Below are positions 1-64,000 of a stretch of DNA of 64,000 bases, piece by piece. How positions within the stretch are numbered: the first letter of the stretch is position 1; each line of letters begins with the position of its first letter. The position numbers and the translations under genes were made by a program. Where the stretch lies: the NCBI GenBank assembly GCA_026394605.1, contig JAPKXY010000040.1, positions 1 through 64,000 of the forward strand, given 5' to 3'. The stretch comes from Methanoregula sp. Lineage in GTDB: Archaea > Halobacteriota > Methanomicrobia > Methanomicrobiales > Methanospirillaceae. The notes below the pieces were generated by a model, which saw only the letters and a program-made list of their open reading frames with translations, did not search any database and was not told where the DNA came from.

Positions 1-587
1 AGGACAATGGCAACGCCGACAAAGGAGAGGGCATTTAACAAAAAGACCGGCCCAGGTCCGGCCAGGGCAACGACGATTCCGCCAAGAGCAGGACCCACGG
101 ATCGGGCAATATTGACAGATACACCGTTCAGCGTGACTGCCGCGGGAAGTTCTTTTCGTCTGACCAGTTCCGGAAATATTGCCTGGAATGCGGGCAGCAT
201 GAGCGCCGATCCCATACCGAGAGAAAACGTGAGAAGGAGCAGGGAGAATGGCGTGGTCAGGCCGGAAAATGTAAGAACCGCAAGCACAGCAGCAGAGAAA
301 AGCATCCAGATCTGCGTGAAGATCAGGAGGGCCCGGCGGTCAACGATGTCAGCAATCGCTCCCGAGGCAACTCCGAGGAAAAAAACCGGAATACTCGATG
401 CTGTCTGGACGAGCGCGACCATAACCGGTGACGGGTCGAGGCCGGTCATCATCCATGCAGCGCCGGTGCTCTGCATCCAGGTACCGATGTTGGAGACCAT
501 CTGGGCAATCCAGAGGGCAAAGAAGAATCTGTCCTGGAGTGGACTCCATAGTGGTCCTGGTTCGGCGTACGGTTCAGTCATCCTCAT
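1..587 (-). CDS. MFS transporter, N-terminal part (runs off the left edge)
   Basis: Major facilitator superfamily exporter, probably of the EntS/MFS_3-like group. Reading the minus strand from ATG at 587 gives about 195 residues with alternating hydrophobic segments. The first helix carries FFALWIAQMVSNIGTWMQS, the opening typical of this exporter group, followed by VALVQTASSIPVFFLGVASG and the loop IADIVDRR that matches MFS motif A between helices 2 and 3. The C-terminal half lies outside the window, so substrate and completeness cannot be judged. A second in-frame ATG lies at 581. The open frame on the opposite strand is an antisense shadow. Confidence 0.8.
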   Translation of the reverse strand, partial: MRMTEPYAEPGPLWSPLQDRFFFALWIAQMVSNIGTWMQSTGAAWMMTGLDPSPVMVALVQTASSIPVFFLGVASGAIADIVDRRALLIFTQIWMLFSAAVLAVLTFSGLTTPFSLLLLTFSLGMGSALMLPAFQAIFPELVRRKELPAAVTLNGVSVNIARSVGPALGGIVVALAGPGPVFLLNALSFVGVAIV

Positions 588-925
588 GACACCACGATAT
601 CTGTATGATTGCAGTACTGAGAGCCTTTTTTCATTAGTCTATTTTGGAAACGATCAGCAAAGAGTATTCCGGGCACCACGTGTTAATCAGCGTTGCTCCC
701 CCCATCACCTTTCCCAATCACTTTTTCCCCGCTAAAATCCCTCATGAAACCGGTTCCGGTACAGCCCGTACCGTGCCAACCGTCCCCCATCACTCAATCA
801 CCCGGGGCAAGCCCGAGGAAGGCAGAGGGGCGTAAGCCCCGCTCTCGCGTCAGGCCTGACAGATAACCCGATTACGTACCCGGAATAATGGACTGAGTAA
901 TACTCGCACAAGATGGTAGATATCC
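588..925. other. Intergenic region, no gene seen
   Basis: About 340 bases between the MFS gene start and the antitoxin gene. It should hold the divergent promoters of both, but I see no convincing TATA element and no conserved open frame. Confidence 0.5.
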
Positions 926-1111
926 ATGGAAGTCGAGGAACAGATCATCAGGGAACTGCACCATGTGCCACGCCAGCGCTATCGTGAGATCCTTGACTTC
1001 ATCAGGTCAGTGCAAAAGAAGACCGCGAACGAAACCGCGTACGCAAGCGAGTCCTCCTTAAAGAAAGATTGGCTGCGCCCTGAGGAGGACGAAGCATGGG
1101 CGAATTTGTAA
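926..1111 (+). CDS. Antitoxin of a PemK/MazF-type toxin-antitoxin pair
   Basis: A 61-residue acidic/basic protein beginning MEVEEQIIRELHHVPRQRYR. The N-terminal half looks helical (IIRELHHVP...REILDFIRSVQ), as in the DUF2281-like small antitoxins that often precede a VapC, RelE or MazF toxin. The C-terminal tail (WLRPEEDEAWANL) is acidic and tryptophan-rich, typical of an unstructured toxin-neutralising tail. The toxin start codon at 1096 overlaps the last 16 bases of this gene, so the two are translationally coupled. The family is assigned from layout and overall character, not from a diagnostic motif. Confidence 0.72.
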   Translation: MEVEEQIIRELHHVPRQRYREILDFIRSVQKKTANETAYASESSLKKDWLRPEEDEAWANL

Positions 1112-1546
1112 AGGGCGACGTTGTCGTTGTCCTCTTTCCCTTTTCCGATTTTTGGTGTTAAACGCTTCACGACTGACCAACCGTAAGCTCATAAGAGGTG
1201 AAGGTTGGTCTTATCTGGAGAGACCCGCGTTAACACCAATTGAGAAGACCCGCATCGGGTCTTCGAGTTGAGTAATGCAAAGAAACGCCCGGCTTTTGTA
1301 ATCGCTCCACTCGATGGAGATGACGTGATCCTCTGCCAGATAACCAGCCGGCAGGTGAAGGATCAGTACAGCATCCCAATCAGCGAGGAAGATTTCATCG
1401 AGGGATCGCTCCGGCAGGACAGCAATGTCCGGCCGAACCGGTTATTCACGGCAGACTGCCGGATCATCCAGTACCGGGCTGGACACCTGAACGATCAGGT
1501 ATTGAATGCAGTCATCGATCGGATAATCGGAATCCTCAAAGATTAA
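1096..1546 (+). pseudogene. PemK/MazF-type toxin gene split by a 118-bp insert
   Basis: The N-terminal exon runs 1096-1149 and reads MGEFVKGDVVVVLFPFSD, the start of a MazF/PemK endoribonuclease (GDVV..PFPFSD). The frame then stops at 1159-1161 inside an inserted sequence. The remainder resumes at 1268-1546 with LSNAKKRPAFVIAPLDG through QVLNAVIDRIIGILKD, the expected continuation (DL-S..K.RPA.V). The joined product would be about 111 residues, normal for the family. The rest of the frame shows no other lesion, so the insertion is recent or the gene is somehow still used. As plain DNA the 118 bases are not a multiple of three. Residues 1268 onward could start at a TTG, but the N-terminal strand of the fold would be missing. 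Confidence 0.78.
1150..1267 (+). mobile_element. 118-bp structured insert inside the toxin gene
   Basis: Sits exactly between the Asp and Leu codons of the FPFSD-LS motif. Visible structure: an outer inverted repeat TTGGTGTTAA (1152-1161) with TTAACACCAA (1230-1239), extended by CGC/GCG around one bulged A; inside it TTCAC (1166-1170) pairs with GTGAA (1198-1202) while GACCAACC (1175-1182) pairs with GGTTGGTC (1203-1210), which makes an H-type pseudoknot; and a perfect 9-bp hairpin with a 3-base loop at 1244-1264. It has no open frame. It could be a palindrome-bearing non-autonomous transposable element or a structured RNA. I do not recognise the family. A 2-base TT at both borders may be a target duplication or chance. 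Confidence 0.7.
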
Positions 1547-1586
1547 TCTGATAATATATCATCTGACTTTTCATTTTTCAATAAAA

Positions 1587-1626
1587 ATGTTCGAAATTCT
1601 GAACATATGTTCATTATGATGAACAT
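1587..1626. promoter_or_regulatory. Two abutting 20-bp palindromes, operator-like
   Basis: ATGTTC-N8-GAACAT occurs twice with no spacer (1587-1606 and 1607-1626). The arms are identical and the 8-base centres differ. This is the form expected of a tandem dimer site for a helix-turn-helix regulator. No gene start follows closely, so its target is unclear. It lies 40 bases after the toxin stop codon. Confidence 0.5.
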
Positions 1627-1713
1627 CCCGTAACCTTGCCGTTATCTTCTCATAACAACATCTCACTCATTCCTGCAAAATCTTATCAAACCTGCCGCAC
1701 CCCCCCTGCTCGC

Positions 1714-1805
1714 AGATTGCTTTAGCAATCTTCTCTCAGCCCGAAGATTGCTTTCTCCAATCTTCTCATAACCTTCCCATCGCTTGCGGCGCGAGGGAAG
1801 GTTAT
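1714..1805. repeat. Three consecutive hairpins
   Basis: Perfect inverted repeats in series: AGATTGC/GCAATCT (1714-1731), GAAGATTG/CAATCTTC (1743-1765) and ATAACCTTCCC/GGGAAGGTTAT (1768-1805). No open frame spans them. They could be part of a small RNA or a decayed repeat element. Confidence 0.5.
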
Positions 1806-2412
1806 CGGAAAAATCCCCCGAAAACCCGGAATTTCTCACAAAAATTGCCGCGCTCGGACCGCGTGTGCTGGTCGTCTGACAAATCCGGGCGCAACACGGG
1901 CTTCAATTGCCCTGTCAGACACAGAATAACTGCGAAAAATTCCGCACCGACCACCAGCCTTATCAGCTCCATATTAAAACAGAAATTATACACACATGAC
2001 CGAAGATTTCTGCACGCGGACAGCGAGGAAGATCCGGCGGCTCGGGCGGCCAGAAAAGACTGCCCGCCGCTTTGCCGGGTTCTTTTATGTTTCCATGCTG
2101 TCTGTCTGCTGCCTGATGGGAGACGCGCCCTGCCCGGAAGGACAGGGTGAAGAAGGGCCAGAAAGGTCCTTTGCACTCCCATCCGTACAGGTAATTCCAG
2201 GCACCGGTTCCGGGATCTTTTGCGCGGACGCCCGGGCCGCTTCTCTTCTGTCCGCAGATTTCCGACAACGACGTTGACTGCCGGTCAATGAGTTGAGTGC
2301 CGCACGTGCAGGTGAGCGGGAGAGGGGACCTGCCGTTTCAAAAAAAAGGGACGGGAGGGACTCTTTTTAGCCCGGGCTTCACCCGGCAGATCAGGGACCG
2401 GTTTTTTTTAAA
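1806..2412. other. Gene-poor stretch
   Basis: Several open frames of 60-130 codons exist on both strands here, but they overlap each other, have arginine/cysteine/serine-rich shadow-like composition and show no motif or good ribosome-binding site. I do not call any of them. One weak candidate is 1996-2277 (+), preceded by an AT-rich patch. Confidence 0.4.
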
Positions 2413-2516
2413 ATGATGAACAGAAGGGAACGGGCACGGCCGCCTGTTCCTTTTGTGTACCGCATGGTGATCAACGTATGAAAATGAAGAAGAAATCATG
2501 GAAAAAATGGAACTGA
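2413..2516 (+). other. Two possible micro-genes leading into a small-gene chain
   Basis: ATG at 2413 opens a 22-codon frame (MMNRRERARPPVPF...) that ends at 2481. It overlaps by ATGA with a 12-codon frame, 2478-2516 (MKMKKKSWKKWN), which in turn overlaps the gene at 2498. The repeated stop-start overlaps match the pattern of the genes that follow, which is the only reason to list them. An AT-rich tract (2407-2413) precedes the first. Confidence 0.25.
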
Positions 2517-2758
2517 ACATGAAGGATGTGGCCGAACCGGACCTATTCGCGTCCGGTACGGCCGTGACCGGACAGGAGAACAACGCATGGAGAGAACTCA
2601 CAACAGGGTTTTTCTATGCAGGTAGTGGAGAACCGGGCCTCGCATCCTGGCTGACAGCCAGGTTGGTAAGAAAGCTCCGGCGCCAGATCATGAGGCTTGA
2701 AGGGCGCAGGAACACACCGAATACAAAGCGACCGGCAATCCGGACGGTGGTGTGGTAA
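2498..2758 (+). CDS. Small unknown protein 1 of an overlapping gene chain
   Basis: 86 residues, beginning MEKMELNMKDVAEPDLFASG. The N-terminal half is acidic and the C-terminal third strongly basic (ARLVRKLRRQIMRLEGRR), which could bind nucleic acid. I recognise no family. Its stop codon shares a base with the next start (TAATG, 2756-2760), supporting coupled translation. A second in-frame ATG at 2507 is an alternative start. Confidence 0.45.
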   Translation: MEKMELNMKDVAEPDLFASGTAVTGQENNAWRELTTGFFYAGSGEPGLASWLTARLVRKLRRQIMRLEGRRNTPNTKRPAIRTVVW

Positions 2759-2907
2759 TGGCAGGTCGAAAAGATGTACCGGAGAGCCCGGGCAATATGG
2801 CATTCTCCCTTTTTGACCGGCAGGAACGGATCTTCAAAAGGCTTGACAAAAAGATCGGGCAGCTCGACACCCGGATCACGGCGCTTGAGAAGCGGGGGCG
2901 GTCCTGA
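2758..2907 (+). CDS. Small unknown protein 2, coiled-coil-like
   Basis: 49 residues starting MAGRKDVPESPGNMAFSLFD. The C-terminal half, RIFKRLDKKIGQLDTRITAL, has a heptad-like pattern of leucine and isoleucine and is likely a short coiled coil. The start overlaps the previous stop (TAATG) and the stop overlaps the next start (TGATG). Function unknown; the coupling argues that it is real. Confidence 0.5.
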   Translation: MAGRKDVPESPGNMAFSLFDRQERIFKRLDKKIGQLDTRITALEKRGRS

Positions 2908-3134
2908 TGCCCCGGCGCCCGACCATGACAGAGGAGCGTGTCCCGCTCTTCCTTCTCCCGCATATGGTGATGCGGGGGATCCGGACGCATGGCGAGGAAC
3001 TGGAGTGGGTGATGGCACGCAGGATGAGCCATCACTACTATTCCATGAGCATCCGGACGCAGCCGGTGAGACGGGAGTTCCAGAAATTCCGGCTGATGAA
3101 GGTGCCGGCCCGGGCCAGGAGGGATGAGATATGA
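2907..3134 (+). CDS. Small unknown basic protein 3
   Basis: 75 residues, beginning MPRRPTMTEERVPLFLLPHM, rich in Arg, His and Met (RRMSHHYYSM, RREFQKFRLMKVPARARRDE). No family recognised. It is joined to its neighbours by TGATG at its start and ATGA at its end (3131-3134). The basic character suggests a small nucleic-acid or virion-type protein, but this is only inference. Confidence 0.5.
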   Translation: MPRRPTMTEERVPLFLLPHMVMRGIRTHGEELEWVMARRMSHHYYSMSIRTQPVRREFQKFRLMKVPARARRDEI

Positions 3135-3565
3135 CACGGGGACGGCCGGTAACACGTGGGATTGAGGATGCAATCCGGATTGCCGGTGCGAGAGGGGCGG
3201 TCACAAGATTCCGACCCGGCCCGGAATGCGTCTTCAGTTTCATGATCCGGACACCGGTCCAGATGATCTTTGTCCGGATCAGGTACGTCACCGTTCTCCA
3301 TTCACCTGTCAGGTATGTGGAGCTGATGCACCGCGAACTGATTACGCTGCTCCGCTCGCACATCATCCCGGGTCCGGTCATTCCCGAGCTCTGGACCTAC
3401 AATAAGCACGGCTCCTACAGATACTTCCGGATCAGCGATGCCGGGCTCACCGAACAGGACAGTGGAGGAAATGTTTCAAAGAACGATGTTCCGGAGAGGG
3501 AAGGACCGGGCGCCTGCGTGGTGGAGGCAGGTACGGCCGGTAGGCAGGAAGAGGGGGCGGCCTGA
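3131..3565 (+). CDS. Unknown protein 4, last gene of the chain
   Basis: 144 residues. The folded part appears to be residues 1-115: it opens MTRGRPVTRGIEDAIRIAG, has a hydrophobic strand-like segment (MIRTPVQMIFVRIRYVTVLH) near residues 38-57, and an aromatic stretch ELWTYNKHGSYRYFRI near 95-110. The tail is Gly/Glu-rich and low-complexity. The pattern resembles a small restriction-endonuclease-like or DNA-binding fold, but no motif is decisive and I give no function. The start overlaps the previous gene by ATGA. Confidence 0.55.
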   Translation: MTRGRPVTRGIEDAIRIAGARGAVTRFRPGPECVFSFMIRTPVQMIFVRIRYVTVLHSPVRYVELMHRELITLLRSHIIPGPVIPELWTYNKHGSYRYFRISDAGLTEQDSGGNVSKNDVPEREGPGACVVEAGTAGRQEEGAA

Positions 3566-3651
3566 CCCCCTCCCAATCCTATACCGGCATTCCAGGAGCG
3601 ATCCGGGCAGGTCATTCCAACCACTCAGGGAGACCTGTTGGTATCCTATTG

Positions 3652-3827
3652 GTTCTCCGACGGTAGCCCTGATCAGGGCACCCGCCCGGAACCCTTCCCG
3701 GTCGCCATTTCCGGGCATAATTCCCGAAATGCCGGGCATAATTCCCGAAATGCTGGGCATAATTCGAAAAATCCGGCCGATTCATCATCGTAACATGCAG
3801 GAAACAAATAGCGCTAATTGGGCAGGC
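3652..3827 (+). repeat. Repeat block copy A with three 21-bp tandem units
   Basis: Opens with GGTTCTCCGACGGTAG and contains three tandem 21-bp units of form CYGGGCATAATTC(CC)GAAATG at 3711-3731, 3732-3752 and 3753-3773 (the last diverged to end CGAAAAATC). It closes with GAAACAAATAGCGCTAATTGGG. The whole layout recurs as copy B at 3955-4112. Tandem units of about two helical turns resemble iterons of a plasmid or viral origin or a multi-site operator; neither is proven. Confidence 0.75.
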
Positions 3828-3954
3828 TATCGGGTGCCGGATCGGGCTGCAGTACCTTGAAACAGAAGGAACCCCCTTTTTCCGGAAGGCCAGGATACCG
3901 GAATCTGATCCAAAATGCCTCTCCGTTCCCTAAGAATCGGGCCCTCCTGTGATC

Positions 3955-4112
3955 CGTAGGTCTCCGACGGTAGACTGATCTGGGGGCCCCGTCTAAACCT
4001 TGGTCCGGACGCGATTTCCGGGCATAATTCCCAAAAAACCGGGCATAATTCGAAAAATCCGGCCGATTCACCGTAGTAAAATTCAGGAAACAAATAGCGC
4101 TAATTGGGGGCA
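3955..4112 (+). repeat. Repeat block copy B with two 21-bp tandem units
   Basis: Begins GTAGGTCTCCGACGGTAG, has two 21-bp units (4018-4038, 4039-4059), then CCGGCCGATTCA and GAAACAAATAGCGCTAATTGGG, matching copy A in order. The two copies differ by one unit and by scattered substitutions, so the duplication is not brand new. Confidence 0.75.
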
Positions 4113-4369
4113 GGATCGTGTGGGTGGATGGGGTAAAGAATGTGGGTGGGGATGTGAGAGAAGTAGGGGAATTTTTTTTATTTTTTTTAAATCCTACTCC
4201 GGATGAGTGCTCCTCCTAATATTTTCCACACAAATTTCCCACAGAAGGAACATTTTACGTTCCTTCCAACCGGCCGAAATTTCTATCCCATTCCAAAATC
4301 TGGTTAAAATTCTCTCTCCGTTTTTCCCAAAATCCGTTTCATAATCAAAGCAGATACTCCCCGAGGTCC

Positions 4370-4515
4370 TATATGTATATGTCAAAGGGGCCCCGGCGAC
4401 GAACTAGAGAAAAATGGAGGTTCTGACGATCTCGGAACTCGAAGAATTCTGACGAATTCTTCTCGTCCTCGAGGTCTGAAGACCTCTTCGGAAAAACAAA
4501 AAGGAGGAAACACAA
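4370..4515 (+). promoter_or_regulatory. TATA box and hairpin-rich leader of the 4516 gene
   Basis: A strong archaeal TATA element (TATATGTAT, 4370-4378) predicts transcription from about 4400, leaving a leader of over 100 bases. The leader contains two perfect hairpins in series: GAAGAATTC-TGAC-GAATTCTTC (4441-4462) and GAGGTC-TGAA-GACCTC (4471-4486). These are followed by a strong AAAGGAGG ribosome-binding site just before the ATG. Such a leader suggests high expression or post-transcriptional control. Confidence 0.6.
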
Positions 4516-5019
4516 ATGGCAGATTTCGTACAGAGCAGCGAAACAAAAAACGCGGTCCGCAACCTTGCGGCCCCGATATCGGACGTGACAACGTTCGATG
4601 GTATCGTACAGTCGGTCATCACCACCAACCCCTTCGGGTGCGTGAACTACATGACCGCAGGAACAAACCACCCGGGGGTTGAGAAGACCCGGGAGAATTA
4701 CACGGGAAGAGTCGTGTACCAGGACGTGAACGCAAAGACCGTCGGGATCGGATCCCACCGGTTCAACAGCGTTGCCGGGTACACCGCAGGTGCAGCAGCC
4801 CTGATGGCAGCAGCCGGCCTGACTGCAGCCCATGCCGGCACACCGGCGCATGATGCAGGGGACGACTCGTTCTCCGCAACGCTCCGGTGCCACGACGCAA
4901 ACGGCGAGCTGTACAACCTCACGTTTGCCCGCGACCGGGTCACGCTCCAGTCCTACTCGGACGACGCGATCCGCACGAAGGTCGAGACCTGGGCAGACAC
5001 TGTCCCGGCCCTCGCGTAA
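4516..5019 (+). CDS. Conserved-looking unknown protein, 167 aa
   Basis: Begins MADFVQSSETKNAVRNLAAP and ends at an LA-TAA. It has no signal peptide. The middle (residues 85-112) is an Ala/Gly-rich segment (YTAGAAALMAAAGLTAAHAG) that could be a helix buried in an oligomer. The rest is mixed polar with regular strand-like stretches (ENYTGRVVYQDVNAKTVGIG, FSATLRCHDANGELYNLTF). Strong TATA, long structured leader and optimal ribosome-binding site imply an abundant protein. No family recognised. The 49-residue membrane protein at 5047 follows after 27 bases and is probably co-transcribed. Confidence 0.7.
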   Translation: MADFVQSSETKNAVRNLAAPISDVTTFDGIVQSVITTNPFGCVNYMTAGTNHPGVEKTRENYTGRVVYQDVNAKTVGIGSHRFNSVAGYTAGAAALMAAAGLTAAHAGTPAHDAGDDSFSATLRCHDANGELYNLTFARDRVTLQSYSDDAIRTKVETWADTVPALA

Positions 5020-5046
5020 GCGAAGAATTCGTGAAGGTGAACGGAT

Positions 5047-5196
5047 ATGGTCGAAAATGAGATCCTGATCACGGGATTATTCCTTGGGGCAGGCGTGCTC
5101 TCATATGTCGTTGTGCCCGGGCTCCTGGTCATCTGGGACCGGGTGCTCGATCACATGGGCAGGACCGGAAAAGGCGGGGAAGTACAAAAGCCTTAA
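5047..5196 (+). CDS. Small single-pass membrane protein, 49 aa
   Basis: MVENEILITGLFLGAGVLSY begins the protein. Residues 6-30 form one transmembrane helix, followed by a basic cytoplasmic-type tail (DRVLDHMGRTGKGGEVQ). It is preceded by GTGAAGGTGA. The C-terminal codons and downstream terminator are duplicated near 7570-7690 in the chimeric pseudogene, showing that this gene was the left border of the tandem duplication described at 5.2-10.4 kb. Confidence 0.6.
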   Translation: MVENEILITGLFLGAGVLSYVVVPGLLVIWDRVLDHMGRTGKGGEVQKP

Positions 5197-5202
5197 AGAG
5201 AG

Positions 5203-5258
5203 GCAGGGGGATTATTCCCCTGCTTTATTTTTTTAAATAATACACTGTTGACAGTGTA
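5203..5258. terminator. Bidirectional terminator with two hairpins
   Basis: GCAGGGG-N7-CCCCTGC (5203-5223) followed by a T tract, then TACACTGT-TG-ACAGTGTA (5241-5258) followed by seven T. It lies between convergent genes. The first hairpin is duplicated at 7660-7680. Confidence 0.7.
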
Positions 5259-5319
5259 ACTTTTTTTAAAAAACCGGCCTCAACACTGCTGCGTTGAAAA
5301 AAAAATATTCAGGTTCCCG

Positions 5320-7314
5320 TTAGTACGGCACGCAGACGCCCCAGATGCATACACCCAGACACTGGTGCCCGCATGTCCCGCAGTGGTTCCTGTTAAACAT
5401 CAGGTCCGTGCACCCGGGGCCATCGCACCAGTGCGTATTTGCCGGGCAGGCCTCCTCGCACCAGCCGTCCACGCAGGTCTTGTGCAGGTTGCACGCCCAG
5501 CCGCAGCCCCCGCAGTTGAGCGAGTCGGTCCGCTTGTCACTGCAGACACGGCCGCCCACCGATTCATTAAAACAGCGGTTTTCGTAGATATAACCGATAC
5601 CACAGGATCCCCCGCACACCCCGTTGACACAGAGATCCTGTCCCTCGCAGCTGATACCGCAGCCCCCGCAGTTCAGGGGATCGATTAACGGGTCGTCGCA
5701 GGTTCCGTCATTCTGGCAGTCCATGGACCCGGCCGGGCAGGAATTTGAGCAGGCACCATTGATACAGTACTGGCCGGCAGCGCACGCGGTCCCGCAGGCA
5801 CCGCAGTTCTGCCGGTCGATCTGGACATTCTTGCAGGACCCGTCCCCGCAGTTCCGGTAACCGTACGGGCATTCATACACGCAGGACGCGCCCTGTGATT
5901 GCTCATAACGCCTGCACTCGAATCCCGCAGGGCAGGGCTGGCAATTGGTCTCGCAGTGCGACCGGGTCCCCAGCTCGACGCAGGCGCCGTTGCACAGGCC
6001 GTACCCCTCCGGGCACGTGCACTGGTGGTTGGTGCAGATCCCGCCCGGCGGGCAGGTATTCCCGCAGAACCCGCAGTCCTGGGGGCTCTCGGGTATACAC
6101 GTGTTATCGCTGCAGAGGACAGATCCCGCCGTGCAGCTCTGCCTGCACAGGCCGTTTGCGCAGTGCGTCCCGCTGGCGCATATGATATTGCAGCCACCGC
6201 AGTTGTCGTCATTGATCAATTGAGACGTGGATGTAATCCACCATTGAACGCCATTGGAATCAGTGCAGATCATGCCGCACTCGGCAAACGTCGGACCGAA
6301 TTGGCAGGTCATTCCGTTCGGGCATGCATCCCCGCAGAACCTGCAGTTGGCATCCCTTCCCTGATAGGGCCAGATGATACAGCTGCCATCGCAGCACACT
6401 CCTTCCATGCATATGCTCCCGCACTGGCCGCAGTTGTTCGGGTCCGATTCAAGATCGATGAGGGTCCCCCCGCAGTTGCTGCGGCACAGGCCATCGCCGC
6501 ACTGTGTCCCGGCCAGGCAGTGGTGGAAGCATGCCCCGCAGTGGTAATCATTGTTAAAACTCACGTACCCGTTGCCGCAGTCATGGTACTCCGGGGCGAT
6601 GCTGTCGGCGCAGGCCCCGTTAAAGCAGGATTTTCCCGCAGGGCACTGGTACCCGCACTGCCCGCAGTTGTTGTTGTCAGTATGCAGGTTGGCTTCACCG
6701 GACGGGCAGGAAGAAACACACTTCCCGTTGGAACAGTGCTGGTCTGCCTCACAGGTCTGCCCGCAGTACCCGCAGTTGCGGGCATCGATCTTTGTATCGA
6801 CACAGGTCCCGCCGCATTTCGTTGTGGGGGCTAAGCAGTACGTTGCCGCCGTCCCCTGGGCCATGGTCATAAAGGCCACCGGTTTCGTGGCAAACGGCAG
6901 CGGGGTAGCGATCGCAAGGTTCGTCATTTTCTGGGGCGAGAGGGCAGGGATTGGGGATACTTTCCCTGTTGTGGCCGCCGTTGGCCCGGGCGTGACGGCA
7001 GTCACCTGCGGCGTTACCGGACTGACGGGTGTTGCAACCGTCGTCTGGGCTGCTGTCTGCACGGTCCGTACCGGGCTGGCCACCAGAACCGGGGTCGTCG
7101 AAACATTCACCGGCGCTTTTGTTGCCACCTGCAGGGAAACAAATCCCAGGAAAAACCCGTAACCAATCCCGGATTCACCGCGGGTTGTCTGGCTGCCTCC
7201 CCCACCTGCCAGGCAGGGAGAAACGAGAAGAGCGCTGACCAGCAGCGCAACTGCGATACGCCGGACAAGAGCAGGCTGGCAGGGTGCCTGGTGTCCGGTT
7301 GAGAACCTGTTCAT
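5320..7314 (-). CDS. Secreted cysteine-repeat protein A
   Basis: 664 residues. The signal peptide spans about residues 18-37 (VRRIAVALLVSALLVSPCLA). A Thr/Pro/Val-rich linker of about 120 residues follows. The rest, from about residue 160 to the end, is a long array of cysteine-rich units of form NCGxCGxxCxxGxxCxxGxC-(S/P)-xCPxG, each about 35-45 residues, resembling the Stig1-type and related disulfide repeats of surface proteins. It is probably extracellular and either disulfide-bonded or metal-binding. A paralogue (7743-9626) has the same signal peptide, linker and repeats. The ATG is 47 bases from the divergent start at 7362, so the two share a promoter region. Confidence 0.85.
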   Translation of the reverse strand: MNRFSTGHQAPCQPALVRRIAVALLVSALLVSPCLAGGGGSQTTRGESGIGYGFFLGFVSLQVATKAPVNVSTTPVLVASPVRTVQTAAQTTVATPVSPVTPQVTAVTPGPTAATTGKVSPIPALSPQKMTNLAIATPLPFATKPVAFMTMAQGTAATYCLAPTTKCGGTCVDTKIDARNCGYCGQTCEADQHCSNGKCVSSCPSGEANLHTDNNNCGQCGYQCPAGKSCFNGACADSIAPEYHDCGNGYVSFNNDYHCGACFHHCLAGTQCGDGLCRSNCGGTLIDLESDPNNCGQCGSICMEGVCCDGSCIIWPYQGRDANCRFCGDACPNGMTCQFGPTFAECGMICTDSNGVQWWITSTSQLINDDNCGGCNIICASGTHCANGLCRQSCTAGSVLCSDNTCIPESPQDCGFCGNTCPPGGICTNHQCTCPEGYGLCNGACVELGTRSHCETNCQPCPAGFECRRYEQSQGASCVYECPYGYRNCGDGSCKNVQIDRQNCGACGTACAAGQYCINGACSNSCPAGSMDCQNDGTCDDPLIDPLNCGGCGISCEGQDLCVNGVCGGSCGIGYIYENRCFNESVGGRVCSDKRTDSLNCGGCGWACNLHKTCVDGWCEEACPANTHWCDGPGCTDLMFNRNHCGTCGHQCLGVCIWGVCVPY

Positions 7315-7361
7315 GGACGAAACTATAATTGTAACCTGATAAATAGTATCGCAGGCTGGCT
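7315..7361. promoter_or_regulatory. Divergent promoter region, copy 1
   Basis: The 47 bases between the two divergent starts contain CTATAATTGTAACCTGATAAATAGTAT, nearly identical to the corresponding stretch at 9627-9673. TATA-like elements face both ways (TATAATTG and ATAAATAG). Confidence 0.55.
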
Positions 7362-7650
7362 ATGAAGGTTCCTGGGCATTTCGTTGCCTATCTCCTGCTG
7401 GCCACGCTCGTTCTCCTTCTTCGCATTGCTCTCGGTGTCCTCCAGTCCTCAGGTACCCGGCCTGCTCCTGCCCCGTTCAATGCCAGTACGGTACGGGGGG
7501 AAGTACCAGTTCTCCGTCACGGTACAGGCTCCCCGCCTGCAGGGTGTTTTCCCCCGCGAGCGGGGACGACGGCCGGGCGTCATCATCCCCGGGCTGCTGG
7601 ACTTCCGGGACCGGGTGCCCGATTCCATGGGGCCAGGGGCACAGGAATAA
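7362..7650 (+). pseudogene. Chimeric pseudogene at the tandem-duplication joint
   Basis: The 5' part (7362 to about 7550) copies the start of the SpoIIM-like gene at 9674: MKVPGHFVAYLLLATLVLLL against MKGPEHFVHYFLLVTLVLLL, then, after a frameshift, RYGGKYQFSVTVQAPRLQGVFP against ERYVFHATVVVPRMTHVYP. From about 7570 it becomes a copy of the 3' end of the small membrane gene at 5047 (PGLLDFRDRVPDSMG against PGLLVIWDRVLDHMG), including the same terminator. It is therefore the scar of an unequal duplication and not a working gene. Confidence 0.8.
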
Positions 7651-7659
7651 GAACACAGG

Positions 7660-7687
7660 GCAGGGGATGAATTCCCCTGCTTTTTTA
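7660..7687. terminator. Terminator hairpin, duplicated copy
   Basis: GCAGGGG (7660-7666) pairs with CCCCTGC (7674-7680) and is followed by six T. It matches the hairpin at 5203-5223, and the flanking AAAAAACCGGCC-CAACACTGCTG is also shared. Confidence 0.7.
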
Positions 7688-7742
7688 TAAAAAACCGGCC
7701 ACAACACTGCTGCCGTTAAAAAAAATTATCCTGGTTCTTCCA

Positions 7743-9626
7743 TCAATACGGTATGCACATGCCCCAGATGCATACACCCCATACCTCCACGCACTGGTGC
7801 CCGCAGGCACCGCAGTTGACCTTATCGAACCAGATATCCACACAACCTATGCCATTACAGAATGTCCCCTCCGAACAGCCGGTCACGCACTGGCCGTTTT
7901 CGCAGATCTCGTTCTCAAAGCAGGTTCTGTCACAGGCACCGCAGTGCCGGGGATCCGTTGCAAGGTTCCTGCAGGAGCGGTCACACTGCGTCTGCCCCTG
8001 CGGGCAGGTGGAGACGCACTGGCCGTTGACGCAGATCGTGTTATAATTGCAGGGGGTATAACACGAACCGCAGAACGAGTTGTCATTATGGAGGTTGCGG
8101 CAGTCATGGTTCCCCATGCAGTCCTCGTATCCTGCCGGGCAGGTCGAGGTGCACTGGCCGTTTATGCACATCTGCCCGTCCCCGCAGGCATTCCCGCATG
8201 CCCCGCAGTTCTGCCGGTCACCGGTAGTATACTCGCATACCCCGCCACAGGTGGCATATCCGTACAGACAGCCCACGCAGTCACCAGATTCGCACATCTG
8301 CCCTTGCGGGCACTGGTTTTGGCAGGCACCGCAGTTTGCCTCATCACCATCCATGACATTCGTCACGCTCCCGGAGCAGATGACAAGGCAGTGCCCGTCA
8401 ACACAGGCGAGCCCGTTCTGGCAGGCATTCCCGCAGGTGCCGCAGTTGGCCGGGTCTGTATCTGGATTCACGCACTGCCCGTTGCACATCCTGTCTTTGT
8501 CAGTACCATGGCACACGCAGTACCCGTTACTGCAGATTGCATTAGCCGGGCAGGTGATCCCGCAGCCGCCACAGTTCAGCGTGTCATTTTCGGTCCGGAT
8601 ACACTGCCCGTTACAGAACGAGTCATCCCTGCTGCATGTGCACTGGTGGAGGTATTCTTCGCAGACCATGTATGGCCGGCAGGTATTGCCACAGGAACCA
8701 CAGTTCGTGGTTGTCCAGTCCGGCATACACATCCCTTCACAGACGATGAACGTGGGTGGGCACTGGTTCGGATTGGTCGGACCACCAACCACCTGAACGC
8801 AGGTGCTGTTCCTGCAGGCCTGGTCGATCCGGCAGTGCCTGCCGCACTGCCCGCAGTTGGCCCAGCTCGATGTCATATCGGCACAGATGCCATTGCAGCA
8901 TGACTGGTTGAGCTGGCATTGGAAGTTGCATGCACCGCAGTGGTTCCAGTTGTGGTCCATGTCGACACAGTTGCTTCCGCTGCAATAGGTGTAGTTCCCT
9001 GAGCAGCGAGGCTTGCATATTCCATTATTGCACCAATTATCTTCAGGGCATTGAATGCCGCAACCGCCGCAGTTGGAGTCCATTTCGTTGTAGTTCACAC
9101 AGTGCCCGTCGCAGCACATCCCGTACGGGCAGACGGTGCCGCACTGCCCGCAGTTGCTTTTGTCAGTCTTCGTGTTGACGCAGGACCCCCCGCACTGAAT
9201 ATTGGGGAAGACACAGAAAATCCGGCTGGTCTCAAAGGCGATGCTGGTGAGTGCCGGCATGACGGTGGGCCGGAGGGTGACGGAAAACGGTTGTGTCGTG
9301 ACAACATGCACGCCCTCCGGGGGTTGCTGGGGCGGGGCAGGGGGAGATGTCGTTTGGGTTGTCTGCGGTGCAAGCGTCGTTACCGGGAGTACCGCCACAA
9401 CCGGGGTCGTCGAAACATTCACCGGCGCTTTTGTCGCCACCTGCAGGGGGGCAAATCCGAGGAAAAACCCGTACCCCGCCACGGAATCACCATCAGTTGT
9501 CTGGCTGCCGCCCCCACCTGCCAGGCAGGGCGGAACGAGAAGAGCGCAGACCAGCAGGGCAGCTGCGATACCCTGGACAAGAGCAGGCTGAAAAGAAGCC
9601 TGGTGTCCGGTCGAGAACCTGTTCAT
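7743..9626 (-). CDS. Secreted cysteine-repeat protein B
   Basis: 627 residues, paralogous to protein A at 5320-7314. The first 37 residues are nearly the same (MNRFSTGHQA..QPALV..IA.ALLV.ALLV.PCLAGGGGSQTT), followed by a Thr/Pro/Val linker and then about ten cysteine units with the NCG.CG..C..G..C..G.C pattern. Both proteins end in the related motif W-GVCIWGxCxPY. The repeats have diverged far more than the signal peptide and flanking DNA, which suggests diversifying selection or repeat turnover in the exposed part. Likely secreted to the cell surface; ligand unknown. Confidence 0.85.
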   Translation of the reverse strand: MNRFSTGHQASFQPALVQGIAAALLVCALLVPPCLAGGGGSQTTDGDSVAGYGFFLGFAPLQVATKAPVNVSTTPVVAVLPVTTLAPQTTQTTSPPAPPQQPPEGVHVVTTQPFSVTLRPTVMPALTSIAFETSRIFCVFPNIQCGGSCVNTKTDKSNCGQCGTVCPYGMCCDGHCVNYNEMDSNCGGCGIQCPEDNWCNNGICKPRCSGNYTYCSGSNCVDMDHNWNHCGACNFQCQLNQSCCNGICADMTSSWANCGQCGRHCRIDQACRNSTCVQVVGGPTNPNQCPPTFIVCEGMCMPDWTTTNCGSCGNTCRPYMVCEEYLHQCTCSRDDSFCNGQCIRTENDTLNCGGCGITCPANAICSNGYCVCHGTDKDRMCNGQCVNPDTDPANCGTCGNACQNGLACVDGHCLVICSGSVTNVMDGDEANCGACQNQCPQGQMCESGDCVGCLYGYATCGGVCEYTTGDRQNCGACGNACGDGQMCINGQCTSTCPAGYEDCMGNHDCRNLHNDNSFCGSCYTPCNYNTICVNGQCVSTCPQGQTQCDRSCRNLATDPRHCGACDRTCFENEICENGQCVTGCSEGTFCNGIGCVDIWFDKVNCGACGHQCVEVWGVCIWGMCIPY

Positions 9627-9673
9627 GGACGAACCTATAATTGTAACCTGATAAATAGTATCGCAGGCTGGCT
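9627..9673. promoter_or_regulatory. Divergent promoter region, copy 2
   Basis: Same 47-base arrangement as 7315-7361, with CTATAATTGTAACCTGATAAATAGTATCGCAGG between the divergent starts of the cysteine-repeat protein and the SpoIIM-like gene. Confidence 0.55.
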
Positions 9674-10357
9674 ATGAAGGGTCCTGAGCATTTCGTACAC
9701 TATTTCCTGCTGGTCACACTCGTTCTCCTTCTCGGTATCGGCATCGTCGTCCTCAAGACCGTTGTGACGAGACCGGATCTGGCGCCGTACAATGCCCCGG
9801 AACTGAACGAGCGGTATGTGTTCCACGCAACTGTTGTGGTCCCGCGGATGACCCATGTCTACCCGCAGCTCCTGCTCAGCAACGCCGGTGTCGCGCTCTT
9901 TATCCTCATCGTCCCACTGTACTGGGCCTGGATATGGTGGTTCCGGCGCGATCTTCTTCCCTTGGTCCTTCTCCTCATGCAGGAGACTGTGTTCGTGCTG
10001 GTCGCAGCGCTCGGCCATACCTCGTTTATCAGGGCCTGGGCCTGGTACAAAACCCTGCCGCCCGGCGTTGTCACGACCCTGTAGTATCCCCATGGCATCC
10101 TGGAGATGCTGGCGTTCATCCTCGCCGGCACGTTTTCGCTCCTCTGCATCAGGGACCTTGGCGAGTACCTGTGCACTGCGGGAGGACTGCCCGCCCTTCA
10201 CCCCGGGGGGATCCCCCTGTTCATTGTCCGCGGGACGTGGCGCGCTTTTCTCGTGATCCTCGCCCTGCTTGCGGTTGCTGCGGCCATCGAGTGCTCTATG
10301 ACACCGCTCATGGTCAAATCTGCGTATGAAGCAGCGATAGCAGGCATGCAGGCATGA
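9674..10357 (+). CDS. SpoIIM/DUF95-like membrane protein with an in-frame TAG
   Basis: One frame of 227 codons interrupted by TAG at 10082-10084 (codon 137). Before it, the protein has a first helix (HYFLLVTLVLLLGIGIVVLK) and two more hydrophobic segments. Directly after it the frame continues YPHGILEMLAFILAGTFSLL, which carries the PHGxxE signature of the SpoIIM/DUF95 family, then two more helices to the TGA at 10355. The membrane topology is complete only if both halves are joined. It could be a pseudogene with an amber mutation, two separate polypeptides (restart at ATG 10106), readthrough, or pyrrolysine insertion. Pyrrolysine use is not known as a general trait of Methanomicrobiales. Confidence 0.7.
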
Positions 10358-10443
10358 CCTTCCGCATGAATCTTTTAAAAAAAAGTCTTATTGCAGGAAT
10401 CTGAAATGATTACATGATGAGCGGGAAGGAGCGTTAGTAACCC

Positions 10444-11001
10444 ATGAACAGGCGGCGGTTCCGGGCAGATGACCCGGAGAGGAAAGAGTGGCAGGACCCG
10501 GAAAAAATCTTCTCGTCCATCGGGCTTGAAAAAGGGATGATTTTTGTCGACCTCGGCTGTGGCGAGGGGTACTTTGCGCTTCCCGCCGCCCGGAGAGCAG
10601 GGCCGGGCGGGAAGGTTTTTGCCGTGGATATCAACGCCGAGGCTGTCGCACAACTCAGGGAGCAGGCACAGATTGAAGGATTAAGCAACCTGTCTGCAGA
10701 GGTAAAAGAAGCGGAAGCCACCGTCGCCTGCGAAGGGTGTGCCGATATCGTGTTCTTCGGGATCGACCTTCACGATTTTGCGGATCCAAAAAAAGTGATC
10801 CGGAACGCAAAAACGATGCTCAAGCCTACCGGCCGGCTCGTCGACCTTGACTGGAAGGACAAACCGATGGATTTTGGCCCGCCGAAAGAAAAACGGTTCT
10901 CTATTGAAAAAGCGCGGAGCCTGATAGAGTCTGCCGGGTTCAGGATATTGTCGGTCCGGGACGCCGGGCCGTACCACTACCTGATCATCGCCGGGCACTG
11001 A
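10444..11001 (+). CDS. Class I SAM-dependent methyltransferase
   Basis: 185 residues. SAM-binding motif I is clear at residues 34-45 (FVDLGCGEGYFA), the acidic motif II follows at VFAVDIN (about 60-66), and the post-motif GCADIVFFGIDLHDF stands near 97-111. This is the UbiE/ArsM-like small methyltransferase architecture, but the substrate cannot be deduced. The Rossmann core is complete and the length is normal for a minimal enzyme. It stands alone, with an AT-rich stretch upstream (10370-10390) that could hold its promoter. Confidence 0.82.
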   Translation: MNRRRFRADDPERKEWQDPEKIFSSIGLEKGMIFVDLGCGEGYFALPAARRAGPGGKVFAVDINAEAVAQLREQAQIEGLSNLSAEVKEAEATVACEGCADIVFFGIDLHDFADPKKVIRNAKTMLKPTGRLVDLDWKDKPMDFGPPKEKRFSIEKARSLIESAGFRILSVRDAGPYHYLIIAGH

Positions 11002-11249
11002 CAACCTGTTTTCGGCTAATCCTGTCCCCGGCGCCGGATCCCTATCCCAATCTTTATTGTCTCCTTAGAGTATCCCCTTGTGATACGACAGCGGTCCGCT
11101 GAAACCATCGATCTCATGTGATGGTTCAGATCCGTTTTTTCACACGGCATACCACCAGCGATGGGGATAACAACAATGAATACAACGGATTATATGAGTG
11201 TTTCTGTTTTGGGATCAGGTGGCGGGAAAAAAAGGGAAAGGAGACCTGC
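11002..11249. repeat. Remnant copy of the metallopeptidase gene 5' region
   Basis: Bases about 11130-11250 repeat bases about 13840-13960 in the same orientation: TTTTTTCACACGGCATACCACCAGC, then GGGGATAAC, AATGAATA, GGxTTATATG, TGTTTCT and GGGAAA in order. On the minus strand this is the leader, TATA box (ATATAA) and first codons (GTG AAA AAA) of the M64-like gene, after which the frame stops. It indicates that a second copy of the operon once stood downstream. Confidence 0.7.
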
Positions 11250-11810
11250 CTACACAGTACCGCCGCGTTTCCGGCGCATCAGGAACAGGAAGATCCCGGC
11301 ACCGGCAATCACAAGGACAATAACGAGGACTGCACCATACAGGAGCGACGAGGGTATGGCAGTCCCGCAGTCAGGGTCGTCCCTGTGGGATGAGCAGAAT
11401 CCCGCGACTGCCCCGGAGATATCTGCCGAGGCAAGTTTTGCGCGGGTGGCACCGTCATAGAGGTCGACACGCTGCCCACCGGCATCAAACGGCAGGATCA
11501 CGGTAAACTCGACATCATCTGCAAGGGCAGCCCCGGTGTCAGAGTATATGATCCGCGGGTCCTCGATGCCATACGACCCGATCACGGCACTGTTCTTTCC
11601 GACAAGGTCGGCAAGCATGTCCGTATTCGCGATATTGTCCGGCGGGTAGCCGTAGACAACCCGTGAACCGACCGGCGTTACCGTCCCGTCCCTGTAATGC
11701 AGGGTAACAATGACTGCCTTTGTCGTATCATTCATTGCCGGTTCCGCTGCAACCGGTATGCACAGGGCACTGGTCAGAACCAGCGCCAGCAGAAGGACTT
11801 GTATTTTCAT
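11250..11810 (-). CDS. Secreted protein with C-terminal membrane anchor
   Basis: About 186 residues from ATG 11810, which is chosen because MKIQVLLLALVLTSALCIPV is a clean signal peptide and a GGTGATC ribosome-binding site stands just upstream. The exposed domain (about residues 24-145) is a mixed-strand region of unknown family. It ends in a transmembrane segment (YGAVLVIVLVIAGAGIFLFL) and a basic stop-transfer RRKRGG. It starts 13 bases after the metallopeptidase stop codon, so the two are one operon and may act together at the cell surface. Confidence 0.7.
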   Translation of the reverse strand: MKIQVLLLALVLTSALCIPVAAEPAMNDTTKAVIVTLHYRDGTVTPVGSRVVYGYPPDNIANTDMLADLVGKNSAVIGSYGIEDPRIIYSDTGAALADDVEFTVILPFDAGGQRVDLYDGATRAKLASADISGAVAGFCSSHRDDPDCGTAIPSSLLYGAVLVIVLVIAGAGIFLFLMRRKRGGTV

Positions 11811-11823
11811 TGCGATCACCACG

Positions 11824-13848
11824 TTACGGGTACTGGCTGAAGACATCGTTCACCCTCCGTTCACATGCCTCCTCAAACTGGCACATCGGGTCCCCGGGGC
11901 CACAGCTCGCCAGTATCGCCCGGTCGCAGGACTGCGAGCATGCCATGATGCAGTGGGGGGGATCGATGTCCCAGAAACCCGTCCCGCAGTTCCCGCTCCC
12001 TGCCGGGCAGAAATTATCACAGTCGTCCGGGTCCCAGCCCATGGCGTTTGCATCATTCCGGCAGTTGTTCCTGCTGGACCAGATGTTGGGATTGGGATCA
12101 TTCTGTCTGTAGCCGCTGTCACAGCAGTATTCATCCTTGACCCCAAACAGGGAATGCCCGCTCTCATGGACAAACGTGCGGTAGCTCGTGGGCTCCGAGG
12201 TGAAGACCCGTCTCCCGCACCTCTGGCCTGCCCAGTCGCGGAAGCCGGTCACGTGCACAACCGCGATTGAATCCGCAAAGGTCGTCGCGTCCTGGAACGA
12301 CTCGCAGGAGTCCAGCGGGGGCGTAAATAGGGCACCATCATCAAAGCCCGTGACATCCGCCTCGTCATTCAGGTAATAGAAGTTGAACTTGGTGCGGTTC
12401 TGCTCAACCGCCGTGTTCCGTAAATACCCGTTGATGATCGTGTCCTGCACATCCCGGCTGAGCCGGGCCATGTCCCCGCCATAGTCAATGTCGGGAATGA
12501 ACACGACATCGATCTTGTCGTCGGGTCTGCCGGCGATGCGCAGGGGGATCACGTGCTCCCCGCACCAGGTGCACGGGGTGCAGGCCGGGCAGTACGCACC
12601 CCCACAGTCGATCTGCTGCTCGTCGCGGTTCATGAGGTTGTCATCACAGGAGCCGAACCACACGGTGGCAGATCCCCACCGCTCGTTGCCCCCCGGGTCA
12701 CAGACGCGTGCCCTGATATCGATCCGTGCGAGGCCGTTCATGGAAACCGAAACAGAATCCGACCATGATGACGGCACATCCCCGGCCTTACGCACCGGCT
12801 TAGGTTCGGGCGTCAGCGCCGGTGAAGAGGACGGAGGCCGGGTGCCGTCGGTTTTGAAAAACTCGAGCGTTGCGGTCATGCTGGCAATGGAGACGTCATC
12901 CTGCCCCCGGATCGTCACCCGGATATCCTCGTCGATCCGCGGCAGGGGCGGCGTTGACAAAATTTCCACTTCCGGGACATGAGAGTCCTGGGGGACATAG
13001 GTGAAATCCCAGCCGGTCTGGTCCACGTCGTCCATGCTGACCTCGGTCCCCCGTAACGGGGTAAATGTGCCGGTCCACGGGCAGACACCGGCAACGGGCT
13101 GGTAGACCGGGACGACCTCGACTACCCCGTTACAGGATGCGATGCCCGTGTAGGTGTAATGGGAGACAAGGTCGCCGGCCATGACCGGCGATACGCTCAC
13201 GTAAGCCGGTGGAACGCCGGCAGGGGTGAACCTCACCTTCAGGCTGCTGGTATTTTTGTAAAACCCAAAGATGTCGCCGGAGATCATGCAGCGACGGCTT
13301 GCCGTCACGGCGATTCCCGGCGCGGTCATAGCCAGGGTGATCACTGGCGCGGTGACTCCCGGCGCGGTGACAGCCAGGGTCACCGGCAGCATGACCGGGG
13401 TCGGCAGGGCCGGGGTTGTTACGGTTTTTTCATAGCAGTACTTCTCGTTTTTCATCGTATCGTACGCGCAGAGGGTCTGCTTACCGGCACAGAGGGCATA
13501 CCCCTGCTGCTTTCCCTCTTCCGGGGTGTAGCAGCTGCACCCGGACGGGCAGGTCACCGGTACCGGTGCCGTGGGAACCATGGGCGTGACGAACGGCTTT
13601 GTCGTGGTCAGGAAAGGGACGGTCGTTACGGTTTTTTCATAGCAGTACTTCTCGTTTTTCATCGCATCGTACCCGCAGATTGCCTGCTTCCCGTTACAGT
13701 AGCCGGTATAGCCGAGCTTCTTGGCCTCGGCAGGGAGCAGGCAGGAGCAGTCTGAGGGACAGGTAACCGTTGCGGCAAGAACGGACGGTACAAGGAACGA
13801 TACAAGGAGAACACAGTAGATACAGGTCAGGATCAGGTGTTTTTTCAC
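11824..13848 (-). CDS. Secreted M64-like zinc metallopeptidase
   Basis: About 674 residues from GTG 13848 (preceded by GGTGGT; an earlier GTG at 13866 would spoil the signal peptide). The signal is VKKHLILTCIYCVLLVSFLV. Two copies of a small cysteine domain follow (CPSDCSCLLPAEAKKLGYTG and CPSGCSCYTPEEGKQQGYAL, each closing with KNEKYCYEKTVTT), then Thr/Pro/Val linkers and an Ig-like region. The catalytic part holds FVHESGHSLFGVKDEY near residue 559-574: HExxH with a following DEY, as in IgA-peptidase M64 enzymes. The C-terminus is cysteine-rich. Likely an extracellular protease or adhesin-processing enzyme; substrate unknown. Confidence 0.8.
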   Translation of the reverse strand: MKKHLILTCIYCVLLVSFLVPSVLAATVTCPSDCSCLLPAEAKKLGYTGYCNGKQAICGYDAMKNEKYCYEKTVTTVPFLTTTKPFVTPMVPTAPVPVTCPSGCSCYTPEEGKQQGYALCAGKQTLCAYDTMKNEKYCYEKTVTTPALPTPVMLPVTLAVTAPGVTAPVITLAMTAPGIAVTASRRCMISGDIFGFYKNTSSLKVRFTPAGVPPAYVSVSPVMAGDLVSHYTYTGIASCNGVVEVVPVYQPVAGVCPWTGTFTPLRGTEVSMDDVDQTGWDFTYVPQDSHVPEVEILSTPPLPRIDEDIRVTIRGQDDVSIASMTATLEFFKTDGTRPPSSSPALTPEPKPVRKAGDVPSSWSDSVSVSMNGLARIDIRARVCDPGGNERWGSATVWFGSCDDNLMNRDEQQIDCGGAYCPACTPCTWCGEHVIPLRIAGRPDDKIDVVFIPDIDYGGDMARLSRDVQDTIINGYLRNTAVEQNRTKFNFYYLNDEADVTGFDDGALFTPPLDSCESFQDATTFADSIAVVHVTGFRDWAGQRCGRRVFTSEPTSYRTFVHESGHSLFGVKDEYCCDSGYRQNDPNPNIWSSRNNCRNDANAMGWDPDDCDNFCPAGSGNCGTGFWDIDPPHCIMACSQSCDRAILASCGPGDPMCQFEEACERRVNDVFSQYP

Positions 13849-14014
13849 ACGGCATACCACCAGCACTGGGGATAACAGGAATGAATAAGACGGGTTATAT
13901 GTATGTTTCTATTTCTGGTTCCGGGGAGGGGTGAAAAGGGAAAAATGAAGGTGGACCTGTTCTTCTGCAGGCAACGGTGGCGTTGCATTCTGGTGTTTTT
14001 GATAAAAAATCCAG

Positions 14015-14060
14015 TATAAACACATATATCATCCGTGCGTGATGGGAGAGTGTGTGAATC
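14015..14060 (+). promoter_or_regulatory. Promoter of the nitrogenase-like operon
   Basis: An AT-rich stretch with ACACATATATCAT (about 14018-14030) forms a plausible TATA box about 30 bases before the ATG at 14061. GATGGGAGAG gives a weak ribosome-binding site. I see no clear palindrome of the NrpR type (GGAA-N6-TTCC), so classic nitrogen control is not supported. Confidence 0.45.
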
Positions 14061-15482
14061 ATGAAGAACGATTCCATCGTATTTCACGGTAACCTCCAAC
14101 AGTTACTGGCGAACGTGGAGACGGGCGAGATGATCCCCAAACTTCAGGCCTCGCACGCTCCCATGTGCAAATTTTTCACTGCATACTACGTCATCAGCGG
14201 CATCCGCCATGTTGTCCCCCTGGTGCACGGCCCGACCGGGTGCCCGTTATATATGTCTGACTTTGTCAGGACACGGGAGTGCTGCGAGATACGCGGTGTC
14301 CCACTCGAACCTACTGCCTGCACCGCCCTTGATGAAAGTCACGTCATCTACGGCGGTGAGGGAAAACTTTTGGAAGCAGTTAAGGAAGCATACGCAAAGT
14401 ATCACCCCGACCTCATCGTCATCCTCTCCTGCTGCTGTTCCGGGATCATCGGCGATGATGTCGAAAGCATTGCCCGCGAGGCAGAGAAGCTGGTTGGCTG
14501 CCGGGTGCTGGCGCTCAGGAGCGAGGGCTTTGGCGGCGACTTCCGGAGCGGCTATGAGGATGCGTTCCGGCTCATCCTGGACCTGATGGAGCCCCCAAAA
14601 AAGACAATGAAAGGGACGATCAACATCCTCGGGGCCCGCTGGGGCCCTACCCCCACGGAGTTCAACTGGGACATGGACGAGATCGAACGGCTCCTTGGAA
14701 ACGTCGGCATTAAGATCAACGCCATAATCGCAGGAGGATGCACCGTCGAGCAGATTACCCGTGCACGGGAGGTCGAACTGAATGCCTCGTGGTGCTATGA
14801 CTGGGGGCAGAAGCTGGGCGACCTGATGCAGGAACGGTACGGCATCCCCTACAGCAGGACCGGGCAGCCCTACGGGCCTGAGGCCACAAAGGAATGGATC
14901 CTTGGGGTAGCCACGCCTCTTGGCATGGAGAAAAAAGCGCTCGCGGTGATCGGGCGGGAGATGCGGGATGTGGAGCCGGACCTTGCCTACTTAAAAAAGG
15001 CCCTTTCAGGGAAGACGGCAATCATTGAAATATCAGAATTTCCCGGACCGATCCGGGCCCTCTCGCTGGCCCGGATGGCGGAGGAGTTTGGTGCCCACCC
15101 GGTCGTCATCAACGTCCATCCCTACACGATCAAGGAAAGGATGCCCAGCATCAAATTCCTGGTAGAGACCGGTGTCAACCCGGAGATCATCTTGACAAAA
15201 GGACTCTTCAAGCTGGGGAGCTTCCGCTCGTCAAAAGAGACCGAGGATGAGCTGGAGGAAATTGTCCGGACGTATGATGACGCCATCTTCTTTGGAAACG
15301 CCGGACGGTTCCCTCCCTGCCCGGTGGTGAACTTAACACTCATGAACCCGGTGTTCCAGCCCCAGTACGGCTTCCGGGGAATTACAAACATCGCTGCCCT
15401 GGTCAGGCAGGCACTGGAGAACAAAGACCTCCCGCGCTCGCGGTTGTTTAAGGGGATGCTCTATGGGACAAGGACGAAGTAA
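14061..15482 (+). CDS. NifD-like subunit of an uncharacterised nitrogenase-like reductase
   Basis: 473 residues of the oxidoreductase/nitrogenase component 1 family. P-cluster-type cysteines are visible as HAPMC (Cys36), GPTGC (Cys61) and the CCCSGIIGDD motif (Cys124-126), matching NifD Cys62, Cys88 and Cys154. LNASWCYDWGQ puts Cys245 where NifD has the FeMo-cofactor ligand Cys275. At the expected position of the second ligand (NifD His442) the sequence reads LMNPVFQPQYGFRG with no histidine. The product should be a catalytic subunit that binds an [8Fe] or simpler cluster and an unknown substrate or cofactor. It overlaps the NifK-like gene by 20 bases. It is unlikely to be CfbD, because that enzyme has no NifK partner. 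Confidence 0.85.
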   Translation: MKNDSIVFHGNLQQLLANVETGEMIPKLQASHAPMCKFFTAYYVISGIRHVVPLVHGPTGCPLYMSDFVRTRECCEIRGVPLEPTACTALDESHVIYGGEGKLLEAVKEAYAKYHPDLIVILSCCCSGIIGDDVESIAREAEKLVGCRVLALRSEGFGGDFRSGYEDAFRLILDLMEPPKKTMKGTINILGARWGPTPTEFNWDMDEIERLLGNVGIKINAIIAGGCTVEQITRAREVELNASWCYDWGQKLGDLMQERYGIPYSRTGQPYGPEATKEWILGVATPLGMEKKALAVIGREMRDVEPDLAYLKKALSGKTAIIEISEFPGPIRALSLARMAEEFGAHPVVINVHPYTIKERMPSIKFLVETGVNPEIILTKGLFKLGSFRSSKETEDELEEIVRTYDDAIFFGNAGRFPPCPVVNLTLMNPVFQPQYGFRGITNIAALVRQALENKDLPRSRLFKGMLYGTRTK

Positions 15483-16821
15483 ACGGGCAGCCGGAGCGGA
15501 GACGCCGGTGCCTGATACATGCACAGACCCGTACCTCCGGTGTGCATTCAACGGCGCTGCCCAGACGGCACTGGGGGTTGCCGGTTCCGCCCTGCTCGCC
15601 CATTCACCGCAGGGATGCGAGTACCTTGTCAACAACGCATTTGCCTCTCAGGAGTGCGATTACATGGAGACAATGACACTCTGCACCAAATTATGCGTGG
15701 ATGAGATCGTGCACGGCGGCGAGGACCTCCTTGCCCGTACGATCCGTGAAGCAAAGGATCTCCCCATCTCCGCCCTGTTCGTGATCAGCGCATGCGGGCC
15801 CGAGATTGTCGGTGACGACATCGTGGGGGTATGTGAGGATATGCAGCCGGAGGTGAAGTTCAGGCTCGTTCCTGTCCCGTGCGCCGGGTTCAGGGGGTCG
15901 CAGTACGACGGCATCGACATCGCACTGGATGAAATAGTAAAGAGATGTACAAAAAACACCAAAGAGAAGATACCGGATTCCGTGTGCCTTATTGCCCCCC
16001 ACGCAAATGCCAACCCGACATGGATTGCAGACCTGGATTGGGTACAACGGATCCTTTCGCAGATGGGCGTCCGGGTTGTTGCCACGCTCACGCACAGGAC
16101 GCCCCTTGCTGAGATTGAGAACGCGGCATCTGCCGAGACATCCCTTGTGGTAAGCCACGACGCCGGACAGAAAGCAGCGGATTATCTTTCTGCGACCTGG
16201 GGCACCGAACAGGTCTGCACGGGGATACCATTGCCGATCGGCATGACCAATACCCAGCGCTGGCTGACCACCTTGGGGGAGCGGTTTGATGCGCAGAAAG
16301 CAGCGGAGAGCATGGTTGCGGAAGGCGAGAGGATGGTGATGGCGACGTGCCGGCGCAAGTGGCCGATGGCACGGTTCTTGTACCGGACACCTGCTGCGAT
16401 TGTCGCCGATGCGACGGTCGGGATCCCGCTCGTCCGGTTTGTCTGCGAGGATATGGAGATGACACCGGAACTCGTTGCCCTGTACACCTCCCAGCGTACG
16501 GTCCGCACACTGCTGGAACGGGAACTAAAAGAACTCGGGCTTACCCCAAAAGTCGTGTACGGCACTGACGTGTACACGACGAGGAAAAGTCTGGCCGAGG
16601 TACGGCCGCGGGTCGTGTTCGGGAGCACGATCGAACGGCACGCCAGTGAGGGGCTGGGGGTGTCGTATATTGTTGAGGTGGTAAAGATGATGCGCCAGTT
16701 CAGGATGATTAACAGGGAATACTTCGGGTATACCGGCATTCTGAACCTTTTTGAGTGTGTCCAGAACGAGTGGACGATGGGATGGCGCTCAAAGGAGAGA
16801 AGCTACAAGGCGAAGTGGTGA
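15463..16821 (+). CDS. NifK-like subunit of the nitrogenase-like reductase
   Basis: 452 residues. The three P-cluster cysteine positions of NifK are present: RCAFNGA (Cys27), SPQGCEY (Cys52) and SACGPEIVGDD (Cys111), corresponding to NifK Cys70, Cys95 and Cys153. The rest follows the component-1 fold, with ISQ-like strands such as TSLVVSHDAGQKAADYLSA. The start overlaps the NifD-like gene by 20 bases and the TGA is eight bases before the NifH-like ATG, so stoichiometric coupled expression is expected. With the NifD-like chain it should form an alpha2-beta2 heterotetramer. No NifE/NifN/NifB gene lies nearby. Confidence 0.85.
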   Translation: MGQGRSKRAAGAETPVPDTCTDPYLRCAFNGAAQTALGVAGSALLAHSPQGCEYLVNNAFASQECDYMETMTLCTKLCVDEIVHGGEDLLARTIREAKDLPISALFVISACGPEIVGDDIVGVCEDMQPEVKFRLVPVPCAGFRGSQYDGIDIALDEIVKRCTKNTKEKIPDSVCLIAPHANANPTWIADLDWVQRILSQMGVRVVATLTHRTPLAEIENAASAETSLVVSHDAGQKAADYLSATWGTEQVCTGIPLPIGMTNTQRWLTTLGERFDAQKAAESMVAEGERMVMATCRRKWPMARFLYRTPAAIVADATVGIPLVRFVCEDMEMTPELVALYTSQRTVRTLLERELKELGLTPKVVYGTDVYTTRKSLAEVRPRVVFGSTIERHASEGLGVSYIVEVVKMMRQFRMINREYFGYTGILNLFECVQNEWTMGWRSKERSYKAKW

Positions 16822-16829
16822 AGGAACAT

Positions 16830-17666
16830 ATGAGACAGATCGCGATATACGGCAAAGGGGGGATTGGGAAAAGCACGATCGCCTCAAACCTGTCTGCGGC
16901 GTTAAGCGGGATGGGCTTAACAGTCATGCAGGTCGGCTGTGATCCCAAGAGGGACTCGACGAGGATCCTTGCCGGGGGGCGGTTTATCCCCGCAGTCCTG
17001 GAAGAGCACCGGGAACAGCTGAGGGTCGGCAAAGACGAATATGCAATTAACCTTAACAATATCGTCTTCAAATCGCCTTCCGGGATTTATCTTGTTGAGG
17101 CAGGAGGGCCGGAGCCGGGGGTCGGTTGTGCCGGGCGGGGCGTGCTGACAGCGCTGCAGATATTAAAAGATCTCAAAGCGTTTGAGACCTATAGGATCGA
17201 TGTGGCGATCTATGATGTGCTCGGCGACGTCGTATGCGGGGGGTTTTCGATGCCCATCCGCGAAGGGTTCGCAAAAGAGATCTACCTCATCTGTTCCGGC
17301 GGTTTCATGAGCATATACGCGGCAAACAACATCGCCCGGGCAGTGCAGCGCCTGGCAAAGCGGGGCGATACCGGGCTTGCCGGGATTATCTGCAACAGCA
17401 ACGGAAACGAAGCGTTTGAGCACGCAGTTATTCCTGAGTTTGCAAAAAAACTGGGAACTGCGTTTGTACAGTTTGTCCCCAGGAGTCCCGTAATCCAGGC
17501 CTGTGAACTGGAAGGAAAGGCGGTTGTGGAGCATTCTCCGGGCTCAAAGGAAGCGGAGGTCTTTAAAAATCTTGCACGAGCGGTGATGGAGAATACGTCG
17601 CGGGTGATCCCGACTCCCGTACGCGAACTCGCCGAGCTTGAGAAGATGTACCGGCAGTATCTTTAA
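16830..17666 (+). CDS. NifH-like Fe protein (ATP-dependent reductase)
   Basis: 278 residues from ATG 16830, placed after AAGGA and directly before the first beta strand (MRQIAIYGKGGIGKST). The P-loop GKGGIGKST is at residues 8-16. Both [4Fe-4S] ligand cysteines are present: GVGCAGRG (Cys100) and GDVVCGGFSMP (Cys136). The length is normal for NifH/BchL-type proteins. It should hydrolyse ATP while passing electrons to the NifDK-like partner encoded just upstream. Gene order D-K-H differs from the usual nifHDK. An earlier in-frame ATG at 16755 lies inside the upstream gene and is less likely. Confidence 0.9.
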   Translation: MRQIAIYGKGGIGKSTIASNLSAALSGMGLTVMQVGCDPKRDSTRILAGGRFIPAVLEEHREQLRVGKDEYAINLNNIVFKSPSGIYLVEAGGPEPGVGCAGRGVLTALQILKDLKAFETYRIDVAIYDVLGDVVCGGFSMPIREGFAKEIYLICSGGFMSIYAANNIARAVQRLAKRGDTGLAGIICNSNGNEAFEHAVIPEFAKKLGTAFVQFVPRSPVIQACELEGKAVVEHSPGSKEAEVFKNLARAVMENTSRVIPTPVRELAELEKMYRQYL

Positions 17667-17858
17667 AAAAGAAGACAGAAACCTGGGTGCTTTGAGGACA
17701 GAGCCCCGACATGCATCACCCGGCTCACCGCTTTGTACTGCCCGCATACCAGGCATTTCCCCACCCCCCACAATCACGTATAAGGACTCGCAACCCAGCG
17801 GGATGCGTGACAAGGATTAAGAACATATGCCATTCCATAGACAGGAATAACTGTACAT

Positions 17859-18602
17859 ATGGTGTTGTTTGACCGGCCGCACAAAAAGAACGAACCGCTG
17901 GACGATGCGCCGGCACTTGCGGCACTGGGTGACGCGTGCACCAGCCGCGGGGAATTTGCCGCTGCGGTCACGTGGTTTGACAAGGCGCTCGACAAGGACC
18001 CGCGGTCAGCGCATGCATATGCGGGCAAAGGGCTCGCGCTGAAAAACCTGGGAAGGAACAAGGAAGCCCTCGAGTGCTACGCGGCAGTGCTCCTGCTCGA
18101 CGCAGGGGGACAGGATGCACGGCAGACGAAGAGCCTGGCACAACAAGCGCCCGGGATCCGCAAGGAAGCAGTGACCGGCCTAAATGCCGCAGGGGCGGCA
18201 CAGGATCTTCTCGGTGCGGACGCATGGTATGACAAGGCGGTCAGCTACGGGGCAACGGGAGAGTTCCAGAAGGCCGTGGACTGTTTTGATAAGGTGCTTG
18301 AGATCAGCCCTGACAACGCTGACGCATGGTTTAACCGGGGGCGGGCCCTTGGCAAGCTGGGAAAATTTTTACGGGCGATTGACTCATTTGACCGTGCACT
18401 GGCACTCCGGCCTGACAACGCCGATGCGTGGTATTATAAAGGGACCTCGTTTGTCGCGATCAGGAAAATTCCTGATGCGTACGCGTGCTTTGAGAAGGTC
18501 GTGACGATACAGCCCGGGCACGAGAAGGCACTGGCCGGCTTAACAGAGCTCGCAAAGGTACTGGAACAGGTGAAAAAGAGGGAGAAGCAAAAAGGTAATT
18601 AA
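17859..18602 (+). CDS. TPR-repeat protein
   Basis: 247 residues with tetratricopeptide repeats. Clear units are near residues 19-53 (ALGDACTSRGEFAAAVTWFD), 54-87 (YAGKGLALKNLGRNKEALEC), 125-160 (WYDKAVSYGATGEFQKAVDC), 161-194 (WFNRGRALGKLGKFLRAIDS) and 195-228 (WYYKGTSFVAIRKIPDAYAC). No signal peptide or enzymatic domain, so it is likely a cytoplasmic scaffold. Methanomicrobiales carry many such proteins, so its position after the nitrogenase-like operon (192-base gap) need not mean a shared function. Confidence 0.85.
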   Translation: MVLFDRPHKKNEPLDDAPALAALGDACTSRGEFAAAVTWFDKALDKDPRSAHAYAGKGLALKNLGRNKEALECYAAVLLLDAGGQDARQTKSLAQQAPGIRKEAVTGLNAAGAAQDLLGADAWYDKAVSYGATGEFQKAVDCFDKVLEISPDNADAWFNRGRALGKLGKFLRAIDSFDRALALRPDNADAWYYKGTSFVAIRKIPDAYACFEKVVTIQPGHEKALAGLTELAKVLEQVKKREKQKGN

Positions 18603-18653
18603 CAACGGATATCGTCAGGGTAACAGGAAAATACCGGAAAAAAACTATGAGAA

Positions 18654-18866
18654 TTATTGAACCGTAACAAATGAGGCAGAAGCATGGGGCTTGGGGACGG
18701 ACAGGCCGTCTTCGATCAGCCCGCGGACATGCAGTTCGATGGCCTCATGCATCCGCTGCTCCGTCTCCTTCCAGGTCCGCCCGGTCGCGATGCAGCCTAA
18801 AAGGTCCGGGGAATACGCCGAATAATTCTTCCCTGCCTTTTCTATGACAACCAGAAACCTGTGCAT
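18654..18866 (-). CDS. HicB-family antitoxin-like protein, orphan
   Basis: 70 residues with the partial RNase H-like HicB fold: MHRFLVVIEKAGKNYSAYSP, DLLGCIATGRTWKETEQRMH and AIELHVRGLIEDGLSVPKP match the family core (YSPDLPGC.A.G.T..EA...M.EAI..H). AAAGGAG stands about 10 bases before the ATG. No HicA toxin frame is present on either side, so it may be an orphan regulator or a remnant. It is short, lacking the C-terminal helix-turn-helix or ribbon of longer HicB proteins. Confidence 0.8.
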   Translation of the reverse strand: MHRFLVVIEKAGKNYSAYSPDLLGCIATGRTWKETEQRMHEAIELHVRGLIEDGLSVPKPHASASFVTVQ

Positions 18867-19108
18867 GGATCTAGTACTCCTTTCATTTCGCCTGTTTTAC
18901 TATACTGTTCATCGTGCCCGGGGCAACATCATCGGCAGGATTTCCCACAAGACTCCTCCCTCCCCCTGCATCTTTCTTCTTTCTATAGTCTGTTCAGCTT
19001 CGGCTATGCCGTTCCCGGTTTCGGGTCTCCAGTTTCGTCTATTGCCTAATCTTACCTCGTCAATCATCCCGGCTGACTATACATAGCAGAGCGGGCAGAA
19101 CCGCAACC

Positions 19109-19240
19109 ATGAACGAGTATGTAATCTACAAAAGCCAGAGGAACTTCGGGCAGGCCGTGGACCGGCTCGAAAAGGACTGCGAGGTCAGCGCCGGGAACAG
19201 GAGGCTCATCCTGTCCTTCGCCGAAGAAAGGATAAAACTT
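19109..19240 (+). pseudogene. Integrase N-terminal fragment
   Basis: MNEYVIYKSQRNFGQAVDRL, then EKDCEVSAGNRRLILSFAEE, matches the N-terminal core-binding region of archaeal tyrosine recombinases (ERLEKD..IS..NR.LIL.FAEE). Homology ends at RIKLT, where the sequence turns into the 3' end of the AT-richer minus-strand module at 19239-20243. No catalytic domain (R..HxxR..Y) follows, so this is a truncated integrase, either deleted by the incoming module or left at an old integration border. Confidence 0.65.
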
Positions 19241-20243
19241 ACGTGCCAAGTCTCACCGTGGAACGCGCCACCCAACCCCTCAGCCTATTGCCCGAGCGAT
19301 GCACAGACAAGTACAGCCGCCCACGATCCCAGTAGCCAACCGGCACAAGACGTTTCATGCGGTTTCCTCCCGAATTTGGCATATACGAACCAAGCAACCA
19401 CAAAGCATTGCTGTCATACCGGTCATGACGTACCTGATTGGTGGTTTCAAGCTGAGTTATAAAGGAGGTGAGAAAATCTTCTGGTGTCCATCCCGTTTCT
19501 CCCTGATAGGTCGGTGTACTTAAGGTTCGTAAATAATCATGAGGGGTAGAATATCCCTCCAGCTGTTTTCTTCCTCCTGTGACGTTACCCTGTCCTTGTT
19601 GAGGCATAACAGGTATAGGCTCAATGAGTCCCACACTCCAGCCAGGCACAGCACATACGCGGGTTTTCTGCATTACTTCTTCTTTCGTTAATCCCTGATG
19701 GTTACGATCGGTATAGGCCTGGGGGAAATAAACAAGATCAGGAGTATCCACTGCCTGACGCACCCTATCCCATATCCAGATCGGTTCACCAGTATTTACA
19801 CGAACCGGTATATCAGCGTCAGTAGAATTTTGTTTTGTCCGGATAATTTTTCCCGCTGCGGCATGGTTAAGAACGGCAGTTTTTACCCGGTCAATAAGTT
19901 GTGAAACAGGCATTGCAATCGGCGTTAACTGAAGCCTGGTAAATCCTTGTCGCATTTTCCTATCAACCAATTCCTTATTGCGTGTAAATACTTCCTGCAG
20001 CTGTTCCTGAGTTGGTACAGGATACTCTTTTCCGTCAATTCCAATCACCCCTGAATTTTCCGATCGCAGAAGTTGGGTTAAAATTCCTGTTCGGTTCAAT
20101 GCGGTCATGGTGCGAGCATACTCCTTCTCAAGAGGGAATAATCCTTCGGAGGGACGAGCACCTTCTGATTGTATTGTTCCATTAATCGTCTGTTCAGCCA
20201 TACGACCTATACTACCATTTCTGTTTATTATACTCATCATCAC
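19239..20243 (-). CDS. Unknown protein of a foreign-looking module, possible variable C-terminal lectin-like domain
   Basis: 334 residues, GTG start, visibly lower GC than the neighbours. N-terminal region acidic and polar. Residues 170-230 contain FPQAYTDRNHQGLTKEEVMQ and a Pro/Gln-rich stretch. Residues 255-300 (TGWTPEDFLTSFITQLETTN) lead into a C-terminal 50 residues rich in W, G and R, with VPVGYWDRGRLYLSVHRSGN and an end in ARSTVRLGT. This resembles the C-type-lectin/formylglycine-type tails of proteins diversified by retroelements in small archaea and candidate phyla bacteria. No reverse transcriptase or template repeat is seen in the window, so that reading is tentative. Confidence 0.55.
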   Translation of the reverse strand: MMMSIINRNGSIGRMAEQTINGTIQSEGARPSEGLFPLEKEYARTMTALNRTGILTQLLRSENSGVIGIDGKEYPVPTQEQLQEVFTRNKELVDRKMRQGFTRLQLTPIAMPVSQLIDRVKTAVLNHAAAGKIIRTKQNSTDADIPVRVNTGEPIWIWDRVRQAVDTPDLVYFPQAYTDRNHQGLTKEEVMQKTRVCAVPGWSVGLIEPIPVMPQQGQGNVTGGRKQLEGYSTPHDYLRTLSTPTYQGETGWTPEDFLTSFITQLETTNQVRHDRYDSNALWLLGSYMPNSGGNRMKRLVPVGYWDRGRLYLSVHRSGNRLRGWVARSTVRLGT

Positions 20244-20414
20244 TCACCTTCGGATTGACGGTCAGTAGAAACAATTTCGTCTTGACTGAGTTAAGTTTCT
20301 TGAGTAGCTCTCCTCGTTGGTTGTAAATATCAGTAATGTGCTGTCGTAGCTCCTGAAAGTTCTTACTGGTAATAGTCAGAGCTTTGCCTGAGCTTCTGAT
20401 ATTACTGCATTAAA
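20226..20414 (-). pseudogene. Small coiled-coil frame upstream of the 334-aa gene, start unclear
   Basis: A minus-strand frame reads ALTITSKNFQELRQHITDIY, NQRGELLKKLNSVKTKLFLL and TVNPKVSDDEYNKQKW, and overlaps the start of the next gene. It looks like a short coiled coil. It has no good start codon after the upstream stop. A 20-codon frame starting at 20436 (MNQYRLPFFNAVISEAQAKL) ends just where the other becomes meaningful, so a single-base frameshift may have split one small gene. Confidence 0.35.
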
Positions 20415-20481
20415 AAAAGGCAATCTATATTGATTCATCCCTGAATACGTACATTTCAGGAAACACCAGGGTGCCCGACTG

Positions 20482-21054
20482 ATGACAAACGAGAGGAAGA
20501 GGCCGTATGGCTGGCGCGGGACGATCCATGATTTTCTTTTGGTCCCCAAAGAGGAATGGCGCGACGCACTTGACCGGCACCATGCCGCCCGCATGAACCG
20601 TCCTGCTGATACCAGCCAGGGTGCAGCATGGGAACAGCTGTTTGACGTGTTCAAAAAAGAACTCAAACAACTCGTCCAGTTAAAACCGGAGCTTGAGTAT
20701 TACACGCTCATTTTCGAATATGAGTCGCCCCGCGGCAGCAGCAGGGGCCCCGATCTGACCGTGCTGGGCAGTTCGGTTTTTGTTCTCGAATTCAGGAAGT
20801 GCAATGAGGTCATCCAGGCCCATGTCGATGCAGCCGATGCATATGCAAAGGACGTAAAACGGTTCCATCCGCAGCCGGAACAGGTCGAGATCATACCGGT
20901 GCTTGTCTGTGCACAGGCAAAGGACCTGATCCGGCGCATCGGGGATGTGATCATCCTGTCTCCGGATCATATCATGGATTTCTTTAATGTCCAGTCCGAG
21001 CTCGAGACGGGGTTCCCTCTCGATGCAGGCGAGTGGCTCGCTGCCGGAAGTTAG
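20482..21054 (+). CDS. Stand-alone PD-(D/E)XK nuclease-like protein
   Basis: 190 residues beginning MTNERKRPYGWRGTIHDFLL. The core RGPDLTVLGSSVFVLEFRKC fits the PD-(D/E)XK nuclease pattern (PD, then a strand, then E-x-K, here E-F-R-K). The N-terminal part resembles the nuclease region that precedes DUF2075-type helicases, but no helicase domain follows and the stop at 21054 comes in a normal context (AAGS). It may therefore be a domain-size family member or a truncated defence gene. It abuts the foreign module. Activity is not certain, since the lysine of the motif can only be placed by eye. Confidence 0.55.
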   Translation: MTNERKRPYGWRGTIHDFLLVPKEEWRDALDRHHAARMNRPADTSQGAAWEQLFDVFKKELKQLVQLKPELEYYTLIFEYESPRGSSRGPDLTVLGSSVFVLEFRKCNEVIQAHVDAADAYAKDVKRFHPQPEQVEIIPVLVCAQAKDLIRRIGDVIILSPDHIMDFFNVQSELETGFPLDAGEWLAAGS

Positions 21055-21227
21055 ATCAACCCGCAAAAAAAGAAGAGTGCATCCTCTTCCCCCGCACTTC
21101 TCTTCGCTCCGGTAGCTGGGACGTTGCCCCCGGATTGCGGCACTCTCTCCCCTTCTCTCTTTGTATCACAGGTAAAAAACGTGCGGGACGACCGCAGCGT
21201 GCAGGAATGGAGAGGAGATGCACATCC

Positions 21228-23801
21228 TTACTGCATCGATCCATGGATCGGTTCCGGAGGGAAAAGCCGGATCATTGCACCGATCACAAGCACCGATGCG
21301 GATGCGATGGTGATCCGGACCCAGTCTGTGAAGGGCAAAGGAACCGTGCCCATAAGCTCTCCGCCAGCCTGCACGAGAGCGACCTGGGTGACAACGATCA
21401 GCCCCATCAGCACAAAGAAGGAAGGATTTCCGGAAAAAAACGGCGGCATGATCCCGTTTACCGCCCGGCAGTTGATCCCGTTCCATACCTGCGCGAACAC
21501 GAACGCGGAAAAAAAGATCGTGCCCTGCTCGGCAGGGGAACTGCCGCCGAGGAGGCCGGTCTTCATGACCACGAATCCCGCAACAATATAGAAACCGGCG
21601 GTGATGAGGATCGATCGCCACATCGTGCGGTTCAGGATCGGTGCATCGCGGGGGACGGGAGGCTGGTGCATGAGGGCAGGGTGCGGGGCTTCCGAGCATA
21701 ACGCCAGCGCAGCGATCGAGTCCATGATGATGTTGATCCACAGGATCTGGATGATGGTAAACGGCGGGGGGAGTCCGGCAAGCGGCGCGAGAAAGGTCAG
21801 GATGCATGCGCTGATGTTGATGGTGAGCTGGAAGACCAAGAACCGCTGGATGTTTTCGAACAGCGCCCTCCCCCACCATACCGCACTGACAATCGTGGGA
21901 AATGAGTTGTCGAGCAGGATGATATCGCTGGCTTCGCGGGCGACCTCGGTCCCTGCAATCCCCATGGACAGGCCGACATCGGCGTGTTTGAGTGCCGGCG
22001 CATCGTTCGTCCCGTCACCGGTCACGGCAACGACCTGCCCGTTTTTCTGGAGAGCCTGTACCAGCAGCAGCTTATCGAATGGTTCAGCCCGCGCCATCAC
22101 TTCAAGGCGTCCTGCTGCTGACACCCGCGCCTCCTCGTCCAGTTCCCGGAACTCCTTTCCGGTGAGCAGCAGGCCGGAGCGGTAGATCCCCGCTTCTGAC
22201 GCAATCGCCCGGGCGGTATCCATATTGTCACCGGTGACCATCTGGACAACGATCCCCGCATCGCGGCATGACGCTACCGCGGCAGGGACGTTTTCCCGCA
22301 GCGGATCCCGGATCCCCACATACCCGTCCCACACAAGGGCGGATTCGTCATCATCACTGGTTATCTCCTTATGGGCAAAGGCAAGGGTCCGCATTGCACG
22401 CAACGCGAGGGCCCGGATGCCGGCGAGATCCACGGTGTCCTTACAGAGCGATGCGAGGAGTTCCGGGGCGCCTTTCACGAGGAGATAGCGCCTTTGGTCA
22501 ATTTCGATAACCGTCGACATCCTCTTCCGGGTACTGTCAAACAGGACCTGTTGTTTTGTTGTAAATTCATTCCTGACGGTACGGTAACCGATCCCGTAGT
22601 GTTCGAGCCATACAAGGAGAGCTCCTTCTGTTGCGCTGCCGATGGGAACTGATCGGCCGGCCTTGTGTTCCAGGTGGGCCGTGCTGTTGAGGGCCGCATT
22701 CAGGGCAATCCACTCCTCACGGCTGGCCGGGATTCCCCCGCCGGGGATACGGGGACTGCCACACGATGCCTCTTCCACGGTCATCTGGTTCTTTGTCAGC
22801 GTCCCGGTCTTGTCTGAACAGATTGTGGTTGCAGACCCGATCGTCTCGCAGGCGATCAGTCGCCGGACAAGACTGTGTGCACGGGTCATGTTCCGCATCG
22901 CAATCGAGAGCGAGAGCGCCACCGACATCGGGAGCCCTTCAGGGACGGCAACGACGATGATGACAACGGCCAGCATGAAATAGGTTACCAATGTACTGGC
23001 GGTATGCAGGTCGGCGCCGGTCAGTTCCCCCAGCAGGGTGCCCCGGATCAGGAGTGCCCCTACAACCAGCAGAGCCATGATGTAGCCGAACCGGCTGATC
23101 AGCCCGGCGAGGTCCTGTAATTTCCGTTCAAGCGGGGTGAGGGTTGTGTCTTCCCTGCCAAGCGAGGCTGCAATGAGCCCCATCTCCGTAGCGTCCCCTA
23201 CTGCAGCAACCAGCAGGCGGGCGCGTCCTGCCGTGGCAAACGTCCCTTTTTTTGCAGCATCACGATCCTTCTTCTGTACTGGCTCACTCTCGCCGGTGAA
23301 AGCCGACTCGTCAACCATGAGGCTGTCGGCGTTGAGAATGTATCCGTCTGCGGGAAATGCATCACCTGCTTCAAGGATGACCAGGTCCCCGACAACAATC
23401 TCTTGTACCGGAACCTGGCGGACCAGCGTTGACCTGATCACGGTGGTCCCCGAAAGGTCCCGCTGGGCGTTTAAGATTTCAAACTCCCTGCTGCTGCGGT
23501 ACTCGTTGTAAAAAGACAGTGTTGTGGAGAGGAGTATGGCGATAATAATTCCCAGCGTCTCAATAATCCCGTCTCCCTGAAATACCGATACCGCTGCTGA
23601 CAGGATGACGGCAAGGATCAGGATCCTGATGATGGGCTCATTGTATTTTGCCAGGTACTGTTTCCATACCGGGTCGCGGCGGGGTGGCGTCAGCTTGTTT
23701 GACCCGTAGGTCGCTCTCAGCAGGCCTGCCCGTTCCTCATCGATGCCATTGGATCCGGCGAGATGCTCGATCTCTTCAAAGGGGATCATTTCTTCGCACA
23801 C
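21228..23801 (-). CDS. P-type Ca2+-transporting ATPase
   Basis: 857 residues, type IIB-like. In order: N-terminal cytosolic segment, first helix pair near residues 56-95, the A-domain loop with TGES (residue 167-170), helix M4 with VAVPEGLPMSVALSLSIAMR, the phosphorylation motif CSDKTGTLT near residue 330, the KGAPE nucleotide-binding motif, VTGDGTNDAPALKHADVG, and a six-helix C-terminal domain. The PEGLP motif supports Ca2+ specificity. It should export calcium with ATP. Monocistronic, convergent with the nuclease-like gene at 20482. Confidence 0.92.
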   Translation of the reverse strand: MCEEMIPFEEIEHLAGSNGIDEERAGLLRATYGSNKLTPPRRDPVWKQYLAKYNEPIIRILILAVILSAAVSVFQGDGIIETLGIIIAILLSTTLSFYNEYRSSREFEILNAQRDLSGTTVIRSTLVRQVPVQEIVVGDLVILEAGDAFPADGYILNADSLMVDESAFTGESEPVQKKDRDAAKKGTFATAGRARLLVAAVGDATEMGLIAASLGREDTTLTPLERKLQDLAGLISRFGYIMALLVVGALLIRGTLLGELTGADLHTASTLVTYFMLAVVIIVVAVPEGLPMSVALSLSIAMRNMTRAHSLVRRLIACETIGSATTICSDKTGTLTKNQMTVEEASCGSPRIPGGGIPASREEWIALNAALNSTAHLEHKAGRSVPIGSATEGALLVWLEHYGIGYRTVRNEFTTKQQVLFDSTRKRMSTVIEIDQRRYLLVKGAPELLASLCKDTVDLAGIRALALRAMRTLAFAHKEITSDDDESALVWDGYVGIRDPLRENVPAAVASCRDAGIVVQMVTGDNMDTARAIASEAGIYRSGLLLTGKEFRELDEEARVSAAGRLEVMARAEPFDKLLLVQALQKNGQVVAVTGDGTNDAPALKHADVGLSMGIAGTEVAREASDIILLDNSFPTIVSAVWWGRALFENIQRFLVFQLTINISACILTFLAPLAGLPPPFTIIQILWINIIMDSIAALALCSEAPHPALMHQPPVPRDAPILNRTMWRSILITAGFYIVAGFVVMKTGLLGGSSPAEQGTIFFSAFVFAQVWNGINCRAVNGIMPPFFSGNPSFFVLMGLIVVTQVALVQAGGELMGTVPLPFTDWVRITIASASVLVIGAMIRLFPPEPIHGSMQ

Positions 23802-23945
23802 TCCGGTTCATCACTCTCAGCAACCGGTGACTGGTACATATACCGCTCTATCCTATCCGTTTTTTTCCTGTTGCGAATATATCTCATCGTCCGATCATCA
23901 CAAAACCCTTTGTATCTTTGGTGTGCATGTACCACCGGGAATACC

Positions 23946-24338
23946 ATGGATGAACCTAAAACATTTTTCGTAAAAGATGCGTATGCAAAGCAGGCAGGAA
24001 TAGAATTTCTGGAAGTCTCGCTGGGCAGGGCAAAAGTCAAAATGGCAATCACGGACCGGCACAAGAACAGCCACGGGACCGTTCACGGCGGGGCGATCTT
24101 CACCCTTGCCGACACCGCATTTGCGCTCGCGTCCAATTCCCACGGGATACCTGCCGCCGCGATCAATGCCCATATCTCGTACGTGAAATCAGCCACAACT
24201 GGAACCCTGTTCGCACAGGCAGAAGAATTTTCCATCAACCCCAAGATCGCCACGTACACGGTCCGGGTCACCGATGAGAGCGGCGAGAACATCGCCATCT
24301 TCCAGGGCATGGTGTACCGGAAAACCCCGCGTGCCTGA
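23946..24338 (+). CDS. PaaI-family hotdog thioesterase
   Basis: 130 residues from ATG 23946. The hotdog-fold signature HGGAIFTLADTAFALASNS follows NSHGTVHGG, as in PaaI/YdiI acyl-CoA thioesterases (catalytic Asp in the helix after HGG). SYVKSATTGTLFAQAEEFSI is the usual central strand. It should hydrolyse acyl- or phenylacetyl-CoA-type thioesters, but the physiological substrate in a methanogen is unknown. A longer upstream extension to 23763 is poorly coding, so the later ATG is preferred. Confidence 0.88.
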   Translation: MDEPKTFFVKDAYAKQAGIEFLEVSLGRAKVKMAITDRHKNSHGTVHGGAIFTLADTAFALASNSHGIPAAAINAHISYVKSATTGTLFAQAEEFSINPKIATYTVRVTDESGENIAIFQGMVYRKTPRA

Positions 24339-24772
24339 GCATCCCCCCATACTTGAGGAATGTGCAGAGTTACATGTAACAATTTTTTCTGTCGTCATGC
24401 CGCCCTGCTCCCTGCGAATAGCGGTAAAAATTTGTTTTTCATGACAGGGATGTCTGACGATGCCGTCGTACGCCTCATCGGCATCCCCGTACTTTTTAAA
24501 AAATTATTTCTTTGTTAAATAATACACAGTTGATTGTGTGTTTTTTAGTCTGTTCCCCCGTCAGCTTCAGTCCGCCCAGCCCATCAAACGCCAGTCCCAT
24601 CCCCCGATGAATACACACCCCTTGAACGGCAGAGTGAACACCGGTTCAGACAGTACAAGTAATCATATAAAAAACAATAGAATTTGTCAACGGGGGAACG
24701 ATACTTTTGTTACCCTGTTTTTTTAAATTGGGGGTGTATCCTTATTCCCTGCATCTTTTTGGTGATGTGTTT
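24339..24772. other. AT-rich intergenic stretch with a terminator-like repeat
   Basis: No gene seen. TTAAATAATACACAGTTGATTGTGTGTTTTTT (about 24515-24546) is an inverted repeat followed by T and resembles the second terminator hairpin at 5233-5265 (TTAAATAATACACTGTTGACAGTGTA). Confidence 0.5.
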
Positions 24773-24940
24773 TTAATCCGGGATACTAAATCGCTCAAAG
24801 TAACATTCTCCAGAGGTCAGTGTTTCCCCGGGCTTGAGGGCAAGAAGGAAGTTATCGGCATGATCCAGGCACACATATGCCGAACAGCACCCGAATCCCT
24901 GATATCCTATAGCGTCCTTTTCACAGTATTCACATTTCAT
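24773..24940 (-). CDS. Small cysteine-rich, probably zinc-binding protein
   Basis: 55 residues encoded on the minus strand. It opens MKCEYCEKDAIGYQGFGCCS and continues AYVCLDHADNFLLALKPGET. The pattern CxxC...CC...CxxH suggests one or two zinc sites of a small treble-clef type. GGTGG precedes the ATG by about six bases. It is too short for most gene callers but has a clear start, a plausible binding-site pattern and a proper stop. Function unknown. Confidence 0.6.
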   Translation of the reverse strand: MKCEYCEKDAIGYQGFGCCSAYVCLDHADNFLLALKPGETLTSGECYFERFSIPD

Positions 24941-25032
24941 TTTTCCACCATAATAATTTCCTCTGTTCCTCTTTTCAAGATACTTTTTTTTGGTTTGCCG
25001 TTTTTTTTTTAAAAAAAATTTTAAAATATATA

Positions 25033-25106
25033 TGGGCTCGTCGAGATTCGAACTCGAGATCTTCGCCGTGTGAAGGCGACGTCATAGCCAGCTAGACCAC
25101 GAGCCC
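25033..25106 (-). tRNA. tRNA-Val (CAC anticodon)
   Basis: The minus strand folds as a complete cloverleaf: acceptor GGGCTCG/CGAGCCC, anticodon arm TCGCC-TTCACAC-GGCGA with anticodon CAC, and T arm CTCGAGTTCGAATCTCG-like with GTTCGAAT. The discriminator is A and no CCA is encoded. An A/T tract after the 3' end serves as terminator. It lies four bases from tRNA-Gly and is probably processed from one transcript. Confidence 0.95.
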
Positions 25107-25110
25107 ACAA

Positions 25111-25181
25111 TGCATCGACCGGGAATCGAACCCGGGCTATAGGCTTGGAAGGCCTAAGTCATGCCTCTAGACCATCGATGC
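25111..25181 (-). tRNA. tRNA-Gly (TCC anticodon)
   Basis: Minus strand. Acceptor GCATCGA/TCGATGC, anticodon arm TAGGC-CTTCCAA-GCCTA with anticodon TCC, and T arm CCGGGTTCGATTCCCGG. No intron and no encoded CCA. It is the upstream member of the two-tRNA transcript. Confidence 0.95.
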
Positions 25182-25351
25182 AACCGTGGATTACAATTTT
25201 GGCGAGCGGGAGTATTAATGATTGTCCTTTCAGGAATCAGGGATGGTATGTGCACCGGTTGTGGTTGTGCCAAAAAAAATGCGATGTCATGGCAGGGGGA
25301 ATTGCCTGATTGTGATGGGAACAACAAGATGAAAAAACGTGTGAACGTGAA

Positions 25352-26362
25352 TCAGTCCTTTCGTTTCGGTTTTTCCGGTACGACTGCCGCGACAAATGCA
25401 ATCACCGGCCCGATAATGAGCCCCGCCCAGAACAAAAGCCCGAGTAATCCGATGACCGCTAACACTACCCGCTCTTTTGCCAGCACGGGTTGGCCGGAAC
25501 CAAACCCGGTCCTCAGTGCAACGATTCCCAGCACGACCGGGATACTGATAAAAATGAGCGTGAGGATCGCAGATGGATCCCAGCCGGTGATCCCGAGAGC
25601 ACGCACCATCTGGGTGAACGTGATCGAAGCGCCGCCCAGATACAGGAGCCCGGCGGTGATCGCGAGCCAGCTGAACGGTGAACGGGAAACCCCGGTGCGC
25701 CTCTGCTGCCGGAGAAGCAGCGCGATGCCGAGCAGGACGACCGCGATGCACGGGGCGAGCACGATGACCGGCGACTGCCCCTCCCACGTATGGATCCCGA
25801 TCACGTTCACCGGCACAAGCAGCCACTCCGTTGCGCTGAACTCTTCCTTGAATCCCGGCGCAAGGCTGTAGTCCTGCTCTCCTCGTGAGGTGTGAACAGC
25901 GACATAATAGGTCCCGGATGCCGGTACCAATGCCGTATACGAGGCAACCTGGTATATTGCTGACGGGGTGAAGGGCTCGTACTCGGCATGTTCCGGCAGT
26001 CTGCCGGGGATGACGAATACCGCACTGCCCTGCGGGATCCGGAGGGAAGCCGGTGGCGTGCCGGATACCGGGATCCCCGCCCCCATGATCACGAGATCGG
26101 GAATTGCGGCATCCTTCCCGTTGACCATCAGCGAGACATGGAGTGTCTGCCCGGTTGTCATATCGAACCGGTAGTATGCCACACCATCCGGCTCATGGAT
26201 GTGCCCGTAAATGACATAGGACTTCTCCGGCTGATTGATCACGGTCGCGGAGGCAGGGTTATCGTTCTCTCCTGCGGAGAGCGGGACATGCCCGCAGGCA
26301 GGCGGCAGGATCAAAAAGATCACGAGGATGAACAGGAGTACAGGAAAACACCGGCGTACCAT
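25352..26362 (-). CDS. Exported membrane protein of unknown function
   Basis: 336 residues. It starts with a basic-hydrophobic signal peptide (MVRRCFPVLLFILVIFLILP). The next 170 residues form an extracytoplasmic, strand-rich domain containing SYVIYGHIHEPDGVAYYRFD and SGTYYVAVHTSRGEQDYSLA, which resembles the pre-peptidase C-terminal-type beta-sandwich found in sensors and proteases. The last 130 residues have four transmembrane segments, with a basic loop (LLRQQRRTGVSR) after the first and a KPKRKD tail. Likely a surface-facing membrane protein conserved in methanogens. No enzymatic motif. Confidence 0.75.
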   Translation of the reverse strand: MVRRCFPVLLFILVIFLILPPACGHVPLSAGENDNPASATVINQPEKSYVIYGHIHEPDGVAYYRFDMTTGQTLHVSLMVNGKDAAIPDLVIMGAGIPVSGTPPASLRIPQGSAVFVIPGRLPEHAEYEPFTPSAIYQVASYTALVPASGTYYVAVHTSRGEQDYSLAPGFKEEFSATEWLLVPVNVIGIHTWEGQSPVIVLAPCIAVVLLGIALLLRQQRRTGVSRSPFSWLAITAGLLYLGGASITFTQMVRALGITGWDPSAILTLIFISIPVVLGIVALRTGFGSGQPVLAKERVVLAVIGLLGLLFWAGLIIGPVIAFVAAVVPEKPKRKD

Positions 26363-26546
26363 ACTACAACACTTCTTTGTGTAATAATAACGCTGTGCAT
26401 CGCTGCACGGCGTAGGGCGATCCCGGGGTCGTATGGTTTTTTTTTAAATAAAGACACAACTGGTTGTAAAATATTTTAATGAGCACCTTCATTATGCTCC
26501 CGTACGAGACAGACTCATAATACTCCTGGCTTCCAATACAGTACGC

Positions 26547-27224
26547 ATGGAGAAGAAGATCGTCTTCGCATTCCTGTATATTCTTTTATTTCCTGCACTC
26601 ATCATCCTCCTTTCCGGAGATTTTACCTGGACTGAAGGCTGGATCTTCAGCATCTGGTTTATTGTCCTCTGTTTTGTGACAATCCTGTACCTGGAGCGGA
26701 AAGACCCGGCGTTGCTTGCAGAACGGTACAAGAAGCCCGGTGACGGTAACCAGGAACGCTGGGACAGGTATGCTGTCTATGGGCTCCTGATCGGATTCAT
26801 TCTCTGGATTATCATCATGCCGCTTGATGCAAAACGGTTTGGATGGTCTCATTATTTTCCCCTCTGGCTGAACGTTCTCGGGGGAGCCGGGCTGGCCGGA
26901 TCATTTTTCCTGTTCTTCCGGTCATATACCGATAACACGTTCCTGTCTCCCCTTGTCAGGATCCAGAAAGATCGGAACCAGCGGGTGGTGTCGAAAGGAG
27001 TATACGGATTTGTCAGGCATCCTATGTACCTTGGAGCGATCCTGATGTTTGTCGGGGCACCCTTGCTCCTCGGCTCATTCTACGGTGTGTTCGCGGGTCT
27101 TGCCCTGACCATTCTCCTTATGGTAAGGATACTGGGGGAAGAAGGGATGCTGAGCCGGGATCTGGAAGGTTACCGGGAGTATACGCAGAACGTCCGTTAC
27201 CGGCTTTTTCCTTTTCTCTGGTAG
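26547..27224 (+). CDS. Isoprenylcysteine carboxyl methyltransferase-family membrane protein
   Basis: 225 residues with about five hydrophobic helices. The C-terminal part carries the diagnostic stretch VVSKGVYGFVRHPMYLGAIL (GxYxxxRHPxY) and, later, EEGMLSRDLEGYREYTQNVR, the SAM-binding ICMT-type motifs. Archaea do not farnesylate proteins as eukaryotes do, so the natural substrate is unknown, and methylation of a lipid, protein or small molecule is possible. The gene stands alone, opposite to HtpX. Confidence 0.85.
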   Translation: MEKKIVFAFLYILLFPALIILLSGDFTWTEGWIFSIWFIVLCFVTILYLERKDPALLAERYKKPGDGNQERWDRYAVYGLLIGFILWIIIMPLDAKRFGWSHYFPLWLNVLGGAGLAGSFFLFFRSYTDNTFLSPLVRIQKDRNQRVVSKGVYGFVRHPMYLGAILMFVGAPLLLGSFYGVFAGLALTILLMVRILGEEGMLSRDLEGYREYTQNVRYRLFPFLW

Positions 27225-27282
27225 CGGCAATTTTTTTTTTAAAAAATCCCAAAAAAAAGAGTATTGACCGGGCCGGAGTACT

Positions 27283-28170
27283 TCAGAACCCGCGGAGTTC
27301 TGCCTCGACTTGTTCGAGGTTTGCGATCCGCTTTTCAAGCGCCGGGTGGGTGGAAAAGAGCTCCATGATAGCGTTGCCGGAGAGCGCCGGGATGATGAAG
27401 AACGCGTTGGCCCCCTGGACCTTTGCCTTCGCCTCGACCGGCACCGCCTCCATCCGCCCGCTGATCTTGCCAAGCGCTGAGATAAGCGCCCGCGGGTTCT
27501 TTGTGATATACCCGCTGCCCCGGTCAGCGGCAAACTCACGGTAGCGCGAGAGCGCCATGATCAGCAGGTTGGCAACGAAGTATACGACCATTGCAACAAG
27601 GCCCGCGATGATCCATGCGCCGGCTCCTTCCGAGTTGCTGCGCCTGCCAAACATCGCTCCCCACAGGAAGTTCTGCATGATGATCGAGGCGATCATGGCG
27701 ATGAAGCTTGCCATGGTCATGGTCAGGATGTCGCGGTTCTTTACATGGGAGAGCTCGTGGGCGAGCACCGCCTCCAGTTCGTCCTTTTTAAGCAGGCGCA
27801 TGATCGAATCGGTGCACGCTACAACGGCATGCTTCGGGCTCCTGCCCGTCGCAAACGCGTTGGGCACCGGACTCTGCATGATCGCAACCTTCGGCTTGGG
27901 GAGATCTGCCTCCCTGCAGAGCTTCTCGATCATCTGGTGCAGTTCGGGGAACTCATCCTCTTCGACAATGCGGGAGCCTGTCGTCCAGAGCACCAGTTTA
28001 TCTGAGAAGAAATACTGGATGAACGCCATGCCCACGGCAATCAGGATCAAAAACGACATTCCAATCCCAAGTGCCCAGAGTACGGCAAGGAACACGAGAT
28101 AGACGATGAACAATAAAAACATCGTCAGCCAGACTCTGCCGGTAAGACCCCAGTCACGTTTCCAGATCAT
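27283..28170 (-). CDS. htpX: HtpX-type membrane zinc metalloprotease
   Basis: 295 residues. Two N-terminal helices (WLTMFLLFIVYLVFLAVLWA onward), then the zinc motif HELSHVKNRD (HExxH) near residue 140, two more hydrophobic segments, and the downstream glutamate region SRYREFAADRGSGYITKNP (third zinc ligand in EFAAD). This is the M48B family, which degrades misfolded membrane proteins. Length and motif order are normal. It is convergent with the methyltransferase at 26547. Confidence 0.93.
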   Translation of the reverse strand: MIWKRDWGLTGRVWLTMFLLFIVYLVFLAVLWALGIGMSFLILIAVGMAFIQYFFSDKLVLWTTGSRIVEEDEFPELHQMIEKLCREADLPKPKVAIMQSPVPNAFATGRSPKHAVVACTDSIMRLLKKDELEAVLAHELSHVKNRDILTMTMASFIAMIASIIMQNFLWGAMFGRRSNSEGAGAWIIAGLVAMVVYFVANLLIMALSRYREFAADRGSGYITKNPRALISALGKISGRMEAVPVEAKAKVQGANAFFIIPALSGNAIMELFSTHPALEKRIANLEQVEAELRGF

Positions 28171-28317
28171 AATTGGTACTTATTCAACAGGGACGCTTTT
28201 AAAATATTCGACGATGCCATACCAAAGACCGGCACACTCCCCGTCATAGTCCAGAGGCTGTGCCGGTGAAGAGATACATCAGAAACTATTTTTTCGGGCA
28301 GCACCTGACGATTAGGT

Positions 28318-28968
28318 ATGACAGACGCCGACCCCGAAGCGCTCGCAGATGTCGGGTACGGGATCTTCGAGCACCTCTTAAACAAGGGGCTGCGGGAGCA
28401 GGGAAAGCAGCTCTTTGCACTCGTGGAGCAGGGGGTCGACTTCAGGAAAGAATTTGACGGGATCTTCTCCCGGTTTGCCGGCGAATACCCCCAGCTTGCC
28501 GGGGCACTGGCCCTGCGGTTTGCAGAGACCGGCACCATCTACGACATGATCAAGGGCGGGGAAGGGGTCGTGCCGACAAAGACCACGCAGATGTACTGGA
28601 TCGTGCAGGACGCACCGGACAGCAGGCCGGAGGCGATCGAGGACGAGGACGCCGGCAAGTGGCTCATCTTCCAGGAACCGGACCAGGTGGATGCGGCATG
28701 GAAGAGGGTGCGGGACGCAGCCGTTGCCGGTGAGCTGGGCATCTCGACCAAGGTGAGCACGGCAAAGCCCAACCCGGATTCACGGGATACCCGCAAGGTC
28801 ATCTATGTGTACACAAAGGACTGGGCAGACGAGGCGGACGTGATGCGGGTCCGCCAGAACCTCAGGGATCTTGGGTTTGTCGACCGGATCGGGTACAAGC
28901 GCAATATCGAAACATTTGCCGGCGAATATGCGAAAAAAGGGAAGCGGGTAACCTATTATTCCTCGTAA
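28318..28968 (+). CDS. BLES03/DUF1917-family protein (putative phosphothreonine lyase-like)
   Basis: 216 residues. Residues 85-215 carry the family pattern: MYWIVQDAPDS, GKWLIFQEPDQVDAAWKRVR, AGELGISTKVSTAKPNPDSR, KVIYVYTKDWADEADVMRVR and LGFVDRIGYKRNIETFAGEY. This matches UPF0696/BLES03, whose fold resembles MAPK phosphothreonine lyases and eIF4E-like folds. Residues 1-75 are an extra helical region. The catalytic role in archaea is unproven. The stop TAA is joined to the next start (TAATG). Confidence 0.75.
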   Translation: MTDADPEALADVGYGIFEHLLNKGLREQGKQLFALVEQGVDFRKEFDGIFSRFAGEYPQLAGALALRFAETGTIYDMIKGGEGVVPTKTTQMYWIVQDAPDSRPEAIEDEDAGKWLIFQEPDQVDAAWKRVRDAAVAGELGISTKVSTAKPNPDSRDTRKVIYVYTKDWADEADVMRVRQNLRDLGFVDRIGYKRNIETFAGEYAKKGKRVTYYSS

Positions 28969-29546
28969 TGTTTACACACCTGAACTGCGGTTCAGGGGAA
29001 TTTATGAATATGCGAGAACCAGGTCCCGCTATGCAGGATTCCCCGGTGTATGAAAAATATCCTTTCTGGATGGTACTGGTATCCACTCTCCTCTCTGTTT
29101 CCGTATATGTTATTGGCGCAGTGATCCTCTCTTGGCTTGGTCTTGCCTGGCTTGTCCTGTATCTTCTGTTCATTCTCCTGCTTGAACTCCGGCTGGTACG
29201 GGGACACTGCGTGGACTGCTGGTACTATGGAAAGACCTGTGCCTTTGCAAAGGGCCAATTAAGTGCCATGTTTTTTCCGAAAGGAGCATTGGAACGTTTC
29301 AGTAAAAAGACGATAACATGGAAGGATATCGTACCCGATTTTCTCGTCTTTATAATCCCCCTTCTTGCGGGAATAGCGCTTCTCATCCGTACCTTCAGCT
29401 GGATCCTGCTCCTGCTCATTATTGCCCTCTGTATCCTCGGTTTTGTTGGAAATGCGCTGGTGAGAGGGCATATCGCCTGCAAGTATTGCAAACAAAGGGA
29501 GATCGGGTGCCCGGCGCAACGACTCTTTGACAGAACAAAAGAGTAA
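28968..29546 (+). CDS. Membrane protein with two cysteine clusters
   Basis: 192 residues if begun at the overlapping ATG 28968; later ATGs at 29004 and 29031 are also possible, the last giving MQDSPVYEKYPFWMVLVSTL. There are four hydrophobic helices in two pairs. Between the pairs is GHCVDCWYYGKTCAFAKGQL and after the last helix CKYCKQREIGCPAQ; both clusters could bind a metal. I recognise no named function. The TAATG overlap suggests co-expression with the BLES03-like gene. Confidence 0.7.
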   Translation: MFTHLNCGSGEFMNMREPGPAMQDSPVYEKYPFWMVLVSTLLSVSVYVIGAVILSWLGLAWLVLYLLFILLLELRLVRGHCVDCWYYGKTCAFAKGQLSAMFFPKGALERFSKKTITWKDIVPDFLVFIIPLLAGIALLIRTFSWILLLLIIALCILGFVGNALVRGHIACKYCKQREIGCPAQRLFDRTKE

Positions 29547-29655
29547 CTATTCAACGCTTTTATTCCAAAGAAGCCAATCCCTGAAAAAGCGGGAACATCA
29601 CTGGCGAGGTTATTCTGAATTACATTCTAAAAAAAAGAAAAAACCTGTCTTGGGG

Positions 29656-29802
29656 TTATGCCTTCCGTTCCTTGTTCTTGGGGCGCAGGTGCTTGTACCC
29701 GCACTTGCGGCACGTGGTCGCACGGATCGCGTTGCGTGCGTTGCAGTGCATACAGATCTTTACATTGAGCAAACGGGCCTCTGCCTCGGGAAACTTTGCC
29801 AT
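29656..29802 (-). CDS. rpl40e: 50S ribosomal protein L40e
   Basis: 48 residues: [20 protein letters not shown], then [20 protein letters not shown] and a basic tail. The CxxC...CxxC zinc ribbon (KICMHC, TCRKCG) and length are diagnostic of archaeal L40e. It is the last gene of the large minus-strand information-processing operon, 55 bases after the XTP diphosphatase stop. Confidence 0.95.
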
Positions 29803-29857
29803 CGTACGAACTCTCCTGTCCTATTATACATGATGTAAAGCCTATTAACCGTTTGCG

Positions 29858-30415
29858 TCATGGCGTCGTGCCGTTGCGCTCCATGAACCAGTCCCGGAAT
29901 GCGGTAAGCGCCTTTGCCCGGTGCGAGATTCGGCTCTTCTCTGCAAGCGGGATCTCGGCAAGGGTTTTACCCTCATACTCAAAGATCGGGTCGTACCCGA
30001 ACCCCTCCCTGCCCCGCGGGGCGGCGGTGATCGTGCCGTATATGGTGCCGGTAAAGACCCGGATCCCGTCCGCGTCCGCAAACGCGATTGCGGTGGTGAA
30101 GCTGGCGCTGCGGTCTGCCACACCATCCATCAGCCTGAGGATACCGGCATTCCCGATCGTGTCAAGGACATACGCCGCGTACGGTCCGGGAAACCCGGCC
30201 AGTGCGTCAATCTCAAATGCAGTATCATCGACAATCAGCGGCTCTGCAAGCTGCCCGTACGCGTACCGCGCTTTCTCGCGGGCAATCTCACCCACGTCAT
30301 CGTTCCGGAGCTCGGGGCACGCGAGCGCCACATGCGTAACGTCGACTTTGCCGGCAAAGAACGCTGCCACTTCATGTGCCTTATGCGGGTTGCTTGTCAC
30401 AACCATAAGCTTCAC
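29858..30415 (-). CDS. rdgB: XTP/dITP diphosphatase (RdgB/HAM1 family)
   Basis: 185 residues. MKLMVVTSNPHKAHEVAAFF holds the TSNxxK motif, and LIVDDTAFEIDALAGFPGPY is the substrate and metal site. FGYDPIFEYEGKTLAEIPLA followed by KSRISHRAKAL closes the active site. It removes XTP, ITP and dITP by pyrophosphohydrolysis. The start overlaps the Kae1-Bud32 stop by four bases (30412-30415), a linkage conserved in many euryarchaea. Confidence 0.95.
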   Translation of the reverse strand: MKLMVVTSNPHKAHEVAAFFAGKVDVTHVALACPELRNDDVGEIAREKARYAYGQLAEPLIVDDTAFEIDALAGFPGPYAAYVLDTIGNAGILRLMDGVADRSASFTTAIAFADADGIRVFTGTIYGTITAAPRGREGFGYDPIFEYEGKTLAEIPLAEKSRISHRAKALTAFRDWFMERNGTTP

Positions 30416-31989
30416 TGGTACCGCCCCCGCAGTACGATCTCGTGCTCGCGTGCAATCACGTCGCCAGCACCTGCAAATGTCTCCTGGTACCCATCGCAGA
30501 ACGCGGCTTTAAGAGCGGCGGCGGCACCGGTGGTGCTCTCGAGTGTCTGGAACAGCACATGGATATCCACACCCCGCTGCTCGATCTCGGTGGTGACCTG
30601 CGCAAGCCCGAAATCGATCAGGACGCAGCGCCCGTCGCGCATGATCATATTGCTCGTGGTCAGGTCGCCGTGCATGATGCCGGCACTGTGCAGCCGCCCG
30701 ACCATGCGGCCGGCTTCCTGTACGTTCTTCACCGAGAGGTCCTGCGTAAGGAGCGTGCCCTCCACCTGCTCCATGACAATCGTATCTGCCGTAATGTCGC
30801 TCATCACAGGAGTCGGTACCCCGGCATGGCGGGCGGCCGCGATCAGCCGCGCTTCGGCGCGGGTGCGTTCGGCAATGAGCCGGCGATCGAGCGCCGGCAC
30901 GCGGTACCGCTTGGAGAGCCGGCGTTTCGCTGCGCTGCCATGTTCAAATTCGATGATCGCCTCTGCACCGCGTGCCGGACCAGCACGGAACGGGGGACCT
31001 TCCTGAAGCACCCCAGCGGGTTGCGGGCCTGCCCATGTCACGTCCACGTCATCGGCCCTGTACGAGGGGTTAATCTGCGAGGATCCGACGGGAAGTGACT
31101 GCCCGCTCTCCAGCATCAGCTTGCCCGTATACGCGATCATCGCGCCGTTGTCGCCGAGATATTTCTGTTCAGGCACAAAGAATTGTGCGCCGCGGTCCTC
31201 GCACATCGCCCGCAGCATCTCCTGCAGCCGGTTGTTTGCGCCCACCCCACCGACAAGAAGCACTTCGTCTTTTGCCGCAAGCGACATCGCCCGCTCGGTC
31301 ACCTCCACGCACATCGCAAACGCGGTCTCCTGGAACGAGCAACAGACATCTTCAAGGGGTGCCTTGCTCTCCTTTGCTGCAGACATCAGCCCGGAGAAGG
31401 CAAGGTCCATGCCCTTGACCGTGTACGGCAGGTCGGTATAGGTCCCCGTAGCTGCGAGTTGTTCGATGATCGGGCCGCCCGGGTGCATCAGACCTTTGGA
31501 TCGCGCGAATTTGTCGAGCGCGTTGCCGATCCCGATGTCAAGTGTTTCGCCGAATATCCGGTACCTGCCGTTCAGGTACCCGATCACCTGCGTGTTCGCA
31601 CCGCTTGCATACAGCACGATCGGGTCGCGGCAACCGGTGGCAAACCGGCCGATCTCCACGTGGGCGACGCAGTGGTTTACGCCGGCAAGCGGGACGTCAA
31701 GCGCAAGCGCAAGCGAGCGGGCAGCGGTGGCAACGGTCCGTAAACACGGGCCAAGCCCCGGGCCCCGGGAGAATGCAATACCGGTGATCGCTTCCGGATC
31801 GCAAAGAACAGACGATATGAGATCGTTCATCACCGACGCATGGTGCTGGGCAGCCTCACGGGGGTGGATGCCCCCGTGCAGCGGGCTGTACGGCCGTGAA
31901 ACAAGAGCGATGAGATCGGCATCAAAAACGGCGGCACTGAGGTTCCACGCAGTGCCCTCAATCCCGAGTACCTGCCCGAAACGAGGCAT
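30412..31989 (-). CDS. Kae1-Bud32 fusion, tRNA t6A synthase / protein kinase
   Basis: About 525 residues from ATG 31989. The N-terminal Kae1 domain (1-325) has LGIEGTAWNLSAAVFD and the metal-binding HHASVMNDL and HCVAHVEIGR motifs, plus VLLVGGVGANNRL. The C-terminal Bud32 kinase domain has an atypical P-loop, HSAGIMHGDLTTSNMIMRD (catalytic Asp) and VLIDFGLAQ (DFG). Together with Pcc1/Cgi121 it forms the KEOPS complex that makes N6-threonylcarbamoyladenosine on tRNA. Fusion is common in euryarchaea. A TTG six bases earlier is a weaker start. Confidence 0.95.
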   Translation of the reverse strand: MPRFGQVLGIEGTAWNLSAAVFDADLIALVSRPYSPLHGGIHPREAAQHHASVMNDLISSVLCDPEAITGIAFSRGPGLGPCLRTVATAARSLALALDVPLAGVNHCVAHVEIGRFATGCRDPIVLYASGANTQVIGYLNGRYRIFGETLDIGIGNALDKFARSKGLMHPGGPIIEQLAATGTYTDLPYTVKGMDLAFSGLMSAAKESKAPLEDVCCSFQETAFAMCVEVTERAMSLAAKDEVLLVGGVGANNRLQEMLRAMCEDRGAQFFVPEQKYLGDNGAMIAYTGKLMLESGQSLPVGSSQINPSYRADDVDVTWAGPQPAGVLQEGPPFRAGPARGAEAIIEFEHGSAAKRRLSKRYRVPALDRRLIAERTRAEARLIAAARHAGVPTPVMSDITADTIVMEQVEGTLLTQDLSVKNVQEAGRMVGRLHSAGIMHGDLTTSNMIMRDGRCVLIDFGLAQVTTEIEQRGVDIHVLFQTLESTTGAAAALKAAFCDGYQETFAGAGDVIAREHEIVLRGRYQ

Positions 31990-31996
31990 GCACAAC

Positions 31997-32176
31997 TTAT
32001 TTTTTGAATTCAGTATAGCCGCATTTCCCGCAGGCAGTCCGGTTCTCGTGGTCTGCCATCATGACACCGGGCCCGCAGCGCGGACAGTATTTCTTTGAGG
32101 TGGTCACCCTGCCGCCCTCGACTTTGAAGAATGCACCCCGCTTCTTTCCCTTTGCCGCTGCTTCCTTCTTTGCCAT
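31997..32176 (-). CDS. rps27ae: 30S ribosomal protein S27ae
   Basis: 59 residues starting MAKKEAAAKGKKRGAFFKVE. The zinc ribbon is KKYCPRCGPGVMMADHENRT followed by ACGKCGYTEF. Length and CxxC spacing are those of archaeal S27ae (no ubiquitin fusion). It starts two bases after the S24e stop and ends seven bases before the Kae1-Bud32 ATG. Confidence 0.95.
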   Translation of the reverse strand: MAKKEAAAKGKKRGAFFKVEGGRVTTSKKYCPRCGPGVMMADHENRTACGKCGYTEFKK

Positions 32177-32178
32177 GC

Positions 32179-32478
32179 TTACGCCGCCCCTTCCTGTTTG
32201 GGTTTGGGCATGCCGCGTGTCATCAGGTGCGCACGCTCGGTCTTCTTTTTGACCTCTTCGCTGTCATAGATGCGCGCCTCGCCGGTAAGTTCCATCCTGC
32301 CGTATCTGCTCTTCAACGAGTCCAGTACCACCTGCTGGTCTTTGACATTGAGGAGTGCGCAGATCTTTCCGATGATCTGCATGCGCGAGGGAGTTGCACC
32401 GTCGTATTGGAGCGTGAACCGGACCTCCCGTCGTGATAAAAGTTCGTTCCTTTTATCGCTGGTAATTTCAAAATCCAT
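32179..32478 (-). CDS. rps24e: 30S ribosomal protein S24e
   Basis: 99 residues. MDFEITSDKRNELLSRREVR and the central VKDQQVVLDSLKSRYGRMEL match archaeal S24e (D..NPLL.R.E..F......P.R..V...L......V.V......FG). The basic C-terminal half ends in PKPKQEG. Its position between dephospho-CoA kinase and S27ae is typical. Confidence 0.95.
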   Translation of the reverse strand: MDFEITSDKRNELLSRREVRFTLQYDGATPSRMQIIGKICALLNVKDQQVVLDSLKSRYGRMELTGEARIYDSEEVKKKTERAHLMTRGMPKPKQEGAA

Positions 32479-32584
32479 CGATATCCTGTAATTATTGGAA
32501 ACCGTGTTATTTAAAATGCGATCATTGCCCGGACCTGTTCTTCAGACGAAAGAAAACACCAACCAGATAAAAAAACCGGCTCCT

Positions 32585-33079
32585 TTACCTCTCATCCATC
32601 CGGACGAAATGGGCGAGCAGTTCCCGTGCCTTTTCTTTTGCCTGCCTGTCCACGGTGCGGAACACGACGCCTTTATGGGGCTGCCCGTAGAGCACGACCG
32701 CTCCCTGCGGCGCGGCGATGACGAGCGGGATGACAGAAAGATCCTCCTCGCCGTTCACGACGATGGTTGCCGGCGGGTGGGCGATTGCGTCGTCAATGCC
32801 CGCGATCAGATCATCGGTAATTGTACCGGCGGGGTTCTTCACGTTCAGGATCCGGCCGGTACATGGGGCATTCTTCGTGCAGGGCGAGCGCATGGTATGC
32901 CCGTCAATAATGGATATGGATGGGGTGATGCCGTTTTTATGAAGGTTATGGGTTACGACATCCCCGACCGTATAAATGCTGCGGTGGGAAAGCCGGGGGA
33001 TGATATCTGCAATACTTGAAAACAGCTCCCCGAACGGCTCCTTGAAAAAACGGCGGCTCTCATCCGGGAGTCTGAGCAT
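32585..33079 (-). CDS. GTP-dependent dephospho-CoA kinase (DUF359)
   Basis: 164 residues. The family core is visible in YTVGDVVTHNLHKNGITPSI, SIIDGHTMRS, KNPAGTITDDLIAGI and VVNGEEDLSVIPLVIAAPQG followed by VLYGQPHKGVVF. This DUF359 family was shown in Thermococcus to phosphorylate dephospho-CoA with GTP, the last step of archaeal CoA synthesis. The ATG overlaps the Spt4 stop (TGATG). Part of the conserved information-processing operon. Confidence 0.92.
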   Translation of the reverse strand: MLRLPDESRRFFKEPFGELFSSIADIIPRLSHRSIYTVGDVVTHNLHKNGITPSISIIDGHTMRSPCTKNAPCTGRILNVKNPAGTITDDLIAGIDDAIAHPPATIVVNGEEDLSVIPLVIAAPQGAVVLYGQPHKGVVFRTVDRQAKEKARELLAHFVRMDER

Positions 33080-33285
33080 CAGCGGACCTTCAGCGCATAG
33101 CGACCGGCAAGTTTGATATTCATCTTTTTTGCGACATCAGAGTGTTCGGGGTCGATGATCACGAGATAGCCTGACCAGTCATCACTTATGTTTGAGGTGC
33201 CGCAGACTGAACAACCCTCCCCGTCAACGACGCGGTGGCATTCACGGCAGACCTTCCCCTGTTTCTTCTTACCAGGTCCTGGCAT
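33079..33285 (-). CDS. spt4: Transcription elongation factor Spt4 (RpoE2)
   Basis: 68 residues with the zinc ribbon KVCRECHRVV...GEGCSVCGTSNISD (CxxC...CxxC) and DWSGYLVIIDPEHSDVAKKM, the Spt5-binding surface. It pairs with Spt5 to form the processivity clamp of RNA polymerase. It lies six bases downstream of the Rpo7 stop. Confidence 0.95.
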   Translation of the reverse strand: MPGPGKKKQGKVCRECHRVVDGEGCSVCGTSNISDDWSGYLVIIDPEHSDVAKKMNIKLAGRYALKVR

Positions 33286-33291
33286 AATCGC

Positions 33292-33930
33292 TCACTTCGC
33301 CCTCGGTTTGCGCACAGCCCGTTCCTTCACAGTCCGTTCCTTCTTTTCTGCAGGCTGCTCTTTGTCTTTTCCCTTCTCTTTCTCCTGGTTCATGTCCTCT
33401 TCGAGCCAGAGTGCGGTGCCAAGGCCGGCCTGGCGCATCGTCAGCCCGATCTTGCTGTCCCGGGGCTCGCGTTCATTTAAGCTCAGGGTCACCACGCGGG
33501 CGCGGACAGCATCGCCCACACCGATAAAGCGTTTGGACTCCTGGCAGATGAGCCGTGCGTTCTTCTCGTCGAAGTTGATGTACTCATCGGAGATCTGGCT
33601 CACGTGGAGCATGGCATCGATGGGGCCAAGCGATATGAAAGCGCCAAAACTCGTTGTTTCCACCACAACGCCCTCGATCACTTCCTGCAGCGCAAGGCGC
33701 AGCACGAGGGCCTCGAACTTCACATAGTAATAGACGCCGCCGTCGCCGGGTACAATCTCTCCTTCGCCGACTTCAAGCACCCTCGTGACGCAGATAAAGA
33801 TCCCGATCTCCTTGTCAATACTCCCCTCCAGATGCTCCTGTAAGACATCCAGAAGAACCTTCTCGAGATTTTCACCGAGACGGATGGGGGGCACCCTCAC
33901 TTTATCATCCAACCGGACTTTATAGTACAT
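33292..33930 (-). CDS. rpoE: RNA polymerase subunit Rpo7 (RpoE')
   Basis: 212 residues. The N-terminal RNP-like domain begins MYYKVRLDDKVRVPPIRLGE and the S1/OB domain spans residues 80-160 (VVVETTSFGAFISLGPIDAM, HVSQISDEY). It forms the polymerase stalk with Rpo4. The last 40 residues are a charged Lys/Glu tail, longer than usual. It sits between the PIN protein and Spt4, as in most euryarchaea. Confidence 0.95.
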   Translation of the reverse strand: MYYKVRLDDKVRVPPIRLGENLEKVLLDVLQEHLEGSIDKEIGIFICVTRVLEVGEGEIVPGDGGVYYYVKFEALVLRLALQEVIEGVVVETTSFGAFISLGPIDAMLHVSQISDEYINFDEKNARLICQESKRFIGVGDAVRARVVTLSLNEREPRDSKIGLTMRQAGLGTALWLEEDMNQEKEKGKDKEQPAEKKERTVKERAVRKPRAK

Positions 33931-33939
33931 GACAATCCC

Positions 33940-34323
33940 CTAACTCTGTATCAGTTCCAGTCTTTTCTGTTTTCTCATGGATATAACACCAATGCCCCGG
34001 GACAGCAGCGTCTCCCGCACGTGCCGGTCATTGGTCACTACCAGGCAGCCGTTTTCTTGGGCATAGTGTACCACCTGTTCATCGACGGTGTCGGGTGCCG
34101 GTTCTGGTACCTGGACGGTTGTGCACTGGTGTGCAATACCAAGAGCAAACCGCGCAGCAGCGGCATCTCTTCCTCTTCCGGAGGAAATTTTTGCAAGTTC
34201 TTTTACCACGCTCTCAAGCACGAGCGGTTCGAACGCACCGACCAGCTGGCGCAGTTCATCGAACAGATCGATGGAAAACTGTGCCGGCATCATAAGCGCG
34301 TTGGCGTCGAGGAGTACTTTCAC
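33940..34323 (-). CDS. PIN-domain ribonuclease (FCF1/Utp24-like)
   Basis: 127 residues from GTG 34323, which overlaps the aIF2-gamma TGA (GTGA). The PIN acidic residues are visible: VKVLLDANALMMPAQF (first Asp), LESVVKELAKI (Glu), DEQVVHYAQENGCLVVTNDR (Asp cluster). The gene order aIF2-gamma - PIN - Rpo7 is conserved and supports a role in rRNA processing rather than a toxin. The longer open frame to 34407 overlaps aIF2-gamma and is not used. Confidence 0.88.
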   Translation of the reverse strand: MKVLLDANALMMPAQFSIDLFDELRQLVGAFEPLVLESVVKELAKISSGRGRDAAAARFALGIAHQCTTVQVPEPAPDTVDEQVVHYAQENGCLVVTNDRHVRETLLSRGIGVISMRKQKRLELIQS

Positions 34324-35555
34324 TCGACTAAAACGCCCATGCCGATCAGGCGCCAGCGTGCTCCCACCTGCCGGCTGATTGCGATCCGTGCCCCCAGTTC
34401 CACACATACCGGTCGCTTCAGGGAAATCTCAATGGCGTCTTTTTTTGTGTTGGCGACAATGCCTACGGTAACCGCGGTACCCACCGAGAGCATCAGCGGT
34501 TCGTTGAATTTCAGCGGTTCGATCGCGAGCTCGCTTGTCACTCCCACAATGCGCTCCATCAGGGTGACGCGGCACCTGATCCGGTCCCAGACCGGCGGCA
34601 GCGTATCAGGGTGACCGGCTACCTGCCCGGCAAGCGCGTCGCTTTTTGTGAGTGCCGGGTCAAGTCTCGTCCCGACTCCCAGGAGGCCGCCCGGTGTTGC
34701 TTCTGCAACCCTGGTGGAGCCGGCATTGATCGAGATGATCGTTGTTGTGATTGGTATCCATTTGATCCGGTTCTCGACCTGCAGTTGCCGCCCCGGGCGG
34801 ATCTCGATCTCCTCGTCCTGACGGAGAATCCCTCGGATCAGGGATCCCCCGATGACGCCGCCTTTCACTTCCCTCCAGTTGCACCCGGGTTTGTTCACAT
34901 CAAACGACCGGGCGATCAGCATCAGGGGCTCTGCATCCGGGTCGCGCACAGGTTCCGGGATCGCTGCGTCAAGTGCCTGCACGAGCGCTCCCACGCTGAT
35001 CCCCTTCTGGGCGGAGACGGGGATGATCGCCGCGTGCTCGGCAATTGTGCCTTTGATGAACGATTTGATCTGCTTGTGGTTCTCGATCGCTTCCTTCTGG
35101 CTCACCACATCGATCTTATTCTGGACGATCACGATCTTGTTGATGCCGACAAGTTCCAGCGCCATCAGGTGCTCCTTGGTCTGCGGCTGCGGGCACTTCT
35201 CGGATGCAGATATGACAAGCATCGCCCCGTCCATCAGTGCCGAGCCGGAGAGCATTGTTGCCATGAGGGTCTCGTGCCCCGGTGCATCTACAAAGGATAC
35301 GGATCGAAACGGCGTCCCTGTGCCTCCGCAGACCGGGCAGACAGCCTTGGTTGAGTAGGCATCCGCTCCCTCGCACGATCCGCACCGGTAGAATGTTGCG
35401 TCCGCGTATCCCAGCCGGATGGAGATGCCGCGCTTGACCTCCTCGCTGTGCCGGTCTGTCCATGTCCCGGTGATCGCGTTGACAAGCGTGGTCTTGCCAT
35501 GGTCGACATGGCCCACCACCCCGATATTGACGCTGGGAATTGTCACATCATGCAC
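34320..35555 (-). CDS. Translation initiation factor aIF2 subunit gamma
   Basis: 411 residues. GTPase motifs: G1 GHVDHGKTT (residues 15-23), G3 DAPGHE, G4 VQNKIDVV. A zinc knuckle (FYRCGSC...KAVCPVCGGTG) follows switch I, as in all aIF2-gamma. Domains II and III are beta barrels. It delivers Met-tRNAi to the small subunit. First gene of the minus-strand operon running to L40e. Confidence 0.97.
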   Translation of the reverse strand: MHDVTIPSVNIGVVGHVDHGKTTLVNAITGTWTDRHSEEVKRGISIRLGYADATFYRCGSCEGADAYSTKAVCPVCGGTGTPFRSVSFVDAPGHETLMATMLSGSALMDGAMLVISASEKCPQPQTKEHLMALELVGINKIVIVQNKIDVVSQKEAIENHKQIKSFIKGTIAEHAAIIPVSAQKGISVGALVQALDAAIPEPVRDPDAEPLMLIARSFDVNKPGCNWREVKGGVIGGSLIRGILRQDEEIEIRPGRQLQVENRIKWIPITTTIISINAGSTRVAEATPGGLLGVGTRLDPALTKSDALAGQVAGHPDTLPPVWDRIRCRVTLMERIVGVTSELAIEPLKFNEPLMLSVGTAVTVGIVANTKKDAIEISLKRPVCVELGARIAISRQVGARWRLIGMGVLVE

Positions 35556-35762
35556 GTGGAATCGAACCTCCTTACTCTATTTATACCGATGATACTTATA
35601 CATAACCAGTCAGCCGGTCCCCGTCAAAAATTGCCGGAAATCCGAAATTGCATGCCCTGGTATACTCATCAAAAATCCCGCAAAAAATTCTTACCTGTTG
35701 CTACGAAAATGAGATCGAAATGTTAAAAATCACACAAAGAGAGATCAGGGTAGGGGTTCTGT

Positions 35763-36185
35763 ATGACCATTGATAGTGAGCTTTCCCGGATTGGCATATC
35801 GCTGCCCAAGCACCTTCTCGATCAGTTCGACCAGATCATCAACTACCGCGGCTACTCGTCGCGGTCTGAAGGGATCAGGGATGCGATCCGGAGCTATCTC
35901 CAGTATTATAAATGGATGGCAGATGTCAAGGGTGAACGGCAGGGGGTCATCACGATGATCTACGACCATGACCAGCGCGGGCTCCTCGTCGTGCTCACGG
36001 ATATCCAGCACGAATTCAAAAGCATCATCCAGGCATCGCTCCATGCCCATGTAACAGAATCGCGGTGCCTTGAAGTGATCCTGTTACGGGGTGATGGGGC
36101 GCAGATCAAGTCGTTTGCCGAGCGGCTGATGTCCCATAAAGGTGTGGAGTCGGTAAAACTGACAACAATCGGGCTGGAGGATTAA
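35763..36185 (+). CDS. nikR: Nickel-responsive regulator NikR
   Basis: 140 residues. N-terminal ribbon-helix-helix (ELSRIGISLPKHLLDQFDQI) followed by the ACT-like nickel-binding domain with HEFKSIIQASLHAHVTESRC, holding the histidine/cysteine ligands. It represses nickel uptake genes when Ni2+ is plentiful, important for a methanogen that needs F430 and NiFe hydrogenases. It is convergent with the DUF2098 gene and overlaps its end by four bases. Confidence 0.92.
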   Translation: MTIDSELSRIGISLPKHLLDQFDQIINYRGYSSRSEGIRDAIRSYLQYYKWMADVKGERQGVITMIYDHDQRGLLVVLTDIQHEFKSIIQASLHAHVTESRCLEVILLRGDGAQIKSFAERLMSHKGVESVKLTTIGLED

Positions 36186-36484
36186 CCCCCGCCCTCACAG
36201 CTCTGGTCGGTATTTTGTATGGCCTGTCGGAACTCGGAGCCGGCAGCGTATTCCCTTTCCTGTTCGATTATTTTTTTTGCATCCTCGATGATGGTCTTTT
36301 TTACCGTTTCGGTGTGATCAGCCGGTATCAGCTGGTCGATCCTGTAGAGAAGGTGCGTGGTATCCAGCTCGGCAAACGTGCCTCCCCGCACATTTTCGAT
36401 CCGCTGCACGGTGCCGGCAGTCCCCGTCCGCGGGTACCGGACCCGCATGCCCAACACGACTTCGTCCGCGTGCATACCTGACAA
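36182..36484 (-). CDS. DUF2098-family methanogen protein
   Basis: 100 residues. GMRVRYPRTGTAGTVQRIEN and GTFAELDTTHLLYRIDQLIP match the DUF2098 family, small beta-rich proteins found almost only in methanogens and unrelated to any known enzyme. The C-terminal third is a charged helix (KKTIIEDAKKIIEQEREY). Function unknown. Confidence 0.82.
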   Translation of the reverse strand: MSGMHADEVVLGMRVRYPRTGTAGTVQRIENVRGGTFAELDTTHLLYRIDQLIPADHTETVKKTIIEDAKKIIEQEREYAAGSEFRQAIQNTDQSCEGGG

Positions 36485-36520
36485 TAGGTGCCGGCGGTTA
36501 TAAAGTTTCTTTCAAGGCAG

Positions 36521-37501
36521 TCAGATGACGAGTTTTTTGAGCAGCGAGACAACCTGCCGGGTGCTGTCGCGCGGGAGAACAGGGTCAGGTTCGGGGACAC
36601 GGATGGTTCCTTTCAGCGCTGAAAAGATCTGCCGGATCGCGTCCCCGTGCGAGGGGCCGTAACCGCCTTCGAGGACAAGGGCGAGCGGCATATCCACCGC
36701 TGTCATCAGGAGGGCCGTCAAAAGACCAAAATCCGCCGGCACCAGCCGCATCCCGCTGTGCGGGTCATCAGCAAGGGGATCCTGCCCGGCAGACACAATC
36801 AGCACCCCGGGTTGAAACCGCTCGATTGCCGGTACAAAAATATTCTCGAATACATACCGGTAATCGGCAATCCCGCACCCGGCGCGGAGCGGTGCGTTGA
36901 TCGTGTATCCCCTGCCGGCACCTTCACCTATTTCATCAACCCAGCCCGTGCGGGGGAAAATGTTGCCCTGGTGGACCGAACAGAAGAGAACGCGGTCGCT
37001 TGTGTAGAAGATCTTCTGCGTCCCGTTGCCGTGATGGAGATCCCAGTCAACGATCGCAACACGGTCTGCACGGTCAAGCGCCACCGACGCAGCAATCGCG
37101 GCATTGTTAAAGAGGCAGAACCCCATGGCACGATCGGGTTCCGCGTGATGACCGGGTGGCCTGACAAGAGCAAAGCAATGTTCCCCGTCCAGTGCACGGG
37201 TAACCGCCCCGATCGAGGCTCCGGCGGCATGCGCCGCCACAAAAAACGAGCGTGCAGTGATGTACGTATTATTGTCAAGGAAATGCGTCCCGCCATGGGA
37301 GCACATCTCGCGGATAAACCGTATATGAGACGGGTAATGGACCCGGCCAAGGTCATCGTCCGATGCTGCATCCGGCGGGTGTACGGGCACATCAGAAGGT
37401 ATGCCGGCAATCGCAGCGCGGAAACGGTTGCCGGACTCATCGTGGCGTTCCATGTCGTGATCGGAAAAGATGGAACCGGTAATGGCCCTGCACCCAGTCA
37501 T
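36521..37501 (-). CDS. Histone deacetylase-family amidohydrolase
   Basis: 326 residues. The HDAC core is intact: ALVRPPGHHAEPDRAMGFCL (charge-relay His pair), NNAAIAA, VDWDLHHGNGTQKIFY (zinc ligands Asp and His), SAGQDPLADDP (the usual SAGFDAH is here SAGQD) and LEGGYGPSHG. It should deacetylate lysines or small-molecule amines (AcuC/polyamine type). Methanomicrobiales encode histones, but the substrate here is unknown. Confidence 0.9.
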   Translation of the reverse strand: MTGCRAITGSIFSDHDMERHDESGNRFRAAIAGIPSDVPVHPPDAASDDDLGRVHYPSHIRFIREMCSHGGTHFLDNNTYITARSFFVAAHAAGASIGAVTRALDGEHCFALVRPPGHHAEPDRAMGFCLFNNAAIAASVALDRADRVAIVDWDLHHGNGTQKIFYTSDRVLFCSVHQGNIFPRTGWVDEIGEGAGRGYTINAPLRAGCGIADYRYVFENIFVPAIERFQPGVLIVSAGQDPLADDPHSGMRLVPADFGLLTALLMTAVDMPLALVLEGGYGPSHGDAIRQIFSALKGTIRVPEPDPVLPRDSTRQVVSLLKKLVI

Positions 37502-38021
37502 GGTCTGATTACCTAGGTATTGGTGTACGTCTGCCCTAAAGTGTTTGGCCTGATGGGGAAATAAAAAATGGTTTTTTTAAAAAAAATTTATTTTGGCTTT
37601 GTAGAAATGCTTGAGTACTACCAAAGACGTTCCTGGGGGCAACAGTCGTGCCTGTGGCAGGACTGATGGGAGAAACTTTTCCTGTAAAAAAAGTTTGGAC
37701 TTTTTCGCTGCGCCTCCGCCACTGTGGCACTTCGAACATATTCAATAAAAATATTTTTTTGCAGGCGTTCCGCATTTTAAAAATTGTCTGATGACAATTT
37801 TCTTGTGTTCCTTTGTCACATTTCCAAAATTGTTTTTTTTTCAATTTTCTTTAGTCTGCCCTGACTTTTTACGTCATGGCAGATTTCCCCCGCATCAGGA
37901 TAGACAGCCACGTGGTTTGTGCAAAAAAACACGGATCTCTGATATATGATCTCTTAAAAAAAATTCTAAAGAAAAAGAGGATTTTAACAGAGCCCGGCAA
38001 TTGATGATGTCTATAGAGCCG
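37502..38021. other. Intergenic stretch holding structured repeat copy 1
   Basis: No gene is seen. The open frame 37536-37844 (minus) shares a peptide with the second repeat copy only because the DNA is repeated. A poly-A/T tract flanks both sides. Confidence 0.6.
37595..37893 (+). repeat. Structured intergenic repeat, copy 1
   Basis: Shares, in order, GTAGAAATGCTTGA, GGGGGCA-CAGTCGTGCCTGTGGCAGGA-TGATGGGAGAA, TTTTCCTGT, AAGTTTGGACTTTTT, a hairpin, CTTG, and AGTC-GCCCTGAC-TTTT-GTCA-GGCAGA-TTCCCCC with the inverted copy at 60007-60210. Its hairpin AAAATTGTC-TGAT-GACAATTTT (37780-37801) is perfect. Copy 1 is about 90 bases longer, by an insertion around 37740-37775. Confidence 0.75.
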
Positions 38022-40625
38022 TCATGGTATGGTCAGGCCCTGCATCACGGCGTTCTCCGGCACATCAAACTCCCGGGAGGTGCCGGATATACGGTATTTA
38101 CCGGGTGCGTTGACCCCGTAGGGGTTCTGGCTCGTGGAGTAGGGCACGATGAACTCACCGTTGATGCTCTGCTGGCGGTAGGTGAACGGGCGCCCGGTAT
38201 TTGATACAAGGGCAATCTCAATGATCCCTTCACCTTTGATGTGCGCCCCCTGTACGTATTCAAAAACCTTGACGTACTTGAGATCGGGTGTTTTGGCAGC
38301 AAAGACATTGGTGGGCGATTCGTGGACGAGCCGGTAGTGACGGAGAGCCGGAACAGTATCAACGGGAAGGACAATCACAGGACTCAGGACGGTAGCATGG
38401 GTACCCTCCTGCGCCTTTTGGTTATACTGCCCTGCTTTTACCTTCGCGTCTGATACATTCATGGCATCCGCATAGGTAATCACAGGCATGGAAAGGCTGG
38501 ATTGCGAAGGATCGGCATATTCGATATAATAAGCAGAGGTTGGATAGGTGAGGGAGCCGTCAAAATTGTGGAGACGGGAGACCATGGTGGTAAAATACTT
38601 CTGGTTGATTAACTGGATCCCTACGAGCTGGTTTGGATCATCCTGGCCCGGTGTAAAAAATGCCTCGACATAGGGCGAGATACCCAGTGTTGTGTTAGCC
38701 CACGTTGCCATTGCCCAGAACTTACCATTGGGAACACCATCCATCTCGATATCGGTGACGACAAAGCGGGTGCCGAGAGCATCGAGGATTGTGTTGGCAG
38801 AGTCTTCAGAGGTTGATACAAAGTACGCGGCAGATCCGTTTGGCCCTGCCACCCCCTGCTGGAACGGGTTGGCATTGGGAATCCGTTGTGCGATGTACGT
38901 GATCATGTGCCCGTAGTCCCACCATGACATGACGCCATAGGATCCGGCGGGATACCTGAATGTCTTTTTATCATAGATCGTAAAGTAATTCACACCGGTA
39001 TCCGGTGTATTGTTTCCCATCCATTCCAGTGATTCGCGCCAGTCCCCGTTCATCCGGATTGCATTGCCGGATGAATTGGCGTAACTGTATAATGATGAGG
39101 TGTACACAAAAAGCATGACAAGGGCTGCGGTAATGACAACAAGACCGATGTACAGGTAGTTCGGTCCGGCAGAACGGGCGGATTTTTTCTGGCCTTTTTT
39201 CTGTTTTTTCCCTTTTGAGGGTCCCTCGTTTGCCCCCTCTTTTTCCCTTGGGGTACTGGCATCAGGCTCGAGTGCCGTTGCAAGGCGTGCCAGGTCTGCC
39301 CATCCATAATCAATGACAAAATAGACACATACTGCCGAGAGCAGTGCAATGTTGATCGCGAGGTAATACTCGTACCTGATATGCTGCCACGTGGAATAGA
39401 ACATGACAAGCGACCACACAAGGGCAAACATCTGGTGCGGGTGCTCTTCTTTTATATTATTGTATACCATCACGAGTGCCCCGCCGGCAAAGAGCAGGAG
39501 CCCGTAATTGAACGTAAACCAGGCAAGATCGGCACTCCACCCCCGTGCCTCCTGCACGGTATTTGTCACTGCTGCCTGGCCGAAGAATGATATCAGGTTG
39601 TTAATAAGCAGGTTATATACTTCAGGGCTGACCAGGAATAGTACTGTGCCAAAGGCAATCGCAATGCCTGCAAGTACCGCAGGAAAATAGAATCTATCTT
39701 TTCCTTTAAGGTACCGAGAAATCCCATACAGCATCCATGTCCAGCCGATCAGTCCGAGGTATGCATAGACATGGCCGATTGAATACAGGCTCAAATCAAG
39801 GCCCGGATGTTTTATTCCAAAGATAAAAAGCCCGATGATAACTATCGAAAATATGAGTGTGTTGATGACAGCCAGATATTTACAGGAACGATCCTGAAAG
39901 AAATTGATGACTGACTGGATGAGGGTGAAGATTGCGATGATCAACGCGAACAGGATCATGGTGGGCATCGTGAAAAGCCCTAAAAGATAGGCGATACCGG
40001 CGAAGCAGGAACAGAGCAGGGTCGTTTTCAGAGTTTCCGGTTTTTTGAGGTCAAAGTCCTGCTCTTTTGCCGCCAGGATCGCGTACATAAAGAACAGACA
40101 GAAGATCGTGGAAAAAAATACTTCTGCGATATGGTGGTCCATATAGCCATAAAAGGACCGGTAAAAGAACTGTCCCGAAACAACTGCAGTAAATCCCGCT
40201 GCCAGAATGCCGGTCTTTGCGTCCCCGCAGGTCTTGCCGATGAAATACATAACCGGCACGAGTGCTGTTGCCATCAGAGGAGGTACCAGCAACCCGGTTG
40301 CGATGATTTCGGGGCGTGTGGAGGCACCGATGATCTTGCATACGATGGCAATGAGGGTGGGAAAGAGCGGCCCCCAGTATATCGTCGACCCGGTGGGGTA
40401 CAGGGTCATCACATCAAACCAGTTGTATGTGGGAAAGTTTGCAAGGATCTGTTCGACCTGCCGCAGGTTGTAGAGGGGGTCGTCACTACCAACAACCGTG
40501 AGGATGTCCGACGTCCCCAGGTTGAACATGGGGATCAGGCGCAGCCAGAGGGCAAAGAGCGAAAAGATGGTGATAAGGCCAATAATAATATACATTGTAT
40601 GGTTCTTGTGTTGGAGGGGTGTCAT
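38022..40625 (-). CDS. aglB: Oligosaccharyltransferase AglB (STT3 family)
   Basis: 867 residues. The first 450 residues contain about a dozen transmembrane helices, with the DxD-like loop GSDDPLYNLRQVEQILANFP near residue 45. After a charged cytosolic segment (about 445-475) and another helix comes the exposed domain with the catalytic-site motif SWWDYGHMI near residue 570. It transfers lipid-linked glycans to Asn in N-x-S/T of exported proteins such as the S-layer. It ends the glycan operon: GlmM, GlmU-like x2, GlmS, acyltransferase, glycosyltransferase, AglB. Confidence 0.95.
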   Translation of the reverse strand: MTPLQHKNHTMYIIIGLITIFSLFALWLRLIPMFNLGTSDILTVVGSDDPLYNLRQVEQILANFPTYNWFDVMTLYPTGSTIYWGPLFPTLIAIVCKIIGASTRPEIIATGLLVPPLMATALVPVMYFIGKTCGDAKTGILAAGFTAVVSGQFFYRSFYGYMDHHIAEVFFSTIFCLFFMYAILAAKEQDFDLKKPETLKTTLLCSCFAGIAYLLGLFTMPTMILFALIIAIFTLIQSVINFFQDRSCKYLAVINTLIFSIVIIGLFIFGIKHPGLDLSLYSIGHVYAYLGLIGWTWMLYGISRYLKGKDRFYFPAVLAGIAIAFGTVLFLVSPEVYNLLINNLISFFGQAAVTNTVQEARGWSADLAWFTFNYGLLLFAGGALVMVYNNIKEEHPHQMFALVWSLVMFYSTWQHIRYEYYLAINIALLSAVCVYFVIDYGWADLARLATALEPDASTPREKEGANEGPSKGKKQKKGQKKSARSAGPNYLYIGLVVITAALVMLFVYTSSLYSYANSSGNAIRMNGDWRESLEWMGNNTPDTGVNYFTIYDKKTFRYPAGSYGVMSWWDYGHMITYIAQRIPNANPFQQGVAGPNGSAAYFVSTSEDSANTILDALGTRFVVTDIEMDGVPNGKFWAMATWANTTLGISPYVEAFFTPGQDDPNQLVGIQLINQKYFTTMVSRLHNFDGSLTYPTSAYYIEYADPSQSSLSMPVITYADAMNVSDAKVKAGQYNQKAQEGTHATVLSPVIVLPVDTVPALRHYRLVHESPTNVFAAKTPDLKYVKVFEYVQGAHIKGEGIIEIALVSNTGRPFTYRQQSINGEFIVPYSTSQNPYGVNAPGKYRISGTSREFDVPENAVMQGLTIP

Positions 40626-40689
40626 CAGATCATCCTGCTGGTGTATGATGTTTCTGCCGAGACCACAAATAAATTTGGATAATAAAACT

Positions 40690-41823
40690 TCAGACCATGC
40701 TTGTTAGTAATGTTTCAAACTGCCGGGCTTTCTCTTTCCAGCTGTCGTGTTCGAGATTGATGCTGAACTTAACAGGGTAGTCAATAAGAGATTTAATGCA
40801 GTCGATAAATTCAGCCTGGGTCCTGTACACAAAGAGGTTGGGACCCCCTATCTTGATCACATCGGGAATAGGGCGCATCACGATCGGTTTGCCGCACGCG
40901 GAGTACTCAAAAAATTTATTGGGAAGGGCGATATCGAGCCACTGTGGGGGTGACAGGGGTATCGTGCAGGCGTCCATGCAGGCAATATACTCAGGGAGCT
41001 CTTCATACGGTTTTGTTCCGGTGAATATCACGTGATCCTTGAGACCAAGATTGATTGCCAGTTGTGAAAGTTCATTCAGGTACCGGGTAAATAACGACCC
41101 CCCGACAATAAGGAGTTTTGTGTTCCTATGGTATGCTATGATTGCAGGGAGTGATCGGATTATCTCGTCGATTGCATACCAGCGCTCGATACTTCCGCAA
41201 AACCCGATCACAAAATCGTCCGGTTCAATCCCGAGTTCTGTACGTTTTGAAAACCCATCCCTTGGCGTGAATAAGCCGGTGTCAACCCCGTTGGTGATCA
41301 GGTCTGCATCAAAACCAAGGGTTTTGAGTTTTTCGACGAGCGAAGGCGACACTGTTGTGATTCTGTCGCTGTTGCGCAGGTTGTGGTGTGTAATCCAAAA
41401 GACAACCTTACGCACTGTCCACTGGAGCATGCGGTTCTTGACATACGAAGCCGCCGAGTCGGGAAACCAGTCTTTGAGATCGAAAATAACGGGAACATTG
41501 AATTTTTTTGCTGCATGGATTACCGCGGTCCCGGCAAGTACATTGGCGGCAACCACGATATCGATCCTTTCATCCCTGATAATTCTTTTAAACGTATGAA
41601 AATGGTAGGGTGCATTCAACGTGTAATGGAGCACCGGGTTTTTGCATGGGAACTGCGTCGCTTCGTGCACGATCAATCTTGTAGCACGTTCCGTACCCCT
41701 GCTGACATGAAAATGGGGGACATGCACCTCATGGCGTGTTGCAAGTTCTTCAAATATGTTATGGTGGCGCGACAGGATGGGATGGTGGATATAATCCTGT
41801 GTGGAGACGAGAAGGATTTTCAT
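40690..41823 (-). CDS. GT-B family glycosyltransferase
   Basis: 377 residues. The N-terminal Rossmann domain opens MKILLVSTQDYIHHPILSRH. The C-terminal nucleotide-sugar domain holds FVIGFCGSIERWYAIDEIIR, TKLLIVGGSLFTRYL, VIFTGTKPYEELPEYIACMD and ALPNKFFEYSACGKPIVMR, the last matching the EX7E-type donor site of family GT4. It probably adds a sugar to the lipid-linked glycan that AglB transfers. Acceptor and donor cannot be told. Confidence 0.9.
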   Translation of the reverse strand: MKILLVSTQDYIHHPILSRHHNIFEELATRHEVHVPHFHVSRGTERATRLIVHEATQFPCKNPVLHYTLNAPYHFHTFKRIIRDERIDIVVAANVLAGTAVIHAAKKFNVPVIFDLKDWFPDSAASYVKNRMLQWTVRKVVFWITHHNLRNSDRITTVSPSLVEKLKTLGFDADLITNGVDTGLFTPRDGFSKRTELGIEPDDFVIGFCGSIERWYAIDEIIRSLPAIIAYHRNTKLLIVGGSLFTRYLNELSQLAINLGLKDHVIFTGTKPYEELPEYIACMDACTIPLSPPQWLDIALPNKFFEYSACGKPIVMRPIPDVIKIGGPNLFVYRTQAEFIDCIKSLIDYPVKFSINLEHDSWKEKARQFETLLTSMV

Positions 41824-41890
41824 ACTATCCTTATCCCTGCATGGGTCTGGGTGCCGGATTTTTGCATGGGACGTATGTATAATTATGCGG

Positions 41891-42487
41891 TCATTTTGTG
41901 CTCATCGCTCCTGGCAGGTCCCTGATCTTTGCCGGCACACCGATGGCAAGTTTATGGGGGGGAACATCCCGTGTCACAATCGCCCCTGCAGCTACAAGGG
42001 CACCTTCCCCGATGCAAATACCGGGGAGGATGGTTGCATTTGCGCCGACAGCCACCCCATCGGAAAGTGTCGGTCCCTGCAAACCGCCGATCCTTTTGGG
42101 GGGATACCGGTCGTTGGTGAGAATGGTGTTGGGCCCGATAAACACCCGGTTCCCAATGGTGGTGTCTGTCGGGATGTAGACCAGGCTCTGGAGGTTGACA
42201 TCGTCGCCGATGGTGGTCTCGCCCTCAATGATGGATGCCGTCCCGACAGAAACACGGTCGCCAACCCGTGTCTTTTCACGGATCAGCACGTTATGTCCGC
42301 AGGAAAAGTCATTGCCGATGGAAACATCGCAGTAGATGATCGTGCCGGATCTGATGATGGCACGGTCCCCGATAGTAACGCCGGAAAATCCGGTTTTGTT
42401 GAGGTTTTCACGCGATGGAAACCCCAGCGTCACCGGTTCAAAGACCTGTGCTCCGGCACCGATTCTGTTAATCCCGTATTCAATCAT
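41891..42487 (-). CDS. Left-handed beta-helix acyltransferase
   Basis: 198 residues composed of hexapeptide repeats (e.g. [40 protein letters not shown]). The general base histidine is likely in CGHNVLI. It resembles N-acetyltransferases acting on amino sugars (WbpD/DapH-like). It overlaps the GlmS stop by four bases (ATGA) and so is co-expressed with UDP-GlcNAc synthesis, suggesting a role in making an N-acylated amino sugar. Confidence 0.85.
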
Positions 42488-44223
42488 TCAACCGTCACGC
42501 TCTTTGCAAGGTTCCTGGGTTTGTCCACATCCCTGTCCAGCACCACCGCAGTATGGTATGCCAGCAACTGGAGGACAACAAGGCTCGTAAGGATCTGCAC
42601 AAACCGGTGGGTGTCTGGAAGGGTGATGAAGATATCGGCAACATCTGCAAGGTCGCTGTCCCCCTCCATACCGAGCGCGATGACCGGTGCGCTCCGTGCC
42701 TTGATCTCCTTGATGTTGGAGATCATCACTTCGTAGGTACTGTCCGGCATACAGATTGCGATCACGGGGGTGTCTTTCGAGAGGAGAGCAAACGGGCCGT
42801 GCTTTAATTCCCCGGCTGCATACCCTTCGGCATGGATATAGGATATCTCCTTCATTTTCAGTGCACCTTCAAGGCAGACCGGGTAGAAGGGACCACGGCC
42901 GACATAAAAGATACTCTGTGCCTTTTTGCAGACCGACACGGCATCCGACAGGTCCTTTAATAAAATCTCTTCGATCGCCCGGTGTGCGTGGAGCAACATT
43001 TTAGTATCGTGTTCTCCTGCGAAAATGTTGATAATCTGCATCGATACCGCAAGTTGGGCGATAAATGACTTTGTTGCCGCCACGCTGATCTCCGGCCCTG
43101 CACGCATGAAGATCGTGGCGTCTGCGACCCGGCTTATGGAACTGCCCAGAACGTTTGTGATGGCAAGGGTCGGGCAGTTCCGGGCTTTTGCCTGTTTGAG
43201 TGCTGTCAGGGTATCTGCTGTCTCTCCGGATTGCGTGATGCAGATCACAAGACCGCTGACCGGCGGGGGGAAGTACTTAAACTCGGAGGCAAATTCAAGG
43301 CGTGCGGGGATACCACAGGTCTCTTCAAGGAGGTATTTGAAAATGAGACCGGCATGGTAGGATGACCCGCAGGCAACAATCGTAACTGACGATGGTTTTG
43401 CTGCAATAGCGGGAAGCGTCTCAGGGTCGAGGGCACGGAGCGAGTTGTAAAATGCCTGTGGTTGTTCGTAGATCTCTTTTAGCATATAATGGGAAAACCC
43501 GCCTTTTTTTGTGTCTTCAACCGACCAGTCGATCAGTTCAACCGGACGGGTCACGGTTTTGGTCCCATGGAAAATCTCGACCGCTTCACACGTGAGATCC
43601 GCAATGTCGCCGTCCTCAAGAAAGATGGCACGTTCGGTATACTCGAGAATGGGGGTCATGTCAGAAGCGGCAAAAAATTCCCTGTCTCCGATACCGATGA
43701 CAAGCGGGCTTGCATTCCGGGCTGCAATAATCCGTTGCTCTTCTGCAGATATCACCAGCAGCGCAAAAGAGCCCTGCAGCTGCGGCACAGTTTCCTGCAC
43801 GGCGGAAAACAGGTTGCCGGTATATTTTTCTTCGATGAGATGGGCAACAACTTCAGTATCGGTCTCCGAAAGGAACCTGTGCCCCCGTGCACTAAGCTCC
43901 CGCTTCAGCTTCGCATAGTTCTCGATGATGCCGTTGTGGACAATGGCAATGCGGTTTTTACAGTCAGTGTGAGGGTGGGCGTTTGCGTTATTCGGAACAC
44001 CGTGTGTCGCCCAGCGGGTATGCCCGATACCGATCGTGCCGTTAAGCCGGACTGCCGAGTGTGCGTTCTTAGCGATCCGGCCCTGATGTTTGAAGATCTC
44101 GATCCCGCGGCCCAACGTGGCAACACCGAATGAATCGTACCCGCGGTATTCGAGTTTTTCAAGCCCTTTGATGATGATGGGTGCGGCTGCTCTCCGGCCG
44201 ATATAGCCGACAATGCCGCACAC
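42484..44223 (-). CDS. glmS: Glutamine-fructose-6-phosphate aminotransferase
   Basis: 579 residues. The catalytic Cys2 follows the initiator ([15 protein letters not shown]). Glutaminase domain 1-220 with [20 protein letters not shown], two SIS domains ([40 protein letters not shown] with [19 protein letters not shown]) and the terminal [15 protein letters not shown] that shields the active site. It makes glucosamine-6-phosphate from fructose-6-phosphate and glutamine, the entry step to UDP-GlcNAc. Confidence 0.97.
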
Positions 44224-44224
44224 C

Positions 44225-45379
44225 TTAGATCACCAGTGAATCATCGGGAACGGAGGAGGAAATTACCCGGTTGCCGTCCTCAACCGTTACATTATTTCCG
44301 ACGATGCAGTTTTTGAATGTGGTAAAGGCACCTGCCTGCACCTCATCTCCAAGGATCGCCCCGAACTCCGGCTTTATGACAGCACCCTCAATCTCCATGA
44401 GCGAAGCGCTCGTACAGGTGGCCGTGTGATCGGAAAGCATGCACCCTTCACCAATCACTGCATCAAGGATACGGGAGTGCGATCCGATAGAGCAATCGTC
44501 CATGATGAGCGCATTGCCAAGGTAGCATAGTGGTTCCACCTTACCCCGGGCACCGATACTGGTATCCGGCATGATGCAGCAGTTGGGGCCTATCTCGCAG
44601 TCATTGCCTATGATTACAGGTCCGGAGATCACCGTATTCGGGCCAATCGTGGTGCCTTTCCCAATCTGAACGTTGCCCATAATTATCGTGTTCCTGCTTG
44701 AGGTGCCGTGATGTGTGGGGGTGATATTTGCCAGGAGCCGGGCATTCATTTTGAGCAGGTCCCACGGGTAGATCGCATCCTGCCAGTCATCGGCGACAAT
44801 ACCGAGAATCTTTCCGCCGTCATCAAGCATGCAGGAGACAGCGTCCGTTATATTGTTGTCCCCGATGTACGGAAAAAAGGAAGGTGTCAGGGAAAAAATG
44901 CCGGTGCTGACCATAAAGCTGGGGGACCGGGCCGGTTTTTCGATGATCTGTGTGACGTGTCTATCTTTCATCAGCACGACGCCGAAGTTCGAAGGGCTGG
45001 GGTGCTCCTTGACAAGCATTGCATTACGCGTGTCCTTGATTTTTGCAACCGACCCTGCATCAATGTAATTGTCTCCCGGGAGGAGGAGAAAATCCCCTTT
45101 TATTTTGGATTCTGCACATTTCAGGGCGTGGGCGGTGCCGAGCTGTTTGTCCTGAACAGCAACTTCGACCGGGGTTTCGAGCCCGTTAAGGTACCGGATC
45201 ACCTGCTCTTTCCGGTAACCGACAACAACAATAATATCCCGTATCCCGTTTTTTACGACTGCATCGATCACATATTCAATGATTGGCCGGTTTGCAACCG
45301 GGATCAATGCCTTTGGTCTGCTCCGCGTGAGCGGCCGTACCCGCTTTCCCTCGCCTGCTGCAAGAATAACTGCCTGCAT
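44225..45379 (-). CDS. GlmU-like bifunctional nucleotidylyltransferase/acetyltransferase, paralogue 1
   Basis: 384 residues. N-terminal sugar nucleotidyltransferase: AVILAAGEGKRVRPLTRSRP with PKALIPVANRPIIEYVID. The central Rossmann-like domain has LLLPGDNYIDAGS. From residue 235 on, a left-handed beta helix of hexapeptides. In archaea such enzymes acetylate glucosamine-1-phosphate and couple it to UTP, or activate glucose-1-phosphate with dTTP/UTP. A second paralogue lies directly upstream (45388-46587), so the two may have split the functions. Confidence 0.9.
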   Translation of the reverse strand: MQAVILAAGEGKRVRPLTRSRPKALIPVANRPIIEYVIDAVVKNGIRDIIVVVGYRKEQVIRYLNGLETPVEVAVQDKQLGTAHALKCAESKIKGDFLLLPGDNYIDAGSVAKIKDTRNAMLVKEHPSPSNFGVVLMKDRHVTQIIEKPARSPSFMVSTGIFSLTPSFFPYIGDNNITDAVSCMLDDGGKILGIVADDWQDAIYPWDLLKMNARLLANITPTHHGTSSRNTIIMGNVQIGKGTTIGPNTVISGPVIIGNDCEIGPNCCIMPDTSIGARGKVEPLCYLGNALIMDDCSIGSHSRILDAVIGEGCMLSDHTATCTSASLMEIEGAVIKPEFGAILGDEVQAGAFTTFKNCIVGNNVTVEDGNRVISSSVPDDSLVI

Positions 45380-45387
45380 CGTTCCAC

Positions 45388-46587
45388 CTACCGGATAACT
45401 GAATTTTCCCCAATTTGCCCCTCAATATAACTGTTCGGGGCAAATTTTGCACCACTTCCAATGACTGCTCCGACATTGACAGAGCAGTTGATGCCGAACT
45501 GGACACCATCTCCTACAATGGCGCCGAACTTTTTTCTCCTGCTGTCTTTGCCGGCAATCCTTATGGTTGCCTGATCATGGCGAAGGTTGGCAATCTTTGT
45601 TCCTGCGCCAAAGTTGCATCCGCTCCCGACAATGCTGTCCCCGACATAGTTGAAATGGGGAATTTTTGTGCCGGGCATGATAATCGAATTTTTCACTTCT
45701 GTACAGTGCCCGATATGGCAGTTATCGCCGATTGCCGTCGCACCGCGGATGTAGGCATGCGGCCCGATCCGGCAATTGCTGCCAATAATGCACGGCCCCT
45801 CGATATACGTCCCTGACTTTACCACCGTCCCTTTGCCGATACCAACCGGGCCTGAACAAAAGACCTCCTTCTCGGCCAATCCCTCATTTTTTGATTCAAC
45901 AGATGCCATCAGCATCGCATTTGCATCCAGCATATCCCACGGGTACCCGACATCCATCCATGATGTGACAGCACAGGCTCGTAGTTTTTTATTTCTGATA
46001 TATCCCCCAAGGGCGTCGGTTAATTCGAGTTCCCCCCGCGACGATGTGACGACGGCATCGATGCGTTCAAAGATGTCAGGTTCAAGGATATATGCCCCGG
46101 CATTTATGGTGGTGCTTTTCGGGTGGGGAGATTTTTCTTCCAGCGCAGTTACCTGCCCCCTCTCCACCGAAACGACCCCATAGTCTTTTGCATGATCGGT
46201 CGTGCTGGTGCCCATGCAGGGGGCTTCATGTTCGCAGAGTGCCCTGATATCGGCGCTCTGCAGCAGCATATCCCCGTTTATGAGCAGAAATTTTTCTTTG
46301 ACATAGCCGCGTGCGGCGTTGAGTGCATCTGCCGTACCGCGCTGGTGCCGCTGCGGGGCATACCTGACCCTGATACCCCAGCGGGACCCGTCGCCAAAAT
46401 AGTTGCGGACCTCGCGCTCGCCGTAGCCGACAACAAAGACAAACCCGGTGAGTCCTGCGTCCCGGGCAGCAATAATGAGGTGCTCCATCATCGGGCGGTT
46501 GGCAAGGGGCAGCATTACTTTCGGACGCTTCGCCGTGAGCGGACGCATCCGTTTACCCTCGCCCGCCGCGAGCACGACACATTCCAT
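45388..46587 (-). CDS. GlmU-like bifunctional nucleotidylyltransferase/acetyltransferase, paralogue 2
   Basis: 399 residues. The N-terminal motif is CVVLAAGEGKRMRPLTAKRP then PKVMLPLANRPMMEHLIIAA, with FLLINGDMLLQ as acidic metal site. The C-terminal left-handed beta helix has the GHCTEVKNSIIMPGTKIPHF and YVGDSIVGSGCNFGAGTKIA hexapeptides, followed by RKKFGAIVGDGVQFGINCSV, which are the GlmU acetyltransferase active-site loops (H-x-N-Y and the K/R site). This copy is the better candidate for classic GlmU function. Stop and next start are eight bases apart. Confidence 0.92.
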   Translation of the reverse strand: MECVVLAAGEGKRMRPLTAKRPKVMLPLANRPMMEHLIIAARDAGLTGFVFVVGYGEREVRNYFGDGSRWGIRVRYAPQRHQRGTADALNAARGYVKEKFLLINGDMLLQSADIRALCEHEAPCMGTSTTDHAKDYGVVSVERGQVTALEEKSPHPKSTTINAGAYILEPDIFERIDAVVTSSRGELELTDALGGYIRNKKLRACAVTSWMDVGYPWDMLDANAMLMASVESKNEGLAEKEVFCSGPVGIGKGTVVKSGTYIEGPCIIGSNCRIGPHAYIRGATAIGDNCHIGHCTEVKNSIIMPGTKIPHFNYVGDSIVGSGCNFGAGTKIANLRHDQATIRIAGKDSRRKKFGAIVGDGVQFGINCSVNVGAVIGSGAKFAPNSYIEGQIGENSVIR

Positions 46588-46612
46588 GAAATTAGCTTTT
46601 CGTCTGCAACCT

Positions 46613-47863
46613 TTAAGCAGTTTTTCCCTGAGAAATCAAAAAGCGCCCCTTATTACGCATCTTTTTTGCATCGGTCCGGGTTTTTCCTTCTGCGGTAAGC
46701 CGGATTTTTGGCTCGGTGCCGCTCGCACGGACCAGGCACCACCCGTTTTCTTCTTCGATGCGAATGCCATCGGTCGGGTTCTCTGCACCAAGGGCGCTCA
46801 AGATCTCACGCGCTGATTCGCATGCAAAGGATTCCCGCACGATCGGGTACGAAGGCATGTTGTTAATCTCTTCTTCCACATCCCATTCCGACGCAATCTC
46901 GCAAAACAGGGCTGCGGCAAAAGGCCCGTCGGGACAATAGGAGACGCGGGGAAAGATCCATGCACCCGAAGGCTCGCCGCCGAAATCACCCCATGAAAGG
47001 AGTTCTTCGGATACATAGGCATCACCAACCGGCGTGCGGCGGACCTCCGCAACCTCCTCGATAATCATCGAGGCATCGCTCGTAGTGACTACCCGCCGTG
47101 CATCAAGATACTGTGCAAAGAGCATGAGCATGTGGTCACCGGAAATATAGTTCCCTTTTCCATCCCATGCCATCATCCGGTCAGCATCCCCGTCATGGGC
47201 AACGGCACACTGTGCCCCGGTCGATCGCACCACCCCGCTGATATAGGGAAGGTTTTTTTCCAGTGGTTCAGACGGGCGAAAAAATTGGCCGGACGGGTCG
47301 CAGTTGATGCTGAACGGGCTGATGCCAAGTGCCAGAAGAAGGTGGGGTGTCAGCATACACCCCGCGCCGTTGCCGCAGTCAACAACCGCTGACATTTCCC
47401 GGCTGATGTTTACCTTTTGAATGATTGCCGACCTATGGAGGGAGATTGCATCGTAGGGTTTGAGGGACCCCCGTACCTTCCAGTCAGTCCAGTGACCGCT
47501 TTTGAGCAGGCCCTCCATCTCTGCCTGCTGGCGCCGGGTAAATGACGACCCGTCTGAATTGAAGAGCTTCAGTCCATTGTATTCCTCAGGGTTGTGGGAC
47601 GCCGTGATCATGCACGCCGCCCTCGCATTTCGCGCTGCATACGCAATCGTAGGAGTCGGGGCAATCCCGCAGGAATACGCCGTGCCCCCTGAACCAAGGA
47701 TACCTGAGATGAGAAGGTGGGCAAGCAGCGGGCTTGTGGTGCGTGTATCCATGCCTACGATGACATCAGAAGACGAGGCTGCGAGTGCGGATCCTGCCCT
47801 GAGTGCAAGGTCGATGAGCTCCTGATCAAACCGTCGCCGTATGCCAGAGGATCCAAAGAGCAT
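46613..47863 (-). CDS. glmM: Phosphoglucosamine mutase
   Basis: 416 residues of the phosphohexomutase family. Phosphoserine loop: CMITASHNPEEYNGLKLFNS (catalytic Ser). Metal loop: VAHDGDADRMMAWD. Sugar-binding GGEPSGAWIF and phosphate-binding VRASGTEPKIRLTAEG complete the four domains. The adjacency to GlmS and two GlmU-like genes supports glucosamine-6-P to glucosamine-1-P. First gene of the glycan operon on the minus strand. Confidence 0.93.
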   Translation of the reverse strand: MLFGSSGIRRRFDQELIDLALRAGSALAASSSDVIVGMDTRTTSPLLAHLLISGILGSGGTAYSCGIAPTPTIAYAARNARAACMITASHNPEEYNGLKLFNSDGSSFTRRQQAEMEGLLKSGHWTDWKVRGSLKPYDAISLHRSAIIQKVNISREMSAVVDCGNGAGCMLTPHLLLALGISPFSINCDPSGQFFRPSEPLEKNLPYISGVVRSTGAQCAVAHDGDADRMMAWDGKGNYISGDHMLMLFAQYLDARRVVTTSDASMIIEEVAEVRRTPVGDAYVSEELLSWGDFGGEPSGAWIFPRVSYCPDGPFAAALFCEIASEWDVEEEINNMPSYPIVRESFACESAREILSALGAENPTDGIRIEEENGWCLVRASGTEPKIRLTAEGKTRTDAKKMRNKGRFLISQGKTA

Positions 47864-47914
47864 ACAATATACTGGTAAAGCGCCGAGATAGTTTTATCCC
47901 TGCTATCCGGCTAT

Positions 47915-48520
47915 TTATGTGCCGTACGGGCAGAACCGTTCGATCGTTTCGAGGTTTGCGATCCCGGCCGTGGAAGGTCCGATGAGAAGGACGATTTTTT
48001 CGTCCTTGAATGTTTCCACGATGTCACCTGCTCCGGGTGCAATCACCCCCTCCCCGTTGATCAGGATGAGTCCGGCGCATGCCGGGTCGGAAATGAAACG
48101 TCGCCCCAGTTCCCGTTCAAGTGCCAGCATAGTGCCCAGGCAGAACACCTCACCAGAACCGATCCGCTTTTTTAAGTCCTGCCGGCACTGTGGATGAGAG
48201 GCAGCGGGGCAGGCGCGGATGTGTCGGCTCATGCACAAAAATGCCGTTACCACATTCATAATCGCGCATGCAGCCCCGCGGGCCGCTGGTGAATCAAGGG
48301 GTGCACCGAACATGAACCCGACTTTTGTGGTCGCCCGGACCGGGTCAGAAGTAATGAATTCTGCCGACCTTCCACCAAAACACGCCTCCATGCATGCACC
48401 TTTTTCATACTGGCAATATACTTCATCGGGGTCGACCCGCAATACCACCGGGCCATCCTCACACCCGCTGTGCCTGAGGGTCTCCTGCAACCTGTTGACC
48501 GCATCAGTGACAATATCCAT
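47915..48520 (-). CDS. Unknown cysteine-rich conserved protein
   Basis: 201 residues. Cysteines form recognisable groups: VYCQYEKGACMEACFGGRSA, IRACPAASHPQCRQDL, VFCLGT, ACAGL and the terminal FCPYGT, so an Fe-S cluster or metal site is possible. ILINGEGVIAPGAGDIVETF looks like a small nucleotide- or ligand-binding turn. It is encoded 12 bases downstream of the cyclase-family gene in the suf-pcm cluster. I do not recognise the family and assign no function. Confidence 0.65.
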   Translation of the reverse strand: MDIVTDAVNRLQETLRHSGCEDGPVVLRVDPDEVYCQYEKGACMEACFGGRSAEFITSDPVRATTKVGFMFGAPLDSPAARGAACAIMNVVTAFLCMSRHIRACPAASHPQCRQDLKKRIGSGEVFCLGTMLALERELGRRFISDPACAGLILINGEGVIAPGAGDIVETFKDEKIVLLIGPSTAGIANLETIERFCPYGT

Positions 48521-48532
48521 ACTATTCTCCCG

Positions 48533-49135
48533 TCATGGCACCCAGAGCACAACGCGTGCCGGGGAACCATCGAGCCCCCCGAGACGCAGCGGCAGCGCGA
48601 TCATCCTGTAGTTCCCCGCGGGCACGGATGAAAGGTCAAGCCATTCGATGATGAGCAGGCCGGCGGACAAAAGAATCCTGTGGACCGTACCATCCCCCTG
48701 GTATTTTTCGATCGACGGCGAGTCGGTGCCGATGCATCGTACCCCTGCCGCGATGAGATAGCGCGCTGCATCGGGGGCAAGAGAGGTATATTTGGGGTCA
48801 AACCCTGATATACCAACTGGTGCAGTCTTGATCAGGAGGCGCTGCACACCGTCAACCTGCCCCTCGAAATGATGGAGCGCCAATTCCCCGTGAAACGAAG
48901 TACAATCCAGAACGGTACAGTCCCCGATGCCGTGCCCGTGAGGAATCCGGTCGATGGTGGCACCACTCTCCAGGTAATGGCTGGGAGCATCGATATGGGT
49001 GCCGGTATGGGTACAGAAGTGCAGGCCGGTGATCCGGACATCACCATCGGACTGGCTGACAAACGCAGGGTGCGGATCTCCGGGATACACCGCCATGCCC
49101 GGCTCAATGATCCTGGTCAGGTCAAAAAACCGCAT
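48533..49135 (-). CDS. Cyclase / kynurenine formamidase-family metal hydrolase
   Basis: 200 residues. The metal-binding signature HTGTHIDAPSHYLESGATID (HxGTHxDxxxH) stands at residues 38-57, preceded by DLTRIIEPGMAVYPGDPHPA, as in the PF04199 family. VRCIGTDSPSIEKY is the second conserved segment. Members hydrolyse formamides or cyclic amides; in a methanogen the substrate is unknown. Encoded between Pcm and the unknown cysteine-rich protein. Confidence 0.9.
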   Translation of the reverse strand: MRFFDLTRIIEPGMAVYPGDPHPAFVSQSDGDVRITGLHFCTHTGTHIDAPSHYLESGATIDRIPHGHGIGDCTVLDCTSFHGELALHHFEGQVDGVQRLLIKTAPVGISGFDPKYTSLAPDAARYLIAAGVRCIGTDSPSIEKYQGDGTVHRILLSAGLLIIEWLDLSSVPAGNYRMIALPLRLGGLDGSPARVVLWVP

Positions 49136-49141
49136 GATCGC

Positions 49142-49792
49142 TTACGTCCCCCACCCATATTCCCCGATGAGCGGGACAAAGCGGACTCCGCCATGAAGCT
49201 TTTGTGTTACTGTGCCCCCCCGCTTTTCCAGCGCGATTAATTCCTGGACCTCGCGCCCGCCAACCGGAGCCACCAGCCGCCCTCCTTCTGCCATCTGCCC
49301 GATGAGCGGTGAGGGGACCCGGGGTGTCGCTGCGGTGATAATAATCCCGTCATACGGGGCATTTTTTTGCCAGCCGCATGTCCCGTCTCCTATAACAATC
49401 TCAACGTTATCGCCATGGAGGGCGGCAAGATTTCCCCGTGCAAGATCGGCGACCGCCGGAATACGTTCGACCGTGGTCACCTTTTTTGAAAGCATCGCAA
49501 GGATCATCGCCTGGTATCCGCTCCCTGCACCAATCTCAAGGACGTTGTCATGAGGCGAAGGGTGGATAAGTTCCGTCATCAGTGCGACAATGTACGGTTG
49601 GGAAATGGTCTGCCCGTTGCCAATCGGGAGCGGGCAGTCATCGTAGGCCGAGCGGTCGTAGGGGGGCGGAATAAAGAGGTGACGGGGGACATCCCGCATC
49701 GCTGCGAGCACGCGGGGATCGCGGATACCGCGGGCTTCGATCTGGCGCTCCACCATCCTGCGGCGCTCATCGGCTCGTGGGTACAACGACAT
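49142..49792 (-). CDS. pcm: Protein-L-isoaspartate O-methyltransferase
   Basis: 216 residues. MVERQIEARGIRDPRVLAAM opens the family-specific N-terminus; QTISQPYIVALMTELIHPSP holds the isoaspartate site; VLEIGAGSGYQAMILAMLSK is SAM motif I, and YDGIIITAATPRVPSPLIGQ is the post-I/II region. It repairs isoaspartyl damage in proteins. Seven bases separate its stop from the cyclase-family start. Confidence 0.96.
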   Translation of the reverse strand: MSLYPRADERRRMVERQIEARGIRDPRVLAAMRDVPRHLFIPPPYDRSAYDDCPLPIGNGQTISQPYIVALMTELIHPSPHDNVLEIGAGSGYQAMILAMLSKKVTTVERIPAVADLARGNLAALHGDNVEIVIGDGTCGWQKNAPYDGIIITAATPRVPSPLIGQMAEGGRLVAPVGGREVQELIALEKRGGTVTQKLHGGVRFVPLIGEYGWGT

Positions 49793-49809
49793 TGCCGGTC
49801 AGGTTTGGT

Positions 49810-50928
49810 TCAGAACCCGGATTTCTCCGCAACATCGATGATGGCATCGATCTGCTTCTGCAGCGCCTCGGGAAGCCCGGTGATCTTCACATCGAGGAAA
49901 CCACGGATGATCGTTGCGGTTGCCTCGTCCTCGTCAAGCCCCCGGGACATCAGGTATTCAATCTCGTCCCGTGCGAGCTTGCCGACCGCCGCTTCATGCG
50001 AGAGCTCGGTACCAACGACATTACCCTCGATTTCCGGGATCGCGTAGATCATGCCATCCTTAAGGATCAATCCCTTGCATTCAAGGTGTCCCCGTGTACC
50101 GGCAGTCTTGCCCTGGATATGTCCGCGGGAGATGATGGTGCCGCCTTTGGTAATCGCACGGGTTATGAGTTCGGCGCTTGCACCTTTCCCCTCAAGAATT
50201 GCGCGTGACCCGAGGTCCATGTATGATGTGGCTGACGCGATCACGATACTGGAGAACCGGGCGACCGAGTTTTCGCCTGCAAGCGTCGCTGTCGGGTACA
50301 TCTGGACCTTTTTAACCGGCTGCATGCAGACATAATTGGAGAGGAAGACCCCGTTCTCCCCGATCAGGGAGGCGCTCCGGGGATAGACCTCGATATCTTC
50401 GGTCCAGTTATGGATCATCGTGAAGCTGATCTTTGCGTCATTTTTGACATAAAATTCCGAGATACCATAGTGTGCCCCTCCTTTGCCCACGTGCGCCCCG
50501 CTCGTGCAGCCGGAGATGATGTGGAGCTCGGCGCCCTCCTCGGCGATGATGATGTTGTGGACATGCTGGATCTGCCCCCGCCCGAGGTAGAGGCACGCCT
50601 GGATCGGGAGGATGTTGCTTGAGCCTTTGTGTGCGATGATCACGTATCCTTTTGGCTCCTTCTGTGCGGCAACGTATTTCGTGACATCGTCCTTTTCCGG
50701 CGAGACGACCTTCCAGGCATAGTCTTTGAGCCAGTCATACTTCTCCATGGCTTTTTTGTAGGAAAGGACTTCGATGCCTTCCTGTGCACATTCCGCATGG
50801 ACAATATCCTGGTCCATCTGGAGGTAGCTGCCGCACCGGTTCTCCATCGTGAGGTCGATCCCTGACTGGGCGAGGCGCTCCTGGTCAGCTTTTGAAAGTT
50901 CAGGCTGGGCTACTCGTGACGGCATTCG
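49810..50928 (-). CDS. SufB/SufD-family Fe-S assembly scaffold
   Basis: 372 residues from ATG 50928, which overlaps the SufC stop region by 19 bases; a longer frame to 50991 lies wholly inside sufC. The central beta-helix core has QHVHNIIIAEEGAELHIISG, ISFTMIHNWTEDIEVYPRSA and GTELSHEAAVGKLARDEIEY, LMSRGLDEDEATATIIRGFL, the shared C-terminal signature of SufB/SufD. With one scaffold and SufC it forms the minimal archaeal SUF machine that builds Fe-S clusters, important for the many Fe-S enzymes of methanogenesis. Confidence 0.93.
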   Translation of the reverse strand, partial: RMPSRVAQPELSKADQERLAQSGIDLTMENRCGSYLQMDQDIVHAECAQEGIEVLSYKKAMEKYDWLKDYAWKVVSPEKDDVTKYVAAQKEPKGYVIIAHKGSSNILPIQACLYLGRGQIQHVHNIIIAEEGAELHIISGCTSGAHVGKGGAHYGISEFYVKNDAKISFTMIHNWTEDIEVYPRSASLIGENGVFLSNYVCMQPVKKVQMYPTATLAGENSVARFSSIVIASATSYMDLGSRAILEGKGASAELITRAITKGGTIISRGHIQGKTAGTRGHLECKGLILKDGMIYAIPEIEGNVVGTELSHEAAVGKLARDEIEYLMSRGLDEDEATATIIRGFLDVKITGLPEALQKQIDAIIDVAEKSGF

Positions 50929-51641
50929 AGGCACTCCTTGTACCCGTGCTGCTTGATGTCTTTTAAAATCTCGCGGGGATTGCCGTGGCATTTGATCTGC
51001 CCGTCACACATCACGTGCCCCCGGTCGGTTTCGAGGTAATCGAGGATATAACCGGTGTGGGTGATGACGAGGCCGCTCTTTTCGCGGTTGATGACGTGCT
51101 TGTCCTTTTCCAGAAGCGAGCCGATTGCGGCGCCCATGAGTGAGATGTTCTCAAGGTCAACCCCGCTCTCAGGCTCGTCAAGCATGATGAAGTCCGGGTT
51201 CTGGATCATCAGCTGGAGCACTTCGCTGCGCTTGATCTCCCCGCCGGAGAAGCCCTTGTTGATGTCGCGCTCCAAAAATGTATCCATGTGAACCGATTGG
51301 GCGAGCGCCCTGATATCTTCGTTTTTTTTCCGCGAGATCGCGGTGAGGAGCTTGCCCAGCTTGAGCCCGGAGATCGTGGGCGGGCGCTGGAAGAGCATGC
51401 CGATCCCCCGTTTTGCACGCTCATGCGCGTGCATCCTTGTCACGTCCTCCCCTTTGAAAAGGATTTTTCCGTCTGTTATGGTATAGTTGGAAAAACCCAT
51501 GATGGTCATGAGAAGCGTCGTCTTGCCGGACCCGTTGGGGCCGAGGAGCACATGGGTCTCCCCCTCGTTGATATGGAGGTTGATGTCGTGAAGCACCTCT
51601 TTTTCACCGACTTTTACATGGAGATCTTCGATATGCAGCAT
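50910..51641 (-). CDS. sufC: SufC ATPase
   Basis: 243 residues of the ABC ATPase family. Walker A LLGPNGSGKTTL at residues 33-44, signature FSGGEIKRSEVLQ near 130-142, Walker B FIMLDEPESGVD, and the switch His in VITHTGYILDYL. It powers cluster assembly on the SufB/D scaffold encoded downstream with overlap. The expected tail MxDG-I is HVMCDGQIKCHG. Confidence 0.96.
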   Translation of the reverse strand: MLHIEDLHVKVGEKEVLHDINLHINEGETHVLLGPNGSGKTTLLMTIMGFSNYTITDGKILFKGEDVTRMHAHERAKRGIGMLFQRPPTISGLKLGKLLTAISRKKNEDIRALAQSVHMDTFLERDINKGFSGGEIKRSEVLQLMIQNPDFIMLDEPESGVDLENISLMGAAIGSLLEKDKHVINREKSGLVITHTGYILDYLETDRGHVMCDGQIKCHGNPREILKDIKQHGYKECLECRHE

Positions 51642-51733
51642 AAAATAATCGAAGAATGTATGTCGATGTCAGGATTAAACGTTTTCACACAGGCAATCCG
51701 TGGCGTGTCAGTATTAACTCATCAGATGCAGAT

Positions 51734-52660
51734 ATGACAGGTAGGTACGGCTGCATGAGACCTGAAAAAGTGCACAACAAGGCAGGCAAGGCACAGGTGC
51801 GCAAGGGTACCAGGGCGATAAAACACACCATTGTTTCAGAAGAACCGCCTTCGATCCTGCCGTTCATCAACACCATCATCTGCGGCGATGCCCGGCAGGC
51901 GCTCGTAACGATTCCCTCAGCGTCTGTTGACCTGGTCATCACATCACCCCCGTACAATTTCGGGCATGCATATGCACAGGACGCCTATGATGATACCCAT
52001 GAATGGAATGAATATTTCCGGCTCCTGCGTGGCGTGTGGGAGGAGTGCTACCGGGTGCTGAAACCCGCAGGCCGGATCGCGGTCAATGTCCAGCCGCTTT
52101 TTTCCGATTATATCCCGACCCACCACATCATCTCCGACCAGCTCACAACGATCGGGTTTCTCTGGAAAGCTGAATTTGTCTGGGAGAAGAATAACTACAA
52201 CGCGAAGTATACGGCGTGGGGGAGCTGGAAATCCCCGTCGATGCCCTACATCAAATACACGTGGGAGTTCATCGAGGTTTTTGACAAGGAAACCCACAAG
52301 AAGGCAGGAAGGAGGGAGGATATCGATATCACCGGTACCGAGTTCAAGGAATGGGTGATCGGCAGGTGGAGTTTCCCTCCTGAGATCCGGATGAAGGGCT
52401 ACAACCACCCTGCGATGTTTCCTGAAGAACTCCCGCGCAGGCTCATGAAGCTCTTCTCCTACAAAAACGATATCATACTCGACCCGTTCAACGGCGCCGG
52501 CACCACAACCCGGGTCGCATGGGACAACGACCGCCGCTTCATCGGCATTGACATCTCGCGCGACTACTGCAAAAAGGCGCTTGAACGGGTGCAGGCATCA
52601 CCGCGCGATACAGGGCACAATCGCGCAGAAAAAGCCCCTTCACTCCGTATGCTTGAGTGA
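51734..52660 (+). CDS. Orphan DNA methyltransferase (N4-cytosine or N6-adenine)
   Basis: 308 residues from ATG 51734 (the frame is open to 51656 but the later ATG is closer to the conserved region). Catalytic motif IV VDLVITSPPYNFGHAYAQD is TSPPY, as in the beta class, which includes N4-cytosine enzymes such as the archaeal CTAG methylases. SAM motif I follows at the C-terminal end: IILDPFNGAGTTTRVAWDND and FIGIDISRDYC. No restriction gene is adjacent, so it is a solitary methylase. Divergent from sufC. Confidence 0.9.
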   Translation: MTGRYGCMRPEKVHNKAGKAQVRKGTRAIKHTIVSEEPPSILPFINTIICGDARQALVTIPSASVDLVITSPPYNFGHAYAQDAYDDTHEWNEYFRLLRGVWEECYRVLKPAGRIAVNVQPLFSDYIPTHHIISDQLTTIGFLWKAEFVWEKNNYNAKYTAWGSWKSPSMPYIKYTWEFIEVFDKETHKKAGRREDIDITGTEFKEWVIGRWSFPPEIRMKGYNHPAMFPEELPRRLMKLFSYKNDIILDPFNGAGTTTRVAWDNDRRFIGIDISRDYCKKALERVQASPRDTGHNRAEKAPSLRMLE

Positions 52661-52664
52661 CAGG

Positions 52665-53795
52665 TTATGGCAGCGGGTGCTGCACCACCCACGTATAGGT
52701 GCCTTTTCTGTCATACCCGTGATTGAGGATGTAGTCATGAATGCTGGCATATGACCTGTACTTCGCTACGCTTGTGGTGTACTGGTCACGCTGCGTGTTG
52801 TACTCTGCAACGAGACTGTTGTATGATAAAACCTGTGCATTATACTCCCTGATAGTGCCACGCTGGCTCAATATCTGGAGATCTCTGGTCATCGCATCGA
52901 TCCTGCTGTGCTTTTCCTTAAGCCCGCGATCGAGGTCCTCAAGTGCCGGCACCATCGATGCGGTGCTGGTTACTGATGTGATATATGCAGTGTTGATGGC
53001 AAAGGTCTGGTCGCATGCCGTATAGGGCCGTGTCCCGTTGCCGATTGGTATGACAAGGGGATCAGATGAGATCGCGATACCTTCACCAAGGTGTGCCGGC
53101 ACGATGCATATGAACGAAAGGTTTGTTGTCTCAATATATGCATAGCTGCTGTTTTTGAATGCTGCAGCCGGCGAGCTGATTCCCACTGCCATGTGGGATT
53201 CCGGTGTAAAGGAAAAAAGGGCGACACGGTACCCTTCGCGGGAAAGCAATCCTGCAAGGAGCAGGCTCTTATCATCGCAGTCACCCGACCCCTCGACAAA
53301 GGTTTCGATGGGGAATTTCGGGGGATTTTCCGCAACCGTCTCATAGTGCAGCGACTGGACAAATACCGTGATCAATTCAGGATATTCGTTATCATCAAGC
53401 GACCTGGTGGCCCGTAGCGTTCTGAATTGTGAAAGGAGACTTGTATAGAATTCTTCCTGGCTGGGGTCGTTAACCATTGCCATGTAACTTTCCGCCGTCC
53501 AGGTTGCCTCTGAAACATTCCCGTAGATGATCACGTCCTTGTCTGCTGCTTGTGCACCGGCATATACCGAATTATTCACAGGAATCGAAACGTTGACGGT
53601 ACCATCTTCAAACGGGAATGAATAGGACGGGTTGTGTACTGCAGGAGCACTGGTATTGGGCACGATGCGGGGGTACAGGATGCCCGTGTGGGAAAAAAGC
53701 CCGCCCGCAGTACAGCCGGCCGTACCAGCCACGGCGATGATGAGCAGGAGCAGGATGACCCCGGCAGGTTTTTTGGTTGTTATGGGGGCTGTCAT
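52665..53795 (-). CDS. Lipoprotein with transglutaminase-like domain
   Basis: 376 residues. The lipobox is AVAGTAGCTAGG (Cys28) after an N-terminal helix. A transglutaminase-like fold follows in the middle: FVEGSGDCDDKSLLLAGLLS (catalytic Cys of GDCDDKS), SFTPESHMAVGISS (His), then an acidic residue in SSYAYIETTN. The C-terminal third (residues 275-350) is a long coiled coil (GLKEKHSRIDAMTRDLQILS). It is likely anchored on the outside of the cell membrane. It overlaps the HAD gene by four bases (ATGA). Confidence 0.88.
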   Translation of the reverse strand: MTAPITTKKPAGVILLLLIIAVAGTAGCTAGGLFSHTGILYPRIVPNTSAPAVHNPSYSFPFEDGTVNVSIPVNNSVYAGAQAADKDVIIYGNVSEATWTAESYMAMVNDPSQEEFYTSLLSQFRTLRATRSLDDNEYPELITVFVQSLHYETVAENPPKFPIETFVEGSGDCDDKSLLLAGLLSREGYRVALFSFTPESHMAVGISSPAAAFKNSSYAYIETTNLSFICIVPAHLGEGIAISSDPLVIPIGNGTRPYTACDQTFAINTAYITSVTSTASMVPALEDLDRGLKEKHSRIDAMTRDLQILSQRGTIREYNAQVLSYNSLVAEYNTQRDQYTTSVAKYRSYASIHDYILNHGYDRKGTYTWVVQHPLP

Positions 53796-54583
53796 GGCTG
53801 TACGAGAACCGTGCTGATGGATGCGATCGAATCGATGATTTTTGTCGGCTGGACAGGGGCGCCCCTCACGACCTCTTCCCGGTATTTTCCGGTTTTAACA
53901 AGGACCGCTTTCATCCCCGCTTTGCGTGCACCGGCTATGTCGGTGATGATATCATCACCGATCATTGCGGTCTCTTCAGGACGCAGATCCATGTCCCGGA
54001 GCGCCATTTCAAAAAACGCCTTTGAAGGTTTGCCCATGACAGTTGCGGTTTTTCCGGTCGCAAATTCAAGCGCCGCGACAAACGGGCCGGCGGAGAGCAT
54101 GAGCCCGTCGGGGGCCATCCAGTACCTGTCCTTTTCGAGCGCGATGATCTCCGCTCCGTTGCTCACTGCCCTGAATGCCGCATTCAGGGTTTCATAGGTC
54201 ATCATATTCCCGGCATCACCGACAACAACATAATCGATTTTTCCATCTTCTATGCTCCTGTCACACCACTGCTCGAAATCCTTAAAAACATCGCCGGTAG
54301 TAAGGAGCATGCACCGGTGCTTTCCCGCGGCGTTCATGCGTGCGATGGCGGCAAGCGGCGGGGTGAAAATTGAGGATTCCGGTATATCAAACCCGAGCCG
54401 TGCCAGCCGTTCAGCGATCGTTTTCCTGCATGTTCGCGTTGTGTTTGAAACAAACCTGAGCCGGTAGTTTTTTTCCCTGAGCAGCCCGATCGCTTCCTGC
54501 GCGCCGTCAATTGCCTGGTCACCGATGTAAAGAACGCCATCGAGATCGATAAGAAAACCCCTGACATCCATCCTGATCACCAT
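53792..54583 (-). CDS. HAD-superfamily IIA phosphatase (NagD-like)
   Basis: 263 residues. Motif I is GFLIDLDGVLYIGDQAIDGA, where Asp is the nucleophile; motif II is RFVSNTTRT; motif III/IV is MIGDDIITDIAGARKAGMKA followed by VLVKTGKY. A C2-type cap lies between, as in NagD, AraL and phosphoglycolate phosphatases. Substrate unknown. Starts at ATG 54583 (M5 at 54571 also plausible); co-transcribed with the lipoprotein. Confidence 0.9.
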   Translation of the reverse strand: MVIRMDVRGFLIDLDGVLYIGDQAIDGAQEAIGLLREKNYRLRFVSNTTRTCRKTIAERLARLGFDIPESSIFTPPLAAIARMNAAGKHRCMLLTTGDVFKDFEQWCDRSIEDGKIDYVVVGDAGNMMTYETLNAAFRAVSNGAEIIALEKDRYWMAPDGLMLSAGPFVAALEFATGKTATVMGKPSKAFFEMALRDMDLRPEETAMIGDDIITDIAGARKAGMKAVLVKTGKYREEVVRGAPVQPTKIIDSIASISTVLVQP

Positions 54584-54641
54584 GGTGTGAAGGTCCGGTC
54601 CCCGCAGGGCCGGCCCGCAGCAGCTCGTTGTTCATGTTGGC

Positions 54642-55808
54642 ATGGTGAGAGCATTAGTATTGCTTCACTTTCACGCCACGCAGCGGGAGTTTAAACCCCC
54701 TGTTCGGGATGTTATCCTGACGATGGCAGCCGTACAGACCCCTGCCCGGATCGGCGCCCTCTGGCAGCAGCGCATAGAGGCGATGCGGGAATATGAGGTC
54801 ATTCGTGATGGGAATATTTTCAGGACAAGTTTTTCGAACAGCTATGTTTATTCATCCGAGTATGACCGGGCGCGGGGGCAGCTGGAACGGCTGGTGGAAC
54901 AGTACCAGGGCATGCCATTTCCTGCCGTGTTCTCCGGTGATGAAGTGACAAACGAGGGGGGTGTCTGCTTCTCGCTGCGCAGTTCCCACCGGCTCACGCA
55001 GACAGCGGTTGATGTCGACCGGCTGAGGTGCGAGATCCTTGCCGATCTCACCCTGGTGCGGGGCATCGGGGAAACGACACAGCGCCGGTTGAAAGCGAGA
55101 GGATACCAGACCCTGCTGGATCTCGTAAAGCACCCGAAGTTCAGGCTCCATGCACACCGGGTGATTGACTGCTTATCAACCGGTAACTCGGCCGATATCA
55201 TGGACCTCATCGGCTGCCGGCATGCAAAGTCCCACCCGTTCGTGCTTGGCGCAGCAGGGTTTCATGAACCGGAGGATTATGTATATTTGGATATCGAGAC
55301 GCTGGGGCTTTTTTCCCACCCCATCATTCTCTTTGGTGCCGGCGTGATCGAAAACGGGCGCCTTGCTGTCCACCAGTACCTGCTGCGCGATATTGGGGAG
55401 GAGCAGGCGGCGCTGGTCGCGACGCTCGGGCACCTGGCAGGTGACCGGTCAGCGCTCGTCACCTTCAATGGCACGTCATTTGATCTCCCGTACCTCAGGG
55501 ATCGGCTCGCGTACTATGGTATGGGAACCCTCCGCCATATCCCGCACTTTGACGTGCTTTACTTTTCCCGCCGCAGGTGGCGGGGCCGGCTCCCCTCCCT
55601 GCGCCTCACGGCACTCGAACAGGAGATCTTCGGCATCCGCCGCAGGGACGATATCCCCGGGCAGATGGTGCCTGAATTCTACGAGGCGTACCTGCAGACC
55701 GGGAACTGCGGGCCGCTTGTCCCGATCATACAACACAACAGGCAGGACGTCATATCGCTTGCCCTGCTCTTCTTCCGGCTGCTTGAGGAGTCGTATGGCT
55801 GTAGCTGA
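54642..55808 (+). CDS. RNase H-like exonuclease, YprB/MrfB-like
   Basis: Up to 388 residues. A helix-hairpin-helix stands near residues 138-170 (VRGIGETTQRRLKARGYQTL). The RNase H-like nuclease begins at YVYLDIETLGLFSHPIILFG (DxE), continues with TFNGTSFDLPYLRDRLAYYG and ends with HNRQDVISLALLFF (final Asp). In Bacillus, MrfB (YprB) acts with the MrfA helicase in a UvrA-independent mitomycin repair route. The gene overlaps the MrfA-like helicase start by 14 bases, giving a two-gene unit. The true start may be ATG 54723, since a TATA-like AT stretch lies after 54650. Confidence 0.82.
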   Translation: MVRALVLLHFHATQREFKPPVRDVILTMAAVQTPARIGALWQQRIEAMREYEVIRDGNIFRTSFSNSYVYSSEYDRARGQLERLVEQYQGMPFPAVFSGDEVTNEGGVCFSLRSSHRLTQTAVDVDRLRCEILADLTLVRGIGETTQRRLKARGYQTLLDLVKHPKFRLHAHRVIDCLSTGNSADIMDLIGCRHAKSHPFVLGAAGFHEPEDYVYLDIETLGLFSHPIILFGAGVIENGRLAVHQYLLRDIGEEQAALVATLGHLAGDRSALVTFNGTSFDLPYLRDRLAYYGMGTLRHIPHFDVLYFSRRRWRGRLPSLRLTALEQEIFGIRRRDDIPGQMVPEFYEAYLQTGNCGPLVPIIQHNRQDVISLALLFFRLLEESYGCS

Positions 55809-58104
55809 TGTTGTCGGTTTTTTACACAAGAACCCGGACTACCGGAAGCGGGTCGTGCATGTCGAAACAACGGAACCGGAACGTCCCCGGTACGGTACGC
55901 TGGATACGCCTCTTCCTGAAGCGATTACCGCATACCTTGACAAGAACGGAATACAGCTCTATTCCCACCAGTGCGCTGCAATCAATCTCATCCGTGCCGG
56001 TCACCATGTCATTATCACCACGCCGACCGCCAGCGGCAAGACGCTCGCGTTCAACATACCGGTCTTTGGGCAGCTGGCAGCGGACGCACCAGCGCGGGCT
56101 CTCTATCTCTACCCGACAAAGGCACTCGCAAATGACCAGCTTGTCACCCTGCAGCAGATGGCGCAGTTCACCGGCATACCCGTAAAACCGGCGATCTATG
56201 ATGGTGACACGCCCCAGTCGAAGCGGGGGATGATCCGGAAAAACTCACGGATCATCATTTCCAACCCGTACGAGCTCCACCATGTGCTCCCGTGGCACGC
56301 GAAGTGGGGTGACGTTCTCTCGGAGCTTCAATTCGTGGTCATTGATGAGGCGCACCGGTACCGTGGAGTCTTCGGGTCCCATATCGCACTCCTTATTCGG
56401 AGGCTGGTGCGGCTCTGCCGTCACTACGGGTCAGACCCGCAGTTCATCCTCTCTACGGCAACGCTCGCAAACCCGCTTGAGTTTGCATACCGGCTTACCG
56501 GGCGGCAATGTGAACTCGTGGATGAGGACGGTTCGCCGCATGGCAGGAAGCACTTCGTCCTCTTTAACCCGTTTTTTGATGGCATCGGGGAGCGCTCCAC
56601 CCACCAGGAAACAAAAGACCTCCTGCTTTCCTGCATACAAGGAGACCTTCAGACGCTCTGCTTCACCGGTTCACGGAAGATGGCAGAACTTGTCACGGTG
56701 TGGGCTCGGGAGGATGCCCGGCGCTCTTCTCCCCGTCTTGCTACAGCAATCACCGCGTACCGCGCCGGCTATCTTCCCGAGGAACGGCGGATGATTGAGC
56801 GGCACCTGAAGACGGGGGAGTTAAAAGGGGTTGTCTCGACCAATGCGCTTGAGCTCGGTCTTGATATCGGGTCGCTTGATGCGGTGATTATCTCCGGTTA
56901 CCCCGGTACCATGGTATCGGCCCGGCAGCAGGCAGGACGGGCGGGGAGGAAAGGGGACACATCGCTTGCCATCCTCGTTGCACAGGCAGACCCGCTCGAC
57001 CAGTACTTCATGCACCACCCCGGCCAGTTCTTTTCGCGTCCGCACGAGCATGCAATTGTGGATACTGCAAACCCGTACATCGTCTCCGGGCATATGCTCT
57101 GTGCCGCAGCGGAGCTGCCCCTGCGGGATGAGACAGACCAGCCATTCTTCGGGCAGTTGTACGACTCCCTGCGCAGGGAACTTGCTTCAGGGGGACTGAT
57201 CAGGCAGACGGCACGCGGGTGGGTGTATGCCGGGCGGGGCAGGGCTGCAGATGCCGTGAGGCTTGATGGCATAGCGGCTGAGACCTTCCGGGTCATGTGC
57301 AATGGCAGGCTGCTTGAAACGATGGACAGGGCGCAGGCATTCCGCGAAGCGCACAAGGGGGCGATCATGCTCCACCAGGGTGAGAGTTATATTGTCAGGG
57401 ACATGGACCTTGAGACCCACACAATCAGGGTTGCGGAGACCGATGTGGACTACTATACGCAGCCGTTAAAAGAAGTGAACCTTGCCATCATCGAAACACT
57501 GGACACAACAACCATCAGCAGCGTGAAATGTGCATTTGGTGACGTGGAGGTGACCGAGCAGTACACCGGTTACACGATCAAACGCCGTGATACGATCATC
57601 GGGCTTGAACCGCTCTCGCTCCCGCCGCTCACCTTCCGGACAAAGGCGTTCTGGTTTGTGCCTCCCGCGGATGCTGAAGAGAAATGCACCAGTGCGGGGC
57701 TTGACTTCGCCGGGGGATTGCACGGTGCGGAGCACGCGATCATCGCGCTCATGCCGCTGCATGTCATGTGTGACCGCTGGGATATCGGGGGGCTGTCTTC
57801 ACCCCGGTTTGGCGATGCCGGTGAACCAGCCGTCTTTGTCTATGATGCCTGCGAAGGCGGGATTGGGCTTGCGGAGAAGGCATTCGGGCTCCTTTTCCAA
57901 TTGTTCACCACCTCTCATGAACTCGTCCGGGACTGCCCGTGCGAAAAAGGCTGCCCCTCCTGCATATACTCCCCCAAGTGCGGGAATGACAACCAGCCGC
58001 TGGACAAAGAAGCAACGGTTCTCATTCTTGGCGGATTGTGTACGGCCCCCGGGCAACGTGAATCAACCGGCTCTCCGGCCCGACCGGAGAAGGTTGCCCC
58101 GTAA
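55795..58104 (+). CDS. DEAD/DEAH helicase with C-terminal Cys domain, MrfA/YprA-like
   Basis: 769 residues from ATG 55795. Walker A is TTPTASGKTLAF near residue 75-86, motif II VVIDEAHRYRG near 181-191, motif III STATLANPLEF, and motif VI QQAGRAGRKGDTS. The C-terminal DUF1998 domain has four cysteines in CPCEKGCPSCIYSPKCGNDN, as in Hrq1/MrfA, which bind zinc and are needed for repair. Overlap with the nuclease gene and matching partner identity support a MrfAB-type DNA-repair unit in this methanogen. It extends beyond the overlapping long frame that begins at 55363, which is not used. Confidence 0.93.
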   Translation: MAVADVVGFLHKNPDYRKRVVHVETTEPERPRYGTLDTPLPEAITAYLDKNGIQLYSHQCAAINLIRAGHHVIITTPTASGKTLAFNIPVFGQLAADAPARALYLYPTKALANDQLVTLQQMAQFTGIPVKPAIYDGDTPQSKRGMIRKNSRIIISNPYELHHVLPWHAKWGDVLSELQFVVIDEAHRYRGVFGSHIALLIRRLVRLCRHYGSDPQFILSTATLANPLEFAYRLTGRQCELVDEDGSPHGRKHFVLFNPFFDGIGERSTHQETKDLLLSCIQGDLQTLCFTGSRKMAELVTVWAREDARRSSPRLATAITAYRAGYLPEERRMIERHLKTGELKGVVSTNALELGLDIGSLDAVIISGYPGTMVSARQQAGRAGRKGDTSLAILVAQADPLDQYFMHHPGQFFSRPHEHAIVDTANPYIVSGHMLCAAAELPLRDETDQPFFGQLYDSLRRELASGGLIRQTARGWVYAGRGRAADAVRLDGIAAETFRVMCNGRLLETMDRAQAFREAHKGAIMLHQGESYIVRDMDLETHTIRVAETDVDYYTQPLKEVNLAIIETLDTTTISSVKCAFGDVEVTEQYTGYTIKRRDTIIGLEPLSLPPLTFRTKAFWFVPPADAEEKCTSAGLDFAGGLHGAEHAIIALMPLHVMCDRWDIGGLSSPRFGDAGEPAVFVYDACEGGIGLAEKAFGLLFQLFTTSHELVRDCPCEKGCPSCIYSPKCGNDNQPLDKEATVLILGGLCTAPGQRESTGSPARPEKVAP

Positions 58105-58115
58105 CCCTGCACCGG

Positions 58116-58361
58116 TTAATCAACGAGCACAACCCTGGTTTCAGGTTCCGGTTCATCACCCTCAAAGATGAACAGGTCGTCAATCTTTGCATGCAGTGCT
58201 TGTGTGACATCGTGAGCGAGTTTGAGGGATGGATTGTACTTCCCCTGCTCCAGGAACACGATGGTCTCCCGTCGTACACCGACTTTTTTAGCGAGATCCT
58301 CCTGGGTCAGAGAGACGCGGGTCCGGTATTCTTTTATCCTGGTCTGCACTGCGCACCCCAC
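58116..58361 (-). CDS. XRE-family transcriptional regulator
   Basis: 81 residues. A Cro/C1 helix-turn-helix spans residues 8-62: [20 protein letters not shown] and [20 protein letters not shown], then [20 protein letters not shown]. This is the small stand-alone type often paired with a membrane protein. It begins with GTG; an inner GTG at 58349 is a possible start. The membrane gene 58375-58770 is directly upstream on the same strand and both are probably controlled by the 20-base repeats at 58777-58830. Confidence 0.9.
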
Positions 58362-58374
58362 AGCTCCATGAATG

Positions 58375-58770
58375 TCAGTCTACATCCCCTCTCCTGAAGA
58401 GATACATCTGGTATATCAGGGCAGACAGAGCGAATACGACAATCGAAAGGGCGAGCGCAAGCTGCGTTCCCATCCTGAGTATGCCCAGATACTCCAGCCA
58501 GAACAGCCCAAACATGAAGAACAGTCCGGTAAGCCAGGCATATGACAGGCCATAGGCTCCGATCTTTTTCGACCGTTCATCGGATTCCGGATCATCGCCA
58601 TAGTTCCTGTGCCGGATAATACCGGTAATCAGAAAGGCAAGTCCTGCAGTAAGAAAAATGGGACCAATGACTGCCTCGCCAGACGTCAGGACAACCGAAA
58701 CAAGACCGCTGATGAGCATCAGTGTCCCGGCTATGATACGGAAGAGATTCCTCTGTTTCGTTTCAGTCAC
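58375..58770 (-). CDS. Four-helix membrane protein of DUF2178 type
   Basis: 131 residues with four hydrophobic helices ([80 protein letters not shown]) and a charged linker [15 protein letters not shown], a hallmark of the DUF2178 family. Such proteins are commonly coupled to a small XRE regulator. It may be a membrane sensor or the regulated target; the function is unproven. Confidence 0.75.
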
Positions 58771-58776
58771 TTCCTT

Positions 58777-58830
58777 TTGTTATCTATTTCTAACATCCCG
58801 GCATATTAATGTTATCTATTTCTAACATCC
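58777..58830. promoter_or_regulatory. Duplicated palindromic operator around a TATA-like core
   Basis: GTTATCTATTTCTAACATCC occurs at 58779-58798 and again at 58811-58830, 32 bases apart (three helical turns). Each carries the palindrome TGTTA-N8-TAACA. The second, 58809-58828, is fully ATGTTA-N8-TAACAT. Between them is CATATTAAT, a plausible TATA element. Likely bound by the XRE regulator encoded at 58116. Confidence 0.65.
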
Positions 58831-58934
58831 ATGACTTCCGGACACTACGAGGCTGGTGGAATGAGGAGATGGACGGAGCCGGTGCACCTTCACAGATTCT
58901 TAATAGGAAACCGTCGCATCTTTGTACATCCGGC

Positions 58935-59900
58935 ATGCACCAGCGACCGAATTTCAAGGAGATCATTACTCATTCGCCGATCATCTTCACCATCGGGGTT
59001 GCCGGTGACAGCGGTTCCGGGAAGACCACCTTTACCAACGCAATCCGGCAGATCTTCGGCCCGGAGCTTGTTGCGACAATTACCCTTGATGATTACCACA
59101 AATATGGTCGCGAAGAGCGGAAGCGACTCGATATCACACCGCTCGATCCCGATGCCAATAATATTTCTCAGCTGGAGTCCGATATTACCCGGTTGAAGGC
59201 AGGGGAGGCAATCACAAAACCAGTCTACAACCACAGCACCGGGCGGTTCGATACACCCGTTCCGTTCGTCCCGCAAAAGATCCTTATCCTTGAGGGGCTT
59301 CATACCCTCTTCACGCCAGGTCTCCGGGATCTGATGGACTTCTCTGTCTTTGTCGACCCGGAAAATGACGTGAAGTATGACTGGAAGCGGTGCCGGGATA
59401 TCAGGCGGCGGGGATACTCATCTGACCAGGTGGAGGAGGAGATTGCGCGGCGCGAACGGGACTATACAGCGTTCATCGCCCCGCAGCGCTGCAATGCAGA
59501 TGCGGTCATCAGGATCGGGTACTCAAAATACGGTAAAGAGAACGGTGCCTTGCGGAACATCTACCAGATCTCCCTCCTGCAGAACCAGATGAAGCGGGCG
59601 ATCGATGATATTGACCTCAACATCGACCTGCACTCCCTGCTCTCATTTCATGATCATGACTTTTTGATCGAGTTTTCCACCCTGCCGGTAGACTGCGTCA
59701 TGATGCGTGCGCTTACCTTTGACGGTGAGATGAACTACGAGACAATCCGGAAACTTGAGAAGAGCATTGAACAGCAGACCGGCATTCACCCTATTGCAAT
59801 GTTTGAGAACCGTAAAACCGTGACTGCGACCGATATCGTCCAGCTGATCCTCTCGTGGCGCATTATTCACCGGAGGATCTTCATGGAAGAGCGGGCGTGA
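58935..59900 (+). CDS. Archaeal phosphoribulokinase/uridine-kinase-family protein
   Basis: 321 residues from ATG 58935; the frame is open to 58809 but the operator repeats and an AT-rich TTCTTAATAGG lie there. P-loop GVAGDSGSGKTTF is at residues 21-33, with ITLDDYHKYGREERKRLDIT carrying the catalytic Asp and Arg. Then TKPVYNHSTGRFDTPVPFVP and ILILEGLHTLF (Walker B-like Glu). Close homologues in Methanospirillum phosphorylate ribulose-5-phosphate to RuBP in the reductive hexulose-phosphate pathway. No RuBisCO or hexulose-phosphate enzymes are in this window, so pathway membership is inference. Confidence 0.85.
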   Translation: MHQRPNFKEIITHSPIIFTIGVAGDSGSGKTTFTNAIRQIFGPELVATITLDDYHKYGREERKRLDITPLDPDANNISQLESDITRLKAGEAITKPVYNHSTGRFDTPVPFVPQKILILEGLHTLFTPGLRDLMDFSVFVDPENDVKYDWKRCRDIRRRGYSSDQVEEEIARRERDYTAFIAPQRCNADAVIRIGYSKYGKENGALRNIYQISLLQNQMKRAIDDIDLNIDLHSLLSFHDHDFLIEFSTLPVDCVMMRALTFDGEMNYETIRKLEKSIEQQTGIHPIAMFENRKTVTATDIVQLILSWRIIHRRIFMEERA

Positions 59901-60231
59901 AAAAAGGGCTCTGTAGAAAACCTCATTTTTATTACATATTTTGAAGAAATTTGAGTAAGAGAGTTGCGAATGTTTTGGCAGAACTGTCCTGACTGATTAT
60001 CGCAATAGGGGGGAATTCTGCCGTGACAAAAATGTCAGGGCGGACTCAAGAAAAATGTTTCAAAGACATTTTTCGAGCTGCCCGAGCGGCGGGGGGGCAG
60101 GTAAAAAGTCCAAACTTTTCCACAGGAAAAGGTTCTCCCATCAATCCTGCCACAGGCACGACTGATGCCCCCAAGAGCGTCATAGCTTTTTCAAGCATTT
60201 CTACAGAACCAAAAAAAAAAGGTAACGTATA
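59901..60231. other. Intergenic stretch holding structured repeat copy 2
   Basis: Between the convergent phosphoribulokinase and SepS genes. It contains the repeat below and A/T tracts. No gene is seen. Confidence 0.6.
60007..60210 (-). repeat. Structured intergenic repeat, copy 2 (inverted)
   Basis: Reverse complement of 37595-37893, about 195 bases, starting 22 bases after the SepS stop when read on the minus strand. Its internal hairpin is AAAAATGT-TTCAAAG-ACATTTTT (60051-60073), at the same place as the different perfect hairpin of copy 1. It also contains TGACAAAAATGTCA (a second small hairpin). Confidence 0.75.
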
Positions 60232-61884
60232 TTATTCCTGTACAGTTGACCGCACGGAAAGAAAGACCGGTCCCCGCACATCCACTTTCTTTTTGGTATC
60301 GGTGACTGCCCGCATCGCGTACTCCCCGATCTTTAAGTTGATGTCGCTGGGGAGTTTTGCCATCTTGACCTGCACCAGTGTGGATTTTTTACACCGTGCC
60401 GCTGCTTCGATACGGGTAGCAGCGAGTGCTGCAACCGCGTCAAGGTACGTGATGCCGGTATACACCCCTTCTGTCCGCACCGCCTTCCATTTCTCAGTGT
60501 CCGGCACGCCCAAAATTGAGCCGTCGTGGACAAAGATCCCGTTGGCACACGCCGGGCCGCAGAGCTTTGCGTTTGACTCGGGCTCCTCGACGCAAACCTT
60601 CACCTTCGTACCATCGAGCATGCCCTCCCATGCATCAAACGAGCATGGCCCCTGGGCGGTTGCATTCGCTGCGGCAGTGCGGGCAATTGCAGCAGCAAGC
60701 ATCTTTCCTTCCGGTGAGACCGGTTCCTCGCGGAGATGGACGGCGCGGGCGATCTTCGTGTCCGGCACCGGGCGGGGGAAGAACTGCGGGTATGCGAGCT
60801 GCCTGACATCGTTTGCATTATACGCGATCATCGCGAGCCTTTCTACCCCGAGCCCGAGGTTCATGACCGGAACGCCAATACCATACTCCGCGAGCGCTGA
60901 CGGGGAGTACATGCCAAACGTCGCAACCTCCACCCAGCCGTGCACCGGGTGGCGTGCATAGACTTCGGTTTGGGAGTCCGGCATGTAGTACTTTGACCGT
61001 TTCTCATCCGGCTGGAACCTGAAATTGGTATACCCGAATGCGGAAAGGAGTGCCTCGCTCACTGCCTTTCCCTCTTCATTGGTGATGTCCTCGCCGGCAA
61101 CAACGCACGATGCGGAGTGGTAGGTCATGAGCCGGGTCGGGCCCTCCGCCTGCTCGCGCCGGAAACAACGGTCAACCGAGAAGAGACTGAGGGGGAGTGG
61201 TGTCCGCTCCCAGAGAGAACCGAGCGAAAGGAACCACCCGCTTGTCATGTGGCTGCGCAGGGTACTGCGCGACGACTCAGGCGTGAGCGCTTTGAACTCC
61301 GGAAAGACCGCATCGAGAATGTGCACGACGAGCGCGTCGTCCACTCCGAGCACCTTCGCGAGCTCAATGGTCAGTTCGTCCCCATCGATCTCGGACTTCT
61401 TGTACGCATGCAGCGTCTCACGCAGGCGCTCCTCATTCTCCTTTGTCATACGCTGGTAGGCGTTGTGCTGGCGCAGGGTGCCGGCAGGGACCGAATCACC
61501 GTGGGCGAGCGGGCTTGTGTGACTCTGCAGGATCTCGTTGATCTCATCAAGCTGCTTTTTTGAAATCCCGACATTCGGGCGCGGGAGCCCCCCGAGATAA
61601 AAGACCCGGTCCAGCACCGCCATCGCCTCGGGGCCGAACTGCCGGTAGATGTCCTGTTCCTCTACAATAACCGGGTTCTCAACCTCATCAAAACCAAGCG
61701 CAAGGTAGGTCTCGCGCAGCCGGTGTATGGTCGCAAAGACCGGGTGTGCCTGCGCCCGCCTGTAACCGAGTCGCGGGTACCGTCCCGCCTGATCAGGCGG
61801 GGTGAGCACCGATGGCCCTTCATGCCATGCCCTCTCAAAATTCTCATGCGCCTTTCTCTTCCAGTCCTCGGGGACAAACCTCAT
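60232..61884 (-). CDS. sepS: O-phosphoseryl-tRNA(Cys) synthetase
   Basis: 550 residues. Class II synthetase motifs: motif 2 region [20 protein letters not shown] and motif 3 [20 protein letters not shown]. The N-terminal [18 protein letters not shown] and [20 protein letters not shown] are specific to SepRS. It charges tRNA-Cys with phosphoserine, later turned to cysteine by SepCysS, the methanogen route to Cys-tRNA. The ATG overlaps the Taw1 stop by four bases. Confidence 0.95.
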
Positions 61885-62780
61885 GTCACACGCTCCAGGC
61901 AGACCACCCTGCTCAACCGGTTTTCATCGATCACCCGGTAATCACATGCTGCGGCGATCTTTTCCGCAAAGTCGCGCACCTTGTCATGCTCGGGCATATT
62001 CTCTCTTTTTAAACGGTATCTACTGTATCCCAGATACATGTATCCCTTCACTTCAGCAAACGTCGATGCGGAGTCCTGCAGCAGTGCAGCGTATTTTTCC
62101 GGTGCGATGTCGTTTAAACCCTCGACAAGCGTGATTCGCACTGCCGATCGCCGCGTGCCGAGCAGTGAAAGGCTCTCTTTGACCCCCTCCCAGTAATCGC
62201 CAAGGGGGCGGCAGACTGAACGGTAGGTGTCACGATCGGGTGCAGAAAGCGATACGTACATCTGGTACGGGCGGCAGTGTTTGAGCATATCAGGATTTGT
62301 GCCGTTGCTCACCAGAAACGTCGTATACCCTTGTTTGGTGAAGAGATCGATGAGCTCAGGGAGCTGGCTGTAAAGCGTGGGCTCACCGGAGAGGGAGATC
62401 GCCACATGCTTTGGCTCCAGTGCCTCGTGCCACCGTTCGTCGGTCACGGTATTATCAAGGACGGAATTATATCCGGCCAGTGCTTTTTTCTGGAGCTTGT
62501 GCATGCCTGCCAGGATCATTTCGGGAGGGCATTCTTCTTCTTTTACAACTTCGTGCTCAAACGAGCGCCAGCAGAAGCGGCAGCGCTGGTTGCAGCGCAG
62601 GGTGGGAGTCATCTGGACGCAGCGGTGGCTTGCGATTCCGTAGAACTGGTGCTTGTAGCACATATCCCCGCCGGATAGCGCCCGCTTGCACCACATGCAG
62701 GGCTTGAGCGCAGCTGATGACGTTTTTGAAAAAAACTGGTAGCCCTGCTTTTTCAGGGCGTCACATGGTTCGGATGGCAT
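61881..62780 (-). CDS. taw1: 4-demethylwyosine synthase (TYW1/Taw1), radical SAM
   Basis: 299 residues from ATG 62780 (an earlier codon at 62789 is possible). Two Fe-S clusters: the radical-SAM CxxxCxxC in [17 protein letters not shown] and the extra N-terminal cysteines [10 protein letters not shown]...[31 protein letters not shown] and [11 protein letters not shown] follow, as in archaeal Taw1. It makes imG-14 at position 37 of tRNA-Phe. The start overlaps the ArgS stop by 20 bases. Confidence 0.95.
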
Positions 62781-64000
62781 CGATCCCAAGTGTCTCGAGG
62801 GACTCTTGTAATGTATTCTGCACCGCTTTTACGAGCGTAAGCCGCCGGTTTCTGACCTTTCCCTCGCTTTTTAACACCGGCTCGAAATGGTAGAACGAGT
62901 TGAAGGTGTCGGCAAGTTCTCGGGCGTAGGTGGCGAGCAGGTGGGGGCGGAGTTCGGCGATGACCTTTTCAATGACTGCCGGGAACTTTGCGACCTGTCT
63001 GGCGAGCGCGATCTCCTGCTCTGTCTCCAGTTCGTACTCCTCAGAAAACGTGCCCGCCTTCTTCAGGATGCTGCAGGCCCTGGCATGGGCGTACTGGATG
63101 TAGGGCCCGCTCTGGCGCTCGAAGTTCAGCGCCTCATTCCAGTCAAATACTGTACTTTTTTCAGGCGACACTTTCACGATATCGTACCGGATCGCTGCGA
63201 GAGCGACCGATTTTGCGATAGCCTTTCGTGCAGTATCATCAAGTTCCGGCCTTCTTACCGTCACTTCATCGTATGCACGCTTCGTCACCTCGGTGATCAG
63301 GTCGTCAGCGGAGACAAACTTGCCTGCACGGGTGCTCATCGAGCCCTCGGGAAGTGAGACGAACTCGAAGTGAACGATCTCCGGTGCCTTTTCACCTAAA
63401 AGTCTGAGGGTGCAGATCAGCTGTCCGCCGATAAGTTTATGGTCGGCGCCGAGCACATCGATGATCCGGTCGAAGTTGGCTGCTTTCCATACATGGTAGG
63501 CGAGGTCACGGGCAGCATAGACCGAGGTGCCGTCACTGCGCCGGATTACGTACTCTTTTTCAAACCCGCACTCCGTGAGGTCAAGCGCGAGTGTGCCCTC
63601 CTCCTTTGCCTGCGGGAGTTTTTTTAACCTCCCGATGACCCGTTTTGTATCCCCGTTCCGGATAAAATCGCTCTCCCAGACAAACCGTTCGTGGGCGACG
63701 TTGAGGTTTTTTAATGTGACCGCAAACCCATCGAGGCATCGGCTCACTTCCTTGCGGAATTTCTTTACCGTCGCCGGATCGCCCGCTTCCACTCGCTGCA
63801 TCAGGTTGTCAACCTGCTGGGTTATGGACGGGTCGTGCTCGAGTTCCCGGTTTGCCGCGATATACACCCGGGCAATGTGGGCGTCCTCTTTCTCACCTTC
63901 ATGCCGGGTGCTGTCCAGGTTGTCAAACCCCCAGATTACTATCGCGATCTGGCGCCCCATGTCGTTGACATAGTACTGCACCTCGAGCCGGAACCCTGCC
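62761..64000 (-). CDS. argS: Arginyl-tRNA synthetase, C-terminal part (runs off the right edge)
   Basis: At least 413 residues of a class I synthetase. YYVNDMGRQIAIVIWGF, DGTSVYAARDLAYHVWKAAN, DRIIDVLGADHKLIGGQLIC and LPEGSMSTRAGKFVSADDLI (the KMSKS-equivalent region of ArgS) are visible, followed by the alpha-helical anticodon-binding domain SGPYIQYAHARACSILKKAG. The N-terminus with the HIGH motif lies outside the window. It is the first of the ArgS-Taw1-SepS minus-strand series. Confidence 0.93.
   Translation of the reverse strand, partial: AGFRLEVQYYVNDMGRQIAIVIWGFDNLDSTRHEGEKEDAHIARVYIAANRELEHDPSITQQVDNLMQRVEAGDPATVKKFRKEVSRCLDGFAVTLKNLNVAHERFVWESDFIRNGDTKRVIGRLKKLPQAKEEGTLALDLTECGFEKEYVIRRSDGTSVYAARDLAYHVWKAANFDRIIDVLGADHKLIGGQLICTLRLLGEKAPEIVHFEFVSLPEGSMSTRAGKFVSADDLITEVTKRAYDEVTVRRPELDDTARKAIAKSVALAAIRYDIVKVSPEKSTVFDWNEALNFERQSGPYIQYAHARACSILKKAGTFSEEYELETEQEIALARQVAKFPAVIEKVIAELRPHLLATYARELADTFNSFYHFEPVLKSEGKVRNRRLTLVKAVQNTLQESLETLGIDAIRTM

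Follow-up and report, generated by a model that had tools for sequence, protein, structure and literature searches.

The locus raises the question of how two neighbouring genes came to share a leader and a promoter region and to carry cysteine arrays that differ widely. A preliminary description of this DNA had proposed a tandem duplication, after which the exposed repeats changed faster than their flanks. The duplication is there, and the pattern of divergence between the two copies is a recombination mosaic.

The window, i.e., the whole stretch of 64,000 nucleotides that was analysed, is part of contig C7 of a 1.62 Mb assembly (60 contigs, 91.67% complete). The host is most likely a methanogen, as indicated by methyl-coenzyme M reductase alpha pieces on two other contigs, with 641 bits for the piece at a contig edge, below the family cut-off of 768. 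From 5047 to 10357, the order is gene A, Cys-repeat gene 1 (minus strand), a relic, Cys-repeat gene 2 (minus strand), and a SpoIIM-like gene, with the following features:

5047–5196, plus strand: small membrane gene A (49 aa), intact copy, an open reading frame (ORF) with similar stretches at many places in relatives and an ORF of such kind in L051; its membrane nature was read by eye.
5106–5360, unstranded: 3′ similar tract, copy 1, which spans the terminator and the ends of gene A and Cys-repeat gene 1, 171/200 aligned bases identical, matching 7578–7788.
5200–5226, plus strand: terminator-like hairpin, copy 1, downstream of gene A, with a 28-nt match to 7659–7686 at 82%.
5228–5256, plus strand: dispersed motif TTTTTTTAAATAATACACTGTTGACAGTG, in copy 1 only (motif search).
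5320–7314, minus strand: Cys-repeat gene 1 (664 aa) with leader, T/P-rich linker, and 12 cysteine units; PF04885 112.3 bits, NF041328 209.6 bits.
7083–7418, unstranded: 5′ similar tract, copy 1, covering codons of the leader, the divergent promoter, and the first codons of the SpoIIM-like gene, 297/336 identical, score reached by 0/200 shuffles.
7315–7361, unstranded: 47-bp divergent promoter region, copy 1 (alignment with copy 2).
7362–7549, plus strand: remnant of the start of the SpoIIM-like gene, with a break in the frame near 7490; E 3.6e-7 over residues 1–44, 57%.
7578–7788, unstranded: 3′ similar tract, copy 2 (alignment with copy 1).
7579–7631, plus strand: relic of the gene A end, 79% over 53 nt; 17 codons, dN/dS 1.29.
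7660–7680, unstranded: terminator-like hairpin, copy 2 (match to the copy 1 hairpin).
7743–9626, minus strand: Cys-repeat gene 2 (627 aa) with the same leader and a different 12-unit array; PF04885 182.5 bits, NF041328 257.9 bits.
9395–9730, unstranded: 5′ similar tract, copy 2 (change-point fit).
9627–9673, unstranded: 47-bp divergent promoter region, copy 2 (alignment with copy 1).
9674–10357, plus strand: SpoIIM-like membrane protein gene of 227 codons, interrupted in frame by a single TAG at 10082–10084; read as an ORF, with uninterrupted relatives in G013 and G016 that pass PF01944.

Among the surrounding sequences, the dispersed motif AAATAATACA(C/G)TGTTGACNGTG lies at 5228–5256 (plus) and also at 24517–24538 (plus). 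Allowing at most two mismatches, it was found in 5/8 genomes of the genus, 24 times in total and six times in the own genome, with examples adjoining T-runs and no occurrence of the reversed control; a narrower first form of the pattern had matched in 1/41 genomes. The motif may serve as an operator or be a small repeat. Upstream, the 167-aa gene at 4516–5019 (region 4432–5196) reaches the cut-off of no family in Pfam, NCBIfam, or PHROGs, and its leader DNA together with gene A occurs in many copies in four genus genomes (G003–G006). Downstream, 11824–13866 (minus) encodes a 680-aa cysteine-containing protein with a leader-like start and a HESGH motif (metallopeptidase-like by eye), for which neither a Pfam family nor an NCBIfam match over the cut-off was obtained, and 14061–16821 (plus) holds two overlapping ORFs with, by eye, the look of nitrogenase-type component proteins.

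Both Cys proteins exceed the gathering cut-off of PF04885 (Stig1; 24.1 bits) and the curated cut-off of NF041328 (MXAN_6577-like cysteine-rich protein; 100 bits). Their arrays contain 86 and 90 cysteines, in units of the form NCGxCGxxC...C..G.C; 12 units were counted in each, one degenerate unit of copy 1 being split by hand. By eye, each protein has an N-terminal hydrophobic leader and a T/P-rich linker and lacks a C-terminal membrane stretch, export too being read by eye. We infer that they may be chains of disulfide-bonded units, secreted or attached to the cell surface, with a binding or scaffolding function. A model of two units, for which 21 segments of the arrays in the window were used, had a mean pLDDT of 85.8 and short strand pairs. 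Its fold matches were weak, the best being the R-spondin Fu1-Fu2 repeats (Foldseek E 0.08; Z 2.8), and most of them fall in furin-like regions of the ectodomains of R-spondin, ErbB, and the insulin receptor. The whole-protein fold of Cys protein 2 (mean pLDDT 34.6) was left unused, and a sequence profile search of the PDB returned one match at chance level (E 0.12). The literature search on STIG1/MXAN_6577-type or Methanoregula cysteine-rich repeat proteins listed nothing on them in archaea; in PMC9839799, the matches were to the genus name and to peptide labels.

The tandem duplication is confirmed: the unit formed by A, a minus-strand Cys-repeat gene, and the start of the SpoIIM-like gene is present twice. 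The similarity is in direct order, with an offset of 2312 for leader and promoter and of about 2420–2470 for the 3′ side. The repeat search gave three direct blocks (7064–7363/9376–9675 at 87%, 5261–5316/7682–7737 at 86%, and 5107–5159/7579–7631 at 79%), and blastn gave matches of 448 columns at 82% (E 1e-126; an extension of the first block), 135 columns at 78% (1e-25), and 44 columns at 84% (3e-8). At the joint, the alignment shows shared DNA, running over about 7362–7650 from the SpoIIM-like start into the A-like end, with the point of joining between about 7549 and 7579. The DNA there is composite, as was stated when it was called a chimeric scar gene, but it does not form one reading frame: the SpoIIM-like start is in the frame of 7362, while the frame of 7384 holds the remaining SpoIIM-like part as well as the A-like tail. 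Because the frame shifts near 7490 and the A-like tail is out of the frame of the SpoIIM-like ATG, the joint is not a working chimera but a dead relic. Its SpoIIM part presumably diverged while still a gene, since codons 16–44 show a dN/dS of 0.30 (dS 1.19; 29 codons, 4/12 fourfold sites changed). The first 15 SpoIIM codons have a dS of 0.19, and the A-like tail one of 0.21.

The description of terminators and divergent promoters as nearly identical holds for the promoters (49/50 bases, 7315–7364/9627–9676) and not for the 3′ side, where 171/200 is the sum over the alignment bins of 5106–5360 and copy 1 has an insertion of 36 columns. From position and near identity, the 47-bp divergent promoter region may place both Cys genes under shared control.

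The original order A, Cys gene, SpoIIM was shown by no relative. Cys protein 2 was matched in 12 and the SpoIIM-like protein in 11 of 61 genomes (the own and 60 relatives). Five relatives have both (G001, G004, G016, G030, and G038), always on separate contigs or about 280 kb apart, and gene A with its upstream neighbour is dispersed across the genus; the order is therefore read from a single locus. The leader was found in 1/232 genomes of the order, namely the own, with no orthologue in the other 231.

The cysteine arrays do differ widely (45% identity over the whole Cys proteins), much more so than leader and promoter, as expected if selection sped up exposed repeats after a recent duplication. 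The silent sites speak against this explanation, which we regard as the least credible of those weighed here. By the Nei-Gojobori method with Jukes-Cantor correction, where a value above 1 says no more than that saturation is near, codons 1–76 have a dS of 0.25 and a dN of 0.10, the linker 1.43 and 0.70, the array 1.27 and 0.60, and the last 11 codons of the Cys genes a dS of 0.30. dS climbs with dN at one sharp step, and dN/dS is about equal over leader, linker, and array (0.40, 0.49, and 0.47), i.e., not clearly raised in the array. Part of the flank, SpoIIM codons 16–44, diverged as much as the array. Furthermore, the units are as unlike between the copies as within them: at the nucleotide level, identity averages 0.53 in each of three sets, namely the pairs within copy 1 (55), within copy 2 (66), and between the copies (132). 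Among the 132 between-copy pairs, none except the last is closer than the within-copy units, that pair being the only close one (83% over 21 codons). Nor do arrays of the Stig1 family evolve faster as a rule: in the one gene pair tested, from two other species (G002/G004), 31/58 leader and 189/310 array positions are identical.

The step between similar and dissimilar DNA is sharp. A change-point fit over 900 columns placed the 5′ tract at 7083–7418/9395–9730, with 297/336 identical columns (88%) against 296/564 in the remainder; the gain in log-likelihood was 66.7, the largest of 200 shuffles reaching 8.3. Beyond the tract, identity falls to 56% on the SpoIIM side and to 52% on the linker side. 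Synonymous differences number 16/76 sites in the tract, 16/27 in SpoIIM codons 16–44, and 184/300 in the array (Fisher test, tract vs SpoIIM codons, p 5e-4; tract vs array, p 2e-10; on rounded counts, with sites treated as independent and uncorrected for the number of tests).

An old duplication in which strong constraint, without any conversion, held the leader and promoter DNA constant would account for a promoter of 49/50 identical bases, promoter and leader being shared control elements. Such constraint must cover the silent sites of 76 codons, and even the first SpoIIM codons of the dead copy, and then end sharply; we judge this very unlikely.

The sister genome G001 provides a scale for these ages: the own genome differs from it at a dS of 0.68 for the methyltransferase gene downstream and of 0.47 for the SpoIIM remnant. 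Against these two genes, the 5′ tract (dS 0.25 over the 76 leader codons) is younger than the G001 split (p 9e-4 and 0.05), while SpoIIM codons 16–44 are as old as the split or older (p 0.2 and 0.03), and so is the array. The 5′ tract has the mark of concerted evolution, with much older divergence on both edges, the SpoIIM edge comprising 29 codons. Since the tract is younger than the G001 split and the array and the SpoIIM part are old, we favour, with a confidence slightly better than even, an old tandem duplication whose leader and promoter, and probably tail and terminator, were later homogenised by gene conversion. The unit of A, Cys gene, and SpoIIM start would have been duplicated long ago, after which the arrays and SpoIIM-like copies would have diverged, with their amino acids constrained, to a point where synonymous sites approached saturation. 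A short conversion tract of about 336 bp would later have copied leader, divergent promoter, and first SpoIIM codons between the copies, and a second short tract probably covered tail and terminator. As a result, control and export signals would be alike in both genes and the arrays different. The duplication, the sharp-edged mosaic, and the order of the divergences are observed directly; conversion as mechanism, its direction, and a protein role in cell-surface or extracellular binding or scaffolding are what we infer from them.

The 3′ side bears on this reading. The A-like tail and the 3′ flank look young, so the conversion reading needs the second tract, and taken by themselves they could equally mean a young duplication. 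Coherently with the latter, leader, last 11 codons, 3′ flank, and A-like tail all diverged by about 0.15–0.3, and the tail's dN/dS of 1.29 is as for a relic born at the duplication. The whole unit might then have been duplicated recently (divergence about 0.2–0.25), with one copy afterwards receiving a new linker, array, and inner SpoIIM part by recombination with an unknown donor, as a cassette exchanged between ends that stay constant. We hold this to be unlikely, while giving it appreciable weight. SpoIIM codons 16–44, outside the array, are equally old, although that age comes from 29 codons with few fourfold sites changed. The own genome has no other match that could be a donor array, and two genome-contig scans confirmed no donor array or named relatives; one viral scan likewise gave no named relatives. 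In addition, the order of the units is partly kept. With the last unit omitted, 32, 30, and 19 of 1,000 shuffles reached the observed score at three gap costs (control 950/1,000). The signal lies in the C-terminal half (12/1,000 shuffles) rather than the N-terminal half (406/1,000), and without the best pair it is not significant (143/1,000). The kept order weakly suggests a common descent of the arrays.

A single event could also have produced both the joint and the diverged arrays, if the locus was polymorphic between strains and recombination with incoming DNA left two divergent alleles in tandem; the divergence of the SpoIIM part would likewise be between alleles. As the leader is confined to one genome of the order, allelic diversity of this kind is invisible, and the sharp edges of the 5′ tract still call for earlier recombination, which leaves this merodiploid origin quite improbable. 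There is, finally, a slender possibility that the leader/promoter and tail/terminator tracts serve as recombination arms that exchange whole cysteine arrays between tandem copies or strains.

Under the favoured reading of old duplication and later conversion, the SpoIIM-like gene that remains is decaying. The stretch 9674–10357 is open for 227 codons except for the TAG, and its two pieces lack a PF01944 match at E 0.1 (cut-off 26.9 bits), whereas the uninterrupted relatives in G013 and G016 (44% and 42% identity) reach 43.8 and 28.4 bits. The remnant in G001 (L043 10484–11466) has lost its 5′ part, adjoins a toxin-antitoxin-like pair (named by eye), and carries two TAG. Pyrrolysine at the TAG was considered and rejected, no PylS exceeding the TIGR02367 cut-off in any of 11 genomes including the own (91.67% complete; controls 1/14), and the G001 remnant having a sense codon at the TAG site and its two TAG at other codons. 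The own and G001 copies would thus be decaying by separate changes.

More generally, identical flanks around different repeats need not mean fast-evolving repeats, and silent sites can reveal a mosaic. Compared with other proteins of NF041328 and PF04885, those described here share the scores above the curated cut-offs and the unit form NCGxCGxxC...C..G.C. They differ in a leader found nowhere else searched and in more heterogeneous arrays (mean pairwise unit identity 0.41–0.42 vs 0.52–0.55 in three relatives' genes).

In bacterial gene families, according to PMC8223754, conversion tracts extend over a few hundred nucleotides, and the antigenic variation systems that work by gene conversion have constant ends and a variable interior, as this locus does. 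In contrast to such systems, both copies here have a promoter region, a start, and a full frame, and the own genome holds two full copies only, with no silent promoterless donor cassettes. If population data bore out the exchange of arrays, this would be an archaeal surface-variation locus with constant ends and a variable array.

A parallel is already known in methanogens: PMC4632066 reports mtrA paralogues in which gene conversion has homogenised one domain while a second differs. Like mtrA-1 and mtrA-2 of Methanomicrobiales and Methanococcales, the Cys-repeat genes would be old methanogen duplicates with one segment homogenised and another distinct, and they are a candidate example of gene conversion that acted locally and kept the export and control signals of two otherwise old paralogues alike. 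In mtrA, it is a conserved enzyme domain that has been homogenised for a very long time and in many species, whereas here it would be leader, promoter, and tail in one genome, with the conversion read from two sequences.

Follow-up and report, generated by a model that had tools for sequence, protein, structure and literature searches.

A probable stand-alone nitrogenase-like reductase, sister to VnfEN, encoded by a D-K-H gene set in methanogens, Chloroflexota and Bathyarchaeota

Three consecutive genes in a 64,000-nt stretch of a Methanoregula sp. genome (the window, contig JAPKXY010000040.1) probably encode a stand-alone nitrogenase-like reductase of a new clade, one that is sister to VnfEN and uses a NifB-derived cluster. 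In the best explanation, given a probability of roughly two in three, the D, K and H proteins (DKH) would form an ATP-driven two-component reductase that carries both a P-cluster and an [8Fe-9S-C] cluster derived from NifB, and would serve no nitrogenase. The sequences supply family membership, the conserved cysteines, the sister relationship to VnfE and VnfN, a dedicated Fe protein, carrier genomes free of nitrogenase, a nifB-like gene linked in bacterial relatives and purifying selection; the cluster identity, the electron path and the reductase role we infer. Searches of an open-access library turned up no description of the clade.

Gene set and conserved residues

The ORFs and their Pfam matches (PF00148, PF00148 and PF00142) bore out the three-gene D-K-H set proposed by the first-pass annotation (Table 1). 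K overlaps D by 20 nt, and the ATG of H at 16830 lies 8 nt past the K stop codon. The proposed span (14061-17666) stood, but not the start of the H ORF, which as listed reaches upstream to a GTG at 16755: as this GTG lies within K and homologues start with MRQIAIYGKGG, the start at 16830 is the most likely one. Purifying selection on the operon was strong (dN/dS 0.03-0.19, compared with copies from other methanogens), and DKH is a functional gene set rather than a chance pattern. In the window and three related loci, tRNAs but no riboswitch were found.

Table 1. Coordinates of the DKH genes in the window.
Feature	Coordinates	Strand	Length	Pfam match (E-value)
D subunit, VnfE-sister component-1 alpha protein	14061..15482	+	473 aa	PF00148 (6e-69)
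K subunit, VnfN-sister component-1 beta protein	15463..16821	+	452 aa	PF00148 (4e-78)
H subunit, dedicated Fe protein	16830..17666	+	278 aa from ATG 16830	PF00142 (1e-91)

The Pfam matches exceeded the curated cut-offs and, with three P-cluster cysteines per component-1 subunit and the Fe-protein cysteine pair, place DKH in the nitrogenase superfamily. The P-cluster cysteines are C36, C61 and C125 in D and C27, C52 and C111 in K, while the cofactor cysteine of D (C245) is the equivalent of NifD Cys275; over 20 D and 16 K orthologues, all were invariant or nearly so (C36 in 19/20). H possesses the P-loop GKGGIGKS and the cluster cysteines in GVGCAGRG and DVVCGGF, so that all six P-cluster cysteines, both Fe-protein cysteines and Cys245, as first annotated, are present and conserved in orthologues. 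Additional clade-specific cysteines in D (Cys75, Cys87 and Cys124) and K (Cys20, Cys78, Cys140, Cys175 and Cys252) could bind other clusters.

The reported loss of NifD His442 was also confirmed, the position reading LMNPVFQPQYGFRG in D. This loss alone is no mark of novelty, as MarD also lacks His442 and uses His429 from another loop instead (PMC12552129), while NifE uses Gln419 (PMC13031127). By alignment, D also lacks the MarD pair Arg428-His429 (residues from PMC12552129). Residues common to D and VnfE comprise His32 and the invariant Cys227, His353, Asp247 and Arg162; among them, His353 is invariant in both the D clade and VnfE and adjoins the alignment position of MarD His375, which makes it a candidate second cluster ligand. 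Cys420 of D (PPC motif) was considered for the same role and rejected: it is suggestive in the methanogen sequences but not conserved in bacterial members. The AlphaFold model of D (pLDDT 78.9) best matched the [Fe8S9C] enzyme MarD (9fmg_A) in the PDB, and that of K (pLDDT 83.2) best matched AnfK (8oie_C).

Relationship to known nitrogenase-like systems

Model scores, residues and trees agreed in placing DKH outside Nif, CfbCD and Mar, as the first-pass annotation had suspected; D fell inside neither the Mar nor the Nif clade, and no separate nif cluster was found in the assembled part of the window's genome. Against the nitrogenase model TIGR01862, D reached 149.1 bits (cut-off 486.05 bits), and equivalents of His442, Gln191 and His195 are missing. 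That DKH might be a cryptic nitrogenase fixing N2 on an L-cluster appears extremely doubtful: assembly platforms with a bound L-cluster are reported to reduce N2 (PMC13245594), and the cofactor cysteine is conserved, but NifD residues for N2 chemistry are changed in the window's D (Gln191 to Phe, His195 to Tyr and Val70 to Tyr), PII and nifEN genes are not nearby, and no NrpR-type operator was found 5' of D in the loci read.

A tetrapyrrole reductase resembling BchNB or Cfb is highly improbable as well. The top NCBIfam match of K was BchB, and methanogens make unusual tetrapyrroles; however, this match and all others to DPOR/COR models lay far beneath the Bch cut-offs, and the Cfb models were likewise not reached (TIGR03282, 43.9 of 268.4 bits; NF033200, 334.3 of 402 bits). 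Moreover, an enzyme lacking an 8Fe cofactor would be expected neither to retain Cys245, as D does, nor to have a linked nifB-like gene, as the bacterial relatives do. The host genome encodes a CfbE-CfbD-CfbB cluster on another contig (C24; CfbD, 493 bits) and, on a third (C16), a CfbC (416.9 bits, cut-off 402) adjoining two short NifD-like genes; D and K, which include a K subunit foreign to CfbCD, are therefore not part of that enzyme, in line with the initial assignment.

The nearest kin of D and K are VnfE and VnfN, which the first-pass annotation had not considered. The best full-length matches among plasmid records were two Nostoc genes labelled nitrogenase component 1 (37% each), located directly 3' of vnfD-vnfK and hence VnfE and VnfN. 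Full-length identity to Nostoc VnfE and VnfN was 39% for D and 38% for K, and the alignments run on into the C-terminal region, in which alignment to NifE and NifD deteriorates. The two systems are also alike in protein length and in their adjacent E-N gene order.

A joint tree built from 111 component-1 proteins recovered D as sister to VnfE and K as sister to VnfN, with neither nested within the VnfEN maturase clades, whose reference type came from cyanobacterial, clostridial and archaeal vnf clusters. In the D-side tree, D plus VnfE, D and VnfE each received 100/99 (bootstrap/SH-aLRT), outside the NifE/NifD/VnfD clade, and Mar/group IV was the next clade out with weaker support (83/77). Grouping with the Nif proteins was rejected by AU tests for D (p = 0.0018) and VnfE (p = 0.0023), and more weakly for D with Mar (p = 0.031), these p-values being somewhat optimistic as the groups were named after inspection of a quick tree. 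H formed an Fe-protein clade of its own, apart from VnfH, NifH and CfbC. As group IV was represented by five D-side sequences, in a tree that did not extend to Isr, group VI, NifH subclusters IV-B/C/E or Azotobacter VnfEN, the DKH clade may be the same as a named, uncharacterised NifH subcluster.

NifEN resembles D and K in that nifE was the top NCBIfam match of D (157 of 505 bits) and in lacking His442, but D lies outside the NifE clade. A review-style study traced Azotobacter VnfEN to a NifEN duplication (PMC7216921), an origin that the trees and AU tests do not fit for the VnfEN type used here; a recent paper did not settle how VnfE/N branch (PMC12176620). MarHDK(B) shares with DKH the HDK composition with a NifB-like partner (in bacterial DKH members), the P-cluster and cofactor cysteines and the best fold match to D, but differs by its low identity (about 20% in the structural alignment), the Arg428-His429 pair and its separate clade (AU p = 0.03, a moderate rejection). 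IsrBHDK, a non-nitrogenase reductase, likewise combines HDK with a radical SAM gene; IsrD, compared here by its description, keeps one of the three P-cluster cysteines (PMC11423573), whereas D has all three.

Distribution and linked genes

The window's genome is a MAG (91.67% complete), and neither NifD, VnfD nor AnfD was found in its assembled part. D was present in 15/199 genomes of the order, spread over three families, and K in 20/232 genomes of the class, with further patchily distributed orthologues in Methanosarcina, Methanothrix, Bathyarchaeota and Chloroflexi. A nitrogenase alpha subunit scoring above the cut-off was encoded by none of the order's 15 DKH genomes (ten of them at least 90% complete), and nine Chloroflexota genomes had no PF00148 match at E ≤ 1e-15 other than D and K; as most of these genomes are MAGs, such absences are not absolute. 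Two Methanosarcina carriers (G199 and G201) possessed other nif/vnf-type genes, at separate loci.

A scan of 84,980 species genomes with the D+VnfE alignment retrieved at least 80 loci. Among the matches listed, these split cleanly into 43 D-type and 37 VnfE loci: D-type loci mostly had adjacent K and H where the contig sufficed (L118 excepted) and never had VnfD or VnfK nearby, whereas VnfE lay beside VnfN and was accompanied by VnfD or VnfK wherever the contig extended there. DKH thus differs from VnfEN in gene company as well as in forming a separate sister clade with a non-VnfH Fe protein and extra invariant cysteines. D identity among these matches ranged from 76 to 92% in methanogens (Methanoregula, Methanolinea, Methanosarcina and Methanothrix) and from 61 to 70% in Chloroflexi/Dehalococcoidia/Anaerolineae and a Bathyarchaeote. 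The gene is rare in the phylum of the L123 genome, where only the query's own genome among 400 carried it.

The operon is not specific to methanogens, being shared with Chloroflexi/Dehalococcoidia and Bathyarchaeota, and the different methanogen substrate initially proposed is therefore not indicated. Horizontal transfer of DKH is suggested by its patchy spread, by the nesting of Methanosarcina and Methanothrix copies of D amid those of Methanomicrobiales, and by the comparison of two genomes (G165 and G142) whose D proteins are 92% identical, against 63% for a NifD-like gene widespread in the order (C32 type). Identity alone is no proof of recent transfer, as D evolves slowly, with synonymous sites saturated between the window's D and a Methanosarcina copy (L094).

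The NifB or NifB-like partner that goes with an L-cluster was found both in the host genome, as a single nifB on another contig (C21), and as a linked gene in relatives. The initial remark that nifE, nifN, nifB, nifV and a PII gene are not adjacent held for the window, but its nifB part is misleading given that genomic copy and the nifB-like gene in the operon of bacterial relatives. Nine of the loci listed (eight Chloroflexota and one Bathyarchaeota) had a nifB-like gene downstream, in most cases directly 3' of H and in L127 about 1.1 kb further. The encoded proteins kept the HPC motif and CxxxCxxC, with ESRPG replaced by xxHPGW in seven of the eight aligned, and only the L123 copy of three scored passed the NifB cut-off; judging from these motifs and scores, their product may differ.

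That DKH serves a nitrogenase as its scaffold is very unlikely, because the 15 carriers of the order lack a nitrogenase alpha subunit above the cut-off, D and K can be the sole component-1 proteins found, and a nifB-like gene is linked in some relatives. It is also unlikely that DKH acts as a VnfEN-type maturase for another client, holding an L-cluster and passing it on with the help of H; the recipient in methanogens might be the MCR activation complex. The sister relationship to VnfEN, the want of a strong, recognisable second ligand in D (as in NifE) and the requirement of methanogen McrC/Mmp7 for L-type clusters (PMC12176620) speak for this role. Against it stand the 184/199 related methanogen genomes devoid of DKH, the Dehalococcoidia and Anaerolineae carriers with no other PF00148 protein, and an Fe protein distinct from both VnfH and CfbC. 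To our knowledge, MCR is not expected in those Dehalococcoidia and Anaerolineae.

Beyond the nifB-like gene (bacteria and Bathyarchaeota) and a TPMT/TehB-type methyltransferase gene (methanogens), no consistently linked gene was found. ABC-2 exporter, MFS, FMN reductase and DUF169 genes recurred in a few loci. The methyltransferase was present in 10/15 DKH genomes of the order compared with 16/184 others (Fisher p = 5e-7, uncorrected for relatedness). Its gene immediately follows H in loci of Methanosarcina and Methanoregulaceae, but lies on another contig in the window's genome. In genomes without DKH it often lay near efflux genes. It is a lead only and does not identify the substrate.

Salvage of sulfur or methanethiol from organosulfur compounds by a non-orthologous, Mar- or Isr-like enzyme is a substrate-specific version of the reductase reading, compatible with it, and can be held only tentatively. 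It is favoured by the position of Mar/group IV as next clade out, the structural match of D to MarD, and the co-occurring methyltransferase, whose PDB matches include thiol methyltransferase 1, but the Arg428-His429 pair of MarD is missing, the methyltransferase also occurs in 16 DKH-free genomes, and sulfur-uptake genes were not consistently found near DKH. One NMT1-like binding-protein gene was seen near L118.

Proposed mechanism and significance

Considering the carrier genomes and loci, DK has its own reductase, often a linked cluster-maker and no known client, and a stand-alone reductase therefore remains the preferred reading. H, a [4Fe-4S] homodimer, would hydrolyse ATP and deliver low-potential electrons to a D2K2 heterotetramer, where they would enter a P-cluster lying between D and K and move on to an [8Fe-9S-C] (L-type) cluster as the site of catalysis. 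This cluster would be made by NifB and ligated by Cys245 of D, with a second ligand that would be neither NifD His442 nor MarD His429 and for which His353 is the candidate. DK would then be a sister lineage of the VnfEN maturase that does not serve a nitrogenase. As to the substrate, the likeliest class, though a guess of rather low probability in itself, is a small organic molecule in which a C-S or comparable bond would be cleaved reductively, in the manner of Mar and Isr.

Nitrogenase-like reductases with a known reaction number only a handful, and each new one led to unexpected chemistry (F430, methanethiol/ethylene and isethionate). DKH is compact and brings its own Fe protein, frequently along with a nifB-like gene; as no other component-1 system was found in some natural hosts, its cluster content and substrate are open to direct testing. 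A broader claim falls slightly short of even odds: that DKH is a functionally new reductase class spanning Chloroflexi, Bathyarchaeota and methanogens, with a NifB-type carbide cluster and an uncharted second ligand, and that VnfEN and DKH descend from a common ancestor outside NifEN. The place of DKH beside VnfEN bears on the origin of vanadium-nitrogenase maturation and, if this claim is true, the VnfEN-type maturase would have arisen by recruitment out of an enzyme lineage and not by duplication of NifEN.

Other nitrogenase-like genes of the Methanoregula genome

In addition to the operon DKH (component-1 genes D and K, Fe-protein gene H), the Methanoregula MAG possessed, on contig C16, a gene for CfbC, the Fe protein of CfbCD (above its cut-off), followed by two short NifD-like genes (frames of 360 and 374 aa). 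These genes are a second uncharacterised nitrogenase-like set of this genome. A stand-alone NifD-like protein of ~400 aa was also encoded, its gene apparently split between contigs C32 and C35 by a contig break. This protein was present in many genomes of the Methanomicrobiales (relatives' loci L031-L039, L042, L043, L214 and L215); neither K nor H was seen beside its gene at loci from genomes of the order, and in some relatives it adjoined ilvE or an SppA/ClpP-like gene.

In the window itself, the Cys-rich protein had a signal-like start and consisted almost entirely of Cys-rich repeats, and another large secreted-looking protein was encoded nearby (11824-13866, minus strand).

Features of the window, the Methanoregula genome and related loci
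Feature	Locus	Position	Remark
Cys-rich repeat protein	window	7743-9626 (-)	627 aa
CfbC and two short NifD-like genes	L010	3303-6259	C16
Stand-alone NifD-like gene parts	L008, L009	C32 1-964, C35 1-371	Methanoregula MAG
Apparent NifH-NifD fusion frame	L208	2149-4485	Methanosarcina/Bathyarchaeota set
Apparent NifH-NifD fusion frame	L212	3941-6262	Methanosarcina/Bathyarchaeota set
Apparent NifH-NifD fusion frame	L213	3450-5726	Methanosarcina/Bathyarchaeota set
Possible K-H fusion	L108	2018-4207	730-aa frame
Possible D-K fusion	L126	G211:C1:812080-814677	953-aa frame
D gene without directly following K or H	L118	5392-9002
TPMT/TehB-type methyltransferase	L092	12685-13341
TPMT/TehB-type methyltransferase	L094	12556-13269
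TPMT/TehB-type methyltransferase	L095	12609-13268
TPMT/TehB-type methyltransferase	L106	5707-6375
TPMT/TehB-type methyltransferase	L008	1328-1996
TPMT/TehB-type methyltransferase	L244, L238
NifB-like radical SAM protein, xxHPGW	L120	12603-13424
NifB-like radical SAM protein, xxHPGW	L121	12547-13425
NifB-like radical SAM protein, xxHPGW	L122	10103-10927
NifB-like radical SAM protein, xxHPGW	L124, L127, L128

Possible fusions and a possible rearrangement in relatives

Three loci (L208, L212, L213) each contained one open frame of 759-779 aa, in which ~270 aa matched a NifH-type Fe protein and a further 260-295 aa matched NifD of the C16 type, with a second component-1 gene 3' of the frame. They are apparent natural NifH-NifD fusions. 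In one methanogen-like MAG, K may run on into H (L108), and a Dehalococcoidales genome carried D and K together in a possible fusion (L126). At L118, an NMT1-like binding protein was encoded upstream of D, and the frames after D held a radical SAM domain, HEAT repeats and a methyltransferase, respectively; this locus could be rearranged or misassembled.

Genes recurring with DKH

Resembling a small mobile module, the TPMT/TehB-type methyltransferase co-occurred repeatedly with DKH; other genomes paired it with MFS and ABC-2 exporter genes. In the NifB-like proteins of six loci, xxHPGW replaced the canonical ESRPG, a substitution that may be a sign of an altered cluster product.
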